Shown here piece by piece: positions 1-64,000 of a stretch of 64,000 bases of DNA. How positions within the stretch are numbered: position 1 is the first letter of the stretch; every line of letters begins with the position of its first letter. Position numbers and translations under genes: made by a program. The notes below the pieces were generated by a model. That model worked only from the letters and a program-made list of their open reading frames with translations. It searched no databases and was not told the origin of the DNA. Where the stretch lies: positions 1,480,001-1,544,000 of the forward strand of contig NZ_CP024123.1 of assembly GCF_002736105.1 (NCBI RefSeq), read 5' to 3'. Source of the DNA: Solibacillus sp. R5-41 (GTDB taxonomy: Bacteria > Bacillota > Bacilli > Bacillales_A > Planococcaceae).

Positions 1-432
1 TAAGGAGTTTCCGTAAACTTCAGTAAGTTGAAGATGAAAGGCAGAGTCTAATTTCAAAAATTGATTTATATCATTGTTTTCAACACACTTTTTCTGTTCT
101 TGAATGATTTCCTCAAGTATCTCAATTTGTTCCGCAGTCATCAATTTAACTATTTTTGGTATGGTAAAAATCTCTATCGCTAATCGCAGTTCATACATTT
201 CTTCTACCTCATGGACGTTCAATCCTAAAATTTGAATGCCATGGTTTGAAATAATTTTTACAAACCCTTCATTTTGTAACCTTTGTAGAGCAGTCATTAT
301 TGGTGTTCTACTTATTCCAAGCTCAGCCGCTAACTGATTTTGGGAAGTGAAACCGCTTTCTAAAAAATCACCCCTAATAATTTTGTTTTTTATTTCATCA
401 TACGCTGTTTCTTGAAGTGTTTTTCCTTTCAA
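1..432 (-). CDS. GntR/FadR-family transcriptional regulator (partial, 3' end outside window)
   Basis: About 144 residues are visible and the gene runs off the left edge. The N-terminus (LQETAYDEIKNKIIRGDF, then LAAELGISRTPIMTALQRL, then EGFV) is a GntR winged helix-turn-helix. It is followed by the start of an all-helical FCD effector domain (LNVHEVEEMYELRLAIE). The start is a TTG at 432-430 preceded by a GGGAGGG ribosome site. FCD-type GntR proteins usually repress catabolic genes and release DNA on binding an acidic metabolite. The ligand cannot be told from this part. A palindrome just upstream may be its own operator. Confidence 0.88.
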   Translation of the reverse strand, partial: MKGKTLQETAYDEIKNKIIRGDFLESGFTSQNQLAAELGISRTPIMTALQRLQNEGFVKIISNHGIQILGLNVHEVEEMYELRLAIEIFTIPKIVKLMTAEQIEILEEIIQEQKKCVENNDINQFLKLDSAFHLQLTEVYGNSL

Positions 433-453
433 GAAAATCCCTCCCTACTTTAT

Positions 454-477
454 ATTCAACTTACATGTAAGTTGAAT
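454..477. promoter_or_regulatory. 24-bp perfect palindrome upstream of the GntR gene (candidate operator)
   Basis: Positions 454-465 are the exact reverse complement of 466-477 (half-site ATTCAACTTACA). It lies 22 bp upstream of the TTG start of the GntR-family gene, where autoregulatory operators are common. The symmetry is seen directly; the operator role is inferred. Confidence 0.65.
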
Positions 478-646
478 GTAAGATAAAATTTATACTACTC
501 TGAATATTAGGGAATGTAAATGTATTTTTTTGAGTAATATTTTCCAAATAAGCAGAAGACATTTAAGAAAATTGAGGAATATGATTGTGGGAGTGAATTT
601 TTATGCTTAGAAAGGCAACGTTGACTGTTCAATATGGGGGATATCA

Positions 647-1054
647 ATGCGATCTATCATTATCATTTTGTTAGGTTTTGGACTGATAACTGGTTGCTCA
701 AATGAAGTAGTGAATGAAGAACAAAAAATTGAAGTTCAAATACGGGTTGACGATGAAAACAATTATGAAGATTTCAAAGAAATTACGAATAATGATGGAG
801 TCCAAAAAGTGAAAGAGATAGTTTTTGATATTGAATGGGAAAATGCAAAGGTACAGATGGAACATCCTGCTGATTATAGGTTTATATTTCAGTATAAAAA
901 TCCTAATATAGAAGCGAAAGCCGCATCATATAATCTTTGGATAAGTCCTAATAATGATATAGTCGAAATTGTAATGGAAGAAGATACATACGCTAAACTA
1001 AGTAAGGAAAATTCAAGTATTCTTACCAAATTAATTAGTTCCTTCTTCAACTAA
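647..1054 (+). CDS. Small secreted lipoprotein, unknown function
   Basis: The product has 135 residues. The N-terminus is hydrophobic (IIIILLGFGLITGC) and ends in an ITGC lipobox with Cys17 as the lipidation site, so a membrane-anchored extracytoplasmic lipoprotein is expected. A GGGGG run lies 7-12 bases before the ATG. The mature part is acidic and looks like a small alpha/beta domain. I do not recognise the family. A strong hairpin follows the gene, so it is probably transcribed alone. Confidence 0.7.
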   Translation: MRSIIIILLGFGLITGCSNEVVNEEQKIEVQIRVDDENNYEDFKEITNNDGVQKVKEIVFDIEWENAKVQMEHPADYRFIFQYKNPNIEAKAASYNLWISPNNDIVEIVMEEDTYAKLSKENSSILTKLISSFFN

Positions 1055-1129
1055 CGGGGGCTTTAGTTGAATATTCGGTTTCCGAAATGATCAATTTTTA
1101 TTATAAAAAAACCTATACAGATATGAAAA

Positions 1130-1170
1130 ATAGCCCCTTTTTGAACAATCTTTGTTCAAAAAGGGGCTAT
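1130..1170. terminator. Strong hairpin terminator after the lipoprotein gene
   Basis: A 19-bp perfect stem (left arm 1130-1148, right arm 1152-1170) has a 3-base loop. The stem holds the GC block AGCCCC/GGGGCT. A-runs on the left and T-rich sequence on the right would allow it to act in either direction. Confidence 0.8.
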
Positions 1171-1264
1171 GATTTTCTATAAAAATCATCATTTATAGCT
1201 GTATTTTAATCAATCTTTATTCCAAGTCAACTGCAATTAGGGATTTTGTATCGTTAATAAAAAG

Positions 1265-1311
1265 AAAAGGACTTGCGTATATGATTAATTTTCATAAACG
1301 CAAGTCCTTTT
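1265..1311. terminator. Hairpin terminator in the 1055-1423 gap
   Basis: The arms AAAAGGACTTGCGT (1265-1278) and its exact complement (1298-1311) are separated by a 19-base loop. It could end transcription from either side. Apart from this and the preceding hairpin the gap holds no gene that I can see. Confidence 0.65.
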
Positions 1312-1423
1312 ATTGTGCATTCCACTTAATTTTTTAGAGACAGACCTGTAATTATGAGAAATTCTTCATGTTGTACTAAAAATAACTGGAAGTGTTCGGC
1401 ATATTTTTAGAAATGATTTAAAA

Positions 1424-1669
1424 TCACATTAATTCTTTCATTCTCACTAGATCATGATTTTCGGATGAATAATCGAGTCTCATTTTATCTAATTCAATTT
1501 TCATTTTCTCTGTTTCAATAATGAAGTTTTTCTGTCTTATTTTTTCAAGTTCAATTTCATCCCGCATCATATCGGCTTTAATTTTAGCAAGTCTTCGCTG
1601 ATGATCGGTAACGATTGCTGTGATTGGCACAGTCATAACAATCCCTACGATTATGATTGCTGTCAACAT
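1424..1669 (-). CDS. Small membrane protein with one TM helix and a coiled coil
   Basis: The product has 81 residues. Residues 1-20 form one hydrophobic helix (LTAIIIVGIVMTVPITAIV). The rest is a charged heptad-like helix rich in K, E, M and L (LEKIRQKNFIIETEKMKIELDKM), which suggests a membrane-tethered coiled coil. A good AAGGAG site sits 8 bases before the ATG, so the gene is probably real. The topology resembles other small Bacillales envelope proteins, but the family is not recognised. Confidence 0.65.
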   Translation of the reverse strand: MLTAIIIVGIVMTVPITAIVTDHQRRLAKIKADMMRDEIELEKIRQKNFIIETEKMKIELDKMRLDYSSENHDLVRMKELM

Positions 1670-1822
1670 TTGATCTACTCCTTTATAACTTCTTGTTTTC
1701 CATTGTAACTTAATTTGCGTTTAAATCAAAGAATATACTTAATTGTAAAAATATTATTAAAATTACCATTCAATAATGATAAGATATGTATTTGGAAATA
1801 AATACAATGTGGTGGTGTTAGA

Positions 1823-3409
1823 ATGCTTACGATTTTTGGAGGGATTGGTCTGTTTTTATTAGGAATGGCCATGTTGACGAACGGATTAAAAGAAATCGCT
1901 GGAGATGCGTTAAAGCGGTGGCTTAATACATTTACAAAAGGTCGTATAAGTGCCGTGTTTTCGGGGGCAGTCATGACGTTGCTCGTGCAATCCTCGACAG
2001 CGACAACGCTGTTAACTATTGGATTTGTAAGCGCGGGTTTACTCACATTTATGCAATCCATTGGTGTGATAATTGGTGCGAATATCGGGAGTACAAGTAC
2101 GGGTTGGATTATTTCATTAATAGGATTTAAAATTAGCCTGCAAACGATGGCATTACCAATCATTGGTGTTGGGGTATTTATGTCCTTAATAGCACCGAAT
2201 GATGTTAAAAAATTTGGTGGGGTCCTCGCTGGATTCGGGCTATTATTTTTAGGGATTGATCTGTTACAGCAAGGGATGGGCTCAGCGCAAGAATTGATTT
2301 CATTTAATGCAATCCCAGCCGATACTTTTATTTCAATTTTTTTATTAATCGTTATCGGGATTGTGATGACAGTAATAATGCAAGCTTCCAGTGCGGCCAT
2401 GGCGGCAACGTTGGCAGCGTTGTTTGCAGGCGCAATTGATTTTGAACAGGCGGCGTATTTAGTCATTGGACAAAACATAGGGACAACGGCAACGGCATTA
2501 TTTGCAGCGATCGGGGCTTCGGTTTCAGCAAAACGGACGGCAATGACGCATTTATTATTCAATATTATTACGGCTGTTATTGTCACGATAATTTTCCCGT
2601 ATTTTTTACAGGCAACGAAATGGTTTACAATTTTAATTGCAGGTGAATTCGAACAAACATTGGGATTAGCGATTTTTCATACATTATTTAGTTTAGTAGG
2701 TGCGTGTATTTTCATCCCGTTAATGCAACCATTTGCCAATTTATTAATGAAAATTGTTCCAGAACGCGAAAATGCACTGACACGCAATTTAGATGACAGT
2801 TTAGTAGCCATGCCCTCTGTCGCGATTGATGTCTCCTTTAAAACGTTACGAGAGATCATAATCGAATTAACGAAAGCACTACAACGGTTAATTACGATGA
2901 AAAAAGTGACGATTGAATACGAAAAGAAAATGTTAGAAGTAGAAGAAGCCATTGATACTACACGGACGTTTTTAGATGGTATTCTCGTGACATCAAAACG
3001 CGAAAGATTAAAGCTTATTTCGATTTTACATACGTTAGATCACTTAACGCGTTTAATTAAGGTTTTAAGAGAACAACAAAAAGTCGAAGCGATTTACTTA
3101 CAAGAAAAAATGATGCAGCAGTGGCAGGAAATTTTAACAATGATCGAGGATAAAATTTCACAGGAAGAAAAAATGCTCGATATTTCATTATTATTAGAGC
3201 AAACTTCTCAAGAAATGGCACAAGAGCGAAGAAATAAACGTAAACAATATTTTGAACGCTCCGTAGCGAATGAAACTCAGCTGGATTTAGCTGTTTCGAA
3301 AGTGGAAGCATTGTTGTGGATTGACCGACTCGTTTATCACTATTGGAGAGCAACAGCGCGTATGGCAGAGTTTCAATCTATTAACGAAGACTCGAATCAC
3401 AAATCGTAG
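1823..3409 (+). CDS. Na/Pi cotransporter family protein (NptA/YjbB type) with PhoU-like tail
   Basis: The protein has 528 residues. The membrane half (about 1-310) carries the two inverted signatures of the Na+/Pi cotransporter II family: QSSTATT with a following hydrophobic helix near residue 56, and QASSAA near residue 187. GANIGST and GQNIGTT follow these motifs. The C-terminal ~200 residues are charged and helical, like the PhoU-type cytoplasmic domain of bacterial YjbB-like members. It probably moves phosphate, or a related anion, with sodium across the cell membrane. The start follows a GGTGGTG ribosome site. The gene stands alone and ends at a hairpin at 3452-3480. Confidence 0.9.
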   Translation: MLTIFGGIGLFLLGMAMLTNGLKEIAGDALKRWLNTFTKGRISAVFSGAVMTLLVQSSTATTLLTIGFVSAGLLTFMQSIGVIIGANIGSTSTGWIISLIGFKISLQTMALPIIGVGVFMSLIAPNDVKKFGGVLAGFGLLFLGIDLLQQGMGSAQELISFNAIPADTFISIFLLIVIGIVMTVIMQASSAAMAATLAALFAGAIDFEQAAYLVIGQNIGTTATALFAAIGASVSAKRTAMTHLLFNIITAVIVTIIFPYFLQATKWFTILIAGEFEQTLGLAIFHTLFSLVGACIFIPLMQPFANLLMKIVPERENALTRNLDDSLVAMPSVAIDVSFKTLREIIIELTKALQRLITMKKVTIEYEKKMLEVEEAIDTTRTFLDGILVTSKRERLKLISILHTLDHLTRLIKVLREQQKVEAIYLQEKMMQQWQEILTMIEDKISQEEKMLDISLLLEQTSQEMAQERRNKRKQYFERSVANETQLDLAVSKVEALLWIDRLVYHYWRATARMAEFQSINEDSNHKS

Positions 3410-3451
3410 CGGTGGCGATGCCATTGTTGAAGATTTCGCTCAGCTAAAAAT

Positions 3452-3480
3452 AGCCGTTAATTCTTAGTAGATTAACGGCT
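3452..3480. terminator. Hairpin between convergent genes
   Basis: The arms AGCCGTTAAT and ATTAACGGCT form a 10-bp perfect stem with a 9-base loop. It lies between the convergent Na/Pi transporter and the small membrane protein at 3487-3681, so it probably serves both. Confidence 0.7.
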
Positions 3481-3486
3481 TGTACA

Positions 3487-3681
3487 TTATCGAGTATGCT
3501 TTTTTTCAACTTTCATGCCAATAATTCGAACGACAATTCCAATAAGGATAAATACCCATCCAATCCCAATGAAAACGTAATTTAATGTTGTACCTGCATT
3601 TGGAAGGACATCAAATAGCCCTAAGCAAACAACGACAATTCCTGAAAAAGATATTAATAGTCCTGCTGTTATAATGCTCAA
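3487..3681 (-). CDS. Small two-TM membrane protein, unknown function
   Basis: The product has 64 residues with two hydrophobic helices (about 5-22 and 33-53) and a basic tail (MKVEKKHTR). The start is a TTG with a GAGGTG ribosome site six bases upstream. No family is recognised. Confidence 0.6.
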   Translation of the reverse strand: MSIITAGLLISFSGIVVVCLGLFDVLPNAGTTLNYVFIGIGWVFILIGIVVRIIGMKVEKKHTR

Positions 3682-3754
3682 TTATTTCACCTCTAAAAAA
3701 ATTCTACCACGAGGTGTTTATGAATACAATGATACTGCGTGTTTAATACATTGT

Positions 3755-3786
3755 GAAATCAAGAGAGAAATCAAGAGAGAAATCAA
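3755..3786. repeat. Short tandem repeat, 12-bp unit, about 2.6 copies
   Basis: The unit GAAATCAAGAGA is repeated at 3755 and 3767, followed by a partial third copy. It lies 100 bp upstream of the SLH surface protein, in its probable promoter region. Confidence 0.7.
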
Positions 3787-3885
3787 TAGTAGGTTAAATT
3801 ACTTATTTTTTCTTTTTTGCTAAATATTTGAAACTTTCACCGGTTTAAACTCGTCTTATAATAAGAGAAATGGAGGATGAAAATT

Positions 3886-6111
3886 ATGAAGAAATGGTCA
3901 GTAGCAGTTGGGTCATCGATTTTAGCGTTAAGTTTATTAGCAACTACAGCGGAAGCTTCAACGTCAGTGCAACAAAAGGATGAAAGAATTCCAATATTAG
4001 TTGCATTGAATGAAAATGATGTTTCAAAAGAACAATTAATTAAAAAATTAAAAGAGATACTTCCAGAAACATTTAGTTCGTATAAAGATAGTGATTTCCA
4101 AATGAGTAGTATGAGTCATCATTATGTTGGCGATGATGTGACGCGCTATGAATTAATGTTCAACAAAATGGTGGATAAAAAAACAACTTCGGGAAGCGTT
4201 ACATTTGCAGGTGATAATTTAGATTTAGAAAGTTTTTATTTCCAACCTGGTAATATGAAGGATGCCATGTTCCCTGGTAAAGTGACGAGTGAAGAAGCGC
4301 AAAAAATTGCGGAATCCTTCATGAAAAAGATAGCAAAGGGGAATGACTTTGTTATCAATAGCGATGTGCCAAGTTACTATTCAACTCGAGTTTTAACAGA
4401 GCCAATTTCGTATAACTATTCCTTTGTTCGCGCTGAAAATGGGGTTCCGATTCAAGATAATATGATTTTAGTAAGCGTTCTAGGAGACGGTCAAATTCAA
4501 AGTATTTATCAAACAGTCAATGGGAATAAGCGTTTAGCCTTTGAGGATAAAGCGTCGATGATTTCTTCTCAGGAAGCGATTAACAAATTTAAGGACAATG
4601 TTCAATTAGAACTACAATATCAAATTAATTATAACTTTAATTCAGGAGAGCCATATGTACAGCTCGTTTATCAACCTGTAACGACAATGATCGGTCTTCA
4701 TGCGACATCGAATAAATGGTATACATTGTCAGGTCTAACTGAAACCGTACCGACACAATCTAAATTGGAGAGGGTAGCAACGGCACCATTAAAGCCGATG
4801 AGTCCAATTACTTTAGAACAAGCAAAAGAGATTGCGAAAAAATTGACGAATAAAGATGCAGGTGAAGGGAAATTTACGATTGATTCTGCTTTTGAAAGTG
4901 AACGAAATGGTCAAGCGATTATTAGTATTAGTTATTCGTATCATGTTGGAAACTCATCATTTGGTTCGTCAATAGACTTTAATAAAAATACAGGAGAGTT
5001 AATAAACTACTCTGATTTCTCTTCATACCAGAGCCATCTTTCAAATGAAGAACAACCAAAAGTACCAAAATTAGCGAAAGATAAAGTGCTAAACATTGCA
5101 TTGGAAGCAGTTAAAGAATTTGCACCTTCTACATTACATGACTATTCCAAGCCAACGATCGACCCTTACTATGACGAACAATCGGGTACGCATCATGTCA
5201 CTTTCCCTAAAATCAAAAATGGGCTAATTGTTAATGGTGATAATTTATCTGTAACGGTTGGAGATGATGGCCAAGTAAAATCATACTATCGCTCAGCATA
5301 TGAAATTGATGAATGGCCAGATGCTTCATCAGCGATCGAAAAAACAAAGGCTACAGAAACATTTAAAGAGGCGTTATCTACCAAGTTAGTTTATTCGAGA
5401 ACGGGCAATACTAATCCGGAAGAAGCGTATAAGTTAGTTTATATTCCAACGGTGAAGGGACAAGAATATTATCACATTGATGCTCAAACAGGTCAGATTG
5501 TGAATGGTTTTGTTAATGGCGGACAAGATCAACTTTCTATTACCCATCCAACTGCAGAAAAAGAGCTAAATTATTTAATCCAAGCAGGGGCAATTGAAGT
5601 GAAGGATGTAAGTCAATTTAATGCGGATGCAGCCATTACAAAAGGCCAAGCATTAAAAACGATTCTTAAGTCATTAACATATTTCTATTACGATGACTAC
5701 AATCAAACTTCAGAAAAACCAATGTCATTTGACAATATCGATCCGAAACATCCGCTTTATCAAGTAGTTGAAAGTGCATCGGCAATTGGGATTTTAAAAC
5801 CTGGTCAAGAATCGTTTAATCCGGATGAAAAAATAACACGTGAAGAACTATCTGTATGGTTTATTCGTACATTAGGGCTTGAACAAGCAGCGCAACATAG
5901 CGATATTTATAACGTGGCCTATGCGGATAAAGATAAGATATCAGCGCAATATAAGGGTTATGTAGCATTATCACAAGCGATGGGACTACAAAAATTACAG
6001 CAATCGAATTTTAATCCAACAAGTGAAGTAACTTATGCGGATTTAGCAGTTTCAATCATTCAATTGGCATACGAAATTGCTGATAAACGACAATCTCGTA
6101 TGTATTACTAA
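3886..6111 (+). CDS. Secreted YcdB/YcdC-like protein with C-terminal S-layer homology domains
   Basis: The product has 741 residues. The ATG at 3886 is preferred because GGAGGA lies 8 bases before it; the in-frame ATG at 3877 overlaps that ribosome site. Residues 1-25 form a signal peptide ending at AEA. The body (about 30-570) holds repeated PepSY-like modules (TSEEAQKIAESFMKK, TLEQAKEIAKKLT, AKDKVLNIALEAVKEF), as in the YcdB/YcdC family. The last ~170 residues contain three degenerate SLH motifs (for example ASAIGILKPGQESFNPDEK), which would bind pyruvylated wall polymer. It is therefore a wall-associated protein of unknown exact role. The gene stands alone, with a terminator at 6155. Confidence 0.85.
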   Translation: MKKWSVAVGSSILALSLLATTAEASTSVQQKDERIPILVALNENDVSKEQLIKKLKEILPETFSSYKDSDFQMSSMSHHYVGDDVTRYELMFNKMVDKKTTSGSVTFAGDNLDLESFYFQPGNMKDAMFPGKVTSEEAQKIAESFMKKIAKGNDFVINSDVPSYYSTRVLTEPISYNYSFVRAENGVPIQDNMILVSVLGDGQIQSIYQTVNGNKRLAFEDKASMISSQEAINKFKDNVQLELQYQINYNFNSGEPYVQLVYQPVTTMIGLHATSNKWYTLSGLTETVPTQSKLERVATAPLKPMSPITLEQAKEIAKKLTNKDAGEGKFTIDSAFESERNGQAIISISYSYHVGNSSFGSSIDFNKNTGELINYSDFSSYQSHLSNEEQPKVPKLAKDKVLNIALEAVKEFAPSTLHDYSKPTIDPYYDEQSGTHHVTFPKIKNGLIVNGDNLSVTVGDDGQVKSYYRSAYEIDEWPDASSAIEKTKATETFKEALSTKLVYSRTGNTNPEEAYKLVYIPTVKGQEYYHIDAQTGQIVNGFVNGGQDQLSITHPTAEKELNYLIQAGAIEVKDVSQFNADAAITKGQALKTILKSLTYFYYDDYNQTSEKPMSFDNIDPKHPLYQVVESASAIGILKPGQESFNPDEKITREELSVWFIRTLGLEQAAQHSDIYNVAYADKDKISAQYKGYVALSQAMGLQKLQQSNFNPTSEVTYADLAVSIIQLAYEIADKRQSRMYY

Positions 6112-6154
6112 TTAGCAAGAAATAACGTCAAGTAATTGTAGTGAAATTTCGACG

Positions 6155-6191
6155 TCCCGTAAAGTTAGGACTAAACTTTACGGGATTTTTT
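6155..6191 (+). terminator. Rho-independent terminator of the SLH protein gene
   Basis: The stem TCCCGTAAAGTT/AACTTTACGGGA (12 bp, loop of 7) is followed by six T residues. Confidence 0.9.
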
Positions 6192-6382
6192 GATTCAATT
6201 ATGAAAAAAAACGCACATTTTACGAATGCACGTTCTATTTGCGGCATATAATTGTAGTTTTAGCACCCCTTTTTATGCTAAAATAAGAATAAGTGCTCAT
6301 TACGAAAAAAATTGGCGATAAATTTCGGAAAACGTTGTAATATATTTAAAGTACTTAATTATTGATGGAAGTTGGGAAAAGG

Positions 6383-6820
6383 ATGCAAAAGAATAAATAT
6401 CGTATTCATAGTAATGCATTATTTGAAATTGCTCAAAGTCGTGCTTTTACGGAAAAAGATAATATTGAAGAACGCTTTGATGAAACTGGCAAAATTAAAT
6501 TAGTAAGTGATCGTGCAGGAGCCGATCTATTGTTATTTTTAGTGAAAACAGAAGACGGACTTTCTTACTTAGTAAAATGGGATGACTCAGAGGAATTTTA
6601 TAAAGGCTTCAATATGGCGTGGGAAGAATTTTTATGGTGCCTAGATATTATTAACAAACCTTTAGAGGAAGCAGCTAAAAAAGCGGCAATCGAAGCGGCA
6701 GAAGCAGCAAAAAAGGCAGCAGAAGAAGCAGCTTTAGCAGCAACTGAAGAAGCAGCAGCTGAAGAACAAAAATCACAGCCAGATGAAGATAAAGAAGATA
6801 AAGAAGAAGTAACAAATTAA
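6383..6820 (+). CDS. Hypothetical cytoplasmic protein with Ala/Glu/Lys-rich helical tail
   Basis: About 145 residues. A compact N-terminal domain of ~95 residues (SNALFEIAQSRAF ... VKWDDSEEFYKGFNMAWEEFLWCLDI) is followed by a low-complexity helix with repeated AAKKAAEEA-type heptads and an acidic end. No signal peptide is present. The ATG at 6383 is favoured over 6365 because only the former has purine-rich sequence (GGAAG, GGGAAAAGG) upstream. I do not recognise the family. A strong terminator follows. Confidence 0.6.
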   Translation: MQKNKYRIHSNALFEIAQSRAFTEKDNIEERFDETGKIKLVSDRAGADLLLFLVKTEDGLSYLVKWDDSEEFYKGFNMAWEEFLWCLDIINKPLEEAAKKAAIEAAEAAKKAAEEAALAATEEAAAEEQKSQPDEDKEDKEEVTN

Positions 6821-6868
6821 AAAACCACAATTCACTGAGCATGCATTTCAGTGAATTGTGGTTTTTGT
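6821..6868. terminator. Bidirectional terminator between convergent genes
   Basis: An 18-bp perfect stem (6821-6838 with 6848-6865) is flanked by A-runs on the left and T-runs on the right. It sits between the hypothetical gene and the convergent MATE gene. Confidence 0.9.
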
Positions 6869-6873
6869 TTTCG

Positions 6874-8223
6874 TTAATTATTATTGGAAGGAATAATAGC
6901 ATAGCGTTCCCATTTACGACTTTTCCAACGAATAAGAACTAAAATTGCTCGTATCCATTCGTCACAAGTAATGGCTAGCCAAACACCTACAAGTCCTAAA
7001 TCAAATACAAAAACAAAGACATAGCCGAGCGACAGACCGATAAAAATCATCGATACAATGCCGATTCTGACTGGATATGTGGCATCTCCAGCAGCACGTA
7101 ATGAGTTGATAATCGTGATGTTAATCGTCCTTCCGGTTTCCAGTAAAACACTTAATAAAAGAACGCTTGCACCAATTCGAATAATTTCGTCATTGTCCGT
7201 AAATAGACCGATTAACGGTTCACGGAAAAAAGTGACAAGAGCGACCATAACAAATGTAAAAATAAGTGCAGATTTCACGCTAAACCATACACTTTGATAA
7301 GCTCGATCTTTTTCACCTGCTCCGACGTAACGTCCGACTAAAATAGCAGTTCCCATGCCAATTGCCATCGCGAATAAATACGTAAACATTGAAATATTGA
7401 CTGCGTATTGACGAGCAGATAATGCTTCAGCCCCAATATAGGTTACATAATAAAGCAGAATAATTTGGCTTGTTTGATAAAGTACTTGCTCAAGTGCTGA
7501 AGGAATCCCGATTTTTAAAATTTTTGTAATATAATCTTTTGTGAACGTGTAATAATCTTGAATTTTAATTCGAACTTCTAACGCCTGATAGAGCAGCCAG
7601 AAAAATACGATTGAAGCTAATATCCGACTAATGACAGAGGAAATCGCTGCGCCCTCTACGCCTAATACAGGTGCCCCGAACTTTCCGAAAATTAAAATAT
7701 AGTTCAAAATTACATGGACGACATTCATGCCGAGCGAAACAAACATCGTTTGCTTCGTCCAACCTTGTACACGAATTACAGACGCAAGGGAAGTGATGAG
7801 TGCTTGCACAAAAATAAATCCACCTACAATTGCTAAATAGCTTTGTGCAAATTCAAGTACGGCACCTTCCAAATTCATCATTTGCATAATTTGATCGGAC
7901 ATTAAAAGGAATACGCCACTTAAAACTAATCCAATGATTAAATTTAATGTCACAGATAGAGCAGCAATTTTAGAAGCTTCCCCAATTAATCGAGAGCCTA
8001 AGTATTGCGAAACAACAATAGAAGCACCTGTTCCAATAACCCCTAGTAATAAAATCGCTATTTGGATGTATTGATTGGCCGTTCCAACACCTGCAACAGC
8101 ATCGTCTGACACCGCGCTAAGCATAAAAGTATCTGCGAGCCCCATGAGCATAAATAGAAATAATTCTAAAAATAGAGGCCATGTTAGTTTAAATAAACTT
8201 AAATCATTTGTTGATTTTGCCAT
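6874..8223 (-). CDS. MATE family multidrug efflux transporter
   Basis: The product has about 449 residues with twelve predicted membrane helices in two homologous halves, typical of MATE/NorM cation antiporters. Recognisable elements are the N-terminal LTWPLFLELFLFMLMGLADTF, the GTGASIVVSQYLG segment in the first half, and the AMGMGTAILVGRYVGAG-like segment (AIGMGTAILVGRYVGAG) in the second. It probably exports cationic drugs or metabolites in exchange for Na+ or H+. The ATG at 8223 is chosen because GAG lies 8 bases upstream; an in-frame GTG at 8232 is the alternative. No regulator gene is adjacent. Confidence 0.9.
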   Translation of the reverse strand: MAKSTNDLSLFKLTWPLFLELFLFMLMGLADTFMLSAVSDDAVAGVGTANQYIQIAILLLGVIGTGASIVVSQYLGSRLIGEASKIAALSVTLNLIIGLVLSGVFLLMSDQIMQMMNLEGAVLEFAQSYLAIVGGFIFVQALITSLASVIRVQGWTKQTMFVSLGMNVVHVILNYILIFGKFGAPVLGVEGAAISSVISRILASIVFFWLLYQALEVRIKIQDYYTFTKDYITKILKIGIPSALEQVLYQTSQIILLYYVTYIGAEALSARQYAVNISMFTYLFAMAIGMGTAILVGRYVGAGEKDRAYQSVWFSVKSALIFTFVMVALVTFFREPLIGLFTDNDEIIRIGASVLLLSVLLETGRTINITIINSLRAAGDATYPVRIGIVSMIFIGLSLGYVFVFVFDLGLVGVWLAITCDEWIRAILVLIRWKSRKWERYAIIPSNNN

Positions 8224-8401
8224 TTGTTTCACTCTTTCGTGTAGTTGATTAAAGCAAAACGTATCGTAACATAAATTTCGAGAGCCGGATAGTCCGAATT
8301 GTAAATCAATTTGAATAGTATCGCTCTTTCACCAAACCTGTGCAGCTCTCTATAAATGAAAGTATTCTTATAAGCATTCTAATAAAGAATGGACTACTTT
8401 T

Positions 8402-8712
8402 GGCTGGTTAAGCACTTGAGTCACACAGCTTTGTTGTCACAAATCTGTACTGAATCATCTTTGTGCTAGGCCAGCCTATGTGTACGTTGGGCCTACTGAA
8501 ACCATCCGCATATAGTACACTACTAAAGTGAGAGACGGCGGATTCATTGATATTTTTCTTCTCCACGTGCCTCACCATGGGATGTTTTTCATTCCGCTAT
8601 AAAGTAGCACTTCTGTTTTAATAACAGAAACAATCTAATATATAACTTGAACACTTAAATTTTGATTTATAATTGGCCCCGCGGAAAGCGTCCGGACCGG
8701 AATGGAAATCAC
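8402..8712 (-). repeat. Dispersed intergenic repeat family C, eroded copy 1
   Basis: Two blocks match, in inverted orientation, the copy at 41262-41508: 8402-8462 (GTCACACAGCTTTGTTGT core) and 8677-8712 (CGCGGAAAGC ... CCGGAATGGAAATCA). Part of the AT-rich linker (TTGAACA near 8648) also matches. The order of blocks is the same in both copies. Sequences of the GCGGAAAGC...GGAAATCA type are widespread between genes in Bacillaceae. The 8224-8947 gap holds no gene that I can support. Confidence 0.75.
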
Positions 8713-8947
8713 TCCTCCTTGTTATGGTAAACATCTAAAAGGAGCATTTTTTAGTTTAACTCATAGAGAGAGGTCCTATGAGACCATGCGAATGTATTAC
8801 AAGGACCGATTTGAATGTTTTACCAAAACGAACGTAATTAAAAATCATCATATGCGGTAGCTTAATGGATGAGAACTTGCTACTTTCATAAGGCTATTTT
8901 GATTTTTCCATCTGATATAATATAGGAATATAAAGGAGTTGTCATTT

Positions 8948-9283
8948 ATGCAGGCCAAGAAAGTTACGATTTCATGTAAAAATTGTGGTGAGGAAATGAC
9001 GATTGATTTCAATCAAGCCCAGTTTTCTTCATCCCTACAAATAGTAAACGGGAAAAAGCATCAAAGTCGCACGTTTATGGATAACTGCCCACATTGCGAA
9101 ACGATGAATACAGTAACGAGTGAAAATAAAATGGAGTGGGGAAAAAGAAAAGGACCGAATATAAAATTTGTTATGTTCTCAGGTCTGTTTTCCTGCTTAA
9201 CGTTTATCGTATTCGGTATCGTTGCCATTTATTTTGCATTTAAAGGGTTTCAATTAGTAATGGATTGGTTTTTCAATAGTTAA
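8948..9283 (+). CDS. Zinc-ribbon protein with C-terminal membrane anchor
   Basis: The product has 111 residues. Two CxxC pairs (CKNCGEE near residue 10 and CPHCET near 48) form a likely zinc ribbon. Residues about 74-105 form a hydrophobic C-terminal helix. AAAGGAG ends 9 bases before the ATG at 8948; the in-frame TTG at 8939 abuts the ribosome site and is unlikely. The gene may be co-transcribed with the VOC gene 75 bp downstream. The role is unknown. Confidence 0.7.
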   Translation: MQAKKVTISCKNCGEEMTIDFNQAQFSSSLQIVNGKKHQSRTFMDNCPHCETMNTVTSENKMEWGKRKGPNIKFVMFSGLFSCLTFIVFGIVAIYFAFKGFQLVMDWFFNS

Positions 9284-9358
9284 TTTTTATACAAATAAAA
9301 CATTTAAAGGAAATAATGATACAATTATTTGGAACATGTTGATACGAGGGGGACGTTC

Positions 9359-9742
9359 ATGAAACTTGCTATGAAATATATCATTCTTTATGTAAATGAT
9401 TTCGAAAAAACAATCCATTTTTATCGCGACATTTTAGCTTTACCGATAAAAATGGAGCAAGGAACGTATGTGGAATTTGATACGGGTGCTACAACTTTAT
9501 CTGTGAATACGCGAGAATCTGTCAAAGAAGAAATTGGATTAGATGTGCCCGACACTATTGTAAAAATGCAAACTTTTGAAATTGGATTTGTTGTAGAAGA
9601 TGTGGAAGGGACTATCGAGAATTTACGAAATCAAGGTGTCCCAATCATTAAAGAGCCTGCGAAAAAGCCTTGGGGACAAACTGTGGCATACGTTGCAGAT
9701 CCGGATGGCCATTATATTGAAATATGCACAGCCATTGAATAA
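9359..9742 (+). CDS. VOC (glyoxalase/bleomycin resistance/dioxygenase) superfamily protein
   Basis: The product has 127 residues. The beta-alpha-beta-beta-beta modules are visible: [24 protein letters not shown] at the start and [18 protein letters not shown] in the second half. It ends with the typical [14 protein letters not shown], which holds a metal-site glutamate. Single-pair VOC proteins of this size include antibiotic-binding proteins and small lyases, so the substrate is undetermined. The ATG at 9359 is preceded by GAGGGGG at 9346-9352. An upstream in-frame start at 9329 has no ribosome site. Confidence 0.85.
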
Positions 9743-9810
9743 CTTGTATCAGCAAAATTCCCCTACTTCTATAATTGGGTGGGAATACTAAATATGCAAT
9801 TATATTCAGA

Positions 9811-9994
9811 GGAGTTCAAACCCTAGCTGAATCAGAGGAACTCAAGCTAAGAACGCCGCATCGTGCGGCAACGCCTGAGTGACCAACATCGTGTTGGCCC
9901 AATGCCCCGGCGGATGTCACAGATTTTTAAGGGGAGTTTTTCGAGCGAGCTCGAAAAAAATCTGGACACAATTACGCTAAGGCGTAATTGATTG
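9811..9994 (+). repeat. Structured ~185-bp dispersed repeat, copy A
   Basis: This segment is about 90% identical by eye to the reverse complement of 13896-14080. It contains successive hairpins: GCCGCA/TGCGGC (9855-9869), CCAACA/TGTTGG (9883-9897), TTTTTCGAG/CTCGAAAAA (about 9937-9958) and CAATTACGC/GCGTAATTG (9969-9990). Stems are conserved between the copies while loops change (CGAG against AGAA in the third). No open reading frame explains it. It could be a structured RNA, a non-autonomous mobile element or a REP-like element. Confidence 0.8.
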
Positions 9995-10007
9995 TAGCTG
10001 TAACAAG

Positions 10008-10050
10008 CAAAAAATCCACTCGTACAGCTTATGTACATGGTGGATTTTTG
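10008..10050. terminator. Hairpin downstream of the MFS exporter gene
   Basis: The arms CAAAAAATCCAC and GTGGATTTTTG flank a GTAC...GTAC inner stem. It lies just beyond the stop of the minus-strand MFS gene and has T-runs on both sides. Confidence 0.65.
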
Positions 10051-10063
10051 CGTCCTATATCAT

Positions 10064-11356
10064 TTATTCTAAAACCTCAAGTACTTGTTCTGCTACTTGT
10101 TTTTTTAATTCTGGGTGTGCCATTTCAATAATTGAACGTCGCAGTAATGTTAAAACAATCATGACTAAAATGCTCCCGCTAACAAGTAAAATGTACTGAG
10201 CTGGGATAATATCATATAAAATCCCGAAAATTAGTGTACCGATAGGCATCATGCTCATGGCCATCATTTCAACAATTCCGAAAACGCGACCACGAAATTC
10301 CTCTTCAATTGAAGTTTGTAATATGACCCCAAGTGGCGTATTCGTTATAACACCAAGAGCACCAAATAGAAACATTAAGGTGAAGTAATATATGAAATTC
10401 ATGGTAGCTGAAAATTGAACTAATAAAGGTAAGGCAGCGAAAAGGACTAATATTGCCATGAGCAAAGTCGAGCGTTTCACAAGCAATAATGGAAATTTTA
10501 CACTTGAACGTGTAGTAAAGTAAATCGCCATTATAAGCATACCAATTGCCGTACCTGCTTCAACAAAACCAATCAGTTTTGGTTCCAACTGTAAAATTGT
10601 TAGCAAAATATAACCACCGCCAATATTCATACAAGTAAAGAATAAATTTAACCATAGCGCTGTCCATAATATTGAACGAATGACGCGCTTTTTATTGACA
10701 TAAGCAAATCCAGCTTTAAGACTTTTAAGCATCGTTTCTTTTTCAGCAGGTGCATTTGTCACTTTTTTATATAATGTAAAATTCATTGTAGATTCCAGTA
10801 TAAGGGTAATAATTGAAGCGATAATAAAAATAACTAAAAAGATTTTCATTGAAGCAAATCCAAATAACATACCACCAAAAACTGGCCCGCCGATCCCTGA
10901 AAGAGAGTAGGATAATTGATTAAAACTCATTGCTTTTTGAAGGCGTTCCCCATCCACTAAATTGGCAATGGATGCTGAGAAAGAAACACTTGTAAACGTA
11001 CTAAAAATACTATTAAAAAATGTCGCCATATAAATCGCCATTAAAGATAATTCAACCATGTGCGTGTAAAGGAGTAATACACTTACCGATAAGACAACCC
11101 CAGCTTGCCCTCCAAGAACTAACCATTTCCGAGGCATCCGGTCTCCAAGTAACCCAGCAATTGGTGAAATAATTGTTCGTGGCAAAATACTGAGTAAAAT
11201 ATTTGTTGCGAAGCTTAAGGATGAGCCTGTTAAAGAAAGAATATACATACTAATCCCAAACGCATAAACACCTGATCCGAGTGAACCAATCATTTTACTT
11301 ATTAAGAAAGTGTATAAATGATACGTCGCTTTTTTATGCATTAATTGTTCATTCAT
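10064..11356 (-). CDS. MFS transporter, exporter type
   Basis: The product has 430 residues and about twelve membrane helices. The loop 2-3 motif appears as GLLGDRMPRKWLV, and the later ASIANLVDGERLQKAMSFNQLSYSLSGIGGPVFGG is characteristic of the MFS_3/enterobactin-exporter-like group. GFAYVNKKRVIRSIL marks the central loop. It probably exports a drug or metabolite. It is divergent from the XRE/TPR regulator at 11552, with AT-rich repeated boxes between them, so regulation by that neighbour is likely (inference). Confidence 0.88.
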   Translation of the reverse strand: MNEQLMHKKATYHLYTFLISKMIGSLGSGVYAFGISMYILSLTGSSLSFATNILLSILPRTIISPIAGLLGDRMPRKWLVLGGQAGVVLSVSVLLLYTHMVELSLMAIYMATFFNSIFSTFTSVSFSASIANLVDGERLQKAMSFNQLSYSLSGIGGPVFGGMLFGFASMKIFLVIFIIASIITLILESTMNFTLYKKVTNAPAEKETMLKSLKAGFAYVNKKRVIRSILWTALWLNLFFTCMNIGGGYILLTILQLEPKLIGFVEAGTAIGMLIMAIYFTTRSSVKFPLLLVKRSTLLMAILVLFAALPLLVQFSATMNFIYYFTLMFLFGALGVITNTPLGVILQTSIEEEFRGRVFGIVEMMAMSMMPIGTLIFGILYDIIPAQYILLVSGSILVMIVLTLLRRSIIEMAHPELKKQVAEQVLEVLE

Positions 11357-11373
11357 AAAATCCTAACCCCTTT

Positions 11374-11494
11374 GTTTAATTTGATTAAACTTATAATAAA
11401 CCATAAAAATGGGAATTGCAATATAAAAGTTTAATTAAATTAAATTCTCTTAAATTTAATTTGTTTTATACTTTATTTTTGTTTAATTAAATTT
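11374..11494. promoter_or_regulatory. Repeated GTTTAATT boxes in the divergent MFS/XRE promoter region
   Basis: A perfect 7-3-7 inverted repeat (GTTTAAT-TTG-ATTAAAC) lies at 11374-11390. The element GTTTAATTAAATT occurs at 11430-11442 and again at 11481-11493. All three fall between the divergent MFS and regulator genes, which suggests operator sites for the XRE/TPR regulator. The boxes are seen; the binding is inferred. Confidence 0.55.
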
Positions 11495-11551
11495 AAAAAA
11501 ATTCCTTTAATCACTTAGATTTGGTACACTTGACTGTAATGAGGTGATAAT

Positions 11552-12805
11552 ATGTTAAATATCGGTACAAAAATAAAAGAATTACGAAAAGAAAGAAAGC
11601 TGACGTTGGCACAAGTTGCAGGGGATCGTTTATCAAAAGGCATGCTCAGTTTAATTGAAAATGGAAAAGCACAACCTTCAATGGAAAGCTTGCAGCACAT
11701 TGCGAATCAATTAGATATTGGGGTTTCAGAATTAATGCAGGGAAAAGATGATGAAAAAATCCGCTCCCTTTTTCTTGAAGTTGAACAATTGCGTGCCCAA
11801 TTAAATAAGGAATTTAATAAAACGAAATACAATGAAAAATGCGAGGAAATCCTTCATTTAATTGAACCGCTTGTTGAAGAGGACATGTTAAATGGCAGTA
11901 ATTATGAGGAAGTACGTTTAGTTGAAATTTATTCGAGGGTGCGATATTTACTAAAAATAGATACGTCGATCACTCCATTTTTAAACGTCATAAAAATGTA
12001 TGAGCAAATCCATGCCTATTCCAAAATAATAAGTGGCTATTGTCGAATTTGCGCCATTAAATTTGAGCAACATTTATACGAAGAAGCGCTAGACTATTTA
12101 TTAGAAGGGGAAAAGTATATAACTCGCTATGAAGGGTTAATTGATGAGTTAGAAAAGCTTGATTTATATTACAATATTACCGTAGTTTATTCCGCATTAA
12201 ACAATGAACAAAAAACGGAACAATATTTAGAAAAGGCTTTGAAAATTGCAAAAGAAAAGAAAATTTTATATCGCTTAAATGATTTTTATCGTTTCTTATT
12301 TGTTATTCATTGTTCAAAAGGGGATGCCGAAAAATCTCGTTACTATTTGAAAAAAATAAGCGCGTTTACTGAAATTTTAGAGGAACCGGCAGAAGCTGTT
12401 ATTGAACAATTATTGAACTTGGTTTATATGAATCAAATTGAGAAAGACTACGAGATGGTAATACGTTTAAAGATGGAAGAAACGCCAATAACTGAAGAAT
12501 ATTTAAGCCCATTAAAGGTTTTCCTCCATGGGGAGTATGCTTATGCTTACTGGCATTTGAAACAGCATGACGAGGCAAAAAAAGAATTGGAAACACTAAA
12601 GCTCACTGAAATTCATCATCATCCAATCGACTTAGTGAGAATTTATCGAGCCTTTGCGATTCGTGCCTTATGCTATCTTCAAGAAGGTGACATTGAAAAC
12701 GCCAAAAGAGATATATTATATGCGGTGGATGGCTGCAAAGATTTTAGTGAAACACCGGAAAAACGATTTATTTTGGATGCGTATGAGGAAGTTTTAGGGA
12801 AATAG
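11552..12805 (+). CDS. XRE-family regulator with TPR-like C-terminal domain
   Basis: The product has 417 residues. Residues 5-60 form a Cro/CI helix-turn-helix (IKELRKERKLTLAQVAGDRLSKGMLSLIENGKAQPS). The remaining ~350 residues are helical repeats of TPR type (EEALDYLLEGEKYITRYEGL, EQYLEKALKIAKEKKILYRL, KRDILYAVDGCKDF). This is the architecture of Rgg/PlcR-like regulators, some of which sense peptides, and of similar regulators beside exporters. AGGTGA precedes the ATG. The divergent MFS gene is the likely target. No small peptide gene was found next to it. Confidence 0.87.
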   Translation: MLNIGTKIKELRKERKLTLAQVAGDRLSKGMLSLIENGKAQPSMESLQHIANQLDIGVSELMQGKDDEKIRSLFLEVEQLRAQLNKEFNKTKYNEKCEEILHLIEPLVEEDMLNGSNYEEVRLVEIYSRVRYLLKIDTSITPFLNVIKMYEQIHAYSKIISGYCRICAIKFEQHLYEEALDYLLEGEKYITRYEGLIDELEKLDLYYNITVVYSALNNEQKTEQYLEKALKIAKEKKILYRLNDFYRFLFVIHCSKGDAEKSRYYLKKISAFTEILEEPAEAVIEQLLNLVYMNQIEKDYEMVIRLKMEETPITEEYLSPLKVFLHGEYAYAYWHLKQHDEAKKELETLKLTEIHHHPIDLVRIYRAFAIRALCYLQEGDIENAKRDILYAVDGCKDFSETPEKRFILDAYEEVLGK

Positions 12806-12868
12806 CAGTAAAAAGGAATTAGTATGAACTAAATGGTTGGAATGATGTAATAAAGCAATTCTTACATT

Positions 12869-13047
12869 TTACCCAAAATATTCATAATTTGAAATCATTT
12901 GTGCTTTTTGAAGTGTCAAAACTTGCTCAAAGTTCGAAAATTCTTCCTCACTTGAATATAGATCTGTACCTAATAAATATGACTTAGCAAGAAAACGGAG
13001 GTTGGTCGATCAAATTATAAGTATCTTTACTCTCCTTTGATTTAGTG
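12869..13047 (-). pseudogene. Remnant of a protein-coding gene (C-terminal fragment, frameshifted)
   Basis: On the minus strand one frame reads LAKSYLLGTDLYSSEEEF and continues to a TAA at 12871-12869. The upstream part (DTYNLIDQPPF) is in another frame. No start codon or ribosome site is present, so this looks like the eroded end of a gene. The family is not recognised. The remainder of the 12806-13308 gap shows only a terminator. Confidence 0.35.
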
Positions 13048-13116
13048 GCGCTTTAGTCGATAAAGGCACAATAAGATAACTCTTTTACGTTTTTTTATAT
13101 TTAATTTAACAATCTA

Positions 13117-13152
13117 GGCGCTTAGATCTAATAGATCAAGCGTCTTTTTTTG
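13117..13152 (+). terminator. Rho-independent terminator
   Basis: A stem GGCGCTTAGATCT/AGATCAAGCGTC with one bulged base is followed by seven T residues. It lies between the XRE/TPR gene and the XRE-cupin gene. Confidence 0.75.
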
Positions 13153-13308
13153 TGCCAGCTTGTGAAATTTTTAAGGACTGTCCTTGAGAGAATAGATGAT
13201 TACGTAAAATAAATAATTTTCATATCGATGAAATTATTTCATAATATGTTGCTTATAGCTATAATATATACTATATTATTCACAATAGTGAAAAATCGGG
13301 GTGAAGTG

Positions 13309-13890
13309 ATGAATATAGGGATGGAAATAAAAAAATTGAGGACTGAAAAAGGAATTACTTTGAAAGAGTTAAGTGAAAAAAGCGAACTGTCTGTTGGATT
13401 TCTGTCTCAATTAGAAAGGGGTCTTACTACCATAGCAGTGGATTCACTTGAAAAACTAGCTGATATTTTGGAAGTACATGTAACACATTTTTTTGAATAC
13501 CCTATTAAAAAGAAATTTATGGTTTTGAGAAGTTATGACCAAGAAATAATGGATTTAGTAGAAGGTGGTTTTATTAAGTATAGTTTAAGTGCAAATTTGG
13601 AAAATAAACAACTTGTTCCAAGACTTATAGAAATTCTTCCTCAAAGGAAGGATGAAGAAATATTATCCTACAAGCATGAGGGAGAAGAGTTCATTTATGT
13701 TCTAGAGGGTATATTAACAGTTTACATAAATGGTAAGAGGCATGAAGTATATCCTGGTGACAGTGTTCATATGGAATCAAATATTGCCCACAATTGGGCT
13801 AATTATACGAACAAAAAGGTCAAGCTTATAGCTGTTAATACGCCTAATTATATCTACAATAGTAGGTTTTATACTAAAGATACTGATTAG
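13309..13890 (+). CDS. XRE-cupin transcriptional regulator
   Basis: The product has 193 residues. The HTH spans residues 5-60 (IKKLRTEKGITLKELSEKSELSVGFLSQLERG). A cupin_2 domain fills the C-terminus (HEGEEFIYVLEGILTVYING ... YPGDSVHMESNIAHNWANY). This two-domain design is typical of regulators of amine, amino-acid or peptide catabolism, such as PuuR-like proteins. The ATG at 13309 has GGGGTGAAG before it; the longer reading from 13228 has no ribosome site. The EutH-like transporter and aminopeptidase follow after a repeat element and are its most likely targets (inference). Confidence 0.88.
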   Translation: MNIGMEIKKLRTEKGITLKELSEKSELSVGFLSQLERGLTTIAVDSLEKLADILEVHVTHFFEYPIKKKFMVLRSYDQEIMDLVEGGFIKYSLSANLENKQLVPRLIEILPQRKDEEILSYKHEGEEFIYVLEGILTVYINGKRHEVYPGDSVHMESNIAHNWANYTNKKVKLIAVNTPNYIYNSRFYTKDTD

Positions 13891-13895
13891 TAAAG

Positions 13896-14080
13896 ACAAT
13901 CAATTACGCCTCGCCGTAATTGCGTCCAGATTTTTTCGAGTTCTCTCGAAAAGCTCCTTTTAAAAATTTGTGACATCCGCCGAGGCATTGGGCCAACACG
14001 ATGTTGGTCACTCAGGCGTTGCCGCACGACGCGGCGTTCTTAGCTTGAGTTCCTCTGATTCAGCCGGGGTTTGAACCCCC
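13896..14080 (-). repeat. Structured ~185-bp dispersed repeat, copy B (inverted relative to A)
   Basis: This is the second copy of the hairpin-rich element at 9811-9994, in opposite orientation. Its first stem reads GCCGCG/TGCGGC, so the A-T pair of copy A is a G-T pair here. Its 14061-14076 end adds a CCGGGGTTTGAACCCC hairpin that resembles a tRNA T-arm. It begins 6 bp after the stop of the XRE-cupin gene and lies 60 bp before the EutH-like gene. Confidence 0.8.
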
Positions 14081-14144
14081 ATATATAGAAGTAAGGGACT
14101 ACTGCTGAAACAAGTAAAAAAGTAAATAGAAAGTGATAATAAAA

Positions 14145-15260
14145 ATGGATAAATTTGTATTATATCTAATTGGTTCTTTTTTTGTAATCGGAGCTATTGA
14201 TTATATTACCGGAAATCATTTGAAACTGGGTGAGAAATTTGAGGAAGGCATAAAGACCATGGGGGCTTTAGGGCTTGGCATGATAGGAATTCTTTCTTTA
14301 GTGCCTATATTTACAAATTTTTTATCCGCTGAGATTATTCCGATCTTTAAGGTTTTTCATCTAGATCCTTCAATCGTTCCAGCAGCACTTTTAGCTGTAG
14401 ATATGGGAGCCTTTCAAATGGCGAATGAACTGGCTTTGACAGAGGAAATGGGGGCATTTTCAGGGATTATTATCGCATCTACTTTAGGCGCCACAATTAG
14501 TTTTTCAATACCTGTTGCGTTAGGAATGCTTTCTAAAGAGGATGAAAAATATTTTTCTAAAGGTGTGTTAGTTGGAATTATTGCGATACCTATCGGATGT
14601 CTTGCAGCAGGCTTGTGGCAAAAAATAGATATCAACATCTTAGTATGGAATATGGTTCCTATATTTGTTTTTGCCATTCTATTAGGAGTAGGATTATTAA
14701 AAGCACCTTCTGTTTTTATAAAAGTTTTTAATGTATTTGGAAAGCTAATCATAACTTTGAGTACGGTTGGTTTACTTTTACAAGGTATAGATGTGATATT
14801 TGGTGTAACGCTCGTGTCAGGATTAGCACCACTATCTGAATCTACTTTAATAGTAGCCAAAATCGCACTTTTCTTAGGTGGAGCCTATCCAATGTTAGCA
14901 CTTATCAATCGAATTTTTAATAAGAGTTTTAAAGAAATTGGGGAGAAATTGGGCATTAATTCAGCGTCAGTAGCAGGTATTCTAGGTAGTTTAGCTAGTA
15001 ATCTGTTGGTATTTGGAACATTTAAAGAAATGAATCCTAAAGGAAAAGTGGTATGTACGGCCTTTGGGATAAGTGGAGCATTTGTATTTGGCGGTCAATT
15101 TGGATTCGTGTCAGGAGTAGCCCCGGAAATGTTAGGAGCGTTTATCATAGCAAAGTTTACAGCTGGAATACTAAGTATCGTACTCGCTGCATGGATGTAT
15201 GAACGTGAAAATAAAAAATTTAATCTTAAAGAAAATGGAGGAATTCGTAATGAGTATTAA
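14145..15260 (+). CDS. eutH: EutH-like ethanolamine/amine transporter
   Basis: The product has about 371 residues and ten or more membrane helices. It carries the EutH-family signatures: MGALGLGMIGILSLVPIF, AALLAVDMGAFQMANELA, ISFSIPVALGML and AFGISGAFVFGGQFGFVSG. EutH facilitates ethanolamine entry in enteric bacteria. No other eut gene is nearby; instead the stop overlaps the start of an aminopeptidase gene, so the substrate may be another small amine or peptide-derived compound. The ATG at 14145 is preferred, with GTG at 14133 in frame as an alternative. Confidence 0.82.
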   Translation: MDKFVLYLIGSFFVIGAIDYITGNHLKLGEKFEEGIKTMGALGLGMIGILSLVPIFTNFLSAEIIPIFKVFHLDPSIVPAALLAVDMGAFQMANELALTEEMGAFSGIIIASTLGATISFSIPVALGMLSKEDEKYFSKGVLVGIIAIPIGCLAAGLWQKIDINILVWNMVPIFVFAILLGVGLLKAPSVFIKVFNVFGKLIITLSTVGLLLQGIDVIFGVTLVSGLAPLSESTLIVAKIALFLGGAYPMLALINRIFNKSFKEIGEKLGINSASVAGILGSLASNLLVFGTFKEMNPKGKVVCTAFGISGAFVFGGQFGFVSGVAPEMLGAFIIAKFTAGILSIVLAAWMYERENKKFNLKENGGIRNEY

Positions 15261-17025
15261 GGATAGAGTTGAAAAGTTAAGACAGTTAATGAAAGAAAAT
15301 CAAGTGGATGCGTATCTCATTCCTAGTTTTGATGCGCATCAAAGTGAATATGTAGCAGAACATTGGAAAGGGAGACAATGGATTTCAGGATTCACAGGTT
15401 CGGCAGGTACGGTCGTTATTACATTAGAAGATGCTGGGTTATGGACAGATGGTAGATATTATATTCAAGCGGAAAAGCAGCTAGAGGGCTCAGGAATTCG
15501 ATTATTTAGAATGGTCGATCCAGGGGTACCATTTTATTCAGAATGGCTAGCAGAAGTTCTTAATGAAGGAAGCATTGTAGGCTTTGATGGAAATGTTTTT
15601 TCAACGAATTTGGTTAAAAGGATGGAAAAGGATTTACAAGCAAAGGACATCAAATTAAAAATGGATCAAGATTTACTTGGTGAGCTATGGGAAAATCGAC
15701 CGGAGATTCCTAAAGAACCACTATTCACTCATGACGTAAAATACGCAGGTAAATCACGCGTAGAAAAATTAAATGAAGTAAGAGAAGAAATGAAAAATAA
15801 AGGAGCCAATTATTATATTTTAACGTCTCTTGATGACATTGCATGGCTTTTGAATATAAGAGGGGTGGACGTGCCTAACAGTCCAGTAGTAATTGCTAAT
15901 GTAATCGTTGCAGAACATACATGTTATTTATTTATTGATTCCTGCAAAGTTCCTGCTTCGGTTAAATTAGAACTGGAGGCTGAAGGAATCGAGTTAAAAG
16001 CGAATGACGAAATACAAACATTCCTAGGAAATCTTTCAAGCGGAGATGCCGTTATGTTAGATACGACTAAAACAAATATCACTTTATATAACGCCATTAA
16101 CAGCAATACAAAGAAAATTGCAAGCCCTGACATCACAACGAATTTAAAAGCCATTAAAAATGAAGTTGAGATAGAAAATGTGAAATGGTGTGAAATAAAA
16201 GACGGTGTAGCTATGGTGAAGTTTATTAAATGGCTAAAAAACGCTGTAAACAACGAAGAAATTACAGAGATTGCTGCAGAAGAAAAATTAGAAAATTTCA
16301 GAAAGGCGCAAGAAGGATATGTGGGAACTAGCTTTGATACGATCGCAGGTTATCAAGAACATGCTGCGATGATGCACTATAAAGCGAATGAAGAAACGCA
16401 ATTTACCCTTAAAAATGAAGGACTCTTTTTAATCGATTCAGGTGGCCAATATTATGATGGCACAACAGATATTACACGAACGATTGTTTTAGGAATACTG
16501 ACTGATGAACAAAAAAGAGACTATACTTTAGTGTTAAAAGGGTTTATTGCATTAAGCGCAGTAAAATATTTATACGGCACGACAGGTGGAAACTTAGATA
16601 TTTTAGCAAGGCAACCAATATGGCAGCATGGTATAGACTATAAATGTGGGACGGGACATGGAGTAGGATTTTTCTTGAATGTTCATGAAGGACCACAAAG
16701 CATACGAAATAATAATCATGTTCCATTAGAAGAAGGCATGGTTATTACGAATGAACCGGGTATATACCTTGAAGGTAAATATGGAATTAGAATTGAAAAT
16801 TTGATGTTAGTAGTTGAAGACGAGAAAACAGAGTTTGGTCAATTTATGAAATTTGAAACAATTACGTATTGCCCAATTGATTTAGCTGGTATCAATAAAG
16901 ATATGTTAACAGAGAGTGAAAAACAATGGTTAAACAATTATCATCAAGAGGTATATTCGAAGCTAGCTCCTTATTTAAATGACGAAGAGAGCGAATGGCT
17001 AAGAGAAGAAACTAGAGAAATATAA
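15250..17025 (+). CDS. Xaa-Pro aminopeptidase (M24B family, aminopeptidase P)
   Basis: The product has 591 residues. The ATG at 15250 follows GGAGG by 7 bases and overlaps the upstream stop by 11 bp, which indicates translational coupling. Two creatinase-N-like domains lie before about 310 (GFTGSAGTVVITLEDAGLWTDGRY). The pita-bread M24 domain follows with the metal ligands: the two Asp of DSGGQYYDGTTDITRT, the His of GTGHGVGFFLNVHEGP, and the Glu of NEPGIYLE and RIENL. The enzyme removes an N-terminal residue that precedes proline. The three-domain length matches eukaryotic-like and Bacillota aminopeptidase P rather than the short PepQ. Confidence 0.92.
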   Translation: MSIKDRVEKLRQLMKENQVDAYLIPSFDAHQSEYVAEHWKGRQWISGFTGSAGTVVITLEDAGLWTDGRYYIQAEKQLEGSGIRLFRMVDPGVPFYSEWLAEVLNEGSIVGFDGNVFSTNLVKRMEKDLQAKDIKLKMDQDLLGELWENRPEIPKEPLFTHDVKYAGKSRVEKLNEVREEMKNKGANYYILTSLDDIAWLLNIRGVDVPNSPVVIANVIVAEHTCYLFIDSCKVPASVKLELEAEGIELKANDEIQTFLGNLSSGDAVMLDTTKTNITLYNAINSNTKKIASPDITTNLKAIKNEVEIENVKWCEIKDGVAMVKFIKWLKNAVNNEEITEIAAEEKLENFRKAQEGYVGTSFDTIAGYQEHAAMMHYKANEETQFTLKNEGLFLIDSGGQYYDGTTDITRTIVLGILTDEQKRDYTLVLKGFIALSAVKYLYGTTGGNLDILARQPIWQHGIDYKCGTGHGVGFFLNVHEGPQSIRNNNHVPLEEGMVITNEPGIYLEGKYGIRIENLMLVVEDEKTEFGQFMKFETITYCPIDLAGINKDMLTESEKQWLNNYHQEVYSKLAPYLNDEESEWLREETREI

Positions 17026-17059
17026 ATAGGTATTGCCGAATACAAGTATATAACTCAAC

Positions 17060-17230
17060 TTGGAAGATATACACTACATGATGTGGTAGGTGTTCTAATG
17101 GCAATTGCAATTCATGGAATGCAGTACAATACCGCAGTTGGGAGGTTTTGCATTACAGTTCGCTTTGTTGCATCGGAAGAAAATAATTAAACACACTGTT
17201 GTATTCGAAAACTAAAAAAATGGCATAATT
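17060..17230 (+). pseudogene. Remnant of a YkvI-type transporter gene (3' part)
   Basis: The sequence GTAGGTGTTCTAATGGCAAT and the following ~100 bp match positions 40913-41040 of the intact YkvI-like gene with scattered substitutions and stops. The similarity then jumps past about 120 bp to the tail around 41160-41175 (AAAACTAAAAAAATxGC). No start or long frame remains. A paralogue of the 40130 transporter once followed the aminopeptidase gene, which suggests a peptidase-plus-transporter operon that has decayed. Confidence 0.8.
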
Positions 17231-17232
17231 TA

Positions 17233-17263
17233 ACGCACCTCATAAGTGGAGGTGCGTTTTTTA
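17233..17263 (+). terminator. Rho-independent terminator
   Basis: The stem ACGCACCTC/GAGGTGCGT (9 bp, loop of 7) is followed by TTTTTT. It ends the EutH/aminopeptidase unit. Confidence 0.85.
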
Positions 17264-17282
17264 AATGCAAAAAATAGCTTAC

Positions 17283-17618
17283 TTATTGCTTCTCTTTAAG
17301 TATCTTCGAATGCGTAATAAACGCAAATCCCTCAACGCTTTCAAGTGAAAAGGAAGCACCCTGTCCTTCGATTGCATCGACAATGGTTTGCATATGCTTC
17401 ATATACTCATATTGTATTTTATCAATATAGTAAGGTACACCTGCGATTTCACCGACTAATACATTTTGACTACTAATATAATGCCCATCTGCTTGATAGC
17501 ACATTGGAACAGTACCATCACAACAGCCTGCTGTTTGCTGGAACAGGAGGTTGCCGTGCTTGTTTTTTAGTAATTCGATAACTTCCAGCGCTTTTTGAGT
17601 TGCGATTAATTTTTCCAT
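17283..17618 (-). CDS. DUF779 family protein, aldehyde dehydrogenase partner
   Basis: The product has 111 residues. The motif HGNLLFQQTAGCCDGTVPMC near residues 20-40 and the VGEIAGVPYYIDKIQYEYMKH segment are typical of DUF779, which has conserved cysteines. Members are commonly found directly after an aldehyde dehydrogenase gene, as here, so it may act with or on that enzyme. A strong hairpin lies between the two genes, so its expression may depend on readthrough. AAAGGTG precedes the ATG. Confidence 0.88.
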   Translation of the reverse strand: MEKLIATQKALEVIELLKNKHGNLLFQQTAGCCDGTVPMCYQADGHYISSQNVLVGEIAGVPYYIDKIQYEYMKHMQTIVDAIEGQGASFSLESVEGFAFITHSKILKEKQ

Positions 17619-17648
17619 TTGTATTCACCTTTTCGGAATTATGATAAA

Positions 17649-17683
17649 AATCCCCCGTTTAATAAAAAATTAAACGGGGGATT
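17649..17683 (-). terminator. Hairpin between aldehyde dehydrogenase and DUF779 genes
   Basis: A 15-bp perfect stem (17649-17663 with 17669-17683; core TCCCCCG/CGGGGGA) has a 5-base loop. It is followed on the minus strand by TTTTT. It probably ends most dehydrogenase transcripts and lowers expression of the DUF779 gene. Confidence 0.85.
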
Positions 17684-17701
17684 GATTAGCAGAATAACGG
17701 C

Positions 17702-19222
17702 TTAGAAGAAACCTTGAGCTGATTTGTTGTAGCTTACTAACATACATTTTGTTTGTTGGTAATGCTCTAACATCATTAAGTGGTTTTCACGGCCAATACC
17801 TGATTGTTTGAATCCACCGAATGCAGCATGTGCTGGGTATTGGTGGTAAGTGTTAGTCCAAACACGACCAGCTTGGATGCCACGAACGGCGCGGTAAGCT
17901 GTATCCATGTTACGAGACCATACACCAGCACCTAAACCAAATTCAGTATCGTTAGCAATTGCCATTGCCTCGTCGAAGTCTTTAAATGTTGTCACAGAAA
18001 GAACTGGACCAAAGATTTCTTCTTGGAAGATACGCATTTTGTTGTTACCTTTGAAGATTGTTGGTGCGATATAGTATCCGCCTTCTTGGTCTTCGTCTAA
18101 TTTGTTTTGGTAACCACCGATTAATAATTCAGCGCCTTCTTCTTTACCGATTTCAATATAAGAAAGGATTTTTGTTAATTGTTCGTTAGACGCTTGTGCA
18201 CCCATCATTACTTCTGAATCTAGTGGGTTACCGATTTTGATTGCTTTAACGCGTTCTAATACACGTTCCATAAATTTGTCATAGATTGATTCATGTACTA
18301 ATGCACGAGAAGGACAAGTACAAATTTCGCCTGAGTTTAATGCGAACATTACTAAACCTTCGATCGCTTTATCTAGGTACTCATCATCAGCATCCATTAC
18401 ATCTGGGAAGAAGACGTTTGGTGATTTACCACCAAGCTCTAATGTTACAGGAATGATGTTTTCTGTAGCATATTGCATGATTAAACGGCCAACGCCAGTT
18501 GAACCAGTGAAGGCAACTTTATTGATACGTGGGTTTGTAGCAAGTGGTTTACCAACTTCTACACCGTAACCGTTTACAATATTGAATACGCCTTTTGGTA
18601 ATAAATCTTGAATTAATTCAACTAATACTAAGATTGAAGCAGGTGTTTGCTCAGCTGGTTTCATTACGATTGTGTTACCAGCAGCTAATGCAGGAGCGAT
18701 TTTCCAAACAGCCATTAATAATGGGAAGTTCCAAGGAATGATTTGACCTACAACGCCGATTGGCTCATGGAAATGGTATGCGACTGTATCGTTATCGATT
18801 TGAGAAATCCCGCCTTCTTGCGCGCGGATCGCACCAGCGAAGTAACGGAAGTGATCAATTGCAAGTGGAATATCAGCGTTTAATGTTTCACGTACTGCTT
18901 TACCATTGTCCCAAGTCTCAGCAACAGCGATCATTTCTAAGTTTTGTTCAATGCGGTCTGCAATTTTGTTTAAAATGTTTGCGCGATAGGCAACTGAAGT
19001 CATAGCCCAAGCATCTTTTGCTGCATGTGCTGCATCAAGTGCTAATTCAATATCAGCTTCTTTAGAACGTGCTACTTTTGTATACACTTTCCCAGTTACT
19101 GGAGATTTTACGTCAAAGTATTCGCCGCCAACTGGAGCGACCCATTCGCCACCGATAAAGTTTTCGTATTGATCTTTGAAGTTTACTACTGCACCAGCAG
19201 AGTTAGGATTTGAATAAATCAT
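17702..19222 (-). CDS. NAD-dependent aldehyde dehydrogenase (ExaC/AcoD-like)
   Basis: The product has 506 residues. Family motifs are all present: [49 protein letters not shown], the glutamate motif [12 protein letters not shown], and the catalytic cysteine in [22 protein letters not shown] follows near residue 400. The enzyme oxidises short aliphatic aldehydes such as acetaldehyde to acids in the cytoplasm. The pairing with DUF779 is usual for the ExaC/AcoD group. AGGAG lies 9 bases before the ATG. No sigma-54 promoter (GG-N10-GC) was recognised upstream. Confidence 0.93.
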
Positions 19223-19657
19223 AATTTAAAACTCCTATCATAAATCTCGTATTTAAAGTTGAATAAACTTTATACTCAAATTATGCATAGAGTGGTAGAA
19301 TAAAACAAATGAAAAGGCTTACAAAAATATTTTTAAATTATTCTGAAAAATAAAATTGTATATACTTTTTGTAAGAGGCGAAAGAATAATTGTATTGATA
19401 CAGTGAGGGAGTTGATAGTAATAGATATACTATAATAGTTGTTTGTGATGTATAACAATAGAAAATGATAAGGATAAAATGAATTTTTATGAAATGAAAT
19501 GAATAAATATTTTTTTTGGTTTGACGTTGAAAATTAATAAAATGTTGATGAAATTATGACGAGTAAAAACTCTAAATACTTTTGAAAAATCCTATTCAAG
19601 ATGATTTCTTGAATAAGATTTTCTAACAGTAGTGTCGCAGTTTCTCCTGTTAAGTAT
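19223..19657. other. AT-rich intergenic region without a gene
   Basis: This 435-bp stretch is very AT-rich, with frequent stops in all frames. It probably contains the promoter of the minus-strand aldehyde dehydrogenase gene near 19250-19300. I see no other feature in it. Confidence 0.6.
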
Positions 19658-20257
19658 TTAATTTTCGTCTTCGTTATCAATAAATAACGTGAGAATGGAA
19701 TCTAGTGGTTCATTTCCATTGGCTACCGCATTTACTTTATCAATATATTGCTCCCTGATTAAATATTTTAGTGGTTGCTCTACTGCATTGAAATGTTCAA
19801 ATGTTGTTCTTGCCATCTCATCCCATTCTGCATAATATATTAAATAATCATTTGCAGTTACTTTTGTTCTTGATGTTCCTTCTTCAGGTATACATTCAAA
19901 TTCTTCATCATCACCTATAGCTCCATAATCACATGTTAATTGCTCACCAGGTTGAATGTCTTTTGTAGCCAATTGAAAATCATAGGCTGTATCTACACAA
20001 TTTGGATTGAAGCTATGATTCATATATTTTGCGTGATCCCAATGAAGAACATATATGCCGTCAGTATCTAAATAGGTATATTTATATATATACTCTTTTT
20101 GCAAATTATCAAGACTTTCAATATACTCCTCTGTTAGAATCATATCTAATTCATCTTTAATCCAGACAATGGTTCCTATAGGGATTAATTTTGTTGCAAA
20201 CACACCAACGCCTACTTCTTCACTTACAAACCGAATTTCTGTATCTGGGTGCATCAT
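19658..20257 (-). CDS. SET-domain protein (putative lysine methyltransferase)
   Basis: The product has 199 residues. SET-domain motifs appear in order: EVGVGVFATKLIPIGTIVW (SAM-binding GxG strand), YMNHSFNPNC (the NHS motif that forms the pseudoknot and binds SAM), and PGEQLTCDYG (catalytic Tyr). No post-SET cysteine cluster is evident. SET proteins are best known as eukaryotic histone lysine methyltransferases. Bacterial members are scattered and mostly uncharacterised. AAGGAGG precedes the double ATG. The nearest same-strand neighbour upstream is the homospermidine synthase-like gene, 450 bp away. Confidence 0.85.
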   Translation of the reverse strand: MMHPDTEIRFVSEEVGVGVFATKLIPIGTIVWIKDELDMILTEEYIESLDNLQKEYIYKYTYLDTDGIYVLHWDHAKYMNHSFNPNCVDTAYDFQLATKDIQPGEQLTCDYGAIGDDEEFECIPEEGTSRTKVTANDYLIYYAEWDEMARTTFEHFNAVEQPLKYLIREQYIDKVNAVANGNEPLDSILTLFIDNEDEN

Positions 20258-20707
20258 TTGTTATTCCTCCTTAATAGTATTCCCATTTAAATGATATGTT
20301 ACATTTCATGGGTGATAAATTTTCCCATAAAATCCTATTTTCTTAATTATGTTTATTCTATTACTCTTCGTTTGGAGCAGGCTTTAGACCTAGTTTTTAA
20401 AAGGTGGAGTTATACTTAAATTTTTTATTCATAGACTTTTATAAGAACTTTCAATTTCTCATCAAATGAAAGAACATGCAAAACAAACACAAAATGTAGT
20501 TAATACACTTAGATTTATAGGCAAAATAATTGGCTTTAAGTAAAATCATTAATGTTGAAAGTAAACATAAAAGTTGGAAAGAATATATAGCGTCGAGTAC
20601 GAAAAGGCTAAATGCTTTTTGCCATATCATAAGTAAGGTGTTTTTTTATAAAGAAAAGTTCTTATTTAAAATGGGTATGATATCAATTCATCCTAGTGCA
20701 GTTGTTA
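20258..20707. other. AT-rich intergenic region without a supported gene
   Basis: The 450-bp gap between the SET gene and the dehydrogenase gene holds no coding region with a ribosome site. A plus-strand frame at 20530-20823 runs into the opposite gene and is not credible. Confidence 0.5.
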
Positions 20708-21973
20708 TTATTCAATTCTCTTCATTCTTTGATGTAATAATCCATCCGAGCTGTTATTCTCACCAAAGACAAAATCTTGCATATAGTAAGTTAAATATTT
20801 TTCATAATTACTTTGCGTATTAATTAATAATTCATCGACATAATATACACCTAAAGGAATATTATCTAGTATTAAACTCGCAGTACCGGCATATATTCCG
20901 CAAGCTACTTGGAAGTATGTTGCACTAGTTTTATATTTTTGGAATATATCAATACTTTTCATTGAGTTATACATATAAATTTCCTTATCATTGTATACTA
21001 AAAGTACACCAACAAGATCCTCCCCTTCTACCTCTCCATTCGAAGGGTCTATTAGCTTTTGTTTCCAATTCCAAAGGTCATCCACATCATCTAAATTATC
21101 TCGAATTAATTCAGTTGTATATTCATTGACTCGATAGATAAATCCCATTTCAAAATCATATAGCTTACTTAATGTTAGTACTTCTTCATGGGGCATAAGA
21201 CATCCATAAAATTCTTTTTTTCCTACCGTTATCTTAAATTCAGTAGCATAGACATCATCATATAAGTAAAGTGGTAAATGATTTCGGACAAACATTGGAT
21301 AGCTTAAAATTGCTTCATCTAGAAAACACTCAACGGACCAGGTAGTATAAATAGTTTTAGGATCTATAAGATTTTTGTCTTTATAAAAGGAACTGTCATG
21401 CTCAAAAATATAACAAGCTAAAGGTGGGTTACTGGCATTTTCTTTCAATAATTTAATGGTCATCCATTGAACTACACCAGGATTCATACCTGAACCAATA
21501 ATTGCTCTTGTATTAGTAAAGATATCCTTCTTATCTTCAAAGCGGTAATATCGTTCAGTCAGTGGAAATCCATATAAGCTATCATCTAGATCAACCGCAG
21601 TGTTCTCTAATGCTGAGTTGATATAATGAACTCCAAGTTTGTTACAACATTCAACCATTTCGATTGTATCAGCCCAGGATACATCAATAACTAAATTGGT
21701 GTTTGTCGATTTTAAAAGTTCAGTAAATTTGTCTCGGTCACTAAGATCAAATTGAACGATAATCAAATTATCAATCAAATTTGGAAACAATTGATTATAA
21801 TAATCCATCGTTTTTTGATTGTTATCTATTAAAACAAGCTTTGAATTTACAATAATATGGTGGATTGGATCATTTTTATCAGTAATAGAATGATTTAGAA
21901 TAGATAAGATTGACTTAGCAACTCCGCCCATACTTCCAAGAATAGTGATTGTATATTGATTTAGTTCTCCCAT
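20708..21973 (-). CDS. Homospermidine synthase-like / saccharopine dehydrogenase-fold protein
   Basis: The product has 421 residues. An N-terminal Rossmann fold begins ITILGSMGGVAKSILSIL. INSALENTA, then IIGSGMNPGVVQWM, match the homospermidine synthase/saccharopine dehydrogenase family. The C-terminal half holds GEVEGEDLVGVLLVY and ATYFQVACGIYAGTASLILDNIPLGVYYVDEL, both close to bacterial homospermidine synthase. The family makes homospermidine from putrescine or spermidine with NAD; other opine-like reactions are possible. The ATG at 21973 follows AAAGGA by 10 bases; the TTG at 22009 has no ribosome site. Confidence 0.8.
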   Translation of the reverse strand: MGELNQYTITILGSMGGVAKSILSILNHSITDKNDPIHHIIVNSKLVLIDNNQKTMDYYNQLFPNLIDNLIIVQFDLSDRDKFTELLKSTNTNLVIDVSWADTIEMVECCNKLGVHYINSALENTAVDLDDSLYGFPLTERYYRFEDKKDIFTNTRAIIGSGMNPGVVQWMTIKLLKENASNPPLACYIFEHDSSFYKDKNLIDPKTIYTTWSVECFLDEAILSYPMFVRNHLPLYLYDDVYATEFKITVGKKEFYGCLMPHEEVLTLSKLYDFEMGFIYRVNEYTTELIRDNLDDVDDLWNWKQKLIDPSNGEVEGEDLVGVLLVYNDKEIYMYNSMKSIDIFQKYKTSATYFQVACGIYAGTASLILDNIPLGVYYVDELLINTQSNYEKYLTYYMQDFVFGENNSSDGLLHQRMKRIE

Positions 21974-22107
21974 AGCAAAACATCCTTTTCTTATACTTAT
22001 AATTAACATAGCGTATGTATTTTTGAATGAGATTGCTTGTATGAAACAACTAATTCTAATTGAAATTTAATATGAAAATTAATTAATATAAATCTCACTT
22101 AAATTAG

Positions 22108-22146
22108 TTACGGTGAACCGTACCATAAGTAAGGCGGTTTTTTCTG
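22108..22146 (+). repeat. GEPYHK-stop repeat (family D), copy 1
   Basis: The sequence TACGGTGAACCGTACCATAA, followed by GTAAGGCGGTTTTTTCTG, recurs with few changes at 23680-23720 and 47155-47195. One frame reads YGEPYHK then stop. The AACCG ... CGGTTTTTT arms also form a weak terminator-like hairpin. Confidence 0.7.
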
Positions 22147-22270
22147 AAGGAATAGATACAGCACCTAGTTGTTCTACGAAACATGGGAATTCAGATTCGA
22201 ACTGAATAAATTTTGAAAAATACATATAGGTTCTTGATCCACCTTTTTTTTGAAGTAAGCCGTATTGTAG

Positions 22271-22533
22271 CATCCAAATAAAGAGAAAATTTATAAATAT
22301 GAAGTTGTAGCTGTTATCGAATTAAAAATTGATCCAGGCTATATTAATATCTCTGAACTGAAAAATACCTTCGAGGGTCTAAATGATAATATAAACAAGA
22401 ATGAGTAATTTTCATTAAAAAAATATATTTTAATGAATCCGATGAAGATACCTATTATCTAAAAAATGTTCTTCGGATTAATGCTGAAAAGACAGTGAAA
22501 AGTATAATTTTACCAGCAGAAGCTAACCATTAA
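22271..22533 (+). pseudogene. Frameshifted gene remnant, unknown family
   Basis: One frame reads EKIYKYEVVAVIELKIDPGY, then ISELKNTFEGL, to a stop near 22408. A second frame continues ESDEDTYYLKNVLRINAEKT, then VKSIILPAEANH, to TAA at 22531-22533. Both have ordinary coding composition, but there is no start codon or ribosome site, so this is probably the eroded 3' part of a gene. The rest of the 21974-22726 gap holds only the family D repeat. Confidence 0.4.
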
Positions 22534-22726
22534 GATAGAATAAGTAACATAATTAGTATTTGTAAAAATGAAGATGTTGATTTTAATTCGTTAACCGATA
22601 CGTCTAAAAAAAAAGAGAATACAAACTAATAGACTTAAATTATGTTAAGAACCTCATATAGTTTCAATACTGGTTAAATGTGATAATGTATATACATAAA
22701 ATAAATTGAATAAATGAGGGATAATC

Positions 22727-23353
22727 ATGTCAGTTGTGAACCTGTTAGCTTCTCAACTAAGTCGAAATGATGAAGTGCCCAATATTGAGCTGGCACATAA
22801 GTTAGCCAATGAAGAAAATTATACGGGCATAAAAGAAATAATTGAAAACCTAACTTGCAAAGATAAAAAGATTCAATACGATTGTATTAAAGTAGCGTAC
22901 GAAATTGGGCAAGTTAAACCAGAACTCATAAGTAAGTATGTCCTGACTTTTATAGAGTTGCTAAAAAGCCGTAATAATCGTTTGGTCTGGGGCGGAATGA
23001 CGGCATTAGCAACGATTGCTGAGGGAGCATCAGAAACCATTATGGCTCATCTTGACATATTAAAACATGCTATGAAAGTTGGTTCAGTTATTACAATTGA
23101 TAAAGGTGTCCTAACTCTTGCGAAGCTAGCAGCCGTCAGTAAGGAAAACAATGATGTGATTTTTCCAATATTACTCCATCACCTTGATAATTGCAGACCA
23201 AAGGAAATTCCTCAGCACTCGGAAAGTACTCTTTTAGCCGTAACAGATGAAAATAAAGAGGAATTATTGAATGTATTACGAAGAAGAGAAAAATACCTAA
23301 CAGCACCACAATTAAAAAGAGTCAAAAAGATTTATAAAACATTAGAAGATTAA
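22727..23353 (+). CDS. HEAT/armadillo-like repeat protein
   Basis: The product has 208 residues and is almost all helical, with repeated helix pairs (YTGIKEIIENLTCKDKKIQYD, then CIKVAYEIGQ; LIELLKSRNN-type LLKSRNNRLVWGGMTALATIA; HLDILKHAMKVGSVITIDKGV). This fits an alpha-solenoid scaffold. No catalytic motif is seen. A GAGGGA site precedes the ATG. The gene is followed after 25 bp by a zinc-ribbon protein gene, so the two probably form an operon. Confidence 0.7.
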   Translation: MSVVNLLASQLSRNDEVPNIELAHKLANEENYTGIKEIIENLTCKDKKIQYDCIKVAYEIGQVKPELISKYVLTFIELLKSRNNRLVWGGMTALATIAEGASETIMAHLDILKHAMKVGSVITIDKGVLTLAKLAAVSKENNDVIFPILLHHLDNCRPKEIPQHSESTLLAVTDENKEELLNVLRRREKYLTAPQLKRVKKIYKTLED

Positions 23354-23378
23354 TAATAGTAAATTTTGAGGTGATAGT

Positions 23379-23633
23379 ATGAAAGAATATAAAAAATGCC
23401 AAAGCTGTGGCATGCCATTAAAAAAAATTGAAGATCGTGGTACAGAGAAAAATTTAGATAAAAGTTGTATGTACTGTAAGCATTGTTATCAAGAAGGGGA
23501 ATTCACGCAAAAGGACATTTCGGTAGATGAAATGAAACGATTTGTAAAAGATAAATGCATCGAAATGGGTTTTCCGAAGTTTTTGGCAGGAATGTTTGTA
23601 ATGAACCTTCATAAATTAGAGAGGTGGAAATGA
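23379..23633 (+). CDS. Putative zinc-ribbon domain protein
   Basis: The product has 84 residues. CQSCGMPL at residues 8-15 and CMYCKHCYQEGEF near 31-43 match the small family annotated as putative zinc ribbon domain (PF12674-like). A conserved tail follows (MGFPKFLAGMFVMNLHKLERW). The four or five cysteines probably bind one zinc. Its role is not established. GAGGTGA lies upstream of the ATG, and it appears to be co-transcribed with the HEAT-like gene. Confidence 0.8.
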   Translation: MKEYKKCQSCGMPLKKIEDRGTEKNLDKSCMYCKHCYQEGEFTQKDISVDEMKRFVKDKCIEMGFPKFLAGMFVMNLHKLERWK

Positions 23634-23679
23634 GCATTACAATTAAAGCAATATTTAATGCAAACTTCATTTTGATATA

Positions 23680-23720
23680 TTACGGAGAACCGTATCATAA
23701 GTAAATGAGGGGTTTTTCTG
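23680..23720 (+). repeat. GEPYHK-stop repeat (family D), copy 2
   Basis: The core TACGGAGAACCGTATCATAA matches 22109-22128 with two substitutions and is followed by a similar G-run then TTTTTCTG. The local frame reads ILIYYGEPYHK then stop, without a start codon nearby. Confidence 0.7.
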
Positions 23721-23881
23721 TAATTAAATCAGTGAATTTTTATAATATGGGAGATAATCCTTGTAGCTTATTTCAGTACTCTAATCTACACAAGTTCTAT
23801 TAAATTTGCTGCGACAGATTCAATTAAAGTAATCGTTGGTGTGACAGCTTAGTACAGATATGCAAGTATATTGATGAAATT

Positions 23882-23927
23882 AAAAAGTGGATTCGGAAAA
23901 CTATTAAGTTATCCGAATCCACTTTTT
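23882..23927 (-). terminator. Terminator of the siderophore ABC operon
   Basis: A 16-bp perfect stem (AAAAAGTGGATTCGGA at 23882-23897 with its complement at 23912-23927) ends in a T-run on the minus strand, 40 bp past the binding-protein stop. Confidence 0.9.
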
Positions 23928-23966
23928 ATTTTGATACAGCGAAATAGCTGGAAATTTGTTGTGAAA

Positions 23967-24890
23967 TTATCGCGCTGATAAAATTTCTTCTAAGTTTTCT
24001 AAAGCTAACTTGTTACCATATGCAGAGTAGTTTAACCAAGGATTTTCTTCAATTATGATTACTTGATTATTTTGTACTGCTTTTAAACTTTGCCAAATTG
24101 GATCATTTTGCAACTCATCAAATACTTGTTGGCTACCTTCATCTACAGAAGATACTAGTACAAACATTGTATCTGCGTTGAAATCAGGAAGTACTTCCTT
24201 TGAGATATTTTCCCAGTTACCTGTAATTGCTTTAACGTTTGGTGCTGGTGTGAATCCTAAATCTTCAAATAAAATTGGACCTAGAGGACGCTCCATGCCA
24301 TATACACGAATACCTTTTGCAGATACGCGAACAGCCATTACTGTTCCATCACCCAGGGTTTCTTTCGCTAATGCTTTTACGTCTTCTACTTTTGCATCAT
24401 ACGCAGCAATGAATTCCTCCGCTGTTTCTGAGCGATCTGTAATTTCTGCGATGTTGTTTAAGTGGTCTTTCCAACGACCTTCATCTAAGTTAATAACATG
24501 TGTAGTTGCGATAGCTTCGTATTTATCTAAACCATGTTTTTCCGCAAACTCAGCATCAATAAAAATTTCATCTGGTTGTAATGCAATTAATGCTTCCATA
24601 TCTGGTTCTTTTGTGAAACCTAAATATTTAGTTTCCGGGTATTGTTTTTCATCTAATGGTAGGAAATCACTAGTAGTGGTTCCTACAGGAATGATTTCCA
24701 ATGCTTGTAAGTTACCTGTTAGGAAAATTGAGATTGAAGCAACGTCTTTATCATAGGCGATGTTTTCTGCTTCTTCTGTTACTTCTGGTACTTCTTGCTC
24801 TGCTGTTTTTTCTTCTTTTGTATCGTTTCCACATGCTACTAATGTAAAAACTGATAGTGCTGAGAAAAGACTTAATAATATTTTTTTCAT
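23967..24890 (-). CDS. Siderophore ABC transporter substrate-binding lipoprotein
   Basis: The product has 307 residues. The signal ends in a LVAC lipobox (Cys20). The fold is that of type III (BtuF/FhuD-like) binding proteins: VPVGTT-like PVGTTTSDFLPLDE, GFTKEPDMEALIALQPDEIFID and LEDLGFTP-type LFEDLGFTPAPNV. It is the extracellular receptor for an iron-siderophore complex. A perfect Fur box lies 27 bp upstream, so the gene probably has its own iron-regulated promoter besides readthrough from the permease genes. Confidence 0.92.
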   Translation of the reverse strand: MKKILLSLFSALSVFTLVACGNDTKEEKTAEQEVPEVTEEAENIAYDKDVASISIFLTGNLQALEIIPVGTTTSDFLPLDEKQYPETKYLGFTKEPDMEALIALQPDEIFIDAEFAEKHGLDKYEAIATTHVINLDEGRWKDHLNNIAEITDRSETAEEFIAAYDAKVEDVKALAKETLGDGTVMAVRVSAKGIRVYGMERPLGPILFEDLGFTPAPNVKAITGNWENISKEVLPDFNADTMFVLVSSVDEGSQQVFDELQNDPIWQSLKAVQNNQVIIIEENPWLNYSAYGNKLALENLEEILSAR

Positions 24891-24916
24891 AGGACGCTCC
24901 TAAATAGTAGATTCAT

Positions 24917-24931
24917 TGATAATAATTATCA
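24917..24931. promoter_or_regulatory. Fur box (perfect 7-1-7)
   Basis: TGATAAT-A-ATTATCA is the exact 7-1-7 inverted repeat recognised by Fur in Bacillus. It lies just upstream of the binding-protein gene on the minus strand. Confidence 0.92.
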
Positions 24932-24974
24932 TTTGTACTTTGGTAGTATAATATGATTTTTATTAAAAAACAAT

Positions 24975-25991
24975 CTATTTTTTAGTTTTGAATAAAATAT
25001 ATAAGAAATAAGGAGCACCTACTGTTGACACGATCACTCCAGCTGGAATTGCGCTAGGCTCAAAAATAGAGCGGGCAAGTGTATCAGATAATACGAGAAT
25101 TACAACACCGACAAATGCCGAAATCGGTAATAGATGTTCGTGTGCTGGTCCAACTAAGCGTCTAGCAATATGTGGGGCGACAAGTCCGATAAATCCAATA
25201 CCACCTGTCATCGCTACACTTGCAGAAGAGAGTGCTACTGCTAAAAATAAGAGCTTGATACGCGAGGGTTGTATCTTTGTGCCAATACTTAAAGCAAGTG
25301 AATCACCTAATGCAAAGCTATTTAATGTTTTGCTGCTCATCAATGCTAATGGAAGAAGTACAAGTATCCATGGTAAGAGTGAATACACATGAATCCAATC
25401 GCGTCCCCATACATTTCCTAAAAGCCAGCTTGCAGCAAAAGAGTATGTTTTTTCATCAAGCTGTAACGATAAATAAAGAGTTAATGCATTGAAACCAGCT
25501 GCAACTGCTATGCCAACTAAGAGTAATCGAGTTGGTAAAATTCCTTTATGGCGTTCATATGTAAAGAAAATGATGAGAGTTGCAGCAGTGATGCCACCAA
25601 CAAATGTAAAGATGGGAATTGTTAATGCCGGTAATGTGTTGAGCGATGTAAAATATGTCATATATATCATTAAGCCAGCCCCGGCTCCTGCATGAATGCC
25701 TAAAATACCTGGATCTGCAAGGGGATTACGGGTAATACCTTGGAATATTGCACCTGCAACACCAAGCCCTGCACCTGCAAGAATTGTAATAATAATGCGA
25801 GGCAAACGATAATCAAACAGTACCATTTTTTCGATATCTGAACCTTGACCTAAAAAAGTATAAAGCACATTTAATGGCGAAATTTTTAATGAACCTGTAT
25901 TTAATCCATATAAAATGGTTGCAAATGTAATAAATACTAGCACGAGTATAACTTGTTGAGTTCGTTTTTTTCGTTTTTGAAAGATGTTCAT
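24975..25991 (-). CDS. FecCD-family siderophore ABC permease
   Basis: The product has 338 residues and about nine membrane helices. The FecCD motifs are clear: RLPRIIITILAGAGLGVAGAIFQGITRNPLADPGILGI at residues 45-85, and GGIGFIGLVAPHIARRLVGPAHEHLLP near 265, which contacts the ATPase. Its ATG overlaps the stop of the upstream permease as ATGA, which indicates translational coupling. It pairs with the 25988-27010 product to form the membrane channel. Confidence 0.95.
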   Translation of the reverse strand: MNIFQKRKKRTQQVILVLVFITFATILYGLNTGSLKISPLNVLYTFLGQGSDIEKMVLFDYRLPRIIITILAGAGLGVAGAIFQGITRNPLADPGILGIHAGAGAGLMIYMTYFTSLNTLPALTIPIFTFVGGITAATLIIFFTYERHKGILPTRLLLVGIAVAAGFNALTLYLSLQLDEKTYSFAASWLLGNVWGRDWIHVYSLLPWILVLLPLALMSSKTLNSFALGDSLALSIGTKIQPSRIKLLFLAVALSSASVAMTGGIGFIGLVAPHIARRLVGPAHEHLLPISAFVGVVILVLSDTLARSIFEPSAIPAGVIVSTVGAPYFLYILFKTKK

Positions 25992-27010
25992 AAGGTACGG
26001 TTCTCCTTTCTAGAAATATATAAGAAAAACGGTACACCAATCATCGCAACAATGACGCCAATTGCAAATTCTTTAGGAGGATCAATGGTACGTGCAAGTA
26101 AGTCAGCTACGACTAATAATAATGCGCCGAGTATTGCACTAACGGGTAGCACAAATCGGTAATCGACGCCAACAAATTTACGCGCGATATGCGGAATGAT
26201 AAGTCCAACAAATGCGATAGAACCAACAGCAGCTACGGAAACACCTGCTAACATAAGTGCGAATACAATGGCAATAAGTCGAATCCGTTTTGTGTTTAAA
26301 CCTAGGTTGACCGCCATTTCTTCTCCCATTGCCATAATGGATAATGATTTTCCAAGCAGCATGGCACCAATTAATACAATGATTAAAATAGGTGCAATTG
26401 CAACTAATTGAGGCCATTCTACACCAGCAACTCCACCTGCATACCAAAAAGCAAGATCTTGACTTAATTCGAAGTAAATGGCAATACCTGAAGTTAAAGA
26501 ATGTAACAATGATGCAATAACAGTTCCTGCTAATGTTAGTTTAAGTGGTGTTAATCCACCGGGTGTATTCATCCCCAGTAAAAAAATAAATAATGTTGTA
26601 CAAGTCGCCCCTAAAAATGATAGGACCATTAATAGTGAAAATGGAATGTCTGGAAAAAAAACAAAGCTCAGTGCAACAACAAAAGTTGCACCAGCATTAA
26701 TACCAAGTACGCCAACATCAGCTAATGGGTTTCGTGTCACACCTTGCATAAGTGCCCCTGCGACTGCAAAGGCAGCTCCAACTAAACCTGCGGCTAGTAC
26801 ACGAGGGAAGCGAACAGAGTATAAAATTTGATGTTCAATGTTACTTGTATCAAAGTGCCAAATAGCAGCCCAAACTGTTGAAAAAGGTAATGGTTTCGCG
26901 CCGAATACAATCGCAATAAATAGACTGATTGCTAATAAAATTGTACTCACAAAAATTGTTACATAAAATGGTCGTCTATTTGTTTTACAAAGGAAGCTAT
27001 TCGATTTCAT
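25988..27010 (-). CDS. FecCD-family siderophore ABC permease
   Basis: The product has 340 residues from the ATG at 27010, which overlaps the ATPase stop as ATGA; a longer reading to 27046 lacks support. It carries RFPRVLAAGLVGAAFAVAGALMQGVTRNPLADVGVLGI and GSIAFVGLIIPHIARKFVGVDYRFVLP. It is the second half of the heterodimeric permease. Two distinct FecCD proteins with one ATPase is the usual design in Bacillus, as in YfiZ-YfhA. Confidence 0.95.
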   Translation of the reverse strand: MKSNSFLCKTNRRPFYVTIFVSTILLAISLFIAIVFGAKPLPFSTVWAAIWHFDTSNIEHQILYSVRFPRVLAAGLVGAAFAVAGALMQGVTRNPLADVGVLGINAGATFVVALSFVFFPDIPFSLLMVLSFLGATCTTLFIFLLGMNTPGGLTPLKLTLAGTVIASLLHSLTSGIAIYFELSQDLAFWYAGGVAGVEWPQLVAIAPILIIVLIGAMLLGKSLSIMAMGEEMAVNLGLNTKRIRLIAIVFALMLAGVSVAAVGSIAFVGLIIPHIARKFVGVDYRFVLPVSAILGALLLVVADLLARTIDPPKEFAIGVIVAMIGVPFFLYISRKENRTL

Positions 27011-27807
27011 GGCGTCTCCTCTGTAATGGAATCTGTTGGAATACAAACAGGTACTCCTGTTTTTGGCTCTATTAATATTGTTGCTTCAATTTGGAAAACA
27101 TCTTTTAAAACCTTTTCCGTTAAGACTTCTAGTGGGTTTCCTTCTGTATGAACTTCCCCTTTTTTGATGCAAATGATGTGATCAGCAAAACGAGTAGCAT
27201 GATTTAAATCGTGGACTACCATGATAATAGTGCGTTGCTGTTCTTCATTTAACTTACGAATTAATTTTAAAACATCGAGTTGGTGTCCCATATCTAAAAA
27301 AGTTGTGGGCTCGTCAAGTAATAATATAGGTGTTTTTTGGGCAAGTGCAAGCGCAATCCAGGCACGTTGTCTTTGCCCGCCAGATAATTCATCGACTGGA
27401 CTTTCTGCAAATGCTGATAATCCAGTGGCATCTATTGCCCAATGAATTATATTGAAATCTTCTTTAGAATGTGAGCTGAAAGATTTTTGGTGAGGGTATC
27501 TTCCGTAAGCTACTAATTCACTTACAGTTAATCCATCTGGGGCAATTGGATTTTGTGGTAAAATCGCAAGCTTTTTGGCAACATTTTTTGTTGAATAAGT
27601 ATGTATCGATTTTCCATCGAGTAAAACTTGTCCGTTTTTGGGTTGTAGGAGACGTGCAAGCGTTTTTAAAATCGTGGATTTGCCAGAGCCATTAGCACCT
27701 ACAAGCGCAGTTATTTTCCCTACAGGTACTGTAATATTTAAATTATCTACAATAATTTTATCATCATAAGAAATAGTAAGATTTTCAGTTTGAAATGTAT
27801 CTATCAT
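27007..27807 (-). CDS. Siderophore ABC transporter ATP-binding protein (FecE/FhuC type)
   Basis: The product has 266 residues. Walker A is GANGSGKST near residue 37, the signature is LSGGQRQRAW near 142, Walker B is ILLLDEPT followed by the H-loop MVVHDLNHA. It powers uptake by the two FecCD permeases and is the first gene of the operon. A Fur-like site lies about 40 bp upstream of its ATG. Confidence 0.95.
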   Translation of the reverse strand: MIDTFQTENLTISYDDKIIVDNLNITVPVGKITALVGANGSGKSTILKTLARLLQPKNGQVLLDGKSIHTYSTKNVAKKLAILPQNPIAPDGLTVSELVAYGRYPHQKSFSSHSKEDFNIIHWAIDATGLSAFAESPVDELSGGQRQRAWIALALAQKTPILLLDEPTTFLDMGHQLDVLKLIRKLNEEQQRTIIMVVHDLNHATRFADHIICIKKGEVHTEGNPLEVLTEKVLKDVFQIEATILIEPKTGVPVCIPTDSITEETP

Positions 27808-27845
27808 AGTGTGCCTTCTTTATTCTGAATTTTTTAATTGAAAAG

Positions 27846-27862
27846 TATTATCAATAATGATT
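27846..27862. promoter_or_regulatory. Fur-like box upstream of the ABC operon
   Basis: The plus strand reads TATTATCAATAATGATT. It holds the 5-2-5 inverted repeat ATTAT-CA-ATAAT and a TGATAAT half-site on the other strand. It is less perfect than the box at 24917. Confidence 0.65.
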
Positions 27863-27963
27863 TACAATAAACAGAATTGTAAACCTTGTCAATTGATTCA
27901 TTGATGAATACTAAAATAAATTTCTAAGTAAGCTTACATATATATGGATTTGGGGGACAGGAA

Positions 27964-28178
27964 ATGAAAGATAAATTACGTATTGATGATTTTTTTGAAT
28001 TCGGTAGTTTAGGTAATGTTTGGTATAAAAGAGGTTCTATTGATGGGGAAGGTCTTACTTTGAGGAAAGTGACAATTCTGAATTTGAAATATATCCTTTA
28101 TTAGATGAATCGGTATTAGCAACATATCGTATAAAAGATGAAACCAGAAAACTTTACGTAGTTCCATTTGGAAATTAG
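27964..28178 (+). pseudogene. Small frameshifted gene, unknown family
   Basis: A GGGGGA ribosome site precedes an ATG whose frame begins KDKLRIDDFFEFGSLGNVWY and stops at about 28101. A second frame from about 28056 continues ESDNSEFEIYPLLDESVLAT, then YRIKDETRKLYVVPFGN, to TAG at 28178. Joining the two would give a protein of ~70 residues, so one indel near 28055 disrupted it. A sequencing error would look the same. The family is not recognised. Confidence 0.55.
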
Positions 28179-28713
28179 TAAATGGCAAATGTTCTTTCAC
28201 CAAGGAACTATAATAAAATCATAGAAACAGTCTTATTAAGCTAGCGTAGCAGTTTAGTGGAATAAGAAAGTATGTAATCCTTAAGGGACCAGTAAGTGCG
28301 GAGTGTGGTTATGATTAAAGCACCTAGACCATTTACATGCAAATAGTCTAGATGTCTTATTTATTGTTGTAGATCTATTGTTTTCACACCCTGTGCAGAT
28401 TACTATATTCTTTACAATTCGCATTTCAAAAAGTATAATAAATCTGTAAAGTCGATTTCAATGAGAAATTAATTATATTATGTGAGGTGAAGTTTGTGAG
28501 TGCGGTAGTTTCTAAATAGGAAAATAATATAGGAAATAAAAGAGCCTTAGCATCTGGGGATTGTAGTGAATTTTACGCCCTTTATTTTGTTATGGACTTA
28601 TTTCCACCTATGAAGATACCTACAATACTTTACAAACAAGCGCATTATATCATGATTAGAACAATCGTTAATGATAGTTCTATTTGTGTATTTCACTTTT
28701 GCATTGTAAACGT
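28179..28713. other. Intergenic region without a supported gene
   Basis: A weak hairpin (CACCTAGACC/GTCTAGATG near 28321-28354) could end leftover transcription. A 68-codon frame at 28592-28798 has no ribosome site, runs through the terminator at 28714 and is not credible. Confidence 0.45.
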
Positions 28714-28745
28714 AAGCTGCGGTATATTCACCGCAGCTTTTTTAT
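28714..28745 (+). terminator. Rho-independent terminator
   Basis: The stem AAGCTGCGGT/ACCGCAGCTT with a 6-base loop is followed by a T-run. It insulates the MutS2-like gene from upstream transcription. Confidence 0.85.
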
Positions 28746-28825
28746 ATTTTTCTCAACTCATTGAAATATTGCCATTAGGTTTCTTCATTGTTGAATGATA
28801 AATCACATTGAGGAGAATGAAAAAA

Positions 28826-30730
28826 ATGAATGAAAATACTTTTGAAAAATTACAGTACACTGAATTAAAAGAAATCGTAAAATCTTATTGCGTTAGCGGA
28901 CTAGGCAAACAACTATTTGATAAGTTAATGCCAAGTTCTAACTTAATCGTCGTCAAACATCGATTAACCGAAACATCTGAAGGACGTGCCATTTTAGATG
29001 CAGGAGGAAACGTGCCTTTCGTAGGTGTTTCCAATATTGAACATATTATTGCTAAATTAGATAAAGGCATCATTTTAGACCCATCAGAGCTGTTAAGCAT
29101 TTCTGATTTTTTAAGAGGCTGCCGAAAAATAAAAAGTTTTATGACTGGGCAAGAATTTTTTGCTCCGACATTATCGTCATATGCAAATTCCATGACAGAA
29201 TTCGTGGAGATAGAAGAGGAAATTAATTTTTCAATTAAAAATAATCAGGTTGACTCGGCTGCAAGTAATGATCTCAAACGTGTTCGTCACCATATCCAAA
29301 CAGCTGAACAAAAAATAAAAGAAAGATTAAATAAATTTTTAACAAGCAGCGCAAATAAAAATTATATTCAGGAATTTATCATCAGTTTTAAAAATGATCA
29401 CTATACAATCCCAATAAAATCTTCATACAAAAATCAAGTACAAGGAACCATTATTGAAATATCTTCTAAAGGTTCGACAGTCTTTATGGAACCTAGTGTG
29501 GTAGGGAAATTAAGTGGTGAATTAGCATTGTTAAAATCGGAAGAGGCCATGTTGGAATATCAAATACTAGCTACTTTGACGGGACTAGTGGTAGAAAACC
29601 TTCACGCAATAAATATTAATATGGAGCTTATATCACAGTATGATATGATTTTTGCTAAAGCTAAATATAGCAGACATGTGGATGGAATTGAGCCGAAAAT
29701 AAATGATTATGGGAATGTAAAATTATTAAATTGCAAGCATCCATTATTATCAGGTCATGTTGTACCACTTCAGTTTCAGATTGGAAACGGTTATCGTAGC
29801 TTAATTATAACTGGGCCAAATGCTGGGGGAAAAACAATTGTGCTTAAGACAATAGGTCTTGTAACATTGGCAACGATGTCCGGGTTTCATATTTCAGCTT
29901 CGGAAGATACCGAAATTGCAGTTTTTGAGCGCATTTTTGTCGATATTGGTGACAATCAAAGCTTAGAAAATGCACTTAGCACTTTCTCTTCACATATGAA
30001 GAACTTATCTGAAATACTTCAAGCGGTAAACAACAATACTTTGCTACTATTTGATGAGATTGGCAGTGGGACAGAACCAAATGAAGGCGCGGCGTTAGCA
30101 ATCTCGCTCTTAGAAGAGTTTTATAGTAAAGGATGTATTACCGTGGCTTCCACACATTATGGTGAAATAAAGCGTTTTTCTGAAATGCATAGTGATTTTA
30201 TGAACGCGGCCATGCAATTTAACAACGAAACTTTAGAGCCATTATATAAACTTCTCATCGGACAGTCTGGAAACAGTAATGCGTTATGGATTTCTAGAAA
30301 AATGAACATACCTGAAAAAGTATTAAAAAGAGCAGAAGAATATATGGAAAATAAAGAATACCGCTTGGAACGATTAAATGAAAGCAAAATCCGAAAACCA
30401 AAAGCAGTTGTTGAAAAAGTAAATAATAGTATCGACTATCAAAAAGGAGACCGTGTCAAACTGCTTGACCACGATGACTTTGGTATAGTGTACAAGGAAA
30501 AAGACAAATATTATAATGTTTCCGTGTATTATCAAAATCAACTAATTGAGGTTAACGAAAAGCGGTTGAAGTTAGAGTTAAAAGCCGAAGAGTTATACCC
30601 GGAAGGCTATGATTTAGATTCATCATTCGTCGAGTATAAAACGAGAAAACTAAATCATGATATCGAACGTGGATCGAAAAAAGCACTGCGTAAAATTGAT
30701 AAAGAAATACGAAATAATAAGTTAAATTAA
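28826..30730 (+). CDS. MutS2-like ATPase lacking the Smr domain
   Basis: The product has 634 residues. A helical MutS core (about 1-310, with YIQEFIISFKNDHYTIPIKS and GSTVFMEPSVVGKLSGEL) is followed by the ABC-type ATPase: Walker A GPNAGGKT, the SLENALSTFSSHMKNL signature region, Walker B LLLFDEIGSGTEPNEGAAL, and STHYGEIKRF. Canonical MutS2 is ~785 residues and ends in a KOW-like region and an Smr nuclease domain. Here the coiled coil and a KGDRVKLLDHDDFG segment remain, but no Smr domain follows. It is therefore likely a paralogue, perhaps acting on ribosomes or DNA without nuclease activity. AGGAG lies 10 bases before the chosen ATG. Confidence 0.88.
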   Translation: MNENTFEKLQYTELKEIVKSYCVSGLGKQLFDKLMPSSNLIVVKHRLTETSEGRAILDAGGNVPFVGVSNIEHIIAKLDKGIILDPSELLSISDFLRGCRKIKSFMTGQEFFAPTLSSYANSMTEFVEIEEEINFSIKNNQVDSAASNDLKRVRHHIQTAEQKIKERLNKFLTSSANKNYIQEFIISFKNDHYTIPIKSSYKNQVQGTIIEISSKGSTVFMEPSVVGKLSGELALLKSEEAMLEYQILATLTGLVVENLHAININMELISQYDMIFAKAKYSRHVDGIEPKINDYGNVKLLNCKHPLLSGHVVPLQFQIGNGYRSLIITGPNAGGKTIVLKTIGLVTLATMSGFHISASEDTEIAVFERIFVDIGDNQSLENALSTFSSHMKNLSEILQAVNNNTLLLFDEIGSGTEPNEGAALAISLLEEFYSKGCITVASTHYGEIKRFSEMHSDFMNAAMQFNNETLEPLYKLLIGQSGNSNALWISRKMNIPEKVLKRAEEYMENKEYRLERLNESKIRKPKAVVEKVNNSIDYQKGDRVKLLDHDDFGIVYKEKDKYYNVSVYYQNQLIEVNEKRLKLELKAEELYPEGYDLDSSFVEYKTRKLNHDIERGSKKALRKIDKEIRNNKLN

Positions 30731-30834
30731 ATGTTATTGCTTAATTAAAGGAAAACTTTGTTATATTTACAATGGAATTATATTGACTGCTAAATTAAGT
30801 GGAATTTTATTGTTATTTTGAATATACAAATTTA

Positions 30835-30875
30835 AAACCCAGCAATCTTCTCAGGAGAAGGTTGCTGGGTTTCTT
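30835..30875 (+). terminator. Rho-independent terminator
   Basis: An 18-bp stem (30835-30852 with 30855-30872; core CCCAGCAA/TTGCTGGG) is followed by TTTC. It lies 105 bp past the MutS2-like gene. Confidence 0.8.
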
Positions 30876-30890
30876 AATTATTTTAATGCG

Positions 30891-30974
30891 ATGCGAATAG
30901 ATACTGTCATTTTCTTGGAGCACGTACCTGAGAAAATTGGGGAAGACAGCAGCTATGTAGATAATTTACTATAA
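30891..30974 (+). pseudogene. 27-codon frame, possible gene remnant
   Basis: The frame reads MRIDTVIFLEHVPEKIGEDS and continues to a TAA at 30974. Its composition looks coding, but there is no ribosome site and it is very short. It may be the tail of a lost gene. The rest of the 30731-31175 gap shows nothing else. Confidence 0.25.
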
Positions 30975-31175
30975 ATATTATTGTTCGATCTTTTTTCTCA
31001 ATGATACAATTTAAATTATCTACATTATTAAATATAATCTCCTATTGAAATTATGAGTGATTGGTGGAAAAAATAAATTAACTTCGAATTTATAATTTGT
31101 TTATATTTGTGATATAAGGAGTTTAGAACTTCCTTTCATAATGAAATATAAGAAAATGAAAGGGAGAGAATAAAT

Positions 31176-32165
31176 ATGAATAAAAAAATTAAATTTGCGT
31201 CATTGGTAGTGTTTAGCTCATTAACAATTTTGGCGGCATGTAGCGAAGAGGCAGCAACGGAGACGGAGATAACTAATTCTACCGAACAGGTTGAGCAAAC
31301 AGAGCAAGCCGAACAAACAGCACAAGCTGAAACGGAAACCCAGCTAACAAAAGGTCAAGAAATGATGAATCTGCTTGGTAGTACAAATTGGCAAGGTACA
31401 AAAGTTTATGATAAAGATAACAATGATTTAACAAAGGAAAACGCAAATTTTATTGGCTTGGCTAAATATGATGCTGAAACAGGGCGTTATGAGTTTTTTG
31501 ATGCAGCAACAAAGGAAACACGTGGCGATGAAGGAATATTCTTTATGACAAATGATGGAGAGAAGCGAGTTTTAATTTCTAATACGATGAAGTATCAAGC
31601 AGTTGTGGAGATGACGGAATTAAATGAAGACATTTTCACATACAGGCGCATGGGTAAAGATGCAGCTGGTAAAGATGTAGAAATTTTTGTTGAGCATATT
31701 CCATATGATGAAACAGAATTAGCCTTTACAAATCAAATGCAAAATTTAACGGCAACGACTGGCACGATTATTACGGACGTAGATGGAGATGAAATTTTAG
31801 GGGAAACATTATGGCAGGGGACAAAAGTGCTAGATGGGCAGGGGATTGATGTAACAGAGCAAAACTCTAACTTTATTAGTATCGCTAAATACGATCCAAC
31901 GACAAATAAATATGAATTTTTCAACGTTGAAACAGGAGTGAGTCGAGGCGATTTTGGTTATTTTGATGTTATTAATAGTAACAAAATTCGAGCACATGTA
32001 TCGTTAGGTGAAAATAAATATGGGGCTGCTCTAGAACTGACAGAATTAAATGATAGTAAGTTTACTTATAAGCGCATGGGCAAAGATAAAGCAGGTAATG
32101 AAGCGACTATTTTTGTTGAGCATGAGCCATATAATGGAGAATTAAGTCTGAATTTTAGCTTTTAA
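31176..32165 (+). CDS. DUF4822 lipoprotein with two repeats
   Basis: The product has 329 residues. The N-terminus ends in a LAAC lipobox (Cys22), followed by a Thr/Glu/Gln-rich linker. Two ~125-residue repeats follow; compare WQGTKVYDKDNNDLT with WQGTKVLDGQGIDVT, and FTYRRMGKDAAGK with FTYKRMGKDKAGN. This matches the DUF4822 family of secreted proteins. A GGGAGAG site precedes the ATG. A two-component system begins 57 bp downstream, so the lipoprotein may be part of its sensory or output circuit (inference). Confidence 0.85.
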   Translation: MNKKIKFASLVVFSSLTILAACSEEAATETEITNSTEQVEQTEQAEQTAQAETETQLTKGQEMMNLLGSTNWQGTKVYDKDNNDLTKENANFIGLAKYDAETGRYEFFDAATKETRGDEGIFFMTNDGEKRVLISNTMKYQAVVEMTELNEDIFTYRRMGKDAAGKDVEIFVEHIPYDETELAFTNQMQNLTATTGTIITDVDGDEILGETLWQGTKVLDGQGIDVTEQNSNFISIAKYDPTTNKYEFFNVETGVSRGDFGYFDVINSNKIRAHVSLGENKYGAALELTELNDSKFTYKRMGKDKAGNEATIFVEHEPYNGELSLNFSF

Positions 32166-32222
32166 TAGATTATTTTTGATAATGCAAGATTTCTCTTAAA
32201 GAAGTTGGGAAGGGAGGTTACT

Positions 32223-33674
32223 ATGACAATAAAAAATCGATTTCTCATTTCATATATTGGTGGTATTTTTATTGCAAGTGTCTCCATTCTCATGATTTTA
32301 TGTATTGCTTTTTATGTAACGACAGGAACTGTACCAACTCCGAAAACATTGTATCAATCCTTTACGAAGCAACGTTCTTTAACTCCAGAAGAGGAGTTTG
32401 CCTATGTAGAGTTAAGAAATATAGCGAAAAGTGCGCCAGACCAACTATTAGTAGAAGATGTGCAAAACAAATTAAAACAATTAGAGCATCAGTCACTCGG
32501 TCTAGTAATTCGTAAGGAGGAGAACATTTTATATTACTCGGAGGAGCTAGTTGAAAGGTCGCTTATTGTACATTTTCCTGTTTTTGATACAAATAATATT
32601 GAAACAAAGGGTACGGTAGATAACGCAGGTAGAATGTACCGTTACATCAAATTTGATTTTTATTACAGCGATCATACTAAAGGAAGTATCCTGGTATTAA
32701 AGAAGGAAAATAACTTATTAGAGTTTCTGACAAGATGGGGGCTACTTATTATTATTCTCATATTGTTAGTTTCGATTGCAGGTATGTTATTTCTAAATCA
32801 TCAAATTCGCAAATCAATCATCCAGCCTATTGAAAACTTAGGGCAAACAATGTCAAGTATTCGAGATGGTGACATGACGATGCTGGTACCAACTTTGCCG
32901 GAAAATACTGCAAAAGAAGTGCAACAGCTGACGGCAAATTTTGAACGAATGCGAGAGGCATTACTGGGGTCAATTGTGGAGCAGCAAAATCTTGAAAATA
33001 ACCGAAAGGAATTAGTGGCGAGTATTTCACATGATTTGAAAACACCCATTACATCTATTATTGGTTATGTGGAGGGCTTGCAAGAGGGTGTTGCTGAAAC
33101 GCCAGAAAAGCAGGAAAAGTATTTAAAAACGATCCATTACAAATCACTTGCCTTAAATCATTTAATAGAAGAGCTTTTTCTCTATTCAAAGCTTGATGCA
33201 GAGGCAGTACCATTTCATTTTGAATGCACTTCATTACCAGATTTTCTAGCACATGTTATAGAGGAGTTTCAATTATCCAATCGACAAGTTCTTATTGACT
33301 TGCAAGTTTCTGGAGAAGTGCTTGTACAGATTGACCGAATGCATATGAATCGGGCGATTACAAATTTAATTGAAAATAGTATAAAGTTTCAAAAGGCAAC
33401 GGAGCCATTAACTATTGTTGTGGAAGCAATTGCTTTGGATCAATTTGTACAACTGATTGTCAAAGATAACGGGCAAGGTATTTCAGAGGATAAATTGCCA
33501 TATGTATTCGATCATTTTTACCGTGGCGAGGAAGCGAGAACATCCTCAACGGGTGGCAGTGGCTTAGGACTTGCAATTGTAAAGCAAATCGTTGAAAAAC
33601 ATAAAGGTCAAGTGAATATTCAAAGTACGTTAAATAAAGGTACAACTGTAACCATCTTGTTGGAAAAGGTTTAA
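32223..33674 (+). CDS. Membrane sensor histidine kinase
   Basis: The product has 483 residues. It has one membrane helix near residues 10-32, an extracellular sensor domain of ~130 residues, and a second helix near 170-190. HAMP follows, then the H-box SISHDLKTPITSIIGYVEGL with the phosphorylated His, the N-box NLIENSIKF, G1 DNGQGIS, and GGSGLGLAIVK. The ATG follows GGGAGG by 6 bases. The kinase and regulator order is reversed relative to most OmpR-type pairs, with the kinase gene first. Confidence 0.93.
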   Translation: MTIKNRFLISYIGGIFIASVSILMILCIAFYVTTGTVPTPKTLYQSFTKQRSLTPEEEFAYVELRNIAKSAPDQLLVEDVQNKLKQLEHQSLGLVIRKEENILYYSEELVERSLIVHFPVFDTNNIETKGTVDNAGRMYRYIKFDFYYSDHTKGSILVLKKENNLLEFLTRWGLLIIILILLVSIAGMLFLNHQIRKSIIQPIENLGQTMSSIRDGDMTMLVPTLPENTAKEVQQLTANFERMREALLGSIVEQQNLENNRKELVASISHDLKTPITSIIGYVEGLQEGVAETPEKQEKYLKTIHYKSLALNHLIEELFLYSKLDAEAVPFHFECTSLPDFLAHVIEEFQLSNRQVLIDLQVSGEVLVQIDRMHMNRAITNLIENSIKFQKATEPLTIVVEAIALDQFVQLIVKDNGQGISEDKLPYVFDHFYRGEEARTSSTGGSGLGLAIVKQIVEKHKGQVNIQSTLNKGTTVTILLEKV

Positions 33675-33689
33675 AGGAAGTGTTGAGAA

Positions 33690-34385
33690 ATGGCTACATC
33701 ACGAATTTTAATTATTGAGGATGATATAAGCATTGCGGAATTACAGCGAGATTATTTAGAAATTCATTCAATTGAAGCGGATATTGTAACAGATGGTTTA
33801 GAAGGGATGAATCGTGCATTAAATGAAGCGTATGACTTAGTCATTATTGATTTAATGCTACCTTCGATGAATGGATTTGAAATTTGTCGTCGTATTCGCG
33901 AGGTGAAAAATATTCCGCTCATGTTTGTGTCAGCAAAAAAGGAAGATGTAGATAAAATTCGGGGACTTGGATTAGGTGCGGATGATTATATGACAAAACC
34001 ATTTAGTCCTAGTGAATTGGTTGCACGTGTCCAAGCACATATGAAACGCTATAAACAGCTAACAGGCGTGGGACAGGGAGTAGAGTTTATCGAAATAAGA
34101 AATATTGTTGTAGATAAAGCTGCGCGTAAAGTTTTTGTACTCGGCAAAGAGATTACTTTTACAACAAAGGAGTTTGATTTACTCGTATTTTTTATGGAAC
34201 ATCCCAATCGTGTATGGACGAAGGAACAGCTTTTCCGCCAATTATGGTATATGGACGATTTGGATGGCGATGTATTTACTGTTGTTGTGCATGTCGGGCG
34301 CATTCGTGACAAATTAAAAAAGGGTAAATTATCAGACTTACCGATTGAAACCATTTGGGGTAGCGGTTATCGCTTTAATAATTGA
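33690..34385 (+). CDS. OmpR/PhoB-family response regulator
   Basis: The product has 231 residues. The receiver domain holds the acidic pocket IIEDD, the phospho-acceptor Asp in LVIIDLMLPSMNGFE, and the Lys of MTKPFSPSELVARV. A winged-helix DNA-binding domain follows (FTTKEFDLLVFFMEHPNRVWTKEQLFRQLW ... GDVFTVVVHVGRIRDKLK, ending IETIWGSGYRF). It is the partner of the kinase 15 bp upstream. GGAAGTG precedes the ATG. Confidence 0.95.
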   Translation: MATSRILIIEDDISIAELQRDYLEIHSIEADIVTDGLEGMNRALNEAYDLVIIDLMLPSMNGFEICRRIREVKNIPLMFVSAKKEDVDKIRGLGLGADDYMTKPFSPSELVARVQAHMKRYKQLTGVGQGVEFIEIRNIVVDKAARKVFVLGKEITFTTKEFDLLVFFMEHPNRVWTKEQLFRQLWYMDDLDGDVFTVVVHVGRIRDKLKKGKLSDLPIETIWGSGYRFNN

Positions 34386-34413
34386 ATCGCTCCTTTTATA
34401 GGGGGGCTTTAAT

Positions 34414-35091
34414 TTGAAATTTTTCACAGGGCTTATTAGTAGCTTTTACTTTTTATTCATAATAACAGGATGTAATGACGAGGAGGTAATGGAAATGGCA
34501 AATCAACCAGGTGAATTGCTTCAAGCTGTTGAAGCTAATAATCTTGAAAAAGTACAGGGCATATTAAAAGATAAATCTTATCCAATTAATGAAACAAATA
34601 AAAAAGACGAATCACCGTTGTTAATTGCTACGCATAAAAATTATGTTGAAATTGCAAAAGCTTTAATTGATGCAGGAGCGGATGTTAACCAACAGGATGC
34701 GATTCAAGATAGTCCTTATTTATATGCAGGTGCGCAAGGTAAAACAGAGATTTTAGCTTATATACTTGAAAATTCAACACCTGATCATCGAGTGTACAAT
34801 CGTTATGGTGGCAATGCATTGATTCCAGCTGCTGAAAAAGGACATTTAGCTAATGTAAAGTTACTTTTAGCAGATGGTAAGATGGATATGGATCATCAAA
34901 ATGATTTTGGTTATACAGCCTTAATTGAAGCAGTCGCATTAACAGATAGTTCAAAAGTATATCAGCAAATTGTTCAGGAGTTGTTAGCTTACAAAGCGAA
35001 CAAAGAGCTTCGTGATAACAATGGAATGACGGCATTGGAATATGCTAAACAAAGAGGATACACAGAAATGATCGAGCAATTAGAGAGATAA
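34414..35091 (+). CDS. Ankyrin-repeat lipoprotein
   Basis: The product has 225 residues and starts at a TTG preceded by GGGGGG. The signal peptide ends in an ITGC lipobox. About five ankyrin repeats follow (GELLQAVEANNLEKVQGIL, SPLLIATHKNYVEIAKALIDAGADVN, NALIPAAEKGHLANVKLLL, TALIEAV, TALEYAKQRGYTEMIEQL). An exported ankyrin protein suggests protein binding at the cell surface. It lies 28 bp after the response regulator, so it is probably in the same operon. Confidence 0.88.
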   Translation: MKFFTGLISSFYFLFIITGCNDEEVMEMANQPGELLQAVEANNLEKVQGILKDKSYPINETNKKDESPLLIATHKNYVEIAKALIDAGADVNQQDAIQDSPYLYAGAQGKTEILAYILENSTPDHRVYNRYGGNALIPAAEKGHLANVKLLLADGKMDMDHQNDFGYTALIEAVALTDSSKVYQQIVQELLAYKANKELRDNNGMTALEYAKQRGYTEMIEQLER

Positions 35092-35205
35092 TAAATTATT
35101 GTATCTGTTGAAAAATATGGTCAGAAGTGGGTCTATCCTCTTTTGTTTAAAATACAGTTGCCCAACCCATTTTAGAAGTGAAATGTAAAATTTACTAAAA
35201 GAAAT

Positions 35206-35256
35206 TAAATACCAGAAACAAGAGTAGTTGTATTAACCTTGTATCTGGTATTTTTA
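35206..35256 (+). terminator. Terminator of the two-component operon
   Basis: The arms AAATACCAGAAACAAG and CTTGTATCTGGTATTT pair with one mismatch, followed by TTTTTAT. Confidence 0.75.
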
Positions 35257-35341
35257 TTGTCCAATCCTTAACAAACCACGTCATTGCAAACGATATTTAA
35301 ACCATCACATTTGCAATCATAACATACCATTCAACAACTAA

Positions 35342-35758
35342 TTAAAAGCATTGGAATGTAAGAATCGAGTCTCGATTAATCGTGCTAAATGTCCAGCCAA
35401 ATCGTCCCCAGCGGAACCCTAAAATTACATTTCTAGATACAAATGTTGGGAAAAACCAAAAACTATTGCCGTTTCTTTGCCAAATGAATGTATTGCGGTA
35501 AATACATCTTCTAATCCCACTAGAACCAGAGTGTGAACCAGACCTAGACGTTGACATAGGCATTGCTGGCGTAAAGTTAGGTGGTGCTCCCATTGGCATT
35601 GGTGTATTACCTCCCATTGGTGGTTGATTCATGGAGGGAGGTGGGAAACCAGGTCCACCAAATCCCGGTGGTGGAGAACCAGGCCCACCAAATCCTGGTG
35701 GGAAGAATTGATTAAACGGTTGGCCATTCGGACTTTCATCAAACGGAAATCTATTCAA
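35342..35758 (-). CDS. Pro/Gly-rich protein with Trp/Phe-rich C-terminal domain
   Basis: The product has 138 residues and begins at a TTG with AGAAGG 8 bases upstream. Residues 8-70 are proline, glycine and methionine-rich, with a repeated PGFGGPGSPPPGFGGPGFPPP-type unit. The C-terminal ~55 residues hold IYRNTFIWQRNGNSFWFFP and GFRWGRFGWTF, which looks like a small aromatic beta domain with two cysteines. Such composition is common in spore-coat or surface proteins of Bacillales, but that role is only a guess. Confidence 0.65.
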   Translation of the reverse strand: MNRFPFDESPNGQPFNQFFPPGFGGPGSPPPGFGGPGFPPPSMNQPPMGGNTPMPMGAPPNFTPAMPMSTSRSGSHSGSSGIRRCIYRNTFIWQRNGNSFWFFPTFVSRNVILGFRWGRFGWTFSTINRDSILTFQCF

Positions 35759-35918
35759 AATGCATACCTTCTTTCATTAGTAGTCCATTTAAGTTATGTA
35801 AAAAATTCAATGGCATAGTAGGAATTAGCCTGGTGTTACAAATAAATCCCCAATTGTAAACATCCATTCTTTTGTATGCAACTTTAATAAAAGCCTCCAA
35901 AACGATAATAATAATTTC

Positions 35919-35962
35919 AAAAGTACAAACGAGCGAATTTCCTTACTCGTTTGTACTTTTTT
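35919..35962 (+). terminator. Hairpin terminator
   Basis: The stem AAAAGTACAAACGAG/CTCGTTTGTACTTTT (15 bp, loop of 12) ends in T residues. It lies upstream of the RpiR gene. The rest of the 35759-36127 gap holds only promoter-like AT-rich sequence. Confidence 0.8.
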
Positions 35963-36127
35963 CTGTTTGAAAACGTTTTATCAAGAATTGGGGAAATGTC
36001 TAATAGTTACTGTATCGAGAAATTTCAGAAAATTAATTGCTATTCATAAATGATCATGCTAAATTATGTAATACCCGAATGAAGTACAAACTTCAAAAAT
36101 ATAAAAATAAAGGAGTGACTTCTTTAG

Positions 36128-36985
36128 TTGACGATTAAAGAGCGTATTGAACAACATTTTTTTCAGTTATCAAAGTCTCAACAAAAAGTGGCTACTGTTG
36201 TTTTAAATAATCCAGCATATATTAGTACACACGCAGCGGCTGAGATCGGTCAATTGGCTAATACAAGTGAGACTACAGTTATTCGATTTTGTTATGCAGT
36301 AGGTTTGACAGGGTTTGCACAACTACAAAAAGAAATTACAAGATTTTTAGTGGAGGATTATGCAAGTAGTACATTAGGAAATTACGTATCATCGAAAGAA
36401 GCATTATTTAAAGAACAGGCGCTTTGTGAAAAGGTCATGCGTCAATCGAGTGCTAAAGTTGTCAAAATTGCTGAGCAAATGGATGAAGAGCTTTTTAAAA
36501 ATACGACTAAAGCGATGCATGATGCTAAAAAAATATATATCGCGGGTGTTGGCGCTTCCCAATTTGGTGCACAGTGGCTCCACTATACTTTGAATATGCT
36601 AAGGCCGGGTGTGGAATTGATTGTGATGGAAACAAGCGCCTTAATTCGTAAGCTACAGGAAATAGATGAAACCACACTTGTTCTAATTATTTCCTTGCAT
36701 CGTTATTACAATGACACTTTGCAATTAGCACAAGAAGTATTAGCAAGAGGTGCGAAAGTGATAGGGATAACAGATTCGAATGTTGCTTCTTTACATGAAG
36801 TGATCGATACATGCTTTGTTCTTGAACAAAAGGAGTTATCAACAATTGATTTAATGCCTGCGCTTGTGACGTTTATGAATTCTTTAATTGTTGGCATGAT
36901 GTCACATGACGTAGCTTATTATAATGAACAGCGGTTAAAATTTGATGATTTTCAAACTAGTTTTATCGCAAATCGATGGAGATGA
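36128..36985 (+). CDS. MurR/RpiR-family transcriptional regulator
   Basis: The product has 285 residues. An N-terminal HTH_6 domain (IEQHFFQLSKSQQKVATVVL ... ANTSETTVIRFCYAVGLTGFAQLQKEI) is followed by a SIS domain (AKKIYIAGVGASQFGAQWLHY, and LVLIISLHRYYNDTLQLAQE). SIS domains usually sense a phosphosugar, but related regulators serve amino-sugar and amino-acid pathways. The start is a TTG with AAAGGAG upstream. It leads a tightly spaced operon with a deacylase, an acyltransferase and a racemase, and is their likely regulator. Confidence 0.9.
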   Translation: MTIKERIEQHFFQLSKSQQKVATVVLNNPAYISTHAAAEIGQLANTSETTVIRFCYAVGLTGFAQLQKEITRFLVEDYASSTLGNYVSSKEALFKEQALCEKVMRQSSAKVVKIAEQMDEELFKNTTKAMHDAKKIYIAGVGASQFGAQWLHYTLNMLRPGVELIVMETSALIRKLQEIDETTLVLIISLHRYYNDTLQLAQEVLARGAKVIGITDSNVASLHEVIDTCFVLEQKELSTIDLMPALVTFMNSLIVGMMSHDVAYYNEQRLKFDDFQTSFIANRWR

Positions 36986-36990
36986 TAAAT

Positions 36991-38118
36991 ATGAAAGAGC
37001 AATTACAAGCCCGTCTACAAAATGAATTTAACTATTTGCATACACATCCAGAAATTAGCTGGCAGGAAGTAAACACAACAAAATACATTGCGGAGTTATT
37101 ACGAAATGAAGGATTAAAACCAATTGAATTTTCGAATATGACAGGTTTATATGTTGATATTGGCCAAGGTGAACCGAAAGTGGGCTTCCGAACAGATATG
37201 GATGCATTGTGGCAAGAAATTGATGGACAGTTTCAAGCGAATCATTCGTGTGGACATGATGGACATATGACAATGGCGATTGGTGTTGTTTTGTTATTAA
37301 AAGAAATGAAACTACCAGGTGCTGTGCGTATTATTTTCCAACCAGCAGAGGAAAAAGCATCCGGAGCGAAGGCCATGCTTGAGCAAGGCGTAATTGATCC
37401 GCTCATTTACTTATTCGGTTCACATGTTCGCCCACTTGTAGAGTTAGCGGACGGACATCATGCTCCAGCACTTTATCATGGGGCAGCCAAGCTGATTACC
37501 GGTACAATTACGGGTATAGAAGCGCATGGTGCAAGACCAGAGCAAGGAATTAATGCAATCGAAGTAGCCGCGGCACTTGTAGATGCAATAAAGCGTATTT
37601 GGATTAGCCCAACGGAGTCAGCTTCCATAAAAATGACGCAAATACAGGGCGGTGGAACGTCGACAAATATTATTCCGGGCACAGCTACATTTAGTATAGA
37701 TGCAAGAGCACAAACAAATGAAACGATGAAAAAATTAACGACTGGCTTTAATAATGCTGTCGATGCGGTTAGCCTTTTGTACGGGGCTACCATTAAGACG
37801 ACGGTATCGGCATATATTGTGGCTGCACAAGTAGATAAGGACGCGCATGAAATCATGAGGCAAGCGATTATTAATACGGTTGGGGCAACGAATTGTGCAC
37901 CTGCTATTGTGACGCCAGGTGGGGAGGACTTTCACTTTTATACGTTTACGAGGCCTAAGCTGAAAACGACGATGTTAGGTCTTGGTTGCGCGGTATCACC
38001 AGGATTGCATCATCCACAAATGACATTCAATCATGAACAGCTACCAGTAGGGGCACAAATAATTACAAAAGCGATACAACTAGCCTATCAGCAAATAGAA
38101 GGAAGCGAACAAGCATGA
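36991..38118 (+). CDS. M20 family amidohydrolase (probable N-acyl amino acid deacylase)
   Basis: The product has 375 residues. Metal-site motifs are GFRTDMDALW, NHSCGHDGHMT, FQPAEEKASGAKAML and TPGGEDFHFYTF. The dimerisation domain contains GTSTNIIPGTATFSIDARAQ. The fold fits hippurate or N-acyl-L-amino acid hydrolases. Next to an N-acylamino acid racemase and a GNAT gene it probably removes the succinyl or other acyl group from the L-product. Its ATG lies 6 bp past the regulator stop, and its end overlaps the GNAT start as ATGA. Confidence 0.9.
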   Translation: MKEQLQARLQNEFNYLHTHPEISWQEVNTTKYIAELLRNEGLKPIEFSNMTGLYVDIGQGEPKVGFRTDMDALWQEIDGQFQANHSCGHDGHMTMAIGVVLLLKEMKLPGAVRIIFQPAEEKASGAKAMLEQGVIDPLIYLFGSHVRPLVELADGHHAPALYHGAAKLITGTITGIEAHGARPEQGINAIEVAAALVDAIKRIWISPTESASIKMTQIQGGGTSTNIIPGTATFSIDARAQTNETMKKLTTGFNNAVDAVSLLYGATIKTTVSAYIVAAQVDKDAHEIMRQAIINTVGATNCAPAIVTPGGEDFHFYTFTRPKLKTTMLGLGCAVSPGLHHPQMTFNHEQLPVGAQIITKAIQLAYQQIEGSEQA

Positions 38119-38936
38119 ACATTAAGGAATTAACATCATTACAAGAGATGGAGCAAGTCCAACAACTAGAGGAGCGAGTATGGGGCATAAGTCCAATTCC
38201 GACTCACCAAACGTTAACGGCTGTAAAAAATGGTGGCATCGTCGTTGGCGCATTTGATGGTGAAAAATTAGTCGGCTTTAGCTATGGTTTTCCAGCATAT
38301 AAAAATGGTGAAAGCTATCTTTGCTCACATATGTTGGGAATCGATGAAGCCTATCGTTCGAAGCGAATTGGTGAACAACTGAAGCATGCACAACGGCAAA
38401 TTGCACGGGCAAAAGGCTACACTATAATGCATTGGACATTTGATCCACTTGAAACACGCAACGGTTATTTAAACTTATCTAAGCTAAATGGTATTTGTGA
38501 CACCTATTTAGAAAATTGCTACGGTGAAATGCAAGATGGATTCAATAAAGGTCTCCCATCAGATCGCTTCGAGGTGCACTGGCATTTAGATTCAGAATAT
38601 GTAGAACAGCAACAACAGCCGAACATTTTGAATTTACAACCAATTGGTCATTTTTATTTGGATCAAAATGAACGACCTACTTTACAGCTAGCAACTTTAG
38701 AAAATTTAACAAATGATTCGTATTCACTGCCTGTTCCGAAAGATTTCCAACAATTAAAGCAGACGAACGCGGATTGTGCATTGCACTGGCGCATGACGAC
38801 ACGAAAAGCATTTGGTGCACTCTTTTCACAGGGCTATGTAGCTGTTCGGATCGCAATTGCAGAACAATGGAATGAATACATTTTTGTAAAAAAAGAGACA
38901 TTAGCACTCGGAGGGAATACATATGAAAATTACTGA
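38115..38936 (+). CDS. GNAT-family acyltransferase (probable amino-acid N-acyltransferase)
   Basis: The product has 273 residues. The GNAT core includes [19 protein letters not shown], then [34 protein letters not shown] (acetyl-CoA loop), and [20 protein letters not shown]. This resembles the large COG3375-like GNAT group. In the known D-amino acid to L-amino acid route, a GNAT enzyme succinylates the D-amino acid before racemisation. The gene is coupled to both neighbours (ATGA overlap upstream and 14-bp overlap downstream). Confidence 0.85.
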
Positions 38937-40029
38937 AATAACAATTCGCCATTTACAAATGAAGCTAAAAGCGCCGTTCACAACAAGTTTTGGCACATTT
39001 ACAAATAAAGATTTTTTAGTATTAGAGGCAAAGGACGAAAGCGGTACAATCGGCTGGGGTGAATCTGTTGCATTCCATTCTCCTTGGTACAACGAGGAAA
39101 CGCTAAAAACGAATTGGCATATGTTAGAGGATTACTTAATACCTCTTATTTTAAAAAAGGAAATCAATCATCCAGATGAAGTAAGCGAAATTTTTGAACC
39201 AATTCGTAAAAATAACATGGCAAAATCGACAATCGAAGGTGCAATTTGGGACATCTATGCGCAGCAAACCAATCAATCACTTGCTGCTACGCTTGGAGGC
39301 AAAAAAGATAAAATCGAAGTCGGTATTAGTATCGGAATTCAAAAATCAATTGATGATTTAGTCGCACTTGTAGATGAGTATGTAAACGAAGGTTACAAAC
39401 GTATTAAAGTTAAAATCAAGCCAGGCTGGGATATCGAGGTGATGCGTACATTACGTGAAAAATTCCCAGACGTTGCCATTATGGCCGACGCCAACTCAGC
39501 GTATCGTTTAGCTGATATGGAGCTTTTAAAGCAATTGGATGAATTCAATTTAACGATGGTGGAGCAACCACTTGCATCGGATGACATTATCGATCATGCA
39601 ACGTTGCAAAAGCAAATGACGACGCCAATTTGCTTGGATGAAAGTATTCATTCTTTAGAGGATGCACGAAAAGCAATTGAAATCGGGGCTACAAAAATTA
39701 TTAATATTAAAATTGGACGTGTAGGTGGCTTAACGGAGGCGAAAAAGATTCATGATTACTGTGAAGCACAAGGCATTCCTGTATGGTGTGGCGGAATGTT
39801 GGAATCAGGAATTGGACGTGCGCATAATGTAGCCTTAACCACGTTAGAAAACTTTATTTTACCTGGTGATACAGCGAGTTCAAACCGCTACTGGGAGAAA
39901 GATATAATCGAGCCAGAAGTTGTAGCAGAGAATGGTTATATTACAGTGCTACAACAAGCTGGTATTGGATACAAAGTGGATGTTGAAACAATAGAATCAT
40001 ATACGGTAGAGAAAAAAACGTATCAATAA
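38923..40029 (+). CDS. N-acylamino acid racemase / o-succinylbenzoate synthase family (enolase superfamily)
   Basis: The product has 368 residues. Enolase-superfamily residues are clear: KVKIKPGWD (catalytic KxK), the metal ligands in DANSAY, EQPL and DESIH, and the second lysine in [24 protein letters not shown] in the capping domain matches the NSAR/OSBS subgroup. No other menaquinone gene is near; the surrounding acyltransferase and deacylase point to N-succinylamino acid racemase as the main role. GGAGGG precedes the ATG. Confidence 0.9.
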
Positions 40030-40038
40030 TGACATACA

Positions 40039-40077
40039 ATCCTTAAGTATCGAATAAGGTGCTTAAGGATGTATTTT
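40039..40077 (+). terminator. Weak terminator after the racemase operon
   Basis: The arms ATCCTTAAG and CTTAAGGAT form a 9-bp stem with a 14-base loop, followed by GTATTTT. Readthrough into the transporter gene is possible. Confidence 0.55.
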
Positions 40078-40129
40078 GACTATAATTATTTGAATATTTA
40101 AATAATAAAATAATTTAGTAGGTGAATCG

Positions 40130-41182
40130 ATGAAGAAAAGTATACAAATAGGAGGAGCATTTGTCGGAATTATTGTTGGTGCCGGCTTTGCTTCTGGACA
40201 AGAAATTATGCAGTATTTCACAAGCTTTGGGCTTAAAGGGTTGATTGGTGCGATTATTGCTACGATTGCCTTTGCCTTATTAGGAATGACGCTGGCACAG
40301 TTAGGCTCGGATTTTCAAACAACGTCGCACAAAGGTGTAATCTATTACATAGGTGGACGGTACATCGGATTCGTTTTAGATATTTTAATTACGTTCTTCT
40401 TATTTGGGGTAGCCGTTGTAATGTTTGCTGGTGCGGGCTCTACATTCGAGCAAATGTTTGGAATTGATCCGAGGGTTGGTAGTGTCATTATGGTAGTAGC
40501 GACCATCATTACTTTGTTATTAAATGTAAAAAACATAATTAATGTAATAGCTTTACTTACGCCATACTTAATGGTAATCATTTTTGTTATATTAATCTAC
40601 TCATTATTTACAATGGATCTTTCCGTTTTAGAGGCAAATGAAATGGCACAAACACAAAATTCGGCAGCGTCTAACTGGATTGTCAGTGCATTGCTTTATG
40701 TCTCGTATAACCTAGCAGCAGGTGCAGCGATGTTGATTGTAATGGGCGGAACAGTAAAAAATCGTAAAGTAGCTGGCATGGGCGGTGTTTTCGGAGGGGT
40801 TATGCTAGGAGCCTTGATCATTTTAATCAATTTGACTATGTTTGTGAAAATGGATGTTGTCGTAGGGGTGGATATGCCTACACTTGAATTAGCAAACAAC
40901 ATTCATCCGGTAGTAGGTGTTCTAATGGCAATCGCACTTCTTGGAATGATGTACAATACCGCAGTTGGAATGTTTTATTCTTTTACAGTGCGCTTTGTTG
41001 CAGCGAAAGATAAAAAATTTAAACCTACTGTTGTATTCGTAGGATTACTTGGATTTTTCGCGAGTTTAGTAGGTTTTACAACATTGGTTGGAAAAGTATA
41101 TTCAACAATGGGCTATTTAGGATTTGTATTAATTATTACAATTATGATTGCTTGGTTTCGTAAAACTAAAAAAATTGCCTAA
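40130..41182 (+). CDS. ykvI: YkvI-family membrane transporter
   Basis: The product has 350 residues and ten membrane helices. The N-terminal GGAFVGIIVGAGFASGQEIMQYF matches the YkvI family, which belongs to the LeuT-fold APC superfamily. AGAAMLIVMGGTVKNRKVAGMGG lies after helix 6. The substrate is unknown; its place 100 bp after the racemase operon suggests an amino acid. AGGTGA precedes the ATG. A decayed copy of its 3' part lies at 17060-17230. Confidence 0.85.
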   Translation: MKKSIQIGGAFVGIIVGAGFASGQEIMQYFTSFGLKGLIGAIIATIAFALLGMTLAQLGSDFQTTSHKGVIYYIGGRYIGFVLDILITFFLFGVAVVMFAGAGSTFEQMFGIDPRVGSVIMVVATIITLLLNVKNIINVIALLTPYLMVIIFVILIYSLFTMDLSVLEANEMAQTQNSAASNWIVSALLYVSYNLAAGAAMLIVMGGTVKNRKVAGMGGVFGGVMLGALIILINLTMFVKMDVVVGVDMPTLELANNIHPVVGVLMAIALLGMMYNTAVGMFYSFTVRFVAAKDKKFKPTVVFVGLLGFFASLVGFTTLVGKVYSTMGYLGFVLIITIMIAWFRKTKKIA

Positions 41183-41261
41183 TTTGAACGAAATAAATAA
41201 TATGTAGAATAAATTGAACTAAAGAATCCATCTTTTAAAAACCCTTCCCAAAAAGGGGAGA

Positions 41262-41508
41262 GTTGATTTCCATTCTGGTCCGGAGCTTTCCGCGGGCACG
41301 GCTCCAACTAACTTGTTTCGAGATTCATCTCGAAACAAGTGGATTTTCCGCTCGTGCTGTTCCCGCAGGAGTAGCCTCCCTCATTCTAATAAACTCCTTC
41401 TGTTCAAGTTTATACCAATATAATCCCTAATTATTTTCTTCCTAATAATAAAAGATGAGTCGTACAGATTTGTACAACAAAGCTGTGTGACTCATGTGCT
41501 TAGCCAGA
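41262..41508 (+). repeat. Dispersed intergenic repeat family C, longer copy 2
   Basis: The element begins GTTGATTTCCATTCTGGTCC, continues with TTTCCGCGGGCACGGCT, an internal 12-bp hairpin (CTTGTTTCGAGA/TCTCGAAACAAG at 41312-41339) and CTCGTGCTGTTCCCGCAGGA, and ends with CAACAAAGCTGTGTGACTCA. First and last blocks are shared, inverted, with 8402-8712. The CCGCGGGCACGG...CTCGTGCTGTTCCCGC pattern is known from intergenic regions of many Bacillales. There is no gene in the 41183-41726 gap. Confidence 0.8.
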
Positions 41509-41595
41509 CATACAAGCACGCAATTTATAAGAATCTATAATAGGAACTTCCATCAAAATGTTAGAATTTTTTGTTTAACTTACATAGTTTGTTTT

Positions 41596-41627
41596 ACCCC
41601 GTCTATTAAATCGTGACGGGGTTTTTA
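41596..41627 (+). terminator. Rho-independent terminator
   Basis: The stem ACCCCGTC/GACGGGGT with an 11-base loop is followed by TTTTT. Confidence 0.75.
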
Positions 41628-41726
41628 TTCGTTTAACTGGCTACTGGATTTCAAAAACAACCTTTTCTTATGGTTTTGCATAGTATGTAACAGACGAGCA
41701 ACATTATTTGAGAAAGAGGTTATCAA

Positions 41727-43075
41727 TTGAAGAAGGTAAAGCTGACTGGAAGAATTGTTGTCCCTGGGGATTCTGATTATGAGCAAGCAAGAACGAATAA
41801 TAATTTAAGCAATCCAAAATTCCCGTGTAAAATTGTATTTTGTCAAAAAACGAAGGACGTCATCAATGCATTGCGGTGGGTGCAAGAAAAGAATGAACCG
41901 TTTCGAATTAGAAGTGGTCGGCATAGCTATGAAAATTTTTCATTAGTTACGGAGGGCCTAATTATAGATGTTAGTGAGATGAACAAAATTGTGGTGAACC
42001 CAACAACAATGACTGCTAAAATCGAAGCAGGTGCAAATCTAGGGAAAGTCTATCATGAATTATGGGAACATGGCATGACGATTCCAGCGGGTACTGAAAG
42101 CAGTGTGGGGGTAGTTGGTCTTACACTAGGTGGTGGCATTGGCATGTTGTCAAGGCCGTTTGGACTGACTTGTGACAATCTGATTGAAGTTGAAATAGTC
42201 ACGGCTTGTGGTCATGGAGGAGCCGAACTCATTAAAGCAAACAAACATACGAATAGTGATTTGTTTTGGGCTTGCTGTGGAGGGGGAGGTGGAAATTTCG
42301 GCATTGTCACTTCACTTACATTTAAGCTACATCCAATTGCAAATGTATCAATCTTCTCCATTACATGGGGCTGGAAGGATTTTGAAGTTGCCTTTGATAC
42401 ATGGCAACGTTGGGCCCCTTTTACAGATGAACGTCTAACATCACAAATTGAATTAAAATCAAAAAAAATGGGCGAAATTGTTGCGCAAGGCATCTTTGTT
42501 GGTACACCATCCAAATTAAGAAAGCTACTCAGACCTTTAAGGAATACAGGCACCCCGACAAATGTCTCGATTAAGGAAGTCCCGTACATCAAAGCGGTTA
42601 AATTCTTTGACGTACCGAGTGGAAATGAACCAGCCCTCCGCAAACGCTCAGGATCTTTTATTGAAAGACCATTTCCGAAAAAAGCCATTACGGAAATGAA
42701 AGAGTTTTTAGCCAACACACCAAATAAAAACACATCCATTTGGCACCAATCGCTAAGGGGGCGGTAGGGCAAGTCCCTTCAAATAGTACGTCATACTACT
42801 ATCGAAATGCCCTCATTGCTCAAGAGTATCTGACTACATGGAAAGACCCAATTGAAGAAAAGCAAAACATTCATTGGATAGAACAAGTGAGGAATACATT
42901 ATCTCCTTATACAGCAGGGGATTACGTGAATTTTCCCGATCGCTACATCAAAGATTGGCCAACTGCATACTATGGTCGGAATTTTAGAAGATTGCGAGAA
43001 GTAAAATCAAAATTTGATCCAAGAAACGTATTTCGGTTTCCTCAAAGTATTCCACCTAGCAGGAAATGGCTTTAA
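41727..43075 (+). pseudogene. FAD-binding berberine-bridge-type oxidase, disrupted by a frameshift
   Basis: The first frame (41727-42767, 346 residues) has the FAD-binding_4 domain: RIRSGRHSYENFS, whose His is the usual covalent flavin link, and VVGLTLGGGIGMLSRPFGLTCDNLIEVEIV, whose Cys may be a second link. It stops just after IWHQSL. The missing C-terminal BBE domain lies in another frame to 43075 (KGAVGQVPSNSTSYYYRNAL ... FDPRNVFRFPQSIP). Loss of one base in the A/G run near 42757 explains the break. The full protein would have ~449 residues, the normal family length. A sequencing error or slippage cannot be excluded. Confidence 0.85.
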
Positions 43076-43171
43076 AAGATGTTTTCAAAAGGGTGATTCT
43101 ATTAAAGTCCCAACGAACAATCGAGTTTTTGTTCTTTTTCAAGTAAGCTTTAATAACAGTGAGGTTAAGGA

Positions 43172-43211
43172 AAGCGGAATGCGGAAAAAGATTTTCGCAT
43201 CTGCTTTTTTT
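43172..43211 (+). terminator. Hairpin terminator of the FAD oxidase locus
   Basis: An imperfect stem (AGCGGAATGCGGAAAA with TTTTCGCATCTGCT) is followed by seven T residues. Confidence 0.7.
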
Positions 43212-43213
43212 GT

Positions 43214-43548
43214 GTTCTAAGTAGGGTTAGTAAAGAGACTTACTTATAAAAATTGTTCAAGCGGAACGTGAGACCAGCGCAAATGTATGAGCATCTTGCA
43301 AGATTCTTAAGTTCTTAAACAAGTTTGTTTTATTTTGTCAAAACAGTAAAGTTCATATAATTGACTCATTATCTGCATAGGGTTATTATTGTTACGAAAA
43401 GTAACCTGGTAATTAATAGTTTTAAGATAATGAAAGTTGTCTGTATTTAAATAGTTAATTATAAATCAATCCATATGAAGTACCATGTTTAATTAATGAT
43501 ATTTTATAAGGAAAGTAGTAATCAAATATAGGAATCGGGGACGACATC
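43214..43548. other. AT-rich intergenic region without a gene
   Basis: No frame with a ribosome site is present. It probably holds the promoter of the MFS gene at 43549. Confidence 0.5.
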
Positions 43549-44814
43549 GTGAATGTGTCAAAGAAAAAAATCCACTATGCTTGGTGGGTATTATTAGGGT
43601 TAGTTGTAATGGTCGGCGCTGCTAAAGGCGGCATTATGACTACAGGTGGATTATTTTTAACCCCAATTACAGAAGATTTAGGTATTGGAATGGGTAGTTT
43701 AACATTGTACTTTAGTATATCTTCAATTGTAACAATGATATCCCTACCTATTGCAGGTAAGCTGATAGCAAAATATAATATTAGAGCACTTTTAGTAGTA
43801 GCTGTTATTTTAGAGGCAGGATCCTTTGCAATGTTTGGGTTCATGAATTCCGTGTGGGGTTGGTACCTGTTTGCTATTCCAATGGCAATGGGGTCGGTAT
43901 TAGTCACACAATTGGCAGGCCCGGTACTTATTAATAATTGGTTTACAAAACATAAAGGCTTGGCTTTAGGGATTATGGTCGGAGCAGGTGGCTTAATAGG
44001 AGCTTTTTTACAACCAGTAGCAGGAAATTTAATTGCTAATGAAGGTTGGAGAAATACGTACTTTATTTTAGGGATAGGTGTAATGGCGGTTGTTATACCT
44101 GTCGTGTTATTAACGATTAGAATGTCTCCGCAGCAAAAAGGGTTACAGCCATATGGTATGGATGAAGTTAAGCCAAATGATAAGATTCAAGTTCAATCAA
44201 CAACTAATAGCGGCGTTACTGTTGCCATTGCAAAAAAGTCGAGTGCATTTTATTTTTTAATCGTTTTCTTCTTGTTTGATACTTCGATAGCTGCTTTTAA
44301 CCAACATGTTGCACCATTCGCGATGGGTTTGGGCTATGATATCAAGTTTGCGGGTAATGCGATGGGTTCTTGGTCGGTAGGTATTGTCATTGGAGCATTA
44401 TTCTTCGGCTTCCTCAGTGATAAAATAGGAGTGAAGAACACAGCGATTTCCGCTATGCTTTTAGGACTAGTACCAGTAGGGATTCTTATTTTAGTTCCTG
44501 ATAACCCAATGATGTTTACAATAGCTACGGGCCTTTATGGATTTGTTGTTGCATCACTTGGGACATTAGGGCCTCTTTTAACAACAGCTCTATTTGGTAA
44601 TAAAGAGTTCAGTCGAATCTATGGACTTGCAATTACGGGTCTAGCTGTAGCAGGTATTGTTGCGTTACCTGCATACGGCTATATCTTTGAGTTAACCGGC
44701 AGTTACACGTATGTTTTGTATAGTATTTTTATCATGTTGCTCTTGAATGTGGGAGCTATTATCATGGCGTTTAAAGGGAAAAAGAAATTAGAAAAAGCAG
44801 GATTGTGGAATTAA
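43549..44814 (+). CDS. MFS transporter, oxalate/formate antiporter-like group
   Basis: The product has 421 residues and twelve membrane helices. HYAWWVLLGLVVMVGAAKGGIMTTGGLFLTPITEDLG at the N-terminus and NNWFTKHKGLALGIMVGAGGLIGAFLQPVAGNLI near residue 130 are typical of the MCT/oxalate:formate antiporter-like MFS branch. That branch carries organic anions, but the substrate here is unknown. The start is a GTG with GGGGA upstream. The gene stands alone. Confidence 0.87.
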   Translation: MNVSKKKIHYAWWVLLGLVVMVGAAKGGIMTTGGLFLTPITEDLGIGMGSLTLYFSISSIVTMISLPIAGKLIAKYNIRALLVVAVILEAGSFAMFGFMNSVWGWYLFAIPMAMGSVLVTQLAGPVLINNWFTKHKGLALGIMVGAGGLIGAFLQPVAGNLIANEGWRNTYFILGIGVMAVVIPVVLLTIRMSPQQKGLQPYGMDEVKPNDKIQVQSTTNSGVTVAIAKKSSAFYFLIVFFLFDTSIAAFNQHVAPFAMGLGYDIKFAGNAMGSWSVGIVIGALFFGFLSDKIGVKNTAISAMLLGLVPVGILILVPDNPMMFTIATGLYGFVVASLGTLGPLLTTALFGNKEFSRIYGLAITGLAVAGIVALPAYGYIFELTGSYTYVLYSIFIMLLLNVGAIIMAFKGKKKLEKAGLWN

Positions 44815-44862
44815 TCATAGGGTAAAGTGTTTTTAGCAAAATATATGGTCAAGCCATACTAG

Positions 44863-44914
44863 CTAAATAAGGCTCTACCTACAAGAATAAGTTCATTTGG
44901 TAAAGCCTATTTAG
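44863..44914. terminator. Hairpin between convergent genes
   Basis: The arms CTAAATAAGGCT and AGCCTATTTAG pair with one bulge across a long loop, between the MFS gene and the convergent anti-sigma gene. Confidence 0.5.
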
Positions 44915-44921
44915 ATTAAAT

Positions 44922-45668
44922 CTAAGAAGTTCCCATCACTTTTCCTCCTTGAGGTTGGGTGTTATTTGGATTTGGTTCTAAAGTAATCCCAATATCATTG
45001 AAGGTTTGATCTTTCGATAGCCGGTACGTAATGAAGCCGTTACCGTTTTCATCGGGCTTTAAAATGCCAGCATTATGGCGATTCCCGTCTTTTAACAGCC
45101 ATACTTGATATACTTCATCTCTTTTAGTTCCTGGCATATTGTTTAACTCAATAATTAGATTGTTATGATTGCCGTTTTCAAGAAGGTAGGCCATTCCGTT
45201 TGCAGATGAAGCTATATTCTGTCCTTTTAAAGTAAAGGTTTTGACGATTTGAGAAGGAGTATGAACTTCGCTTTCTACTGCTGTAATATAATTGTTTAAT
45301 TGGGTGTTATTCCAATACAATCCAAATATACCTAATATTAAAATGATGGTTGTTACTGCAGATAAGGGTGAGAATTGATTTCGCAATTGTAACCTCAAAC
45401 GTTGAACGATGGTTTGTTTTTTATCGATTGCTGCAGGTGCTTTTAAAGGTACATCGTCAAAGATTAAATTCATAACCTCTGTTTTAAGAGTTTCTGGGAC
45501 TTCCGCTCCTTCCATATCATATGACAGCATCTGCCAAGTTTCTTGCAAGGAGTTTAATTCATTTTGGCATGGTATGCACGTTTTAAGATGCTGTTCATAT
45601 CGTTTTCGTTCTTGTTTAGAAAGTTCTTCTATCATATATAAAATCAGGTTTTCGCATTTATTTTCCAT
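44922..45668 (-). CDS. Anti-sigma factor (RskA type) with zinc-finger N-terminus
   Basis: The product has 248 residues. Residues 1-45 hold the zinc-binding anti-sigma motif HLKTCIPC. One membrane helix lies near 96-115 (AVTTIILILGIFGLYW). The extracytoplasmic half is an RskA-like domain (NMPGTKRDEVYQVWLLKDGN ... GITLEPNPNNTQPQGGKVMG). It would hold the ECF sigma factor at the membrane until a signal triggers release. The ATG at 45668 has GGAGGT upstream and overlaps the sigma gene by 11 bp. Confidence 0.9.
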   Translation of the reverse strand: MENKCENLILYMIEELSKQERKRYEQHLKTCIPCQNELNSLQETWQMLSYDMEGAEVPETLKTEVMNLIFDDVPLKAPAAIDKKQTIVQRLRLQLRNQFSPLSAVTTIILILGIFGLYWNNTQLNNYITAVESEVHTPSQIVKTFTLKGQNIASSANGMAYLLENGNHNNLIIELNNMPGTKRDEVYQVWLLKDGNRHNAGILKPDENGNGFITYRLSKDQTFNDIGITLEPNPNNTQPQGGKVMGTS

Positions 45669-46242
45669 GCCTAGCACCTCCAGTTCCTTCACTCATATAA
45701 TTCCTCAGTTTCTTTAAGGTTTGATGTAGCCGGCTTTTAATTGTACCAATGGGTTTTTTTTCAAGCTCAGCAATTTCACTTAAAGAATAGCCTTCCCAGT
45801 ATAATAGATTGATAAGGCGTTGCTGTGATTCGGACAGATGGCATTTAGCTTCATGAATTTGTTGTTTTAAAATATTTTTTGAAACTTGTTGGAAGATACC
45901 TTCTGACTGCTGATCCTGCATTTGTCTCCATTGATGGAACTCTAACTGGATGGTTCCCTTATGTTTTTGTTCTTTACGAATTAAATCAATGGAAATATTT
46001 CTAGTAATCGTGATAAGCCAATTCGGAAATGCCCCTTTTGATTGGCTATAAGTTCTATTTGTTGTCCAAAGTCGGAGAAAAACTTGCTGAACAATTTCTT
46101 TTGTTTTCTCTGTGTCGCCCTTTGTCATTTTCATGGAGAAACTGTAAACGAGCTTTATATAGCGATCATACAGTTCTTCCAGAGCTGGACGATGCTTTTG
46201 AACAATTAATTCAATCAATTCCTCGTCCGTTTTAGTTTTCAC
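45658..46242 (-). CDS. ECF-type RNA polymerase sigma factor
   Basis: The product has 194 residues. Region 2 (LYDRYIKLVYSFSMKMTKGDTEKTKEIVQQVFLRLW, then WLITITRNISIDLIRKE) and region 4 (LSESQQRLINLLYWEGYSLSEIAELEKKPIGTIKSRLHQTLKKLR) are both complete. The start is a GTG. It is coupled to its anti-sigma factor. The lipoprotein gene directly upstream is a candidate member of its regulon. Confidence 0.93.
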   Translation of the reverse strand: MKTKTDEELIELIVQKHRPALEELYDRYIKLVYSFSMKMTKGDTEKTKEIVQQVFLRLWTTNRTYSQSKGAFPNWLITITRNISIDLIRKEQKHKGTIQLEFHQWRQMQDQQSEGIFQQVSKNILKQQIHEAKCHLSESQQRLINLLYWEGYSLSEIAELEKKPIGTIKSRLHQTLKKLRNYMSEGTGGARHGK

Positions 46243-46323
46243 TCTCTGATTCTCTCCCTTTATAAGAATATTTAGTTTTATTATAAACCATAGAATGTAT
46301 AAAAATATAATGGAGAGAAAAAA

Positions 46324-46345
46324 GAACTGCCAATTTCAGCAGTTC
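46324..46345 (-). terminator. Terminator after the secreted-repeat lipoprotein gene
   Basis: On the minus strand GAACTGC/GCAGTTC (7 bp, loop of 8) is followed by TTTTTT. It separates the lipoprotein gene from the sigma gene. Confidence 0.7.
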
Positions 46346-46357
46346 CTTCATGTTATC

Positions 46358-46855
46358 TTATTTAAATACTGTGTCGCTGTTTAAAATAAACCAAACATCC
46401 TTGACGCCTTGACCTTTAATATCCCCGGATGCAGTGTCATTGACAAAATAGTAAAGCGGATAGCCTTTATAGGTTGTTTGTTTTTCTCCAGTATCTTCGC
46501 GAGTAATTGTGCCGAAGTCCTCTTTGTTGAATCCTTCAGGAACCTCTACATTTTCTGCAAAGAAAGAAGGCCAGTTTTTCAGGCAATCGCCACTGCAGTT
46601 CGTTTTATTAGGCTCATCCTTAGCAAAGTAATAAAGAGCCATTCCATTAGCATCAGCCAAGTATTGACCTACTTTTTCATTCTTCATCATTTTAAGTGCG
46701 GATTTCACTTCGTCTTTATTGTTTTCGACTTTGGCAGCTGTCTCATTTGCTTGTTCCTTTGTATTCTGATTCTCGTTGTTTGTTTCAGCGCTACATCCCG
46801 CAAGAAGTAGGAACGCTAAAAGTAAAGTAGTGAAAAAATAACCATTCTTTTTCAT
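46358..46855 (-). CDS. Lipoprotein with two secreted-repeat (PF03640-type) domains
   Basis: The product has 165 residues. The signal ends in a LAGC lipobox (Cys21). After an Asn/Glu-rich linker come two repeats of the secreted lipoprotein motif: [20 protein letters not shown] followed by [13 protein letters not shown], and [25 protein letters not shown]. These proteins often accompany ECF sigma/anti-sigma pairs, as here. The function is unknown; a redox or heme-related role has been suggested for some relatives. AGGAGGT precedes the ATG. Confidence 0.9.
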
Positions 46856-46976
46856 ATTAATTACCTCCTATTATTTTTATTCGATAAAGGAAACGAAGGA
46901 AGATTAAAAACGGTTCGAAAAAAAATAAAATAATTTTAAAAATTTCAATAAAACAAGATGAAAGGATTTAAAGATA

Positions 46977-47003
46977 TTTCTTTCTTTCTTTCTTTCTTTC
47001 TTT
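46977..47003. repeat. Tetranucleotide microsatellite (TTTC)6
   Basis: Six TTTC units at 46977-47000 run into TTT. It lies in the 470-bp gap between the lipoprotein gene (minus strand, start at 46855) and the small gene at 47327. It is upstream of the former and could alter promoter spacing by slippage. Confidence 0.9.
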
Positions 47004-47154
47004 TGGTATTTATATTATGAGGAAAAAAGATAGGGCTTGAAGGCATTACTGTTGGTGGTGAAACGATACGAGAGCACTTGAACTAGTTGCGTAGGAAGTT
47101 GAATCTTCGTTAGACCTTTATTTAAATGTTGTGTAAAAACCGCATGTAGAACCA

Positions 47155-47195
47155 TAACGTTGAACCGTATCATTAGTAAGTGAGGTTTTCCCAGT
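47155..47195 (+). repeat. GEPYHK-stop repeat (family D), copy 3
   Basis: TTGAACCGTATCATTAGTAA with the following GTGAGGTTTTCCC matches the copies at 22108 and 23680. The reading frame is more eroded (VEPYH then stop). Confidence 0.6.
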
Positions 47196-47326
47196 GGTTT
47201 AAAGATTAATTTTATATTAAAAAAAGTGTTCAATAACGTTTGCTTCAGCCTAGGAATAATTTTAGGGAATTTTACAATACTAAGCTTTCCGTAAATTATC
47301 TTATTTGCAGGAAGGAAGAGGTATGA

Positions 47327-47608
47327 ATGGGTAAGAATTCAGATAAAAGTTGGAAAAAGGATAGTCCAAACACTTTTTTAAGCAACTCTGTTCAAAAGGC
47401 AAATCGTGCGGTAAAGCAAGCGATGTCACATCCAGAAGAGATGGCAGTTGAGCATGCTTTCAATTCAATCTCTCGTGTAGAAAATGCACTCTTTAATGCA
47501 GAGCAATTTAATGAGCAAGTGAATACAGTTCAGCAAAGCAAAGAACAGTTAGACTTGATGAAGCAGCAATTGAACAAAGTACAAGAAATTATGGAAGAGC
47601 AAGAATAG
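47327..47608 (+). CDS. Small helical protein, unknown function
   Basis: The product has 93 residues, Gln/Glu/Asn-rich and helical (SVQKANRAVKQAMSHPEEMA, then VEHAFNSISRVENALFNAEQ), with a coiled-coil C-terminus. There is no signal peptide. GGAAGAGG lies just before the ATG. The composition recalls small spore proteins of Bacillales, but I do not recognise the family. A terminator follows directly. Confidence 0.7.
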   Translation: MGKNSDKSWKKDSPNTFLSNSVQKANRAVKQAMSHPEEMAVEHAFNSISRVENALFNAEQFNEQVNTVQQSKEQLDLMKQQLNKVQEIMEEQE

Positions 47609-47616
47609 AAGTTAAT

Positions 47617-47654
47617 CCCCCCGCAAGTTTCATAAAGCTTGTGGGGGAATTTTA
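47617..47654 (+). terminator. Rho-independent terminator
   Basis: The stem CCCCCGCAAGTTT/AAGCTTGTGGGGG (with G-T pairs) has a 4-base loop and is followed by TTTTATTT. Confidence 0.85.
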
Positions 47655-47739
47655 TTTCTAAATGACATTCCAAAATACTATTGGAAATCTTGTTGTTGTA
47701 CAGGGTATAGCCACATTGATTTGAAATTATAACATTAGA

Positions 47740-47922
47740 CATGTCGATGCTTCAAAGGCATCCATATTATCTAATATAGAACCATTTGTAGCAATGATAA
47801 TGGGATTGACCCTGCAATACAAACCAAAAATAGAGGTAGAAATTTTAGGGTCGTTATTTATAGTAGGCGAAGTAGTACTATCTACGTATCAACGAAAAAA
47901 GTTAAATAGCCAGTCCAATTAA
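47740..47922 (+). pseudogene. 3' fragment of an EamA/DMT-family transporter gene
   Basis: The frame reads HVDASKASILSNIEPFVAMI, then KIEVEILGSLFIVGEVVLST, to TAA at 47922. ASIL..IEP..A...G is the C-terminal signature of EamA drug/metabolite transporters. Only ~60 of about 300 residues remain, with no start. Confidence 0.8.
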
Positions 47923-48014
47923 CAAGACCTATATTATAAATAACTTTAACATATAAAGGAACATGTGCTAATTTGGAAAAACAGGTGAGTGTTCCTTTTA
48001 ATAATGGGATTAAT

Positions 48015-49253
48015 TTATTTTTTTAATTTTAATTCGTCCACTGCAGTGTATCCTGCTTGAATAGCACCTTCCATAAAATTAGGGAATTTAAGCGCTACTT
48101 CACTACTAGCGAAAACGACATTTTCATGCGGTGTTCTTAAAATTTCAGGTGCATCGGTGAGTCCTCCAAATTTCACTTTCGCACTATATCCACCGCCATA
48201 ATAAGGATGATTGATCCAAACACTTTCCTGAACGTCAGTGTAGCTATGGGCGATTTTACCAAAATAGCGCTCGATTAATGCGGTCGCTTTTTGTAGGCGA
48301 GTCGTCGCATCAAAGGTAGCAAATTCTTCTGCAATAGCTGCTCCGATGAACATTGTTAAACGGGCATCCTTCTTTTTTTTTGATGAATCCACAACCGAAA
48401 TACCAGGCACACTTGAATATATAACTCCATGAAGTCGCTGTTTATCCTGCCAAAACTTTTGAGGGTACAGCCATGTTATTTTAATAATCGCGCCATCCAC
48501 ATAGCTTTTAAGCGCTGGCATAAAGTGCGTATTCAGTGATTCGCTATATTGAATTTGGCTTGCGATTGTTGGAGGGACCGCTATAATAACTGCATGTGCA
48601 TAAAACACTTTCTTTATCGTACGAACTTCATAGCAATCATTCATCCTGTAGATCGCTTTAACAGGATGATTAGTGTAAATTTCCTCTTGAAAAAGGGAAG
48701 CGAGATAATGAATCAGCTCATTAAATGGTTTTGTCCCTTGAAGTTGTAAATCATTTTGCTCCGATAAATAACGTTTATTACTTTTGAAAGATGCAATTGT
48801 ACTTATTTGTGAAGGATGGATATTTAAAATTTCACAATAATAACTTTCTATAATACGACGAGCCTGCCCATCTGTTATAACCTTTTCATATAGGGTTTGT
48901 AGCGGAATATCCTTAGATAAACTAACTTCTTCTATAGCGTAAAGTTCTTGAATAATCGGAGCAACGTCTTGTTTACGTACATCGTCCACTTCTATTGATT
49001 TATTGTCTAGTGCCGTTTCTGCAAGGGGAATGTTTGCTGCGCGTAATAGCTGATTGAAGGCATGCATATCATCATTAAAAAATTGAGGACCTAACTCAAA
49101 ATAATTTCCATTGTCATGCGTGACGGAATTTACCTTACCACCAACGCGTTCAGTCGCCTCTAATAATACAAATGGAATGTTTTGTTCCTTCAATTTCTTA
49201 GCAGCACTTAACCCTGCTAAACCAGCACCGATTATAATGACTTGTTTGAGCAT
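48015..49253 (-). CDS. Flavin-containing amine oxidase (monoamine oxidase-like)
   Basis: The product has 412 residues. The dinucleotide motif VIIIGAGLAGLSAAKKLKEQ starts at residue 4 and is followed by VLLEATERVGGKVNSV. The C-terminus has the FAD-binding EGAIQAGYTAVDEL. Between them are NHPYYGGGYSAKVKFGG and VVFASSEVALKF, typical of amine oxidases. It probably oxidises an amine or protoporphyrin-like substrate with oxygen. The ATG at 49253 follows GGAGG by 8 bases. Confidence 0.9.
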   Translation of the reverse strand: MLKQVIIIGAGLAGLSAAKKLKEQNIPFVLLEATERVGGKVNSVTHDNGNYFELGPQFFNDDMHAFNQLLRAANIPLAETALDNKSIEVDDVRKQDVAPIIQELYAIEEVSLSKDIPLQTLYEKVITDGQARRIIESYYCEILNIHPSQISTIASFKSNKRYLSEQNDLQLQGTKPFNELIHYLASLFQEEIYTNHPVKAIYRMNDCYEVRTIKKVFYAHAVIIAVPPTIASQIQYSESLNTHFMPALKSYVDGAIIKITWLYPQKFWQDKQRLHGVIYSSVPGISVVDSSKKKKDARLTMFIGAAIAEEFATFDATTRLQKATALIERYFGKIAHSYTDVQESVWINHPYYGGGYSAKVKFGGLTDAPEILRTPHENVVFASSEVALKFPNFMEGAIQAGYTAVDELKLKK

Positions 49254-49296
49254 CTTACAAACCTCCATATGGATAAATCATAATTTTTTCGTCCTT

Positions 49297-49500
49297 TTAA
49301 TCGAATTTTTCTGTAAATGAGAAACCAAATTTTAGATATAGTTGGCTTGCCACTTTATTTTGCTCAAATATGCTTAAAATTATAGGTTGGTTAGGGGAGA
49401 TTTCGAGTATAAATTCTACAAGAGTGTGCAAAAAGTAGAGTCCTAGTCCATTTCCTTGAAAGCACGGTCGAGCCAAATTTCCCATACAACGAAAAAACAA
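49297..49500 (-). pseudogene. C-terminal fragment of a GNAT acetyltransferase gene
   Basis: The frame holds GNLARPCFQGNGLGLYFLHT, the acetyl-CoA loop, and SIFEQNKVASQLYLKFGFSF, the C-terminal half of the GNAT fold. The first ~90 residues are absent and no ribosome site is seen, so it is probably not functional. Confidence 0.65.
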
Positions 49501-49625
49501 TTATTCCTCCATTTTTATAAAGATAAGGGAATGTAAGATGTGTCGTTTTCAGCTTATGCTAAAAAATTTATTTGCAAACCCCAAAAATTTTAGATTGTCG
49601 GGGACGAAATAATGACTAAAGCAAA

Positions 49626-49665
49626 AAAAGCAAACTACTCGTATACATTGTAGTTTGCTTTTAAT
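49626..49665. terminator. Bidirectional hairpin terminator
   Basis: The arms AAAAGCAAACTAC and GTAGTTTGCTTTT form a 13-bp stem with an 11-base loop. Confidence 0.75.
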
Positions 49666-49687
49666 ATTTTTTTTCTTGCGGTAGCAA

Positions 49688-49960
49688 TTAATCATTCACA
49701 ATAACTGAATTAACAATCCCTGCTAAAACGAGTACACTACCGATGTTCCGAAACCAAACTGCGCGCTTACCACTTGTTTTGCTGAAATAATAAAGCCAGC
49801 TCATTATTTCCAAACTTTTGAAAAAGCTCCCATGGTTAATGCTAACGCCGAGAATGGTTGCGACGCAAAGTAATAGCCATTGTTTCGGACGAATATGTGC
49901 TTTTCGAATAATAGGAGAGCCGATGATTCCTAAAAATAAACTAATACAAATTAATCGAAT
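49688..49960 (-). pseudogene. 5'-truncated small membrane protein gene
   Basis: After a TAG at 49963-49961, a 90-codon open frame reads LICISLFLGIIGSPIIRKAH ... QWLLLCVATILGVSINHGSF ... VLVLAGIVNSVIVND to TAA. It has two or three hydrophobic stretches and good coding character, but no start codon or ribosome site at its 5' end. It is therefore a likely remnant of unknown family. Confidence 0.5.
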
Positions 49961-50071
49961 CTAGACGTGTAGAGCTGACCATTAATTGACGAGCACTGCA
50001 CCAAAAATAAAGTTGGATGCCTATAAACTAACTCTAAAAATAAGAATTCCATAAGCTTTTAACTTCATAAA

Positions 50072-51286
50072 TTATTGTTTGAAAAATACTCCTTTATTCA
50101 TCAATAGACGTTTTGCCGGTGGTCGTGACACAACTTCTGCACTACAGCTAGATGCGACAAAAACAAAGCTTGCCTCATCTCCAACTTGCGGCCATTGCAT
50201 TTGTCCCTCATTGTCGAGTGGTGTGATTCCATTTGTAATGTATGCTAAACTTTGGCGAAGTTCTCGCTCTGTAATTTTTCGTGTAACATCAGCAAATGTA
50301 CAAGCTTTTTGTAATATGTCCCCCGAACCATAAGGACTCCAAGAATCATAGAACCCATCACATCCAAAATGCACGTCCACACCATGGACAGTTAATAAAT
50401 CAATCGGTGGAATTTTGCGTCCTAAATTAAATGGTACTGTCGACATAATGGCGACATTATGCTTTTTTAATCGTTGTGCCATAGCGATTTGCTCAGATAC
50501 TGTAACATCACCTAATGAAAAAGAATGGCTAAAATCTGTTTTCCCTTTAAAATCGGTTTCCTCTACCATATCAAGCCATTTATCAATCGTGTAATAACCT
50601 AATTGGCCATTGTCATGTAAATGAAAATCTACATCTACATTGAATTCCTGTGCGATATCCATCGTCGTTTGTAAAGACTTTTCAATATTGCGGTCGATGC
50701 CACCTGGATCTAATCCACCAAGCATTGTCGCACCATTACGTAAAGCTTCACGCAATAAATTTGGCATATTATCGCGAAGTAGCCCGTGCTGAGGGAAGGC
50801 AATCACGTCTGCAGTGACATAATCTTTATATTTATCAAGTGCTGCTAAAACGCCTTCTAAATTTTTTAAACCAATATATGGATCGATATTAACGTGCGTA
50901 CGAATATGGTTTGAGCCAAATCCTAAAATTTTCTCAATCATTGCGCTAGCACGTTGTTCACAATTTTCGGCTAAAGCGGAAAGTTCAAGTGACTCTAAAT
51001 GCAAACGCTCCTCAAGACTACTCACAGTACGGCAAGCTTTCCACGGTAAAGATAAGTAGGTTTTATCTAAATGATTATGCATTTCTTTAAAGGCAGGTAA
51101 TGCTAGCTGACCTTGCATATCTTGTGCATTTTCAGGTTGGAATGCTGCGTCATTTTCCATCATTTCTACAATATGTCCATTTTTATCAATTTCGATATGG
51201 AAAAAGTTCGTAGTTGTACGGATACTTCCATCTTCGTGTAAAGCTTCGCCTATTTCTAAACGAACATTTAATAGCCATTGATTCAT
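50072..51286 (-). CDS. Amidohydrolase/deaminase family protein (cytosine deaminase-like)
   Basis: The product has 404 residues. Metal motifs are LPAFKEMHNHLDKTY (HxH), THVNIDP, DVDFHLHDNGQ, SHSFSLGDV and GCDGFYDSWSPYGSGD (Asp ligand). This matches the COG0402-like cytosine deaminase/N-isopropylammelide hydrolase group. The substrate is not determined. The start overlaps the upstream paralogue as ATGA, so the two are translated together. They are clearly related in sequence and may form a heteromer or act in sequence. Confidence 0.87.
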   Translation of the reverse strand: MNQWLLNVRLEIGEALHEDGSIRTTTNFFHIEIDKNGHIVEMMENDAAFQPENAQDMQGQLALPAFKEMHNHLDKTYLSLPWKACRTVSSLEERLHLESLELSALAENCEQRASAMIEKILGFGSNHIRTHVNIDPYIGLKNLEGVLAALDKYKDYVTADVIAFPQHGLLRDNMPNLLREALRNGATMLGGLDPGGIDRNIEKSLQTTMDIAQEFNVDVDFHLHDNGQLGYYTIDKWLDMVEETDFKGKTDFSHSFSLGDVTVSEQIAMAQRLKKHNVAIMSTVPFNLGRKIPPIDLLTVHGVDVHFGCDGFYDSWSPYGSGDILQKACTFADVTRKITERELRQSLAYITNGITPLDNEGQMQWPQVGDEASFVFVASSCSAEVVSRPPAKRLLMNKGVFFKQ

Positions 51287-52527
51287 CGGTAAGCTCCTTT
51301 CAATTCAATATTATCCTCATAAATAATCGCACCGTTTGAGATGACAGTAGTAATTGGACAAATACGGGCAATTGTATGTGCTGCACTCACTGCATCAACG
51401 AGTAATGCATTTGCTGTATGTCCCACTTTCGGCCATACTTGCTCACCTTGTGCGTTCAGTGGGGTAATACCACCAGTTGCATATTTCAACGACTGGCTTA
51501 ATTGATACTCATCGATTAATTTAAAGCGCTCAGCTAATACATTGAGTTTTTGTATTGTATTGCCAGTACCAAAAGGAGACCAATGATCAGTTAAACTATC
51601 ATGTCCGACAGAAACGTGTACGCCATTTTCATATAAATAAGGAATAGGGATTGTCGAGCGATTTTGTCCAATTGGTACTGTAGTTGTCACATCGATATTA
51701 AAAGATGCAAGACGTTTCGTGAGCTTTTCTAAAGAAGCACCTTGTAAATCAGATAATGCAATCGCATGACTAATTGTTACCTCATTTTTAAAGTTATGCT
51801 TTTCTAATAAATCCATCATCACGTGAAATTCATGCTCACCAAGCGTATCTCGGTCATGTAAATGAATATCTATATGCTTATCATAATCTTTAGCAATTTG
51901 AATCATCGTTTCTAAAGATTGGTGTGTTGCGCGGTCGACAATTGCTGGGTCTACACCACCAACATGTGTTGCTCCTTTTTCCATCGCTTCACGCATTAAA
52001 GGTTCAACGGCCGAGCGAATTAATCCGTGCTGTGGAAACGCGACGATGTCATACGTAATTTTATTTTGGAATGATTCCAATACTTCCATTGTTACGTCGA
52101 TATGTTTCGTACCAATTTGCGGATCAACATTACAATGTGAACGGATATGTGTATGTCCATTAGCGATTAAATGTTCCACCATTTTGATGGCACGCTCTTT
52201 CGCATAAGGAAGTTGCTTCGGTAGTAAGGATTGCTCTTCTTCAATACGAGTTAAAATACCTTTCGTTATCGCTGTAGGTGCTTTCCATTCTCCACCAAAA
52301 TATGTTTTATCAATGTGAATATGCATTTCACGGAAGGAAGGCAACAATAACTGCCCGTGAGCCTCTATCACTTGCATTTCAGATGTCGATTCAATCGTCG
52401 GTTCGATTTTCGAAAATTTACAGTCCTCTATTAAAATATCAAAAGGAGCAATAGTCGTCCCTATAATAATGCCGTCTTCATATCGATAGCCTGTTTCTAA
52501 ATGAACTTGCTTAATCAATTGTTTCAT
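51283..52527 (-). CDS. Amidohydrolase/deaminase family protein (cytosine deaminase-like), paralogue
   Basis: The product has 414 residues from the ATG at 52527, which has GGGTGAT upstream. The motifs LPSFREMHIHIDKTYFGG, SHCNVDPQIG, DIHLHDRDT, SHAIALSD and GHDSLTDHWSPFGTGN parallel those of the downstream gene. It is the first gene of a two-gene operon. A broken oligopeptide-binding protein gene lies just upstream on the same strand, which hints that the enzymes once worked with an ABC importer. Confidence 0.87.
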   Translation of the reverse strand: MKQLIKQVHLETGYRYEDGIIIGTTIAPFDILIEDCKFSKIEPTIESTSEMQVIEAHGQLLLPSFREMHIHIDKTYFGGEWKAPTAITKGILTRIEEEQSLLPKQLPYAKERAIKMVEHLIANGHTHIRSHCNVDPQIGTKHIDVTMEVLESFQNKITYDIVAFPQHGLIRSAVEPLMREAMEKGATHVGGVDPAIVDRATHQSLETMIQIAKDYDKHIDIHLHDRDTLGEHEFHVMMDLLEKHNFKNEVTISHAIALSDLQGASLEKLTKRLASFNIDVTTTVPIGQNRSTIPIPYLYENGVHVSVGHDSLTDHWSPFGTGNTIQKLNVLAERFKLIDEYQLSQSLKYATGGITPLNAQGEQVWPKVGHTANALLVDAVSAAHTIARICPITTVISNGAIIYEDNIELKGAYR

Positions 52528-52640
52528 GTTGCAAATCACCCTTCCCATTTTTTTGAGATTTCTACATCAGTAATCATCGTGTAGTTTGATGAATCTAACC
52601 AAAAGTTCTTTACTTTAATACTTTAAAAAGCTAATTGTTC

Positions 52641-53160
52641 TTAATTACTAACAGAGATGTAGTTGGCTTCTTCAGGCTCAATTTTCATTGCTTCTTCGTT
52701 TAAACTTGCGCGTTTTACTATCTCACCTCCACCCCTAGCTTCCTCAATAAATTTATCAATATCTTTATTAGAGTAGAAGAAATGGTTACCAGGAGATTCT
52801 TGTGATGCTGTATGGAACAGATTGTATTGATTGTAATCGCCATCACCTGTAGCATTAACCGAACCACCAATAAACATTTGATGCTTTTGCGAAGAGATTA
52901 CATTAATATAAGCACCATATTCCATTACTTGAATTTCAACTTTTAAACCAATTCCTTTAAGTTGAGATTGAATAACTTCAGTCATATTAATATGTACTTT
53001 CCGCTCATTCATCAATAATCCAACAGTTGTTCCTTCAACGATTACATCATCTTTTGACAAGGCTTTTGCTTGTTCAATATTATTATCAAAGCCTTTTTCA
53101 TTTGGTGAATAACCAACAACAATAGGGTTTATCGCAGAGTTTGCTAATGTACCTACATTA
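52641..53160 (-). pseudogene. Fragment of an OppA-type ABC substrate-binding protein gene
   Basis: The frame runs from ANSAINPIVVGYSPNEKGFD through IVEGTTVGLLMNERKVHINM, IQSQLKGIGLKVEIQVMEYG and DGDYNQYNLFHTASQESPGN, the C-terminal third of SBP_bac_5 proteins. A TAA at about 53166-53164 lies just upstream and no start or signal sequence remains. The coding density is good, so the loss is probably recent. Confidence 0.8.
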
Positions 53161-53310
53161 TCTTAAATACCACTAATTGCGCCCTGTGTAAATAGTAATC
53201 GGAAAATTCTAATAAAAGTATTATATAATACAGGAGACATATAGGGATTATTGAAAAACCTTAATTCACCAATGGGGAGCGGTGATCAATTAGAGTTATT
53301 TACGCAAATG

Positions 53311-53875
53311 CATTGGTATTACACAATAGGAACCTTTACATTTCTATGAAACCAAAAAGTGCATACTTTTTATGTATACAGGTATTAATAAATATGCAGA
53401 AACTTGGAGAGCGCTGGAAAATCTATATAAAACGGGTATGATCAAAGCTATCGGCGTATGTAACTTCAACATATCGCACCTACAAGACTTATTAAAATCA
53501 GCTCGCGTAACGCCAGTTATTAATCAAGTACAATTTCACCCACGTTTACAACAAGTAGACTTACGAGCATTTTGTACTGAATGCAATATCCGATTAGAAG
53601 CTTGGGCACCTTTAATGCAAGGTGGACTTCTGGAAGATCATTCAATTGCGAAAATCGAGGGAAATATGGGGAATTAATTACGCAAGTTATTTTGTGTTGG
53701 GATATTCAAAATGGTGTTGTAACAATTCCTAAGACAGTAAGTAAAGAACGTAGGTTTAAAATGCAAACATCTTTGATTTCAACCCTATTGATAACGAGCT
53801 ACAGGTAATTAATTCCATGAACTTAGAAAAGCGTGTAGGTCCTGACCCAACAGAATTTGACTTTAAAAGTAACTA
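53311..53875 (+). pseudogene. Decayed copy of the aldo/keto reductase gene and its promoter
   Basis: 53311-53364 matches the upstream region of the intact reductase (57689-57750), including the AAAAGTGC-ACTTTT operator. About 53380-53865 matches 58166-58648, so ~410 bp covering the start and first ~117 codons are deleted. A frameshift near 53665 follows (KIEGNMGN against KIAEKYGK). The copy ends in the AAAAGTAACTAAAG operator that in the intact locus precedes the MFS gene, so the HxlR gene is absent here. Confidence 0.9.
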
Positions 53876-54002
53876 AAGATTACTCTACGTACTTTTTTGA
53901 TATGTTAAGGAGCAATCATTATTTGTTTCAACTTCTTATGTAAACCATTAAATCTTTCTTTAACCTATGCATAATATACTGTAACAACTTTTGGTTTTGG
54001 AG

Positions 54003-54500
54003 ATGATTTTATTGATTTATACGGTGAAAGCTGGAGATACATTGTCGCAAATTGCTAGAGATTTTAGAACACCTTTATCGGTAATCATTAATGCAAATCA
54101 AGGTATCAATCCAGACGTTCTTTATATTGGGCAGCAAATAATAATACCAGGTTTTCCAAATACGACTCCTTTTCAAATTGAGATTTCTGTAAATAATCGA
54201 TGGTTACGTTTATTTAAAAATGGTGTGTTTCAAAAGCAATATCCTATTGCTGTAGGAAAAATGCTGTATGATACTCCATTAGGGAATTATATTATTGTCA
54301 ACAAGCAGCCAAATCCTGGTGGTCCATTCGGTACAATGTGGATGAGTTTATCGAAAGAACACTACGGTATTCATGGAACAAATAATCCTAGTTCTATCGG
54401 TCATGCTGTATCACGTGGCTGTATTCGTATGTATAATAATGATGTTGAGGAGTTAGCTAGTATTGTTCCTATAGGGACACAAGTTATTATCCATCCATAA
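54003..54500 (+). CDS. LysM-L,D-transpeptidase (YkuD family)
   Basis: The product has about 165 residues. A LysM domain ([20 protein letters not shown] ... [12 protein letters not shown]) binds peptidoglycan. A YkuD catalytic domain follows, with [20 protein letters not shown], which contains the active-site His and Cys. The domain order matches Bacillus YkuD, a wall cross-linking enzyme of sporulating cells. There is no signal peptide. GGAG at 53999 abuts the ATG at 54003, so the TTG at 54012, nine bases away, may be the true start. The gene sits between remnants of a duplicated reductase/MFS locus. Confidence 0.9.
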
Positions 54501-54624
54501 ATATTGGCAAAATTTTTGGACCACGGAAAGCTTCAAAAAATTACTCTGAAAAAGCATAAAATGAAATTGCGAGGAATACGACGTACAATAGTCGAATTCC
54601 TCTTAACGATGGTATTAAAATTTA

Positions 54625-54770
54625 GGTTCATTAAGCAGTGCTGGCTTAACCATATCAATTAATGCATTAGGTATAACGATTGGGTTATTAGGGACTTTCA
54701 TCGCCAAAGTAACAGCCTAGCGGATGTCATTCATTTTCATCGAAATAATAGGTATAAGTGGTTTTGTTGA
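54625..54770 (+). pseudogene. Remnant of a duplicate DHA1-type MFS gene
   Basis: 54625-54683 resembles 59358-59410 (SLSTAGLTVSIYALGVTIG in the intact protein), and 54687-54765 resembles 59691-59770 (GTFIGQVTDWRMSFIFIVII). The ~280 bp between them are deleted and a TAG replaces the Asp codon of VTDW. It belongs to the same decayed copy as the 53311 fragment. Confidence 0.85.
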
Positions 54771-54882
54771 AAAGTTATTTGTTAATTTAAAAGGACGAGC
54801 TAATTATTGTGTAGTGCTAAGAAAAATGATGAATAAATTTTGTGAAATACTTAAATTTTTAAAGTTATTGTAAAATACAGTG

Positions 54883-54911
54883 TTGACAAAATTAAAGCAG
54901 GCCCGTATAGT
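54883..54911 (+). promoter_or_regulatory. Sigma-A promoter of T-box leader 1
   Basis: TTGACA at 54883-54888 and TATAGT at 54906-54911 are separated by 17 bp. Confidence 0.85.
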
Positions 54912-55223
54912 GTTGGATATTAGTTGAAACGTATAAAATATTATTTTTAGCAAACGCAATGATTAGGAGTAGTAAAAGTTAATTATTCGGTTTAGAGAGC
55001 TGCGGGTTGGTGCAACGCAGTCCAATAATACTTCGAACTTACCTAGGAGTGGTAATGTAAAAAGAATGGATTGACGATTCTATTTATATTAACGATTAAC
55101 CTTCGTTATAAGGTTTTTAAGCAGGGTTCATGAAGGACCAATTAGAGTGGTACCGCGGTTTGCTAAAGGCATGTCGTCTCTTTTTTCATTTGATAATGAT
55201 GGAAGAGACGACATGCTTTTTTT
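54912..55223 (+). ncRNA. T-box riboswitch 1
   Basis: Stem I elements include GAGCTGCGGGTTGGTGCAAC near 55000. The invariant T-box AGAGTGGTACCGCG lies at 55144-55157. A terminator follows (GCATGTCGTCTC/GAGACGACATGC, then seven T). T-boxes bind uncharged tRNA and open the terminator. The specifier region reads GAACTTACC; the two most natural readings (CTT or TTA) are leucine codons, but the codon is not certain. No gene lies between this leader and the second one. Confidence 0.92.
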
Positions 55224-55288
55224 ATCTTTAGGCGGAGGAAGACAACCAAAATAAGGAGCTTTTAGTTGAGGCGCTTTGTTAATTAAGG

Positions 55289-55317
55289 TTGGTAGAATTA
55301 AAACAGGCTCATATAGT
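55289..55317 (+). promoter_or_regulatory. Weakened sigma-A promoter of T-box leader 2
   Basis: TATAGT at 55312-55317 is kept 17 bp from TTGGTA at 55289-55294, where leader 1 has TTGACA. Surrounding bases (AATTAAA-CAGGC) match, so the promoter was duplicated and then drifted. Confidence 0.65.
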
Positions 55318-55620
55318 GTAGGATAATTTTAATAATAATATTTAGGAAACGCAATGAGTAGGAGTAGTAAAAGTTAATTATTCGGTTAAGAGAGCTGCGG
55401 GTTGGTGTAACGCAGTCCAATAATACTTTGAACTTACCTAGGAGTGGTAATGCAGTTAGAATGGATTGACGATTCTTTTTGCATTAACGATTAACCTTCG
55501 TTACAAGGTTTTTAAGTAGGGTTCATAAAGGACCAATTAGAGTGGTACCGCGGTTTGCTAAAGGCATATCGTCTCTTTTTTCATTTGATAATGATGGAAG
55601 AGACGATATGCCTTTTTTTA
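55318..55620 (+). ncRNA. T-box riboswitch 2 (upstream of amino-acid permease)
   Basis: This is nearly identical to leader 1 across stem I, the GAACTTACC specifier region and the AGAGTGGTACCGCG box (55539-55552). The terminator stem reads GCATATCGTCTC/GAGACGATATGC; compared with leader 1, a G-C pair has become A-T with both bases changed. It directly precedes the permease gene by 59 bp. Confidence 0.93.
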
Positions 55621-55678
55621 TCTTCGGACGGATGTTACTTATTACGCCGAGGCATAGTTGATATTAGGAGGAAAAATC

Positions 55679-57037
55679 ATGGAAAACAGCAACAAGAAAT
55701 TACAGAGAACAATGACCTCGCGTCATATTACAATGATGGCATTAGGTGGTGCCATTGGTGCAGGATTATTTAAAGGGAGCAGTGCAGCCATTGATATGGC
55801 CGGTCCAGCAGTACTTATTGCGTACTTAATAGGCGGTATTATTCTGTTATTTGTAATGCAAGGTTTGGCAGAAATGGCGGTTCGTAATAGCGAGGCAAGA
55901 ACATTTAGAGATTTAGTGCAATCGATTCTAGGGAAATATCCTGCATATTTTTTAGATTGGATCTATTGGAAGATGTGGGTTTTAAATATTGCAGCCGAAT
56001 CTGTGGTTGCAGCAATTTTCATTCAATATTGGTTACCAGAATATCCGATTTGGATACTGGCCTTGTCTGTTTCCGTGTTAGTTACAGCCGTTAACTTGTT
56101 ATCCGTGAAAGTTTTTGCAGAAACGGAATTTTGGCTAGCGTTAATTAAGATTTCCGTAATTGTCGTATTCATTATTGCAGGGTTAGTGTTGTTGCTTGTA
56201 TCTTTTGGTAATCATACAGCTGTTGGTTTTACAAACTTAACGGATCATGGTGGGTTCTTACCAAATGGACCAACAGGCTTAATTGCTGCAATGCTTGTAG
56301 TAATTTACTCTTATGGAGGTACTGAAATTATTGGTATTACGTTAGCTGAAACAAAAAATCCGGAAAAAGCAGTACCAAAAGCTGTTCGCAGTACATTAGT
56401 GCGTATTATTACATTCTATTTATTGCCTTTCTTTATTATTGTTAGTTTAATTCCTTGGAATGAAGTAAACGGAGTACCAGAAAGTCCGTTTGTAATGGTC
56501 TTTAAAATGATCGGGATCCCAGGTGCGGACCATATTATGAATGCCGTAGTAATACTTGCAATTGTTTCATCGATGAACTCAGGCTTATACGGTTCATCAC
56601 GCGTGCTGTATACTCAAGCTATGGACGGGCGTATACCTAAAATCTTTGGATATTTATCTAAAAGGAAGGTCCCAGTGTATGCCATATTGATGTGTACGAT
56701 AGCAATGTATACGGGTGTAATCATTTCTTTATTTGCAGGAGAAAAAACGTTTGAGTTCCTAATGGGTTCACTAGGGTACACTGTATTATTTATTTGGTTA
56801 ATCATTGCGATTGCCCATGTAAAATCTCGTAAAATACAGCCAGAAAAAACAAGTGCCTATGCAGTAAAATGGTTCCCCTATACAACTTGGGTAGCTATTA
56901 TTGCTTTAAGTGCGATTCTTATTGGGATTATTTTCACAACATCTATTATCGTAACAGGCATAACATTAGCAATTTATATATTTATTACGTTAACTTATAT
57001 ATATAGCGGTCGATTTCATGTAGATAAAGCGAAATAG
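55679..57037 (+). CDS. APC-superfamily amino-acid permease under T-box control
   Basis: The product has 452 residues and twelve membrane helices. RHITMMALGGAIGAGLFKGSSAAIDMAGPA at the N-terminus is the amino-acid transporter signature. YSYGGTEIIGITLAETKNPEKAVPKAV near residue 210 and SSMNSGLYGSSRVLYTQAMDGRIPKIF near 300 are typical of the AAT family (GabP/ProY/LysP-like). The T-box leaders imply that it imports the amino acid whose uncharged tRNA is sensed, probably leucine (compare YvbW in B. subtilis). AGGAGG lies 8 bases before the ATG. Confidence 0.92.
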   Translation: MENSNKKLQRTMTSRHITMMALGGAIGAGLFKGSSAAIDMAGPAVLIAYLIGGIILLFVMQGLAEMAVRNSEARTFRDLVQSILGKYPAYFLDWIYWKMWVLNIAAESVVAAIFIQYWLPEYPIWILALSVSVLVTAVNLLSVKVFAETEFWLALIKISVIVVFIIAGLVLLLVSFGNHTAVGFTNLTDHGGFLPNGPTGLIAAMLVVIYSYGGTEIIGITLAETKNPEKAVPKAVRSTLVRIITFYLLPFFIIVSLIPWNEVNGVPESPFVMVFKMIGIPGADHIMNAVVILAIVSSMNSGLYGSSRVLYTQAMDGRIPKIFGYLSKRKVPVYAILMCTIAMYTGVIISLFAGEKTFEFLMGSLGYTVLFIWLIIAIAHVKSRKIQPEKTSAYAVKWFPYTTWVAIIALSAILIGIIFTTSIIVTGITLAIYIFITLTYIYSGRFHVDKAK

Positions 57038-57270
57038 TATTAAAGAACCTATAAGACAAGGGCGATAGCTCGCCTCTTTAGTACGAATTTGTTAGCTAAT
57101 AAATGTAATTAAAGAATTTCTTATGTTGCTTTAAGCTTACTATTATGGATTTTATAAGTGTGCGCCGCTACCATGGGAGGCTGCTAATCATTAGATTTTC
57201 TCAAGAAATAAGCTAGTTTCATATGTTCAATTAATATAATCACTATGGATATGGGACATTAATTAAATTA

Positions 57271-57315
57271 AAGCATTAATAAAAGTGGTACTTACACTTT
57301 TATTGATGCTTTTTA
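57271..57315 (+). terminator. Terminator downstream of the permease, in the 57038-57814 gap
   Basis: The arms AAGCATTAATAAAAGTG and CACTTTTATTGATGCTT pair with one mismatch and are followed by TTTT. The rest of the 777-bp gap shows no gene; its last ~130 bp are the regulatory region of the reductase. Confidence 0.8.
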
Positions 57316-57732
57316 ATTTGTTCAATTTTCATAGTTTATAAAAGTGTCGTATTCCGAAACTAGTCCATTTATCTGTGCAAATACGTACTAGAAAAAATGT
57401 TTTTAACACTAATTATGTCAAAAATCTTTCTCATTATTCAATGTTTTTTAAGAGTATAGAAAAGTATTGGGAGGTCGAAATCATTCGATGGTGTTTTATT
57501 GAAAAATATCCAGGAAATTATATAGACAGATAATCATTGTGTTGCCACATGTACACAGCACTAGTGTAGTGTAAATAGAAGCTAATATTTTGCAAAGGCA
57601 ATCAAATTAAAAATGATAATTTTCCGTTAAATTTTTTATGAAAATCGTCATCTAACCAATTCTTTTTATAAAATTGTTCACCCAAAGCCATTGATAATAC
57701 ACAATAGGAACCTCGGCGTTTCTATGAAACCA

Positions 57733-57748
57733 AAAAGTGCGTACTTTT
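57733..57748. promoter_or_regulatory. Candidate HxlR operator upstream of the reductase gene
   Basis: AAAAGT-GCGT-ACTTTT is a perfect 6-4-6 inverted repeat, 67 bp before the reductase ATG. It is conserved (with GCAT in the middle) in the decayed copy at 53348-53363. Confidence 0.55.
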
Positions 57749-57814
57749 ATTAATGCATATAAGGCTGCATAATAAAAAAGCAACGAAATAATAACTCAAG
57801 TGGGGGAATAAATA

Positions 57815-58660
57815 ATGATAAATAATTTACAAGATACTATCGAATTAAATAATGGGATTGAAATGCCAGGGATTGGCCTTGGTGTATTCCAAGTGGAAAA
57901 CGATGCAACGGTAGAAATCGTAAAAAATGCGATTGAGGTTGGCTACCGTAGCATTGATACAGCCGCTATATACGGTAATGAAGCGGGTGTGGGTGAGGGT
58001 ATTAAACAAGCGCTTGCATCTACTGGTTTAAAACGGGAGGATTTATTTATTACATCTAAAGTTTGGAATGCGGGTTTAAGCTATGACGAAACAGTAATTG
58101 CTTATGAAGAAAGCCTCCAAAAATTAGGGTTAGATTATTTGGATTTATATCTAATTCACTGGCCAGGAAAAAATAAATATGCTGAATCTTGGAGAGCACT
58201 TGAAGATCTATACACAGCGGGTAAGATCAAAGCAATCGGCGTATGTAACTTCAACATTTCGCACTTACAAGACTTAATAAATACAGCTAGCGTAGTACCT
58301 GTTATTAACCAAGTAGAATTCCACCCACGTCTACAACAAGTAGAGTTACGAGCATTTTGTAAAGAACATAATATCCAATTAGAAGCGTGGGCACCTTTAA
58401 TGCAAGGTGGGCTTTTAGAAGATCCAACAATTGCGAAAATTGCAGAAAAATATGGAAAATCAAACTCGCAAGTAATTTTGCGTTGGGATATTCAAAATGG
58501 TGTTGTAACAATCCCTAAGACAGTAAGTAAAGAACGAATGGTTCAAAATGCAAACATCTTTGATTTCAGCCTTACAGAGGAAGAATTACAAGTAGTTAAT
58601 GCCATGAACTTAGAAAAACGTGTAGGTCCAGACCCAGCAGAGTTTGACTTTATGTTGTAA
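57815..58660 (+). CDS. Aldo/keto reductase (YvgN-like)
   Basis: The product has 281 residues. The catalytic tetrad is visible: Asp and Tyr in SIDTAAIYGNE, Lys in FITSKVWN, and His in LYLIHWPG. IKAIGVCNFNISHLQDL and the C-terminal IPKTVSKERMVQNANIFDF bind NADPH. Relatives in Bacillus reduce glyoxal, methylglyoxal and similar aldehydes. It lies beside a convergent HxlR regulator and an MFS exporter and shares an operator-like motif with the latter. GTGGGGGAATAA precedes the ATG. Confidence 0.94.
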   Translation: MINNLQDTIELNNGIEMPGIGLGVFQVENDATVEIVKNAIEVGYRSIDTAAIYGNEAGVGEGIKQALASTGLKREDLFITSKVWNAGLSYDETVIAYEESLQKLGLDYLDLYLIHWPGKNKYAESWRALEDLYTAGKIKAIGVCNFNISHLQDLINTASVVPVINQVEFHPRLQQVELRAFCKEHNIQLEAWAPLMQGGLLEDPTIAKIAEKYGKSNSQVILRWDIQNGVVTIPKTVSKERMVQNANIFDFSLTEEELQVVNAMNLEKRVGPDPAEFDFML

Positions 58661-58696
58661 TAGAACATCTTAAATATTGGCTAATGTCACACAAAA

Positions 58697-58743
58697 TAGA
58701 GAAAGCCTTTAGGTTTCACTTATCCTCAAGGCTTTCTCTATTT
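58697..58743. terminator. Bidirectional terminator between reductase and HxlR genes
   Basis: A 13-bp perfect stem (TAGAGAAAGCCTT/AAGGCTTTCTCTA) has an 18-base loop and ends in TTTT. Confidence 0.85.
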
Positions 58744-59117
58744 TACATCATAGCAATGTCTTCGTCTCGTTGCATAAGAACAACATCTTCACCATTATCT
58801 ATTAATTTTTCGATATGATTTTCACCCCAAGTGCAAAGTAAGTTAAGCACGGGTTCCATCTTATGTCCATACGGTGTTAATGAATATTCAACTTTTGGTG
58901 GTACTTGATTGAAGACTTTGCGATTAATCAATCCAGATTGTTCCAATTCTCGTAATTGATTCGTCAACATTTTTTGTGAAATGCCAGGAATTAATCGACG
59001 AAATTCATTCGTACGTATTTGACCGTGGTGATTGAGGTGGCAGAGAATAATAGGTTTCCATTTACCTCCAATTACTTCAAGTGTCGCTTCAACACCAATA
59101 TTATATACTTTTTTCAT
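58743..59117 (-). CDS. HxlR-family transcriptional regulator
   Basis: The product has 124 residues. LEVIGGKWKPIILCHLNHHGQIRTNEFRRLIPGISQKMLTNQLRELEQSGLINRKVF is the HxlR winged helix, and KVEYSLTPYGHKMEPVLNLLCTWGENH the wing and dimer helix. HxlR proteins such as YodB and CatR sense quinones, aldehydes or other electrophiles, often through an N-terminal Cys. Here the only early cysteine is in the LCHL segment of helix 2. It is divergent from the MFS gene and the likely repressor of both MFS and reductase. AGGAGGTCC precedes the ATG. Confidence 0.92.
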   Translation of the reverse strand: MKKVYNIGVEATLEVIGGKWKPIILCHLNHHGQIRTNEFRRLIPGISQKMLTNQLRELEQSGLINRKVFNQVPPKVEYSLTPYGHKMEPVLNLLCTWGENHIEKLIDNGEDVVLMQRDEDIAMM

Positions 59118-59138
59118 CGTGGACCTCCTGTATTATTC

Positions 59139-59170
59139 AAAAGTAACTAAAAATACTCTACGTACTTTTT
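59139..59170. promoter_or_regulatory. Candidate HxlR operator in the divergent HxlR/MFS region
   Basis: AAAAGTAACTAAAAATACTC and the following TACGTACTTTTTT hold AAAAGTA/TACTTTT inverted half-sites. The block is kept almost unchanged at about 53868-53900 in the decayed copy of the locus, and similar half-sites precede the reductase. Confidence 0.6.
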
Positions 59171-59226
59171 TAATATGTATGAATGATACTACATCCAATA
59201 AAAAAATCAAAGGAGTAATTATTTTT

Positions 59227-60450
59227 ATGAAAACAACAACAATACCAAATGCCAAGCTAATACTCCTTGCACTAGCAATCAGTGCCTTTGGTATCGGTTC
59301 TACAGAATTTATAAGCGTGGGGCTACTTCCACTCATAACAAACGACTTCGGTATATCATTAAGTACTGCTGGATTAACCGTATCTATCTATGCTCTTGGT
59401 GTAACGATTGGGGCACCAATTTTAACGGTATTAACGTCTCGGATTGATCGTAAGAAGGTTCTATTGCTCGTAATGGCAATTTTTATAGTTGGTAACTTGT
59501 GGGCTGCACTTGCACCTACGTTCTCGTTACTACTTATTGGTCGTATTATCTCAGCTTTAGCACATGGCGTTTTTATGTCCATTGCCGCAGTCATTGCGGC
59601 TGATGTCGTAGCACCTGATAGACGCGCAAGTGCAATTGCATTTATGTTTACAGGTTTAACTTTGGCAACTGTAACTGGGGTTCCACTTGGGACTTTCATC
59701 GGCCAAGTAACAGATTGGCGTATGTCATTCATTTTCATCGTAATAATCGGAGTAATTGGTTTAATTAGCAATGCATTACTCGTGCCTAATAATTTACCAA
59801 AGAGTAATCCAATTTCGTTACGTGATATTGGTAAGGTATTGAGTAATTTACGTATGTTATTAATTCTTTTCATTACAGCGATCGGTTATGGAGGCGTATT
59901 TGTAGTTTACACATATGTATCGCCAATTTTAGAAAAACATATGGGTTATTCACCTCAAGCAATCGTAGTTATTCTAGTCATATACGGTATTTTTGTAGCA
60001 ATAGGGAATACATTAGGTGGACATTTTGCAAATAGTAATCCATTACGTGCACTAGTTTTTAGCTTTATAGGACTAGCATTAACATTGCTGGGCATTAATT
60101 TCTCATTTGATTCACATATTTTTGGGCTAGTATTGGTCTTACTCATGGGCCTATTCATGTTTATGAATGTACCTGGCTTACAATTATATGCAGTACAGCT
60201 TTCAGAAAAATATGTACCTTCAGCCACTGCAATGGCTTCAGCATTAAATATTTCAGCATTCAACGTCGGAATTTTCCTAGGATCTTATGTTGGGGGATTA
60301 ATTGTACGTCATCAATCATTGGAATATACACCTTTATACGGCTTCTTAATGGTTATTGTTGCCGCAAGCATTACATTGGCATGGTTAATTTTTGAAAATA
60401 AACAGAATGACAGCGCTGAATCAGAATTCTCCACATTATCGAAAACTTAA
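59227..60450 (+). CDS. DHA1-type MFS efflux transporter (AraJ/chloramphenicol-exporter-like)
   Basis: The product has 407 residues and twelve membrane helices. The group signature AISAFGIGSTEFISVGLLP lies at residues 15-33, SRIDRKKVLL is loop motif A, and ISALAHGVFMSIAAVIAADVV and GLTLATVTGVPLGTFIGQVTDWRMSF follow. It probably exports an arabinose-like, purine or drug substrate. AAAGGAG precedes the ATG at 59227; a longer frame back to 59032 crosses the HxlR gene and is not real. It is probably repressed by the divergent HxlR protein. Confidence 0.92.
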   Translation: MKTTTIPNAKLILLALAISAFGIGSTEFISVGLLPLITNDFGISLSTAGLTVSIYALGVTIGAPILTVLTSRIDRKKVLLLVMAIFIVGNLWAALAPTFSLLLIGRIISALAHGVFMSIAAVIAADVVAPDRRASAIAFMFTGLTLATVTGVPLGTFIGQVTDWRMSFIFIVIIGVIGLISNALLVPNNLPKSNPISLRDIGKVLSNLRMLLILFITAIGYGGVFVVYTYVSPILEKHMGYSPQAIVVILVIYGIFVAIGNTLGGHFANSNPLRALVFSFIGLALTLLGINFSFDSHIFGLVLVLLMGLFMFMNVPGLQLYAVQLSEKYVPSATAMASALNISAFNVGIFLGSYVGGLIVRHQSLEYTPLYGFLMVIVAASITLAWLIFENKQNDSAESEFSTLSKT

Positions 60451-60636
60451 TTGAATTTGTTGTAAATTGAATAAGTTGAAAAAATAGCACTTCAATTTCC
60501 TTATTTTTGTGAATATTAACAAGTCATTGTGTATCGAGGGTACAAAACTGTTCAATTGATGTGTTGGTTATTGTACTATGGATAATAGAACGATTCCCAC
60601 TATATACATTTAGTATAAACAATTAAGGAGAAATAC

Positions 60637-61206
60637 ATGACCTGGAGCAAATTGAAGCAAAATTTAGAGAGTTTTCTCAGTCCTGCATTACATGGAATGG
60701 TTGAATACCGTGCAACTGGATACCGTTATTTACCTGATAAAGCAGGACTGTGTTATATTGCGGTAGATAAAAAAAATGTCCTCAATATGAGTGATAAAAC
60801 TACCTTAATCAGATGGTATCAGACGGAGCAAGAAATTAAGAATGATTCAGATATCCAAATTCCTATTAACAATGATGAAATTGAATCGGTAAGAAAAGAA
60901 ACAAAAGGGGTAGTTCCGGAAGATCGTCTACAAGTAATTGCAAGGGGTAGAAAAATATCAGAATGTGCAAAGGAAATTTTTTCAGCACAGTCATCATTAA
61001 GTAAATCGAATTTTATCGTTGTAGCAACTAAGTTTTTATCCACTCCGATAGAAGAAAGTTTAGAGAGCAATGATATCCTATTGAATATTCTAGCTTTGGT
61101 GGACAGACGGATTGGAAAAAAACGAATTTTAAACATGGCCGAGAAGATGAAGTTAAAGCATCCAATTGTACAGTATTTTTATGAACTACGACTTAGTACG
61201 TTATGA
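60637..61206 (+). CDS. SF0329-like family protein, unknown function
   Basis: The product has 189 residues. The N-terminus MTWSKLKQNLESFLSPAL and VEYRATGYRYLPDKAGLCYIAVDKK resemble the small conserved group annotated as SF0329 family. It ends with VDRRIGKKRILNMAEKMKLKHPIVQYFYELRL. There is no signal sequence or membrane segment. AAGGAG precedes the ATG. The function is not known. Confidence 0.7.
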   Translation: MTWSKLKQNLESFLSPALHGMVEYRATGYRYLPDKAGLCYIAVDKKNVLNMSDKTTLIRWYQTEQEIKNDSDIQIPINNDEIESVRKETKGVVPEDRLQVIARGRKISECAKEIFSAQSSLSKSNFIVVATKFLSTPIEESLESNDILLNILALVDRRIGKKRILNMAEKMKLKHPIVQYFYELRLSTL

Positions 61207-61370
61207 AAATCACTAACTCATCACCATGTAGATTTTAGTATTATTCACGAGCTGGTTATCATAAGAATGGAACCATTACCTATCCTGAAATACTATTTAT
61301 TAATAAAAAAAGTGTAAAACTCAAGATAAAGTTTTAGTTAAGTTAACAAGACTACATCTTTTAATACCAA

Positions 61371-61467
61371 TGTTACCGACGTGCAACACATTGTAAAGCG
61401 GTGGCGTGGCTAGAGTTAGTATCAAAAAAAGAAACGAATTTCCGATGGTGGAATTCGTTTTTTTTTT
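61371..61467 (+). repeat. Dispersed repeat family E with built-in terminator, copy 1
   Basis: About 97 bp (GTTACC ... GCGGTGGCGTGGCTAGAGTTA ... ACGAATTTCCGATGGTGGAA, then TTCGT and ten T) match 63905-64000 in the same orientation. The 3' part is a hairpin with a T-tract and would act as a terminator. The two copies flank the S9 peptidase gene. Confidence 0.75.
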
Positions 61468-61925
61468 GTTGTTCTAAAAAAGGATTAAGGAAATTTTTTG
61501 TTGAAGTTATTGAACTAACGCAGCAGATTTAATGCTTCTAAAACTAGATGCACTGCCATTTTCCGCCTAAATTTATAGCCTACTTTTTTCTTTGTGTTCA
61601 ATTCTAATACTGACGCCAAATAGCATCAACCATTGCCCAAGAAAAACTTGAAATTTTTGATAACATAATTCTTGATGGGGCAATTTTTCAATCGCTAAGT
61701 TGTAACGGGTAGTATGATATTAACCTATATAATCAAAGTTTAGAATTTATTTCGAGTCACCAAACATGTTTCTTACAGATCTACTCTTTTTTATTTTTCA
61801 TGATAAACAATAGGTTTAAACATGTAGTACATCGGATTACTATATATTATACATTAAAGTATAATAATGGTATTCTGTAAAAAGACAGACTTTTCTATCA
61901 ATTAAAAAAGTGAGGAGTTTTCATT
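61468..61925. other. AT-rich intergenic region without a supported gene
   Basis: Short minus-strand frames near 61520-61600 (KMAVHLVLEALNLLR then stop) are too short to call. The end of the gap holds the promoter and GAGGAG ribosome site of the peptidase gene. Confidence 0.45.
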
Positions 61926-63725
61926 ATGATTTCTTTTTCTAAACCAGATGTAGAACAGTTTTTAAGAACATTTTCTATTGGCGATTTTGCGGTTAGTCCA
62001 GATGAAAAACAACTAGTTTTCAGTACAAATTTAAGTGGGAAGTATAATTTATGGGCCATGAATTTACCAAATACGTTCCCGACGCCGCTTACTTTTATTG
62101 ACCAGAGCTGTCAAGGCCTTCTCTATGATAAACAAGGACGGTTCATCATTGCCGGTTTTGACCACAATGGAAACGAAAATACACAATTTTATGGACTTCC
62201 ACTTCAAGGTGGGACGATGAAGAAAATTATTTATGAAGAAGGAACTCGCAATGCTGGACCAATTTTATCAGAAGATGGGACCAAGCTTTATTACACATCC
62301 TCGAAAGGAAATCCAACGTATTTAAATGCATATGGCTATGACTTGGTGACTGGTGAAGAAGAAACAATTCTTGAGGGGAAAGATGCTGCCACTTTTTTAA
62401 TCGATTTTAGCCCAAATGAAGAGGTTGCCCTCTACTATAAACATTTTGCTAATACGTACACACTCCTATACGCCAAACGAGGAGAGGAACATATTCGCCT
62501 AACACCGCCGACAGATCAGCAACATACGGTCAGTGATGCAGTTTTTGTATCCAATGAGCTCATCTATTTATTAACGAATTACGATGCTGATTTTACCTAT
62601 TTGGCTTCGTATAATTTAGAGACAAATGAATTTGTAAAAGTGAAAGATTTGGAGAATGAAAGCTTAACTACGTTGAAATATAACAAAGAAAAGCAGTGCC
62701 TGTATGTAATCAGTGAAAAAGGTGTAGAAGATCATTTATACATGCATGATTTGCTATCGAATAATTGGGAAGAACTAGATTCACCATGCAGTGTCATCGA
62801 AAAGCTTATAGTCACAAAGTCCGGTAGTTTGTATTTATTAGGAAGAAGGGCTACGAAGCCGAGTAATATTTATCAATTTAAGGAAAATGGATGGATATCT
62901 TTAACGGAATACACAGTTCCAGGTGTAGATCAAAGCGAATTAGTTGAGCCGGATGTGATTACTTATTCTTCCTTTGACGGACTTGAAATTGAGTCCTTAT
63001 TTTTCAAAGCAAAAAAAGAAAATGATAATGGTGAAATCATCTTTTGGCCGCATGGTGGTCCGCAAGCTGCAGAGCGTAAATTTTTTAGAGCTTCCTTCCA
63101 ATTCTTTCTAAATCATGGGTATAGCATCTTTGCTCCGAATTTCCGTGGTTCGACAGGCTATGGATTGGCTTTCATGAAAATGGTAGAAGGAAATTGGGGA
63201 CACGGTCCACGCCTCGATAATGTCGCGGGACTCGACTGGCTCATTGATAATGGCTACGCGGAAAAAGGCAATATTTTATTGATGGGCGGAAGTTATGGAG
63301 GTTACATGGCCTTATTGCTTCACGGTCGACATGCTGAGTATTTCAAAGCAGTAGTGGATATATTTGGTCCATCTGATTTGTTCTCGTTTATCAACTCTGT
63401 TCCAGAAGAATGGAAGCCAATTATGGATCAATGGGTAGGAAACCCTGAAAGAGACAAGCAAAAACTTATTGAATACTCACCATTTACGTATATAGAAACT
63501 ATGATAAAACCAATGCTAGTTATCCAAGGGGCGAATGACCCACGTGTTGTGAAAGAGGAATCAGATCAAATCGTGCAAGCTTTAAAAGATAAAGGGCGTG
63601 ATGTCGAGTACATGCTTCTCGAAGACGAAGGACATGGGTTCTCTAAAAAAGAAAATGAAATTGCTGTTTATCAAAAAATCCTCACATTTTTTAATCAATT
63701 CGTTGAATCTAAAGTGAAAGCATAA
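61926..63725 (+). CDS. S9 family peptidase (prolyl oligopeptidase/acylaminoacyl peptidase type)
   Basis: The product has 599 residues. The first ~340 form a beta-propeller (ISPDEKQLVFSTN-type VSPDEKQLVFSTNLSGKYNLWAMN, LSEDGTKLYYTS). The alpha/beta-hydrolase domain holds the nucleophile in LLMGGSYGGYMALLL, the Asp in VIQGANDPRVVKEES and the His in LLEDEGHGFSKKEN. GGPQAAERKFF and FAPNFRGSTGYG form the oxyanion side. It cleaves short peptides or acyl-peptides in the cytoplasm; no signal peptide is present. GAGGAG precedes the ATG. Confidence 0.94.
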   Translation: MISFSKPDVEQFLRTFSIGDFAVSPDEKQLVFSTNLSGKYNLWAMNLPNTFPTPLTFIDQSCQGLLYDKQGRFIIAGFDHNGNENTQFYGLPLQGGTMKKIIYEEGTRNAGPILSEDGTKLYYTSSKGNPTYLNAYGYDLVTGEEETILEGKDAATFLIDFSPNEEVALYYKHFANTYTLLYAKRGEEHIRLTPPTDQQHTVSDAVFVSNELIYLLTNYDADFTYLASYNLETNEFVKVKDLENESLTTLKYNKEKQCLYVISEKGVEDHLYMHDLLSNNWEELDSPCSVIEKLIVTKSGSLYLLGRRATKPSNIYQFKENGWISLTEYTVPGVDQSELVEPDVITYSSFDGLEIESLFFKAKKENDNGEIIFWPHGGPQAAERKFFRASFQFFLNHGYSIFAPNFRGSTGYGLAFMKMVEGNWGHGPRLDNVAGLDWLIDNGYAEKGNILLMGGSYGGYMALLLHGRHAEYFKAVVDIFGPSDLFSFINSVPEEWKPIMDQWVGNPERDKQKLIEYSPFTYIETMIKPMLVIQGANDPRVVKEESDQIVQALKDKGRDVEYMLLEDEGHGFSKKENEIAVYQKILTFFNQFVESKVKA

Positions 63726-63845
63726 CGATACTATTCATTGGAAAATGAACCCGACGGGGAAGAAAATGTGAGAAATATTAAAAATTCTTTCTTCAAGTAA
63801 TGGTTGCGTTAGTTGATGGAAATACTGTTTGAAGTTAAATAAAAA

Positions 63846-63880
63846 AGACTAGGTTTTACAATGATAGTACCTAGTCTATT
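63846..63880 (+). terminator. Hairpin terminator after the S9 peptidase gene
   Basis: The arms AGACTAGGT and ACCTAGTCT form a 9-bp stem with a 14-base loop and end in ATT. Confidence 0.65.
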
Positions 63881-63904
63881 ACTTAAACTCACCAGCATCC
63901 CATG

Positions 63905-64000
63905 TGTTGCCAGATACACTCCGTACACTGTGAAGCCGTGGCATGGTTGGAGTTATTATAATGAAAAATGAACGAATTTCCAATAGTGGAATTCGTTTTT
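63905..64000 (+). repeat. Dispersed repeat family E, copy 2 (reaches window end)
   Basis: This is a direct repeat of 61371-61467: GTTGCC ... ACTGTGAAGCCGTGGCATGG ... then the ACGAATTTCCAATAGTGGAA hairpin and a T-run at the window edge. It may continue beyond the window. Confidence 0.7.

What the first reader, a model, noticed from the sequence alone, without database searches (positions are those of the whole stretch)
9811..14080. Pair of ~185-bp hairpin-rich elements in inverted orientation flanking an exporter/regulator block
Copies A (9811-9994) and B (13896-14080) are about 90% identical by eye and carry four hairpins in the same order. Differences fall mostly in loops (CGAG against AGAA) or keep pairing (A-T to G-T in the GCCGC stem), as expected for a selected RNA or DNA structure. 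No frame codes for protein and no known riboswitch class is recognised. Each copy lies just after a gene stop. They could be a new structured RNA, an omega-RNA-like or IS200/IS605-type non-autonomous element, or a REP-like element. As inverted repeats they could also invert or mobilise the 4-kb MFS/XRE/XRE-cupin block.
Basis: partly seen in the sequence, partly recalled or inferred. Interest (0 to 1): 0.78.

Follow-up and report, generated by a model that had tools for sequence, protein, structure and literature searches.

The report
BOX-like modular mobile repeat carrying Bacillaceae-1
The two hairpin-rich repeats are copies of a short mobile DNA element that has spread through this bacterium's genome; it is built from swappable modules, one of which is a catalogued but unexplained 'small RNA', and it often sits exactly behind a gene's stop codon.

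Summary
The ~90% identical inverted pair is real, but its core occurs at 103 places in this genome. Both copies hold a full-length match to Rfam RF01690 'Bacillaceae-1' (70.1 and 71.0 bits, cut-off 35), so this is not a new RNA. The element is longer than reported: hairpins X + optional core + hairpins Y, about 250 nt. Core-less copies exist; the core also sits in an unrelated palindromic repeat, itself found with and without it; at one orthologous site only one of two species has the core. Core number ranges 8-107 in 12 congeners. In 13 of 27 syntenic loci the relative G003 is empty; copy B is absent from four relatives. 19 of 50 elements with an intact 5' end begin exactly after an in-frame TAA stop, against 78 of 2075 background sites; copy A is one, and relatives have that TAA without the element. 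Stems covary between subfamilies, but decaying copies show no G-U preference in this genus. Closest analogue: pneumococcal BOX elements. No mobilising enzyme was found. Block inversion is unsupported.

The parts
9329..9742 (+). Glyoxalase-like gene whose TAA stop (9740-9742) is the insertion site of copy A
   Evidence: Pfam Glyoxalase_2 2.9e-33; orthologues in G010 and G011 end GAATAA, in G022 GATTAA, without an element behind them
9740..9993 (+). Copy A, whole element X-core-Y, the shared TAA included
   Evidence: HMM positions 2-255, 233.5 bits
9743..9831 (+). Copy A, X module (CTTG .. CTGAA)
   Evidence: aligned copies; HMM positions 1-95
9831..9897 (+). Copy A, Bacillaceae-1 core (RF01690, model 1-67)
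   Evidence: 70.1 bits, gathering score 35
9901..9993 (+). Copy A, Y module (CAGATTTTT..AAAATCTG hairpin and terminal CAATTACGC..GCGTAATTG hairpin)
   Evidence: model R1, 116.3 bits; fold
13898..14118 (-). Copy B, whole element with an internal deletion in X
   Evidence: HMM positions 1-255, 193.4 bits; absent at the orthologous site of G002, G003, G021, G023
13993..14059 (-). Copy B, Bacillaceae-1 core
   Evidence: 71.0 bits
13898..13991 (-). Copy B, Y module
   Evidence: alignment A1
41262..41371 (-). Core-less copy of a second backbone (type II palindrome) that elsewhere in this genome carries the same core
   Evidence: 110-nt segment without core; five core-bearing segments of 145-174 nt in this genome

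Best explanation
Copies A and B are two separate insertions of a non-autonomous, modular, dispersed repeat that works like the BOX elements of pneumococcus. It consists of a 5' hairpin module X, an optional Bacillaceae-1 core (in some elements with a second, partial core in tandem) and a 3' two-hairpin module Y. It spread copy by copy (shown by empty sites in relatives), very often directly behind a TAA stop codon (shown), through an enzyme acting in trans that was not identified (inferred). The core is a cassette, present or absent in the same backbone and shared by unrelated hairpin repeats (shown), probably exchanged by recombination between repeats (inferred). Its stems stay paired in the lineages that spread (shown), while single copies decay (supported for this genus). 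If co-transcribed, as expected for copy A between the glyoxalase stop and a terminator-like hairpin near 10008-10051 (seen by eye), the hairpins would form a structured 3' UTR that may change mRNA stability (inferred, untested).
For: Empty sites: 13 of 27 syntenic loci have 30 or fewer bases between the flanks in G003; copy B empty in four relatives; copy A absent behind the same stop in three orthologues. Modules: X-Y without core; four elements with a second partial core; core present in G000 and absent in G003 at one orthologous element; type II with and without core; further backbones in named Bacillales. Stop codons: 19 of 50 against 78 of 2075 background sites (p 8e-15), and 19 at the stop against 4 in the next 60 nt (null 183:382, p 1e-6). 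Pairing: 92.6% of cells paired, 16 of 17 pairs with two-sided changes, 0 of 500 shuffles as high. Decay: G-T 53 and A-C 62 in 89 distinct cores; leading-strand copies 43:35, lagging 10:25, p 0.014. Precedent: PMC3049150.
Against: No mobilising enzyme found: Y1 absent in G000 and G002; reverse transcriptase absent in G002 and G021; IS110 also in low-copy genomes. Unlike BOX, no terminal inverted repeat was seen by eye, and target duplication is unresolved because the relatives are only about 85-90% identical. In 100 distinct cores from other Bacillales A-C exceeds G-T 82:35 (12 of 17 pairs counted, relatedness not controlled), and the core folds better on the reverse strand, so a functional RNA on that strand is possible. 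The stop-codon share is lower in G003, 5 of 37 elements with a putative 5' end. In the one site that differs by the core, X differs too, so direction and mechanism of the change are unknown. Of the 14 other syntenic loci, G003 has an element in at least three (L128, L022, L151). No expression data.
Confidence: 0.8

Rival explanations
1. A functional small RNA gene family (as Rfam types it), transcribed from many loci, for example a protein sponge; CsrA binding to the reverse strand has been proposed in print.
For: Strong covariation; better fold on the reverse strand; A-C over G-T 82:35 in other Bacillales; CsrA motif match on the reverse complement reported in PMC4333381 (passages).
Against: Number of copies 8-107 between congeners; empty sites; no G-U preference in this genus. 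A GGA on the reverse strand needs TCC in the loop on this strand; the 15 commonest loop combinations include only 16 of 99 cores with TCC in both loops.
Confidence: 0.12
2. A non-autonomous derivative of an IS200/IS605-type (Y1, HUH) element: hairpin ends, no terminal inverted repeats, a fixed 5' target motif (TAA), mobilised by a transposase since lost. This is a sub-case of the best explanation, naming the enzyme.
For: TTAA, CTAA or ATAA precedes the element in 43 of 50; no complementary ends by eye; some junctions fit insertion without duplication, by eye.
Against: No Y1 domain in G000 or G002; six Y1 loci of G003, G004 and G005 have no match to the element HMM.
Confidence: 0.25
3. Terminators or attenuators kept by selection behind genes.
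For: Position directly behind stop codons; some copies follow a hairpin with a T-run, by eye (L014, L015, L016).
Against: 31 of 50 are not at a stop codon; 37 of 100 placed cores have no co-oriented gene on their 5' side; 13 of 27 compared loci are empty in G003.
Confidence: 0.1
4. Copies A and B are the ends of a mobile or invertible 4-kb unit.
For: Inverted orientation and similarity.
Against: G003 has the block in the same order and orientation without B; in G002, G021 and G023 its two parts are more than 1 Mb apart. Four other opposite-strand pairs of cores lie within 2 kb of each other in this genome, so such pairs are not special.
Confidence: 0.02

Closest known systems
Rfam RF01690 Bacillaceae-1 (Weinberg et al. 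2010, PMC2864571, passages seen)
   Same: The 67-nt core matches over the full model in both copies.
   Different: The family is typed as a stand-alone sRNA and listed without a function; here it is an optional module of dispersed repeats of about 250 nt and of other backbones.
BOX elements of Streptococcus pneumoniae and S. suis (PMC3049150, sections 5, 7, 9, 10 read)
   Same: Non-coding, hairpin-forming, 125 BOX in one genome; modular, middle module absent, single or repeated; in S. suis the same boxB lies between two different pairs of outer modules; in 36 CDSs the BOX repeat encodes the stop codon without strong evidence of truncation.
   Different: BOX has terminal inverted repeats and target duplications; the first was not seen here and the second is unresolved. 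The core here occurs across many Bacillales genera. Sequence relation to boxA/B/C not tested.
REP elements with RAYT (Y1 transposase)
   Same: Dispersed extragenic hairpins.
   Different: Longer, several modules, no Y1 transposase in this genome. REP features are recalled; PMC3733652 was seen only in a listing.
bcr1-bcr18 repeats of the Bacillus cereus group (PMC3446304, passages) and the stem-loop families Bhal-1, Bhal-2, Bant-1 (PMC2267715, passages)
   Same: Families of intergenic repeats in Bacillus, several with conserved stem-loops; bcr elements found in UTRs.
   Different: Their sequences were not compared here, so an overlap with the present family is not excluded.

Membership tests
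Rfam RF01690 Bacillaceae-1 | Covariance-model score above the gathering cut-off over the full model | tested here: met
   71.0 and 70.1 bits against 35, model 1-67
BOX-like modular repeat (works like) | Outer modules with an optional, repeatable middle module | tested here: met
   core absent, single, or single plus partial between X and Y
BOX-like modular repeat (works like) | Same middle module between different outer modules | tested here: met
   type II backbone with and without core; other backbones
BOX elements proper | Terminal inverted repeats | tested here: not met
   ends AACTTG.. and ..GTAATTGA are not complementary; judged by eye from aligned copies
BOX elements proper | Target-site duplication | tested here: inconclusive
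   17 junctions printed against G003; divergence too high to call
BOX elements proper | Sequence homology to boxA, boxB or boxC | not tested
   no BOX sequences were compared
REP/RAYT | Y1 (RAYT) transposase in the genome | tested here: not met
   PF01797: 0 in G000 and G002; G003 has one with an internal stop
IS200/IS605 derivative | Ends shared with an autonomous Y1 element | tested here: not met
   element HMM has no match in six Y1 loci of G003, G004, G005; other genomes of the genus not searched for Y1
Dedicated sRNA gene | Own transcript from own promoter | not testable with these tools
   no expression data
omega-RNA / TnpB guide RNA | Linked IscB/TnpB gene or matching scaffold | not tested
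   only Pfam of five neighbouring genes was run; none of their matches is a nuclease family

The most novel reading that the evidence does not exclude
The Bacillaceae-1 core is itself a transferable cassette that moves between unrelated hairpin repeats and into rRNA operons across Bacillales, and the repeat that carries it here is inserted by a system that recognises translation stop codons (TAA) rather than any TTAA, giving a mobile element with a built-in safe harbour behind genes.
Probability: 0.2. Interest if true: 0.78.

Novelty: new variant of a known kind. Interest (0 to 1): 0.5.

Why it matters
It recasts an Rfam 'small RNA' of unknown function and uncertain strand as a module of mobile repeats, which explains its erratic copy number. 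It gives Bacillales a counterpart of pneumococcal BOX elements, with the same habit of lying on stop codons, and makes testable whether such elements target stop codons and whether one module serves mobility in unrelated repeats.

Tried and rejected
Inversion of the block: not supported, same order and orientation in G003. New RNA class: rejected by the Rfam match. RAYT/IS200 partner: no Y1 in G000 or G002, no element-like sequence at six Y1 loci elsewhere. Group II or other reverse transcriptase: 0 in high-copy G002 and G021, 1 each in G000 and G003, 7 matches in low-copy G010. IS110: 14 in G000, 3 in G003, 2 each in G002 and G021, but 6 in low-copy G010. Loop-loop pairing and a tRNA T-arm look of hairpin X: considered by eye, not pursued. 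Core before 16S rRNA as the ancestral form in this family: an exact pattern for it matched 0 of 250 genomes (no positive control was run with that pattern), while the core does lie before 16S in L268, L282, L307 and in the 16S-23S spacer in L234, L255. tRNA control for G-U against A-C: 6:0 in 23 tRNAs, small, and tRNAs are not decaying copies. Paper searches for an earlier account of this repeat showed none recognisable in the listings; the library lacks most subscription papers and the supplements of Weinberg 2010 could not be opened, so an earlier account is possible. The association of the motif with rRNA operons is, as I recall, mentioned in public descriptions of the family; I saw no text for it here.

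Full report
Observation. The inverted pair exists at the stated place and is about 90% identical. Both copies hold a full-length match to Rfam RF01690, Bacillaceae-1. Weinberg et al. 2010 (PMC2864571, passages seen) list that motif for Bacillaceae, as RNA 'Y' and cis-regulatory 'n'. [quoted passage not shown] BSGatlas (PMC8208703, one passage) counts 8 in B. subtilis, and a Brevibacillus draft genome paper (PMC5764928, one passage) 10.

Family size. RF01690 matches 103 places in this genome, 99 above the cut-off; 8-107 in 12 congeners and 0 in 8 genomes of other genera of the class. In the family, 112 of 151 sampled genomes (17 of 19 genera) have it, with stricter filters and at most 31 candidates scored per genome; there two further congeners had 3 and 7.

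Anatomy. An HMM built from five full copies finds 119 hits in the fetched own-genome loci (not the whole genome) and splits the 255-nt element into X (1-95), core (96-162) and Y (163-255). Copies without the core have a palindromic X (AACTTGATTCAG..CTGAATCAAGTT) running straight into Y; with the core the last part of that palindrome is missing. Four elements (L019, L028, L101, L116) carry a second, partial core. At one orthologous element G000 has the core and G003 does not, with the same flanks and shared rare variants in Y; part of X differs as well. In the same genome a palindromic repeat to which the HMM matches only in the core (type II) occurs with core (five segments of 145-174 nt, plus one with a damaged core) and without (two segments of 110-111 nt, one in this window at 41262-41371). 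Loci from named genera show further backbones around the core.

Mobility. Of 27 own loci whose two flanks align to the fetched 0.8 Mb of G003, 13 have 30 or fewer bases between the flanks there (L147, L014, L019, L007, L028, L011, L005, L155, L003, L040, L032, L131, L153). The other 14 have longer sequence in between: L128 has an element in both genomes, L022 a core-less one in G003, L151 a Y in the opposite orientation; seven (L023, L150, L108, L015, L034, L018, L106) gave no HMM match in G003, though L150 looks by eye like a decayed element; four (L016, L113, L110, L025) were not checked with the HMM. Copy B is missing in G002, G003, G021 and G023. Copy A follows the glyoxalase gene's TAA; the orthologues in G010, G011 and G022 end in TAA at the aligned place without an element.

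Stop codons. Of 50 own-genome HMM hits with an intact 5' end, 19 begin exactly after a TAA that closes an open frame of 80 codons or more, 4 begin within the next 60 nt of such a stop, 13 at 61-600 nt and 14 have none within 600 nt. Among noncoding and stop YTAA sites of the same loci 78 of 2075 are stops; for 300 genes there are 183 HTAA stops against 382 HTAA sites in the next 60 nt. In G003 three checked orthologues have the stop at the same codon, frames read by eye: TAA at L005 and L032, TGA at L025. In G003 itself the share is lower, 5 of 37 elements with a putative 5' end. Genes were called by a simple script, not by an annotation pipeline. Whether this is targeting or survival of harmless insertions is open; the 60-nt comparison favours targeting but does not exclude selection. 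In one pneumococcal genome with 125 BOX elements, 36 CDSs likewise take their stop codon from a BOX repeat without strong evidence of truncation (PMC3049150, sections 5, 7, 9 and 10 read).

Structure. On 67 cores 16 of 17 pairs show two-sided changes, above all 500 shuffles and far above the slid controls. In 89 distinct cores of this genus G-T and A-C mismatches are about equal (53 and 62; the 30 cores from relatives alone gave 0 and 2). In the 71 own cores of exact length the ratio follows replication direction, 43:35 for copies on the leading strand and 10:25 on the lagging (p 0.014), as strand-biased mutation of decaying copies would give. tRNA acceptor stems gave 6 and 0. Against this, 100 distinct cores from other Bacillales give 35 G-T and 82 A-C over 12 of the 17 pairs, and the reverse strand of the core folds better (-26.6 against -20.6 kcal/mol for copy A), so a reverse-strand RNA cannot be excluded.

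Context. 72 of 103 cores are co-oriented with the leading strand, taking the terminus near 2.3 Mb from GC skew of the fetched loci. Of 103, 47 lie in sense between two co-oriented genes, 26 in antisense, 16 between convergent and 11 between divergent genes, and 3 inside called frames. The neighbours of the pair are a glyoxalase-like protein, an MFS transporter, an HTH/TPR protein, an HTH-cupin protein and EutH.

Mechanism. Shown: dispersal, empty sites, modularity, stop-codon position, paired stems. Inferred: transposition in trans by an unknown enzyme, module exchange by recombination, effect on 3' UTRs. Candidates tested: Y1, reverse transcriptase, IS110; none fits the distribution of copies.

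Noticed in passing
window 54950-55184 and 55345-55579 (+): Two T-box leaders in tandem (RF00230, 124.6 and 129 bits) in direct repeats of 93% identity, inside a region with a diverged duplication about 4.8 kb apart (53.3-53.9 kb against 58.2-58.7 kb).
   Followed up: no
window 22090-22138, 23662-23710, 47137-47185: Three copies (69-76% identity to the reference copy) of a 49-nt sequence sharing GAACCGTA[CT]CAT[AT]AGTAA; nature unknown.
   Followed up: no
window 8680-8713: Fragment resembling the end of the type II palindrome (GCGGAAAGCGTCCGGACCGGAATGGAAATCA) without the rest.
   Followed up: partly
L268, L282, L307 (before 16S); L234, L255 (16S-23S spacer): The conserved CGTCCTG stretch of the core lies 55-56 nt before the 16S start, or in the 16S-23S spacer 44 nt before a CTTTGAAAACT box; the exact pattern before 16S was absent from 250 genomes sampled from the window's order.
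   Followed up: partly
own genome, 1.5-2.7 Mb: Only 6 of 103 cores lie in this terminus region, where 13 of the 14 IS110 matches lie.
   Followed up: no
L063 (G002) and L066 (genome not shown in the listing): A core lies inside the Y hairpin itself, in L063 in an element that already has a core in the usual place.
   Followed up: partly
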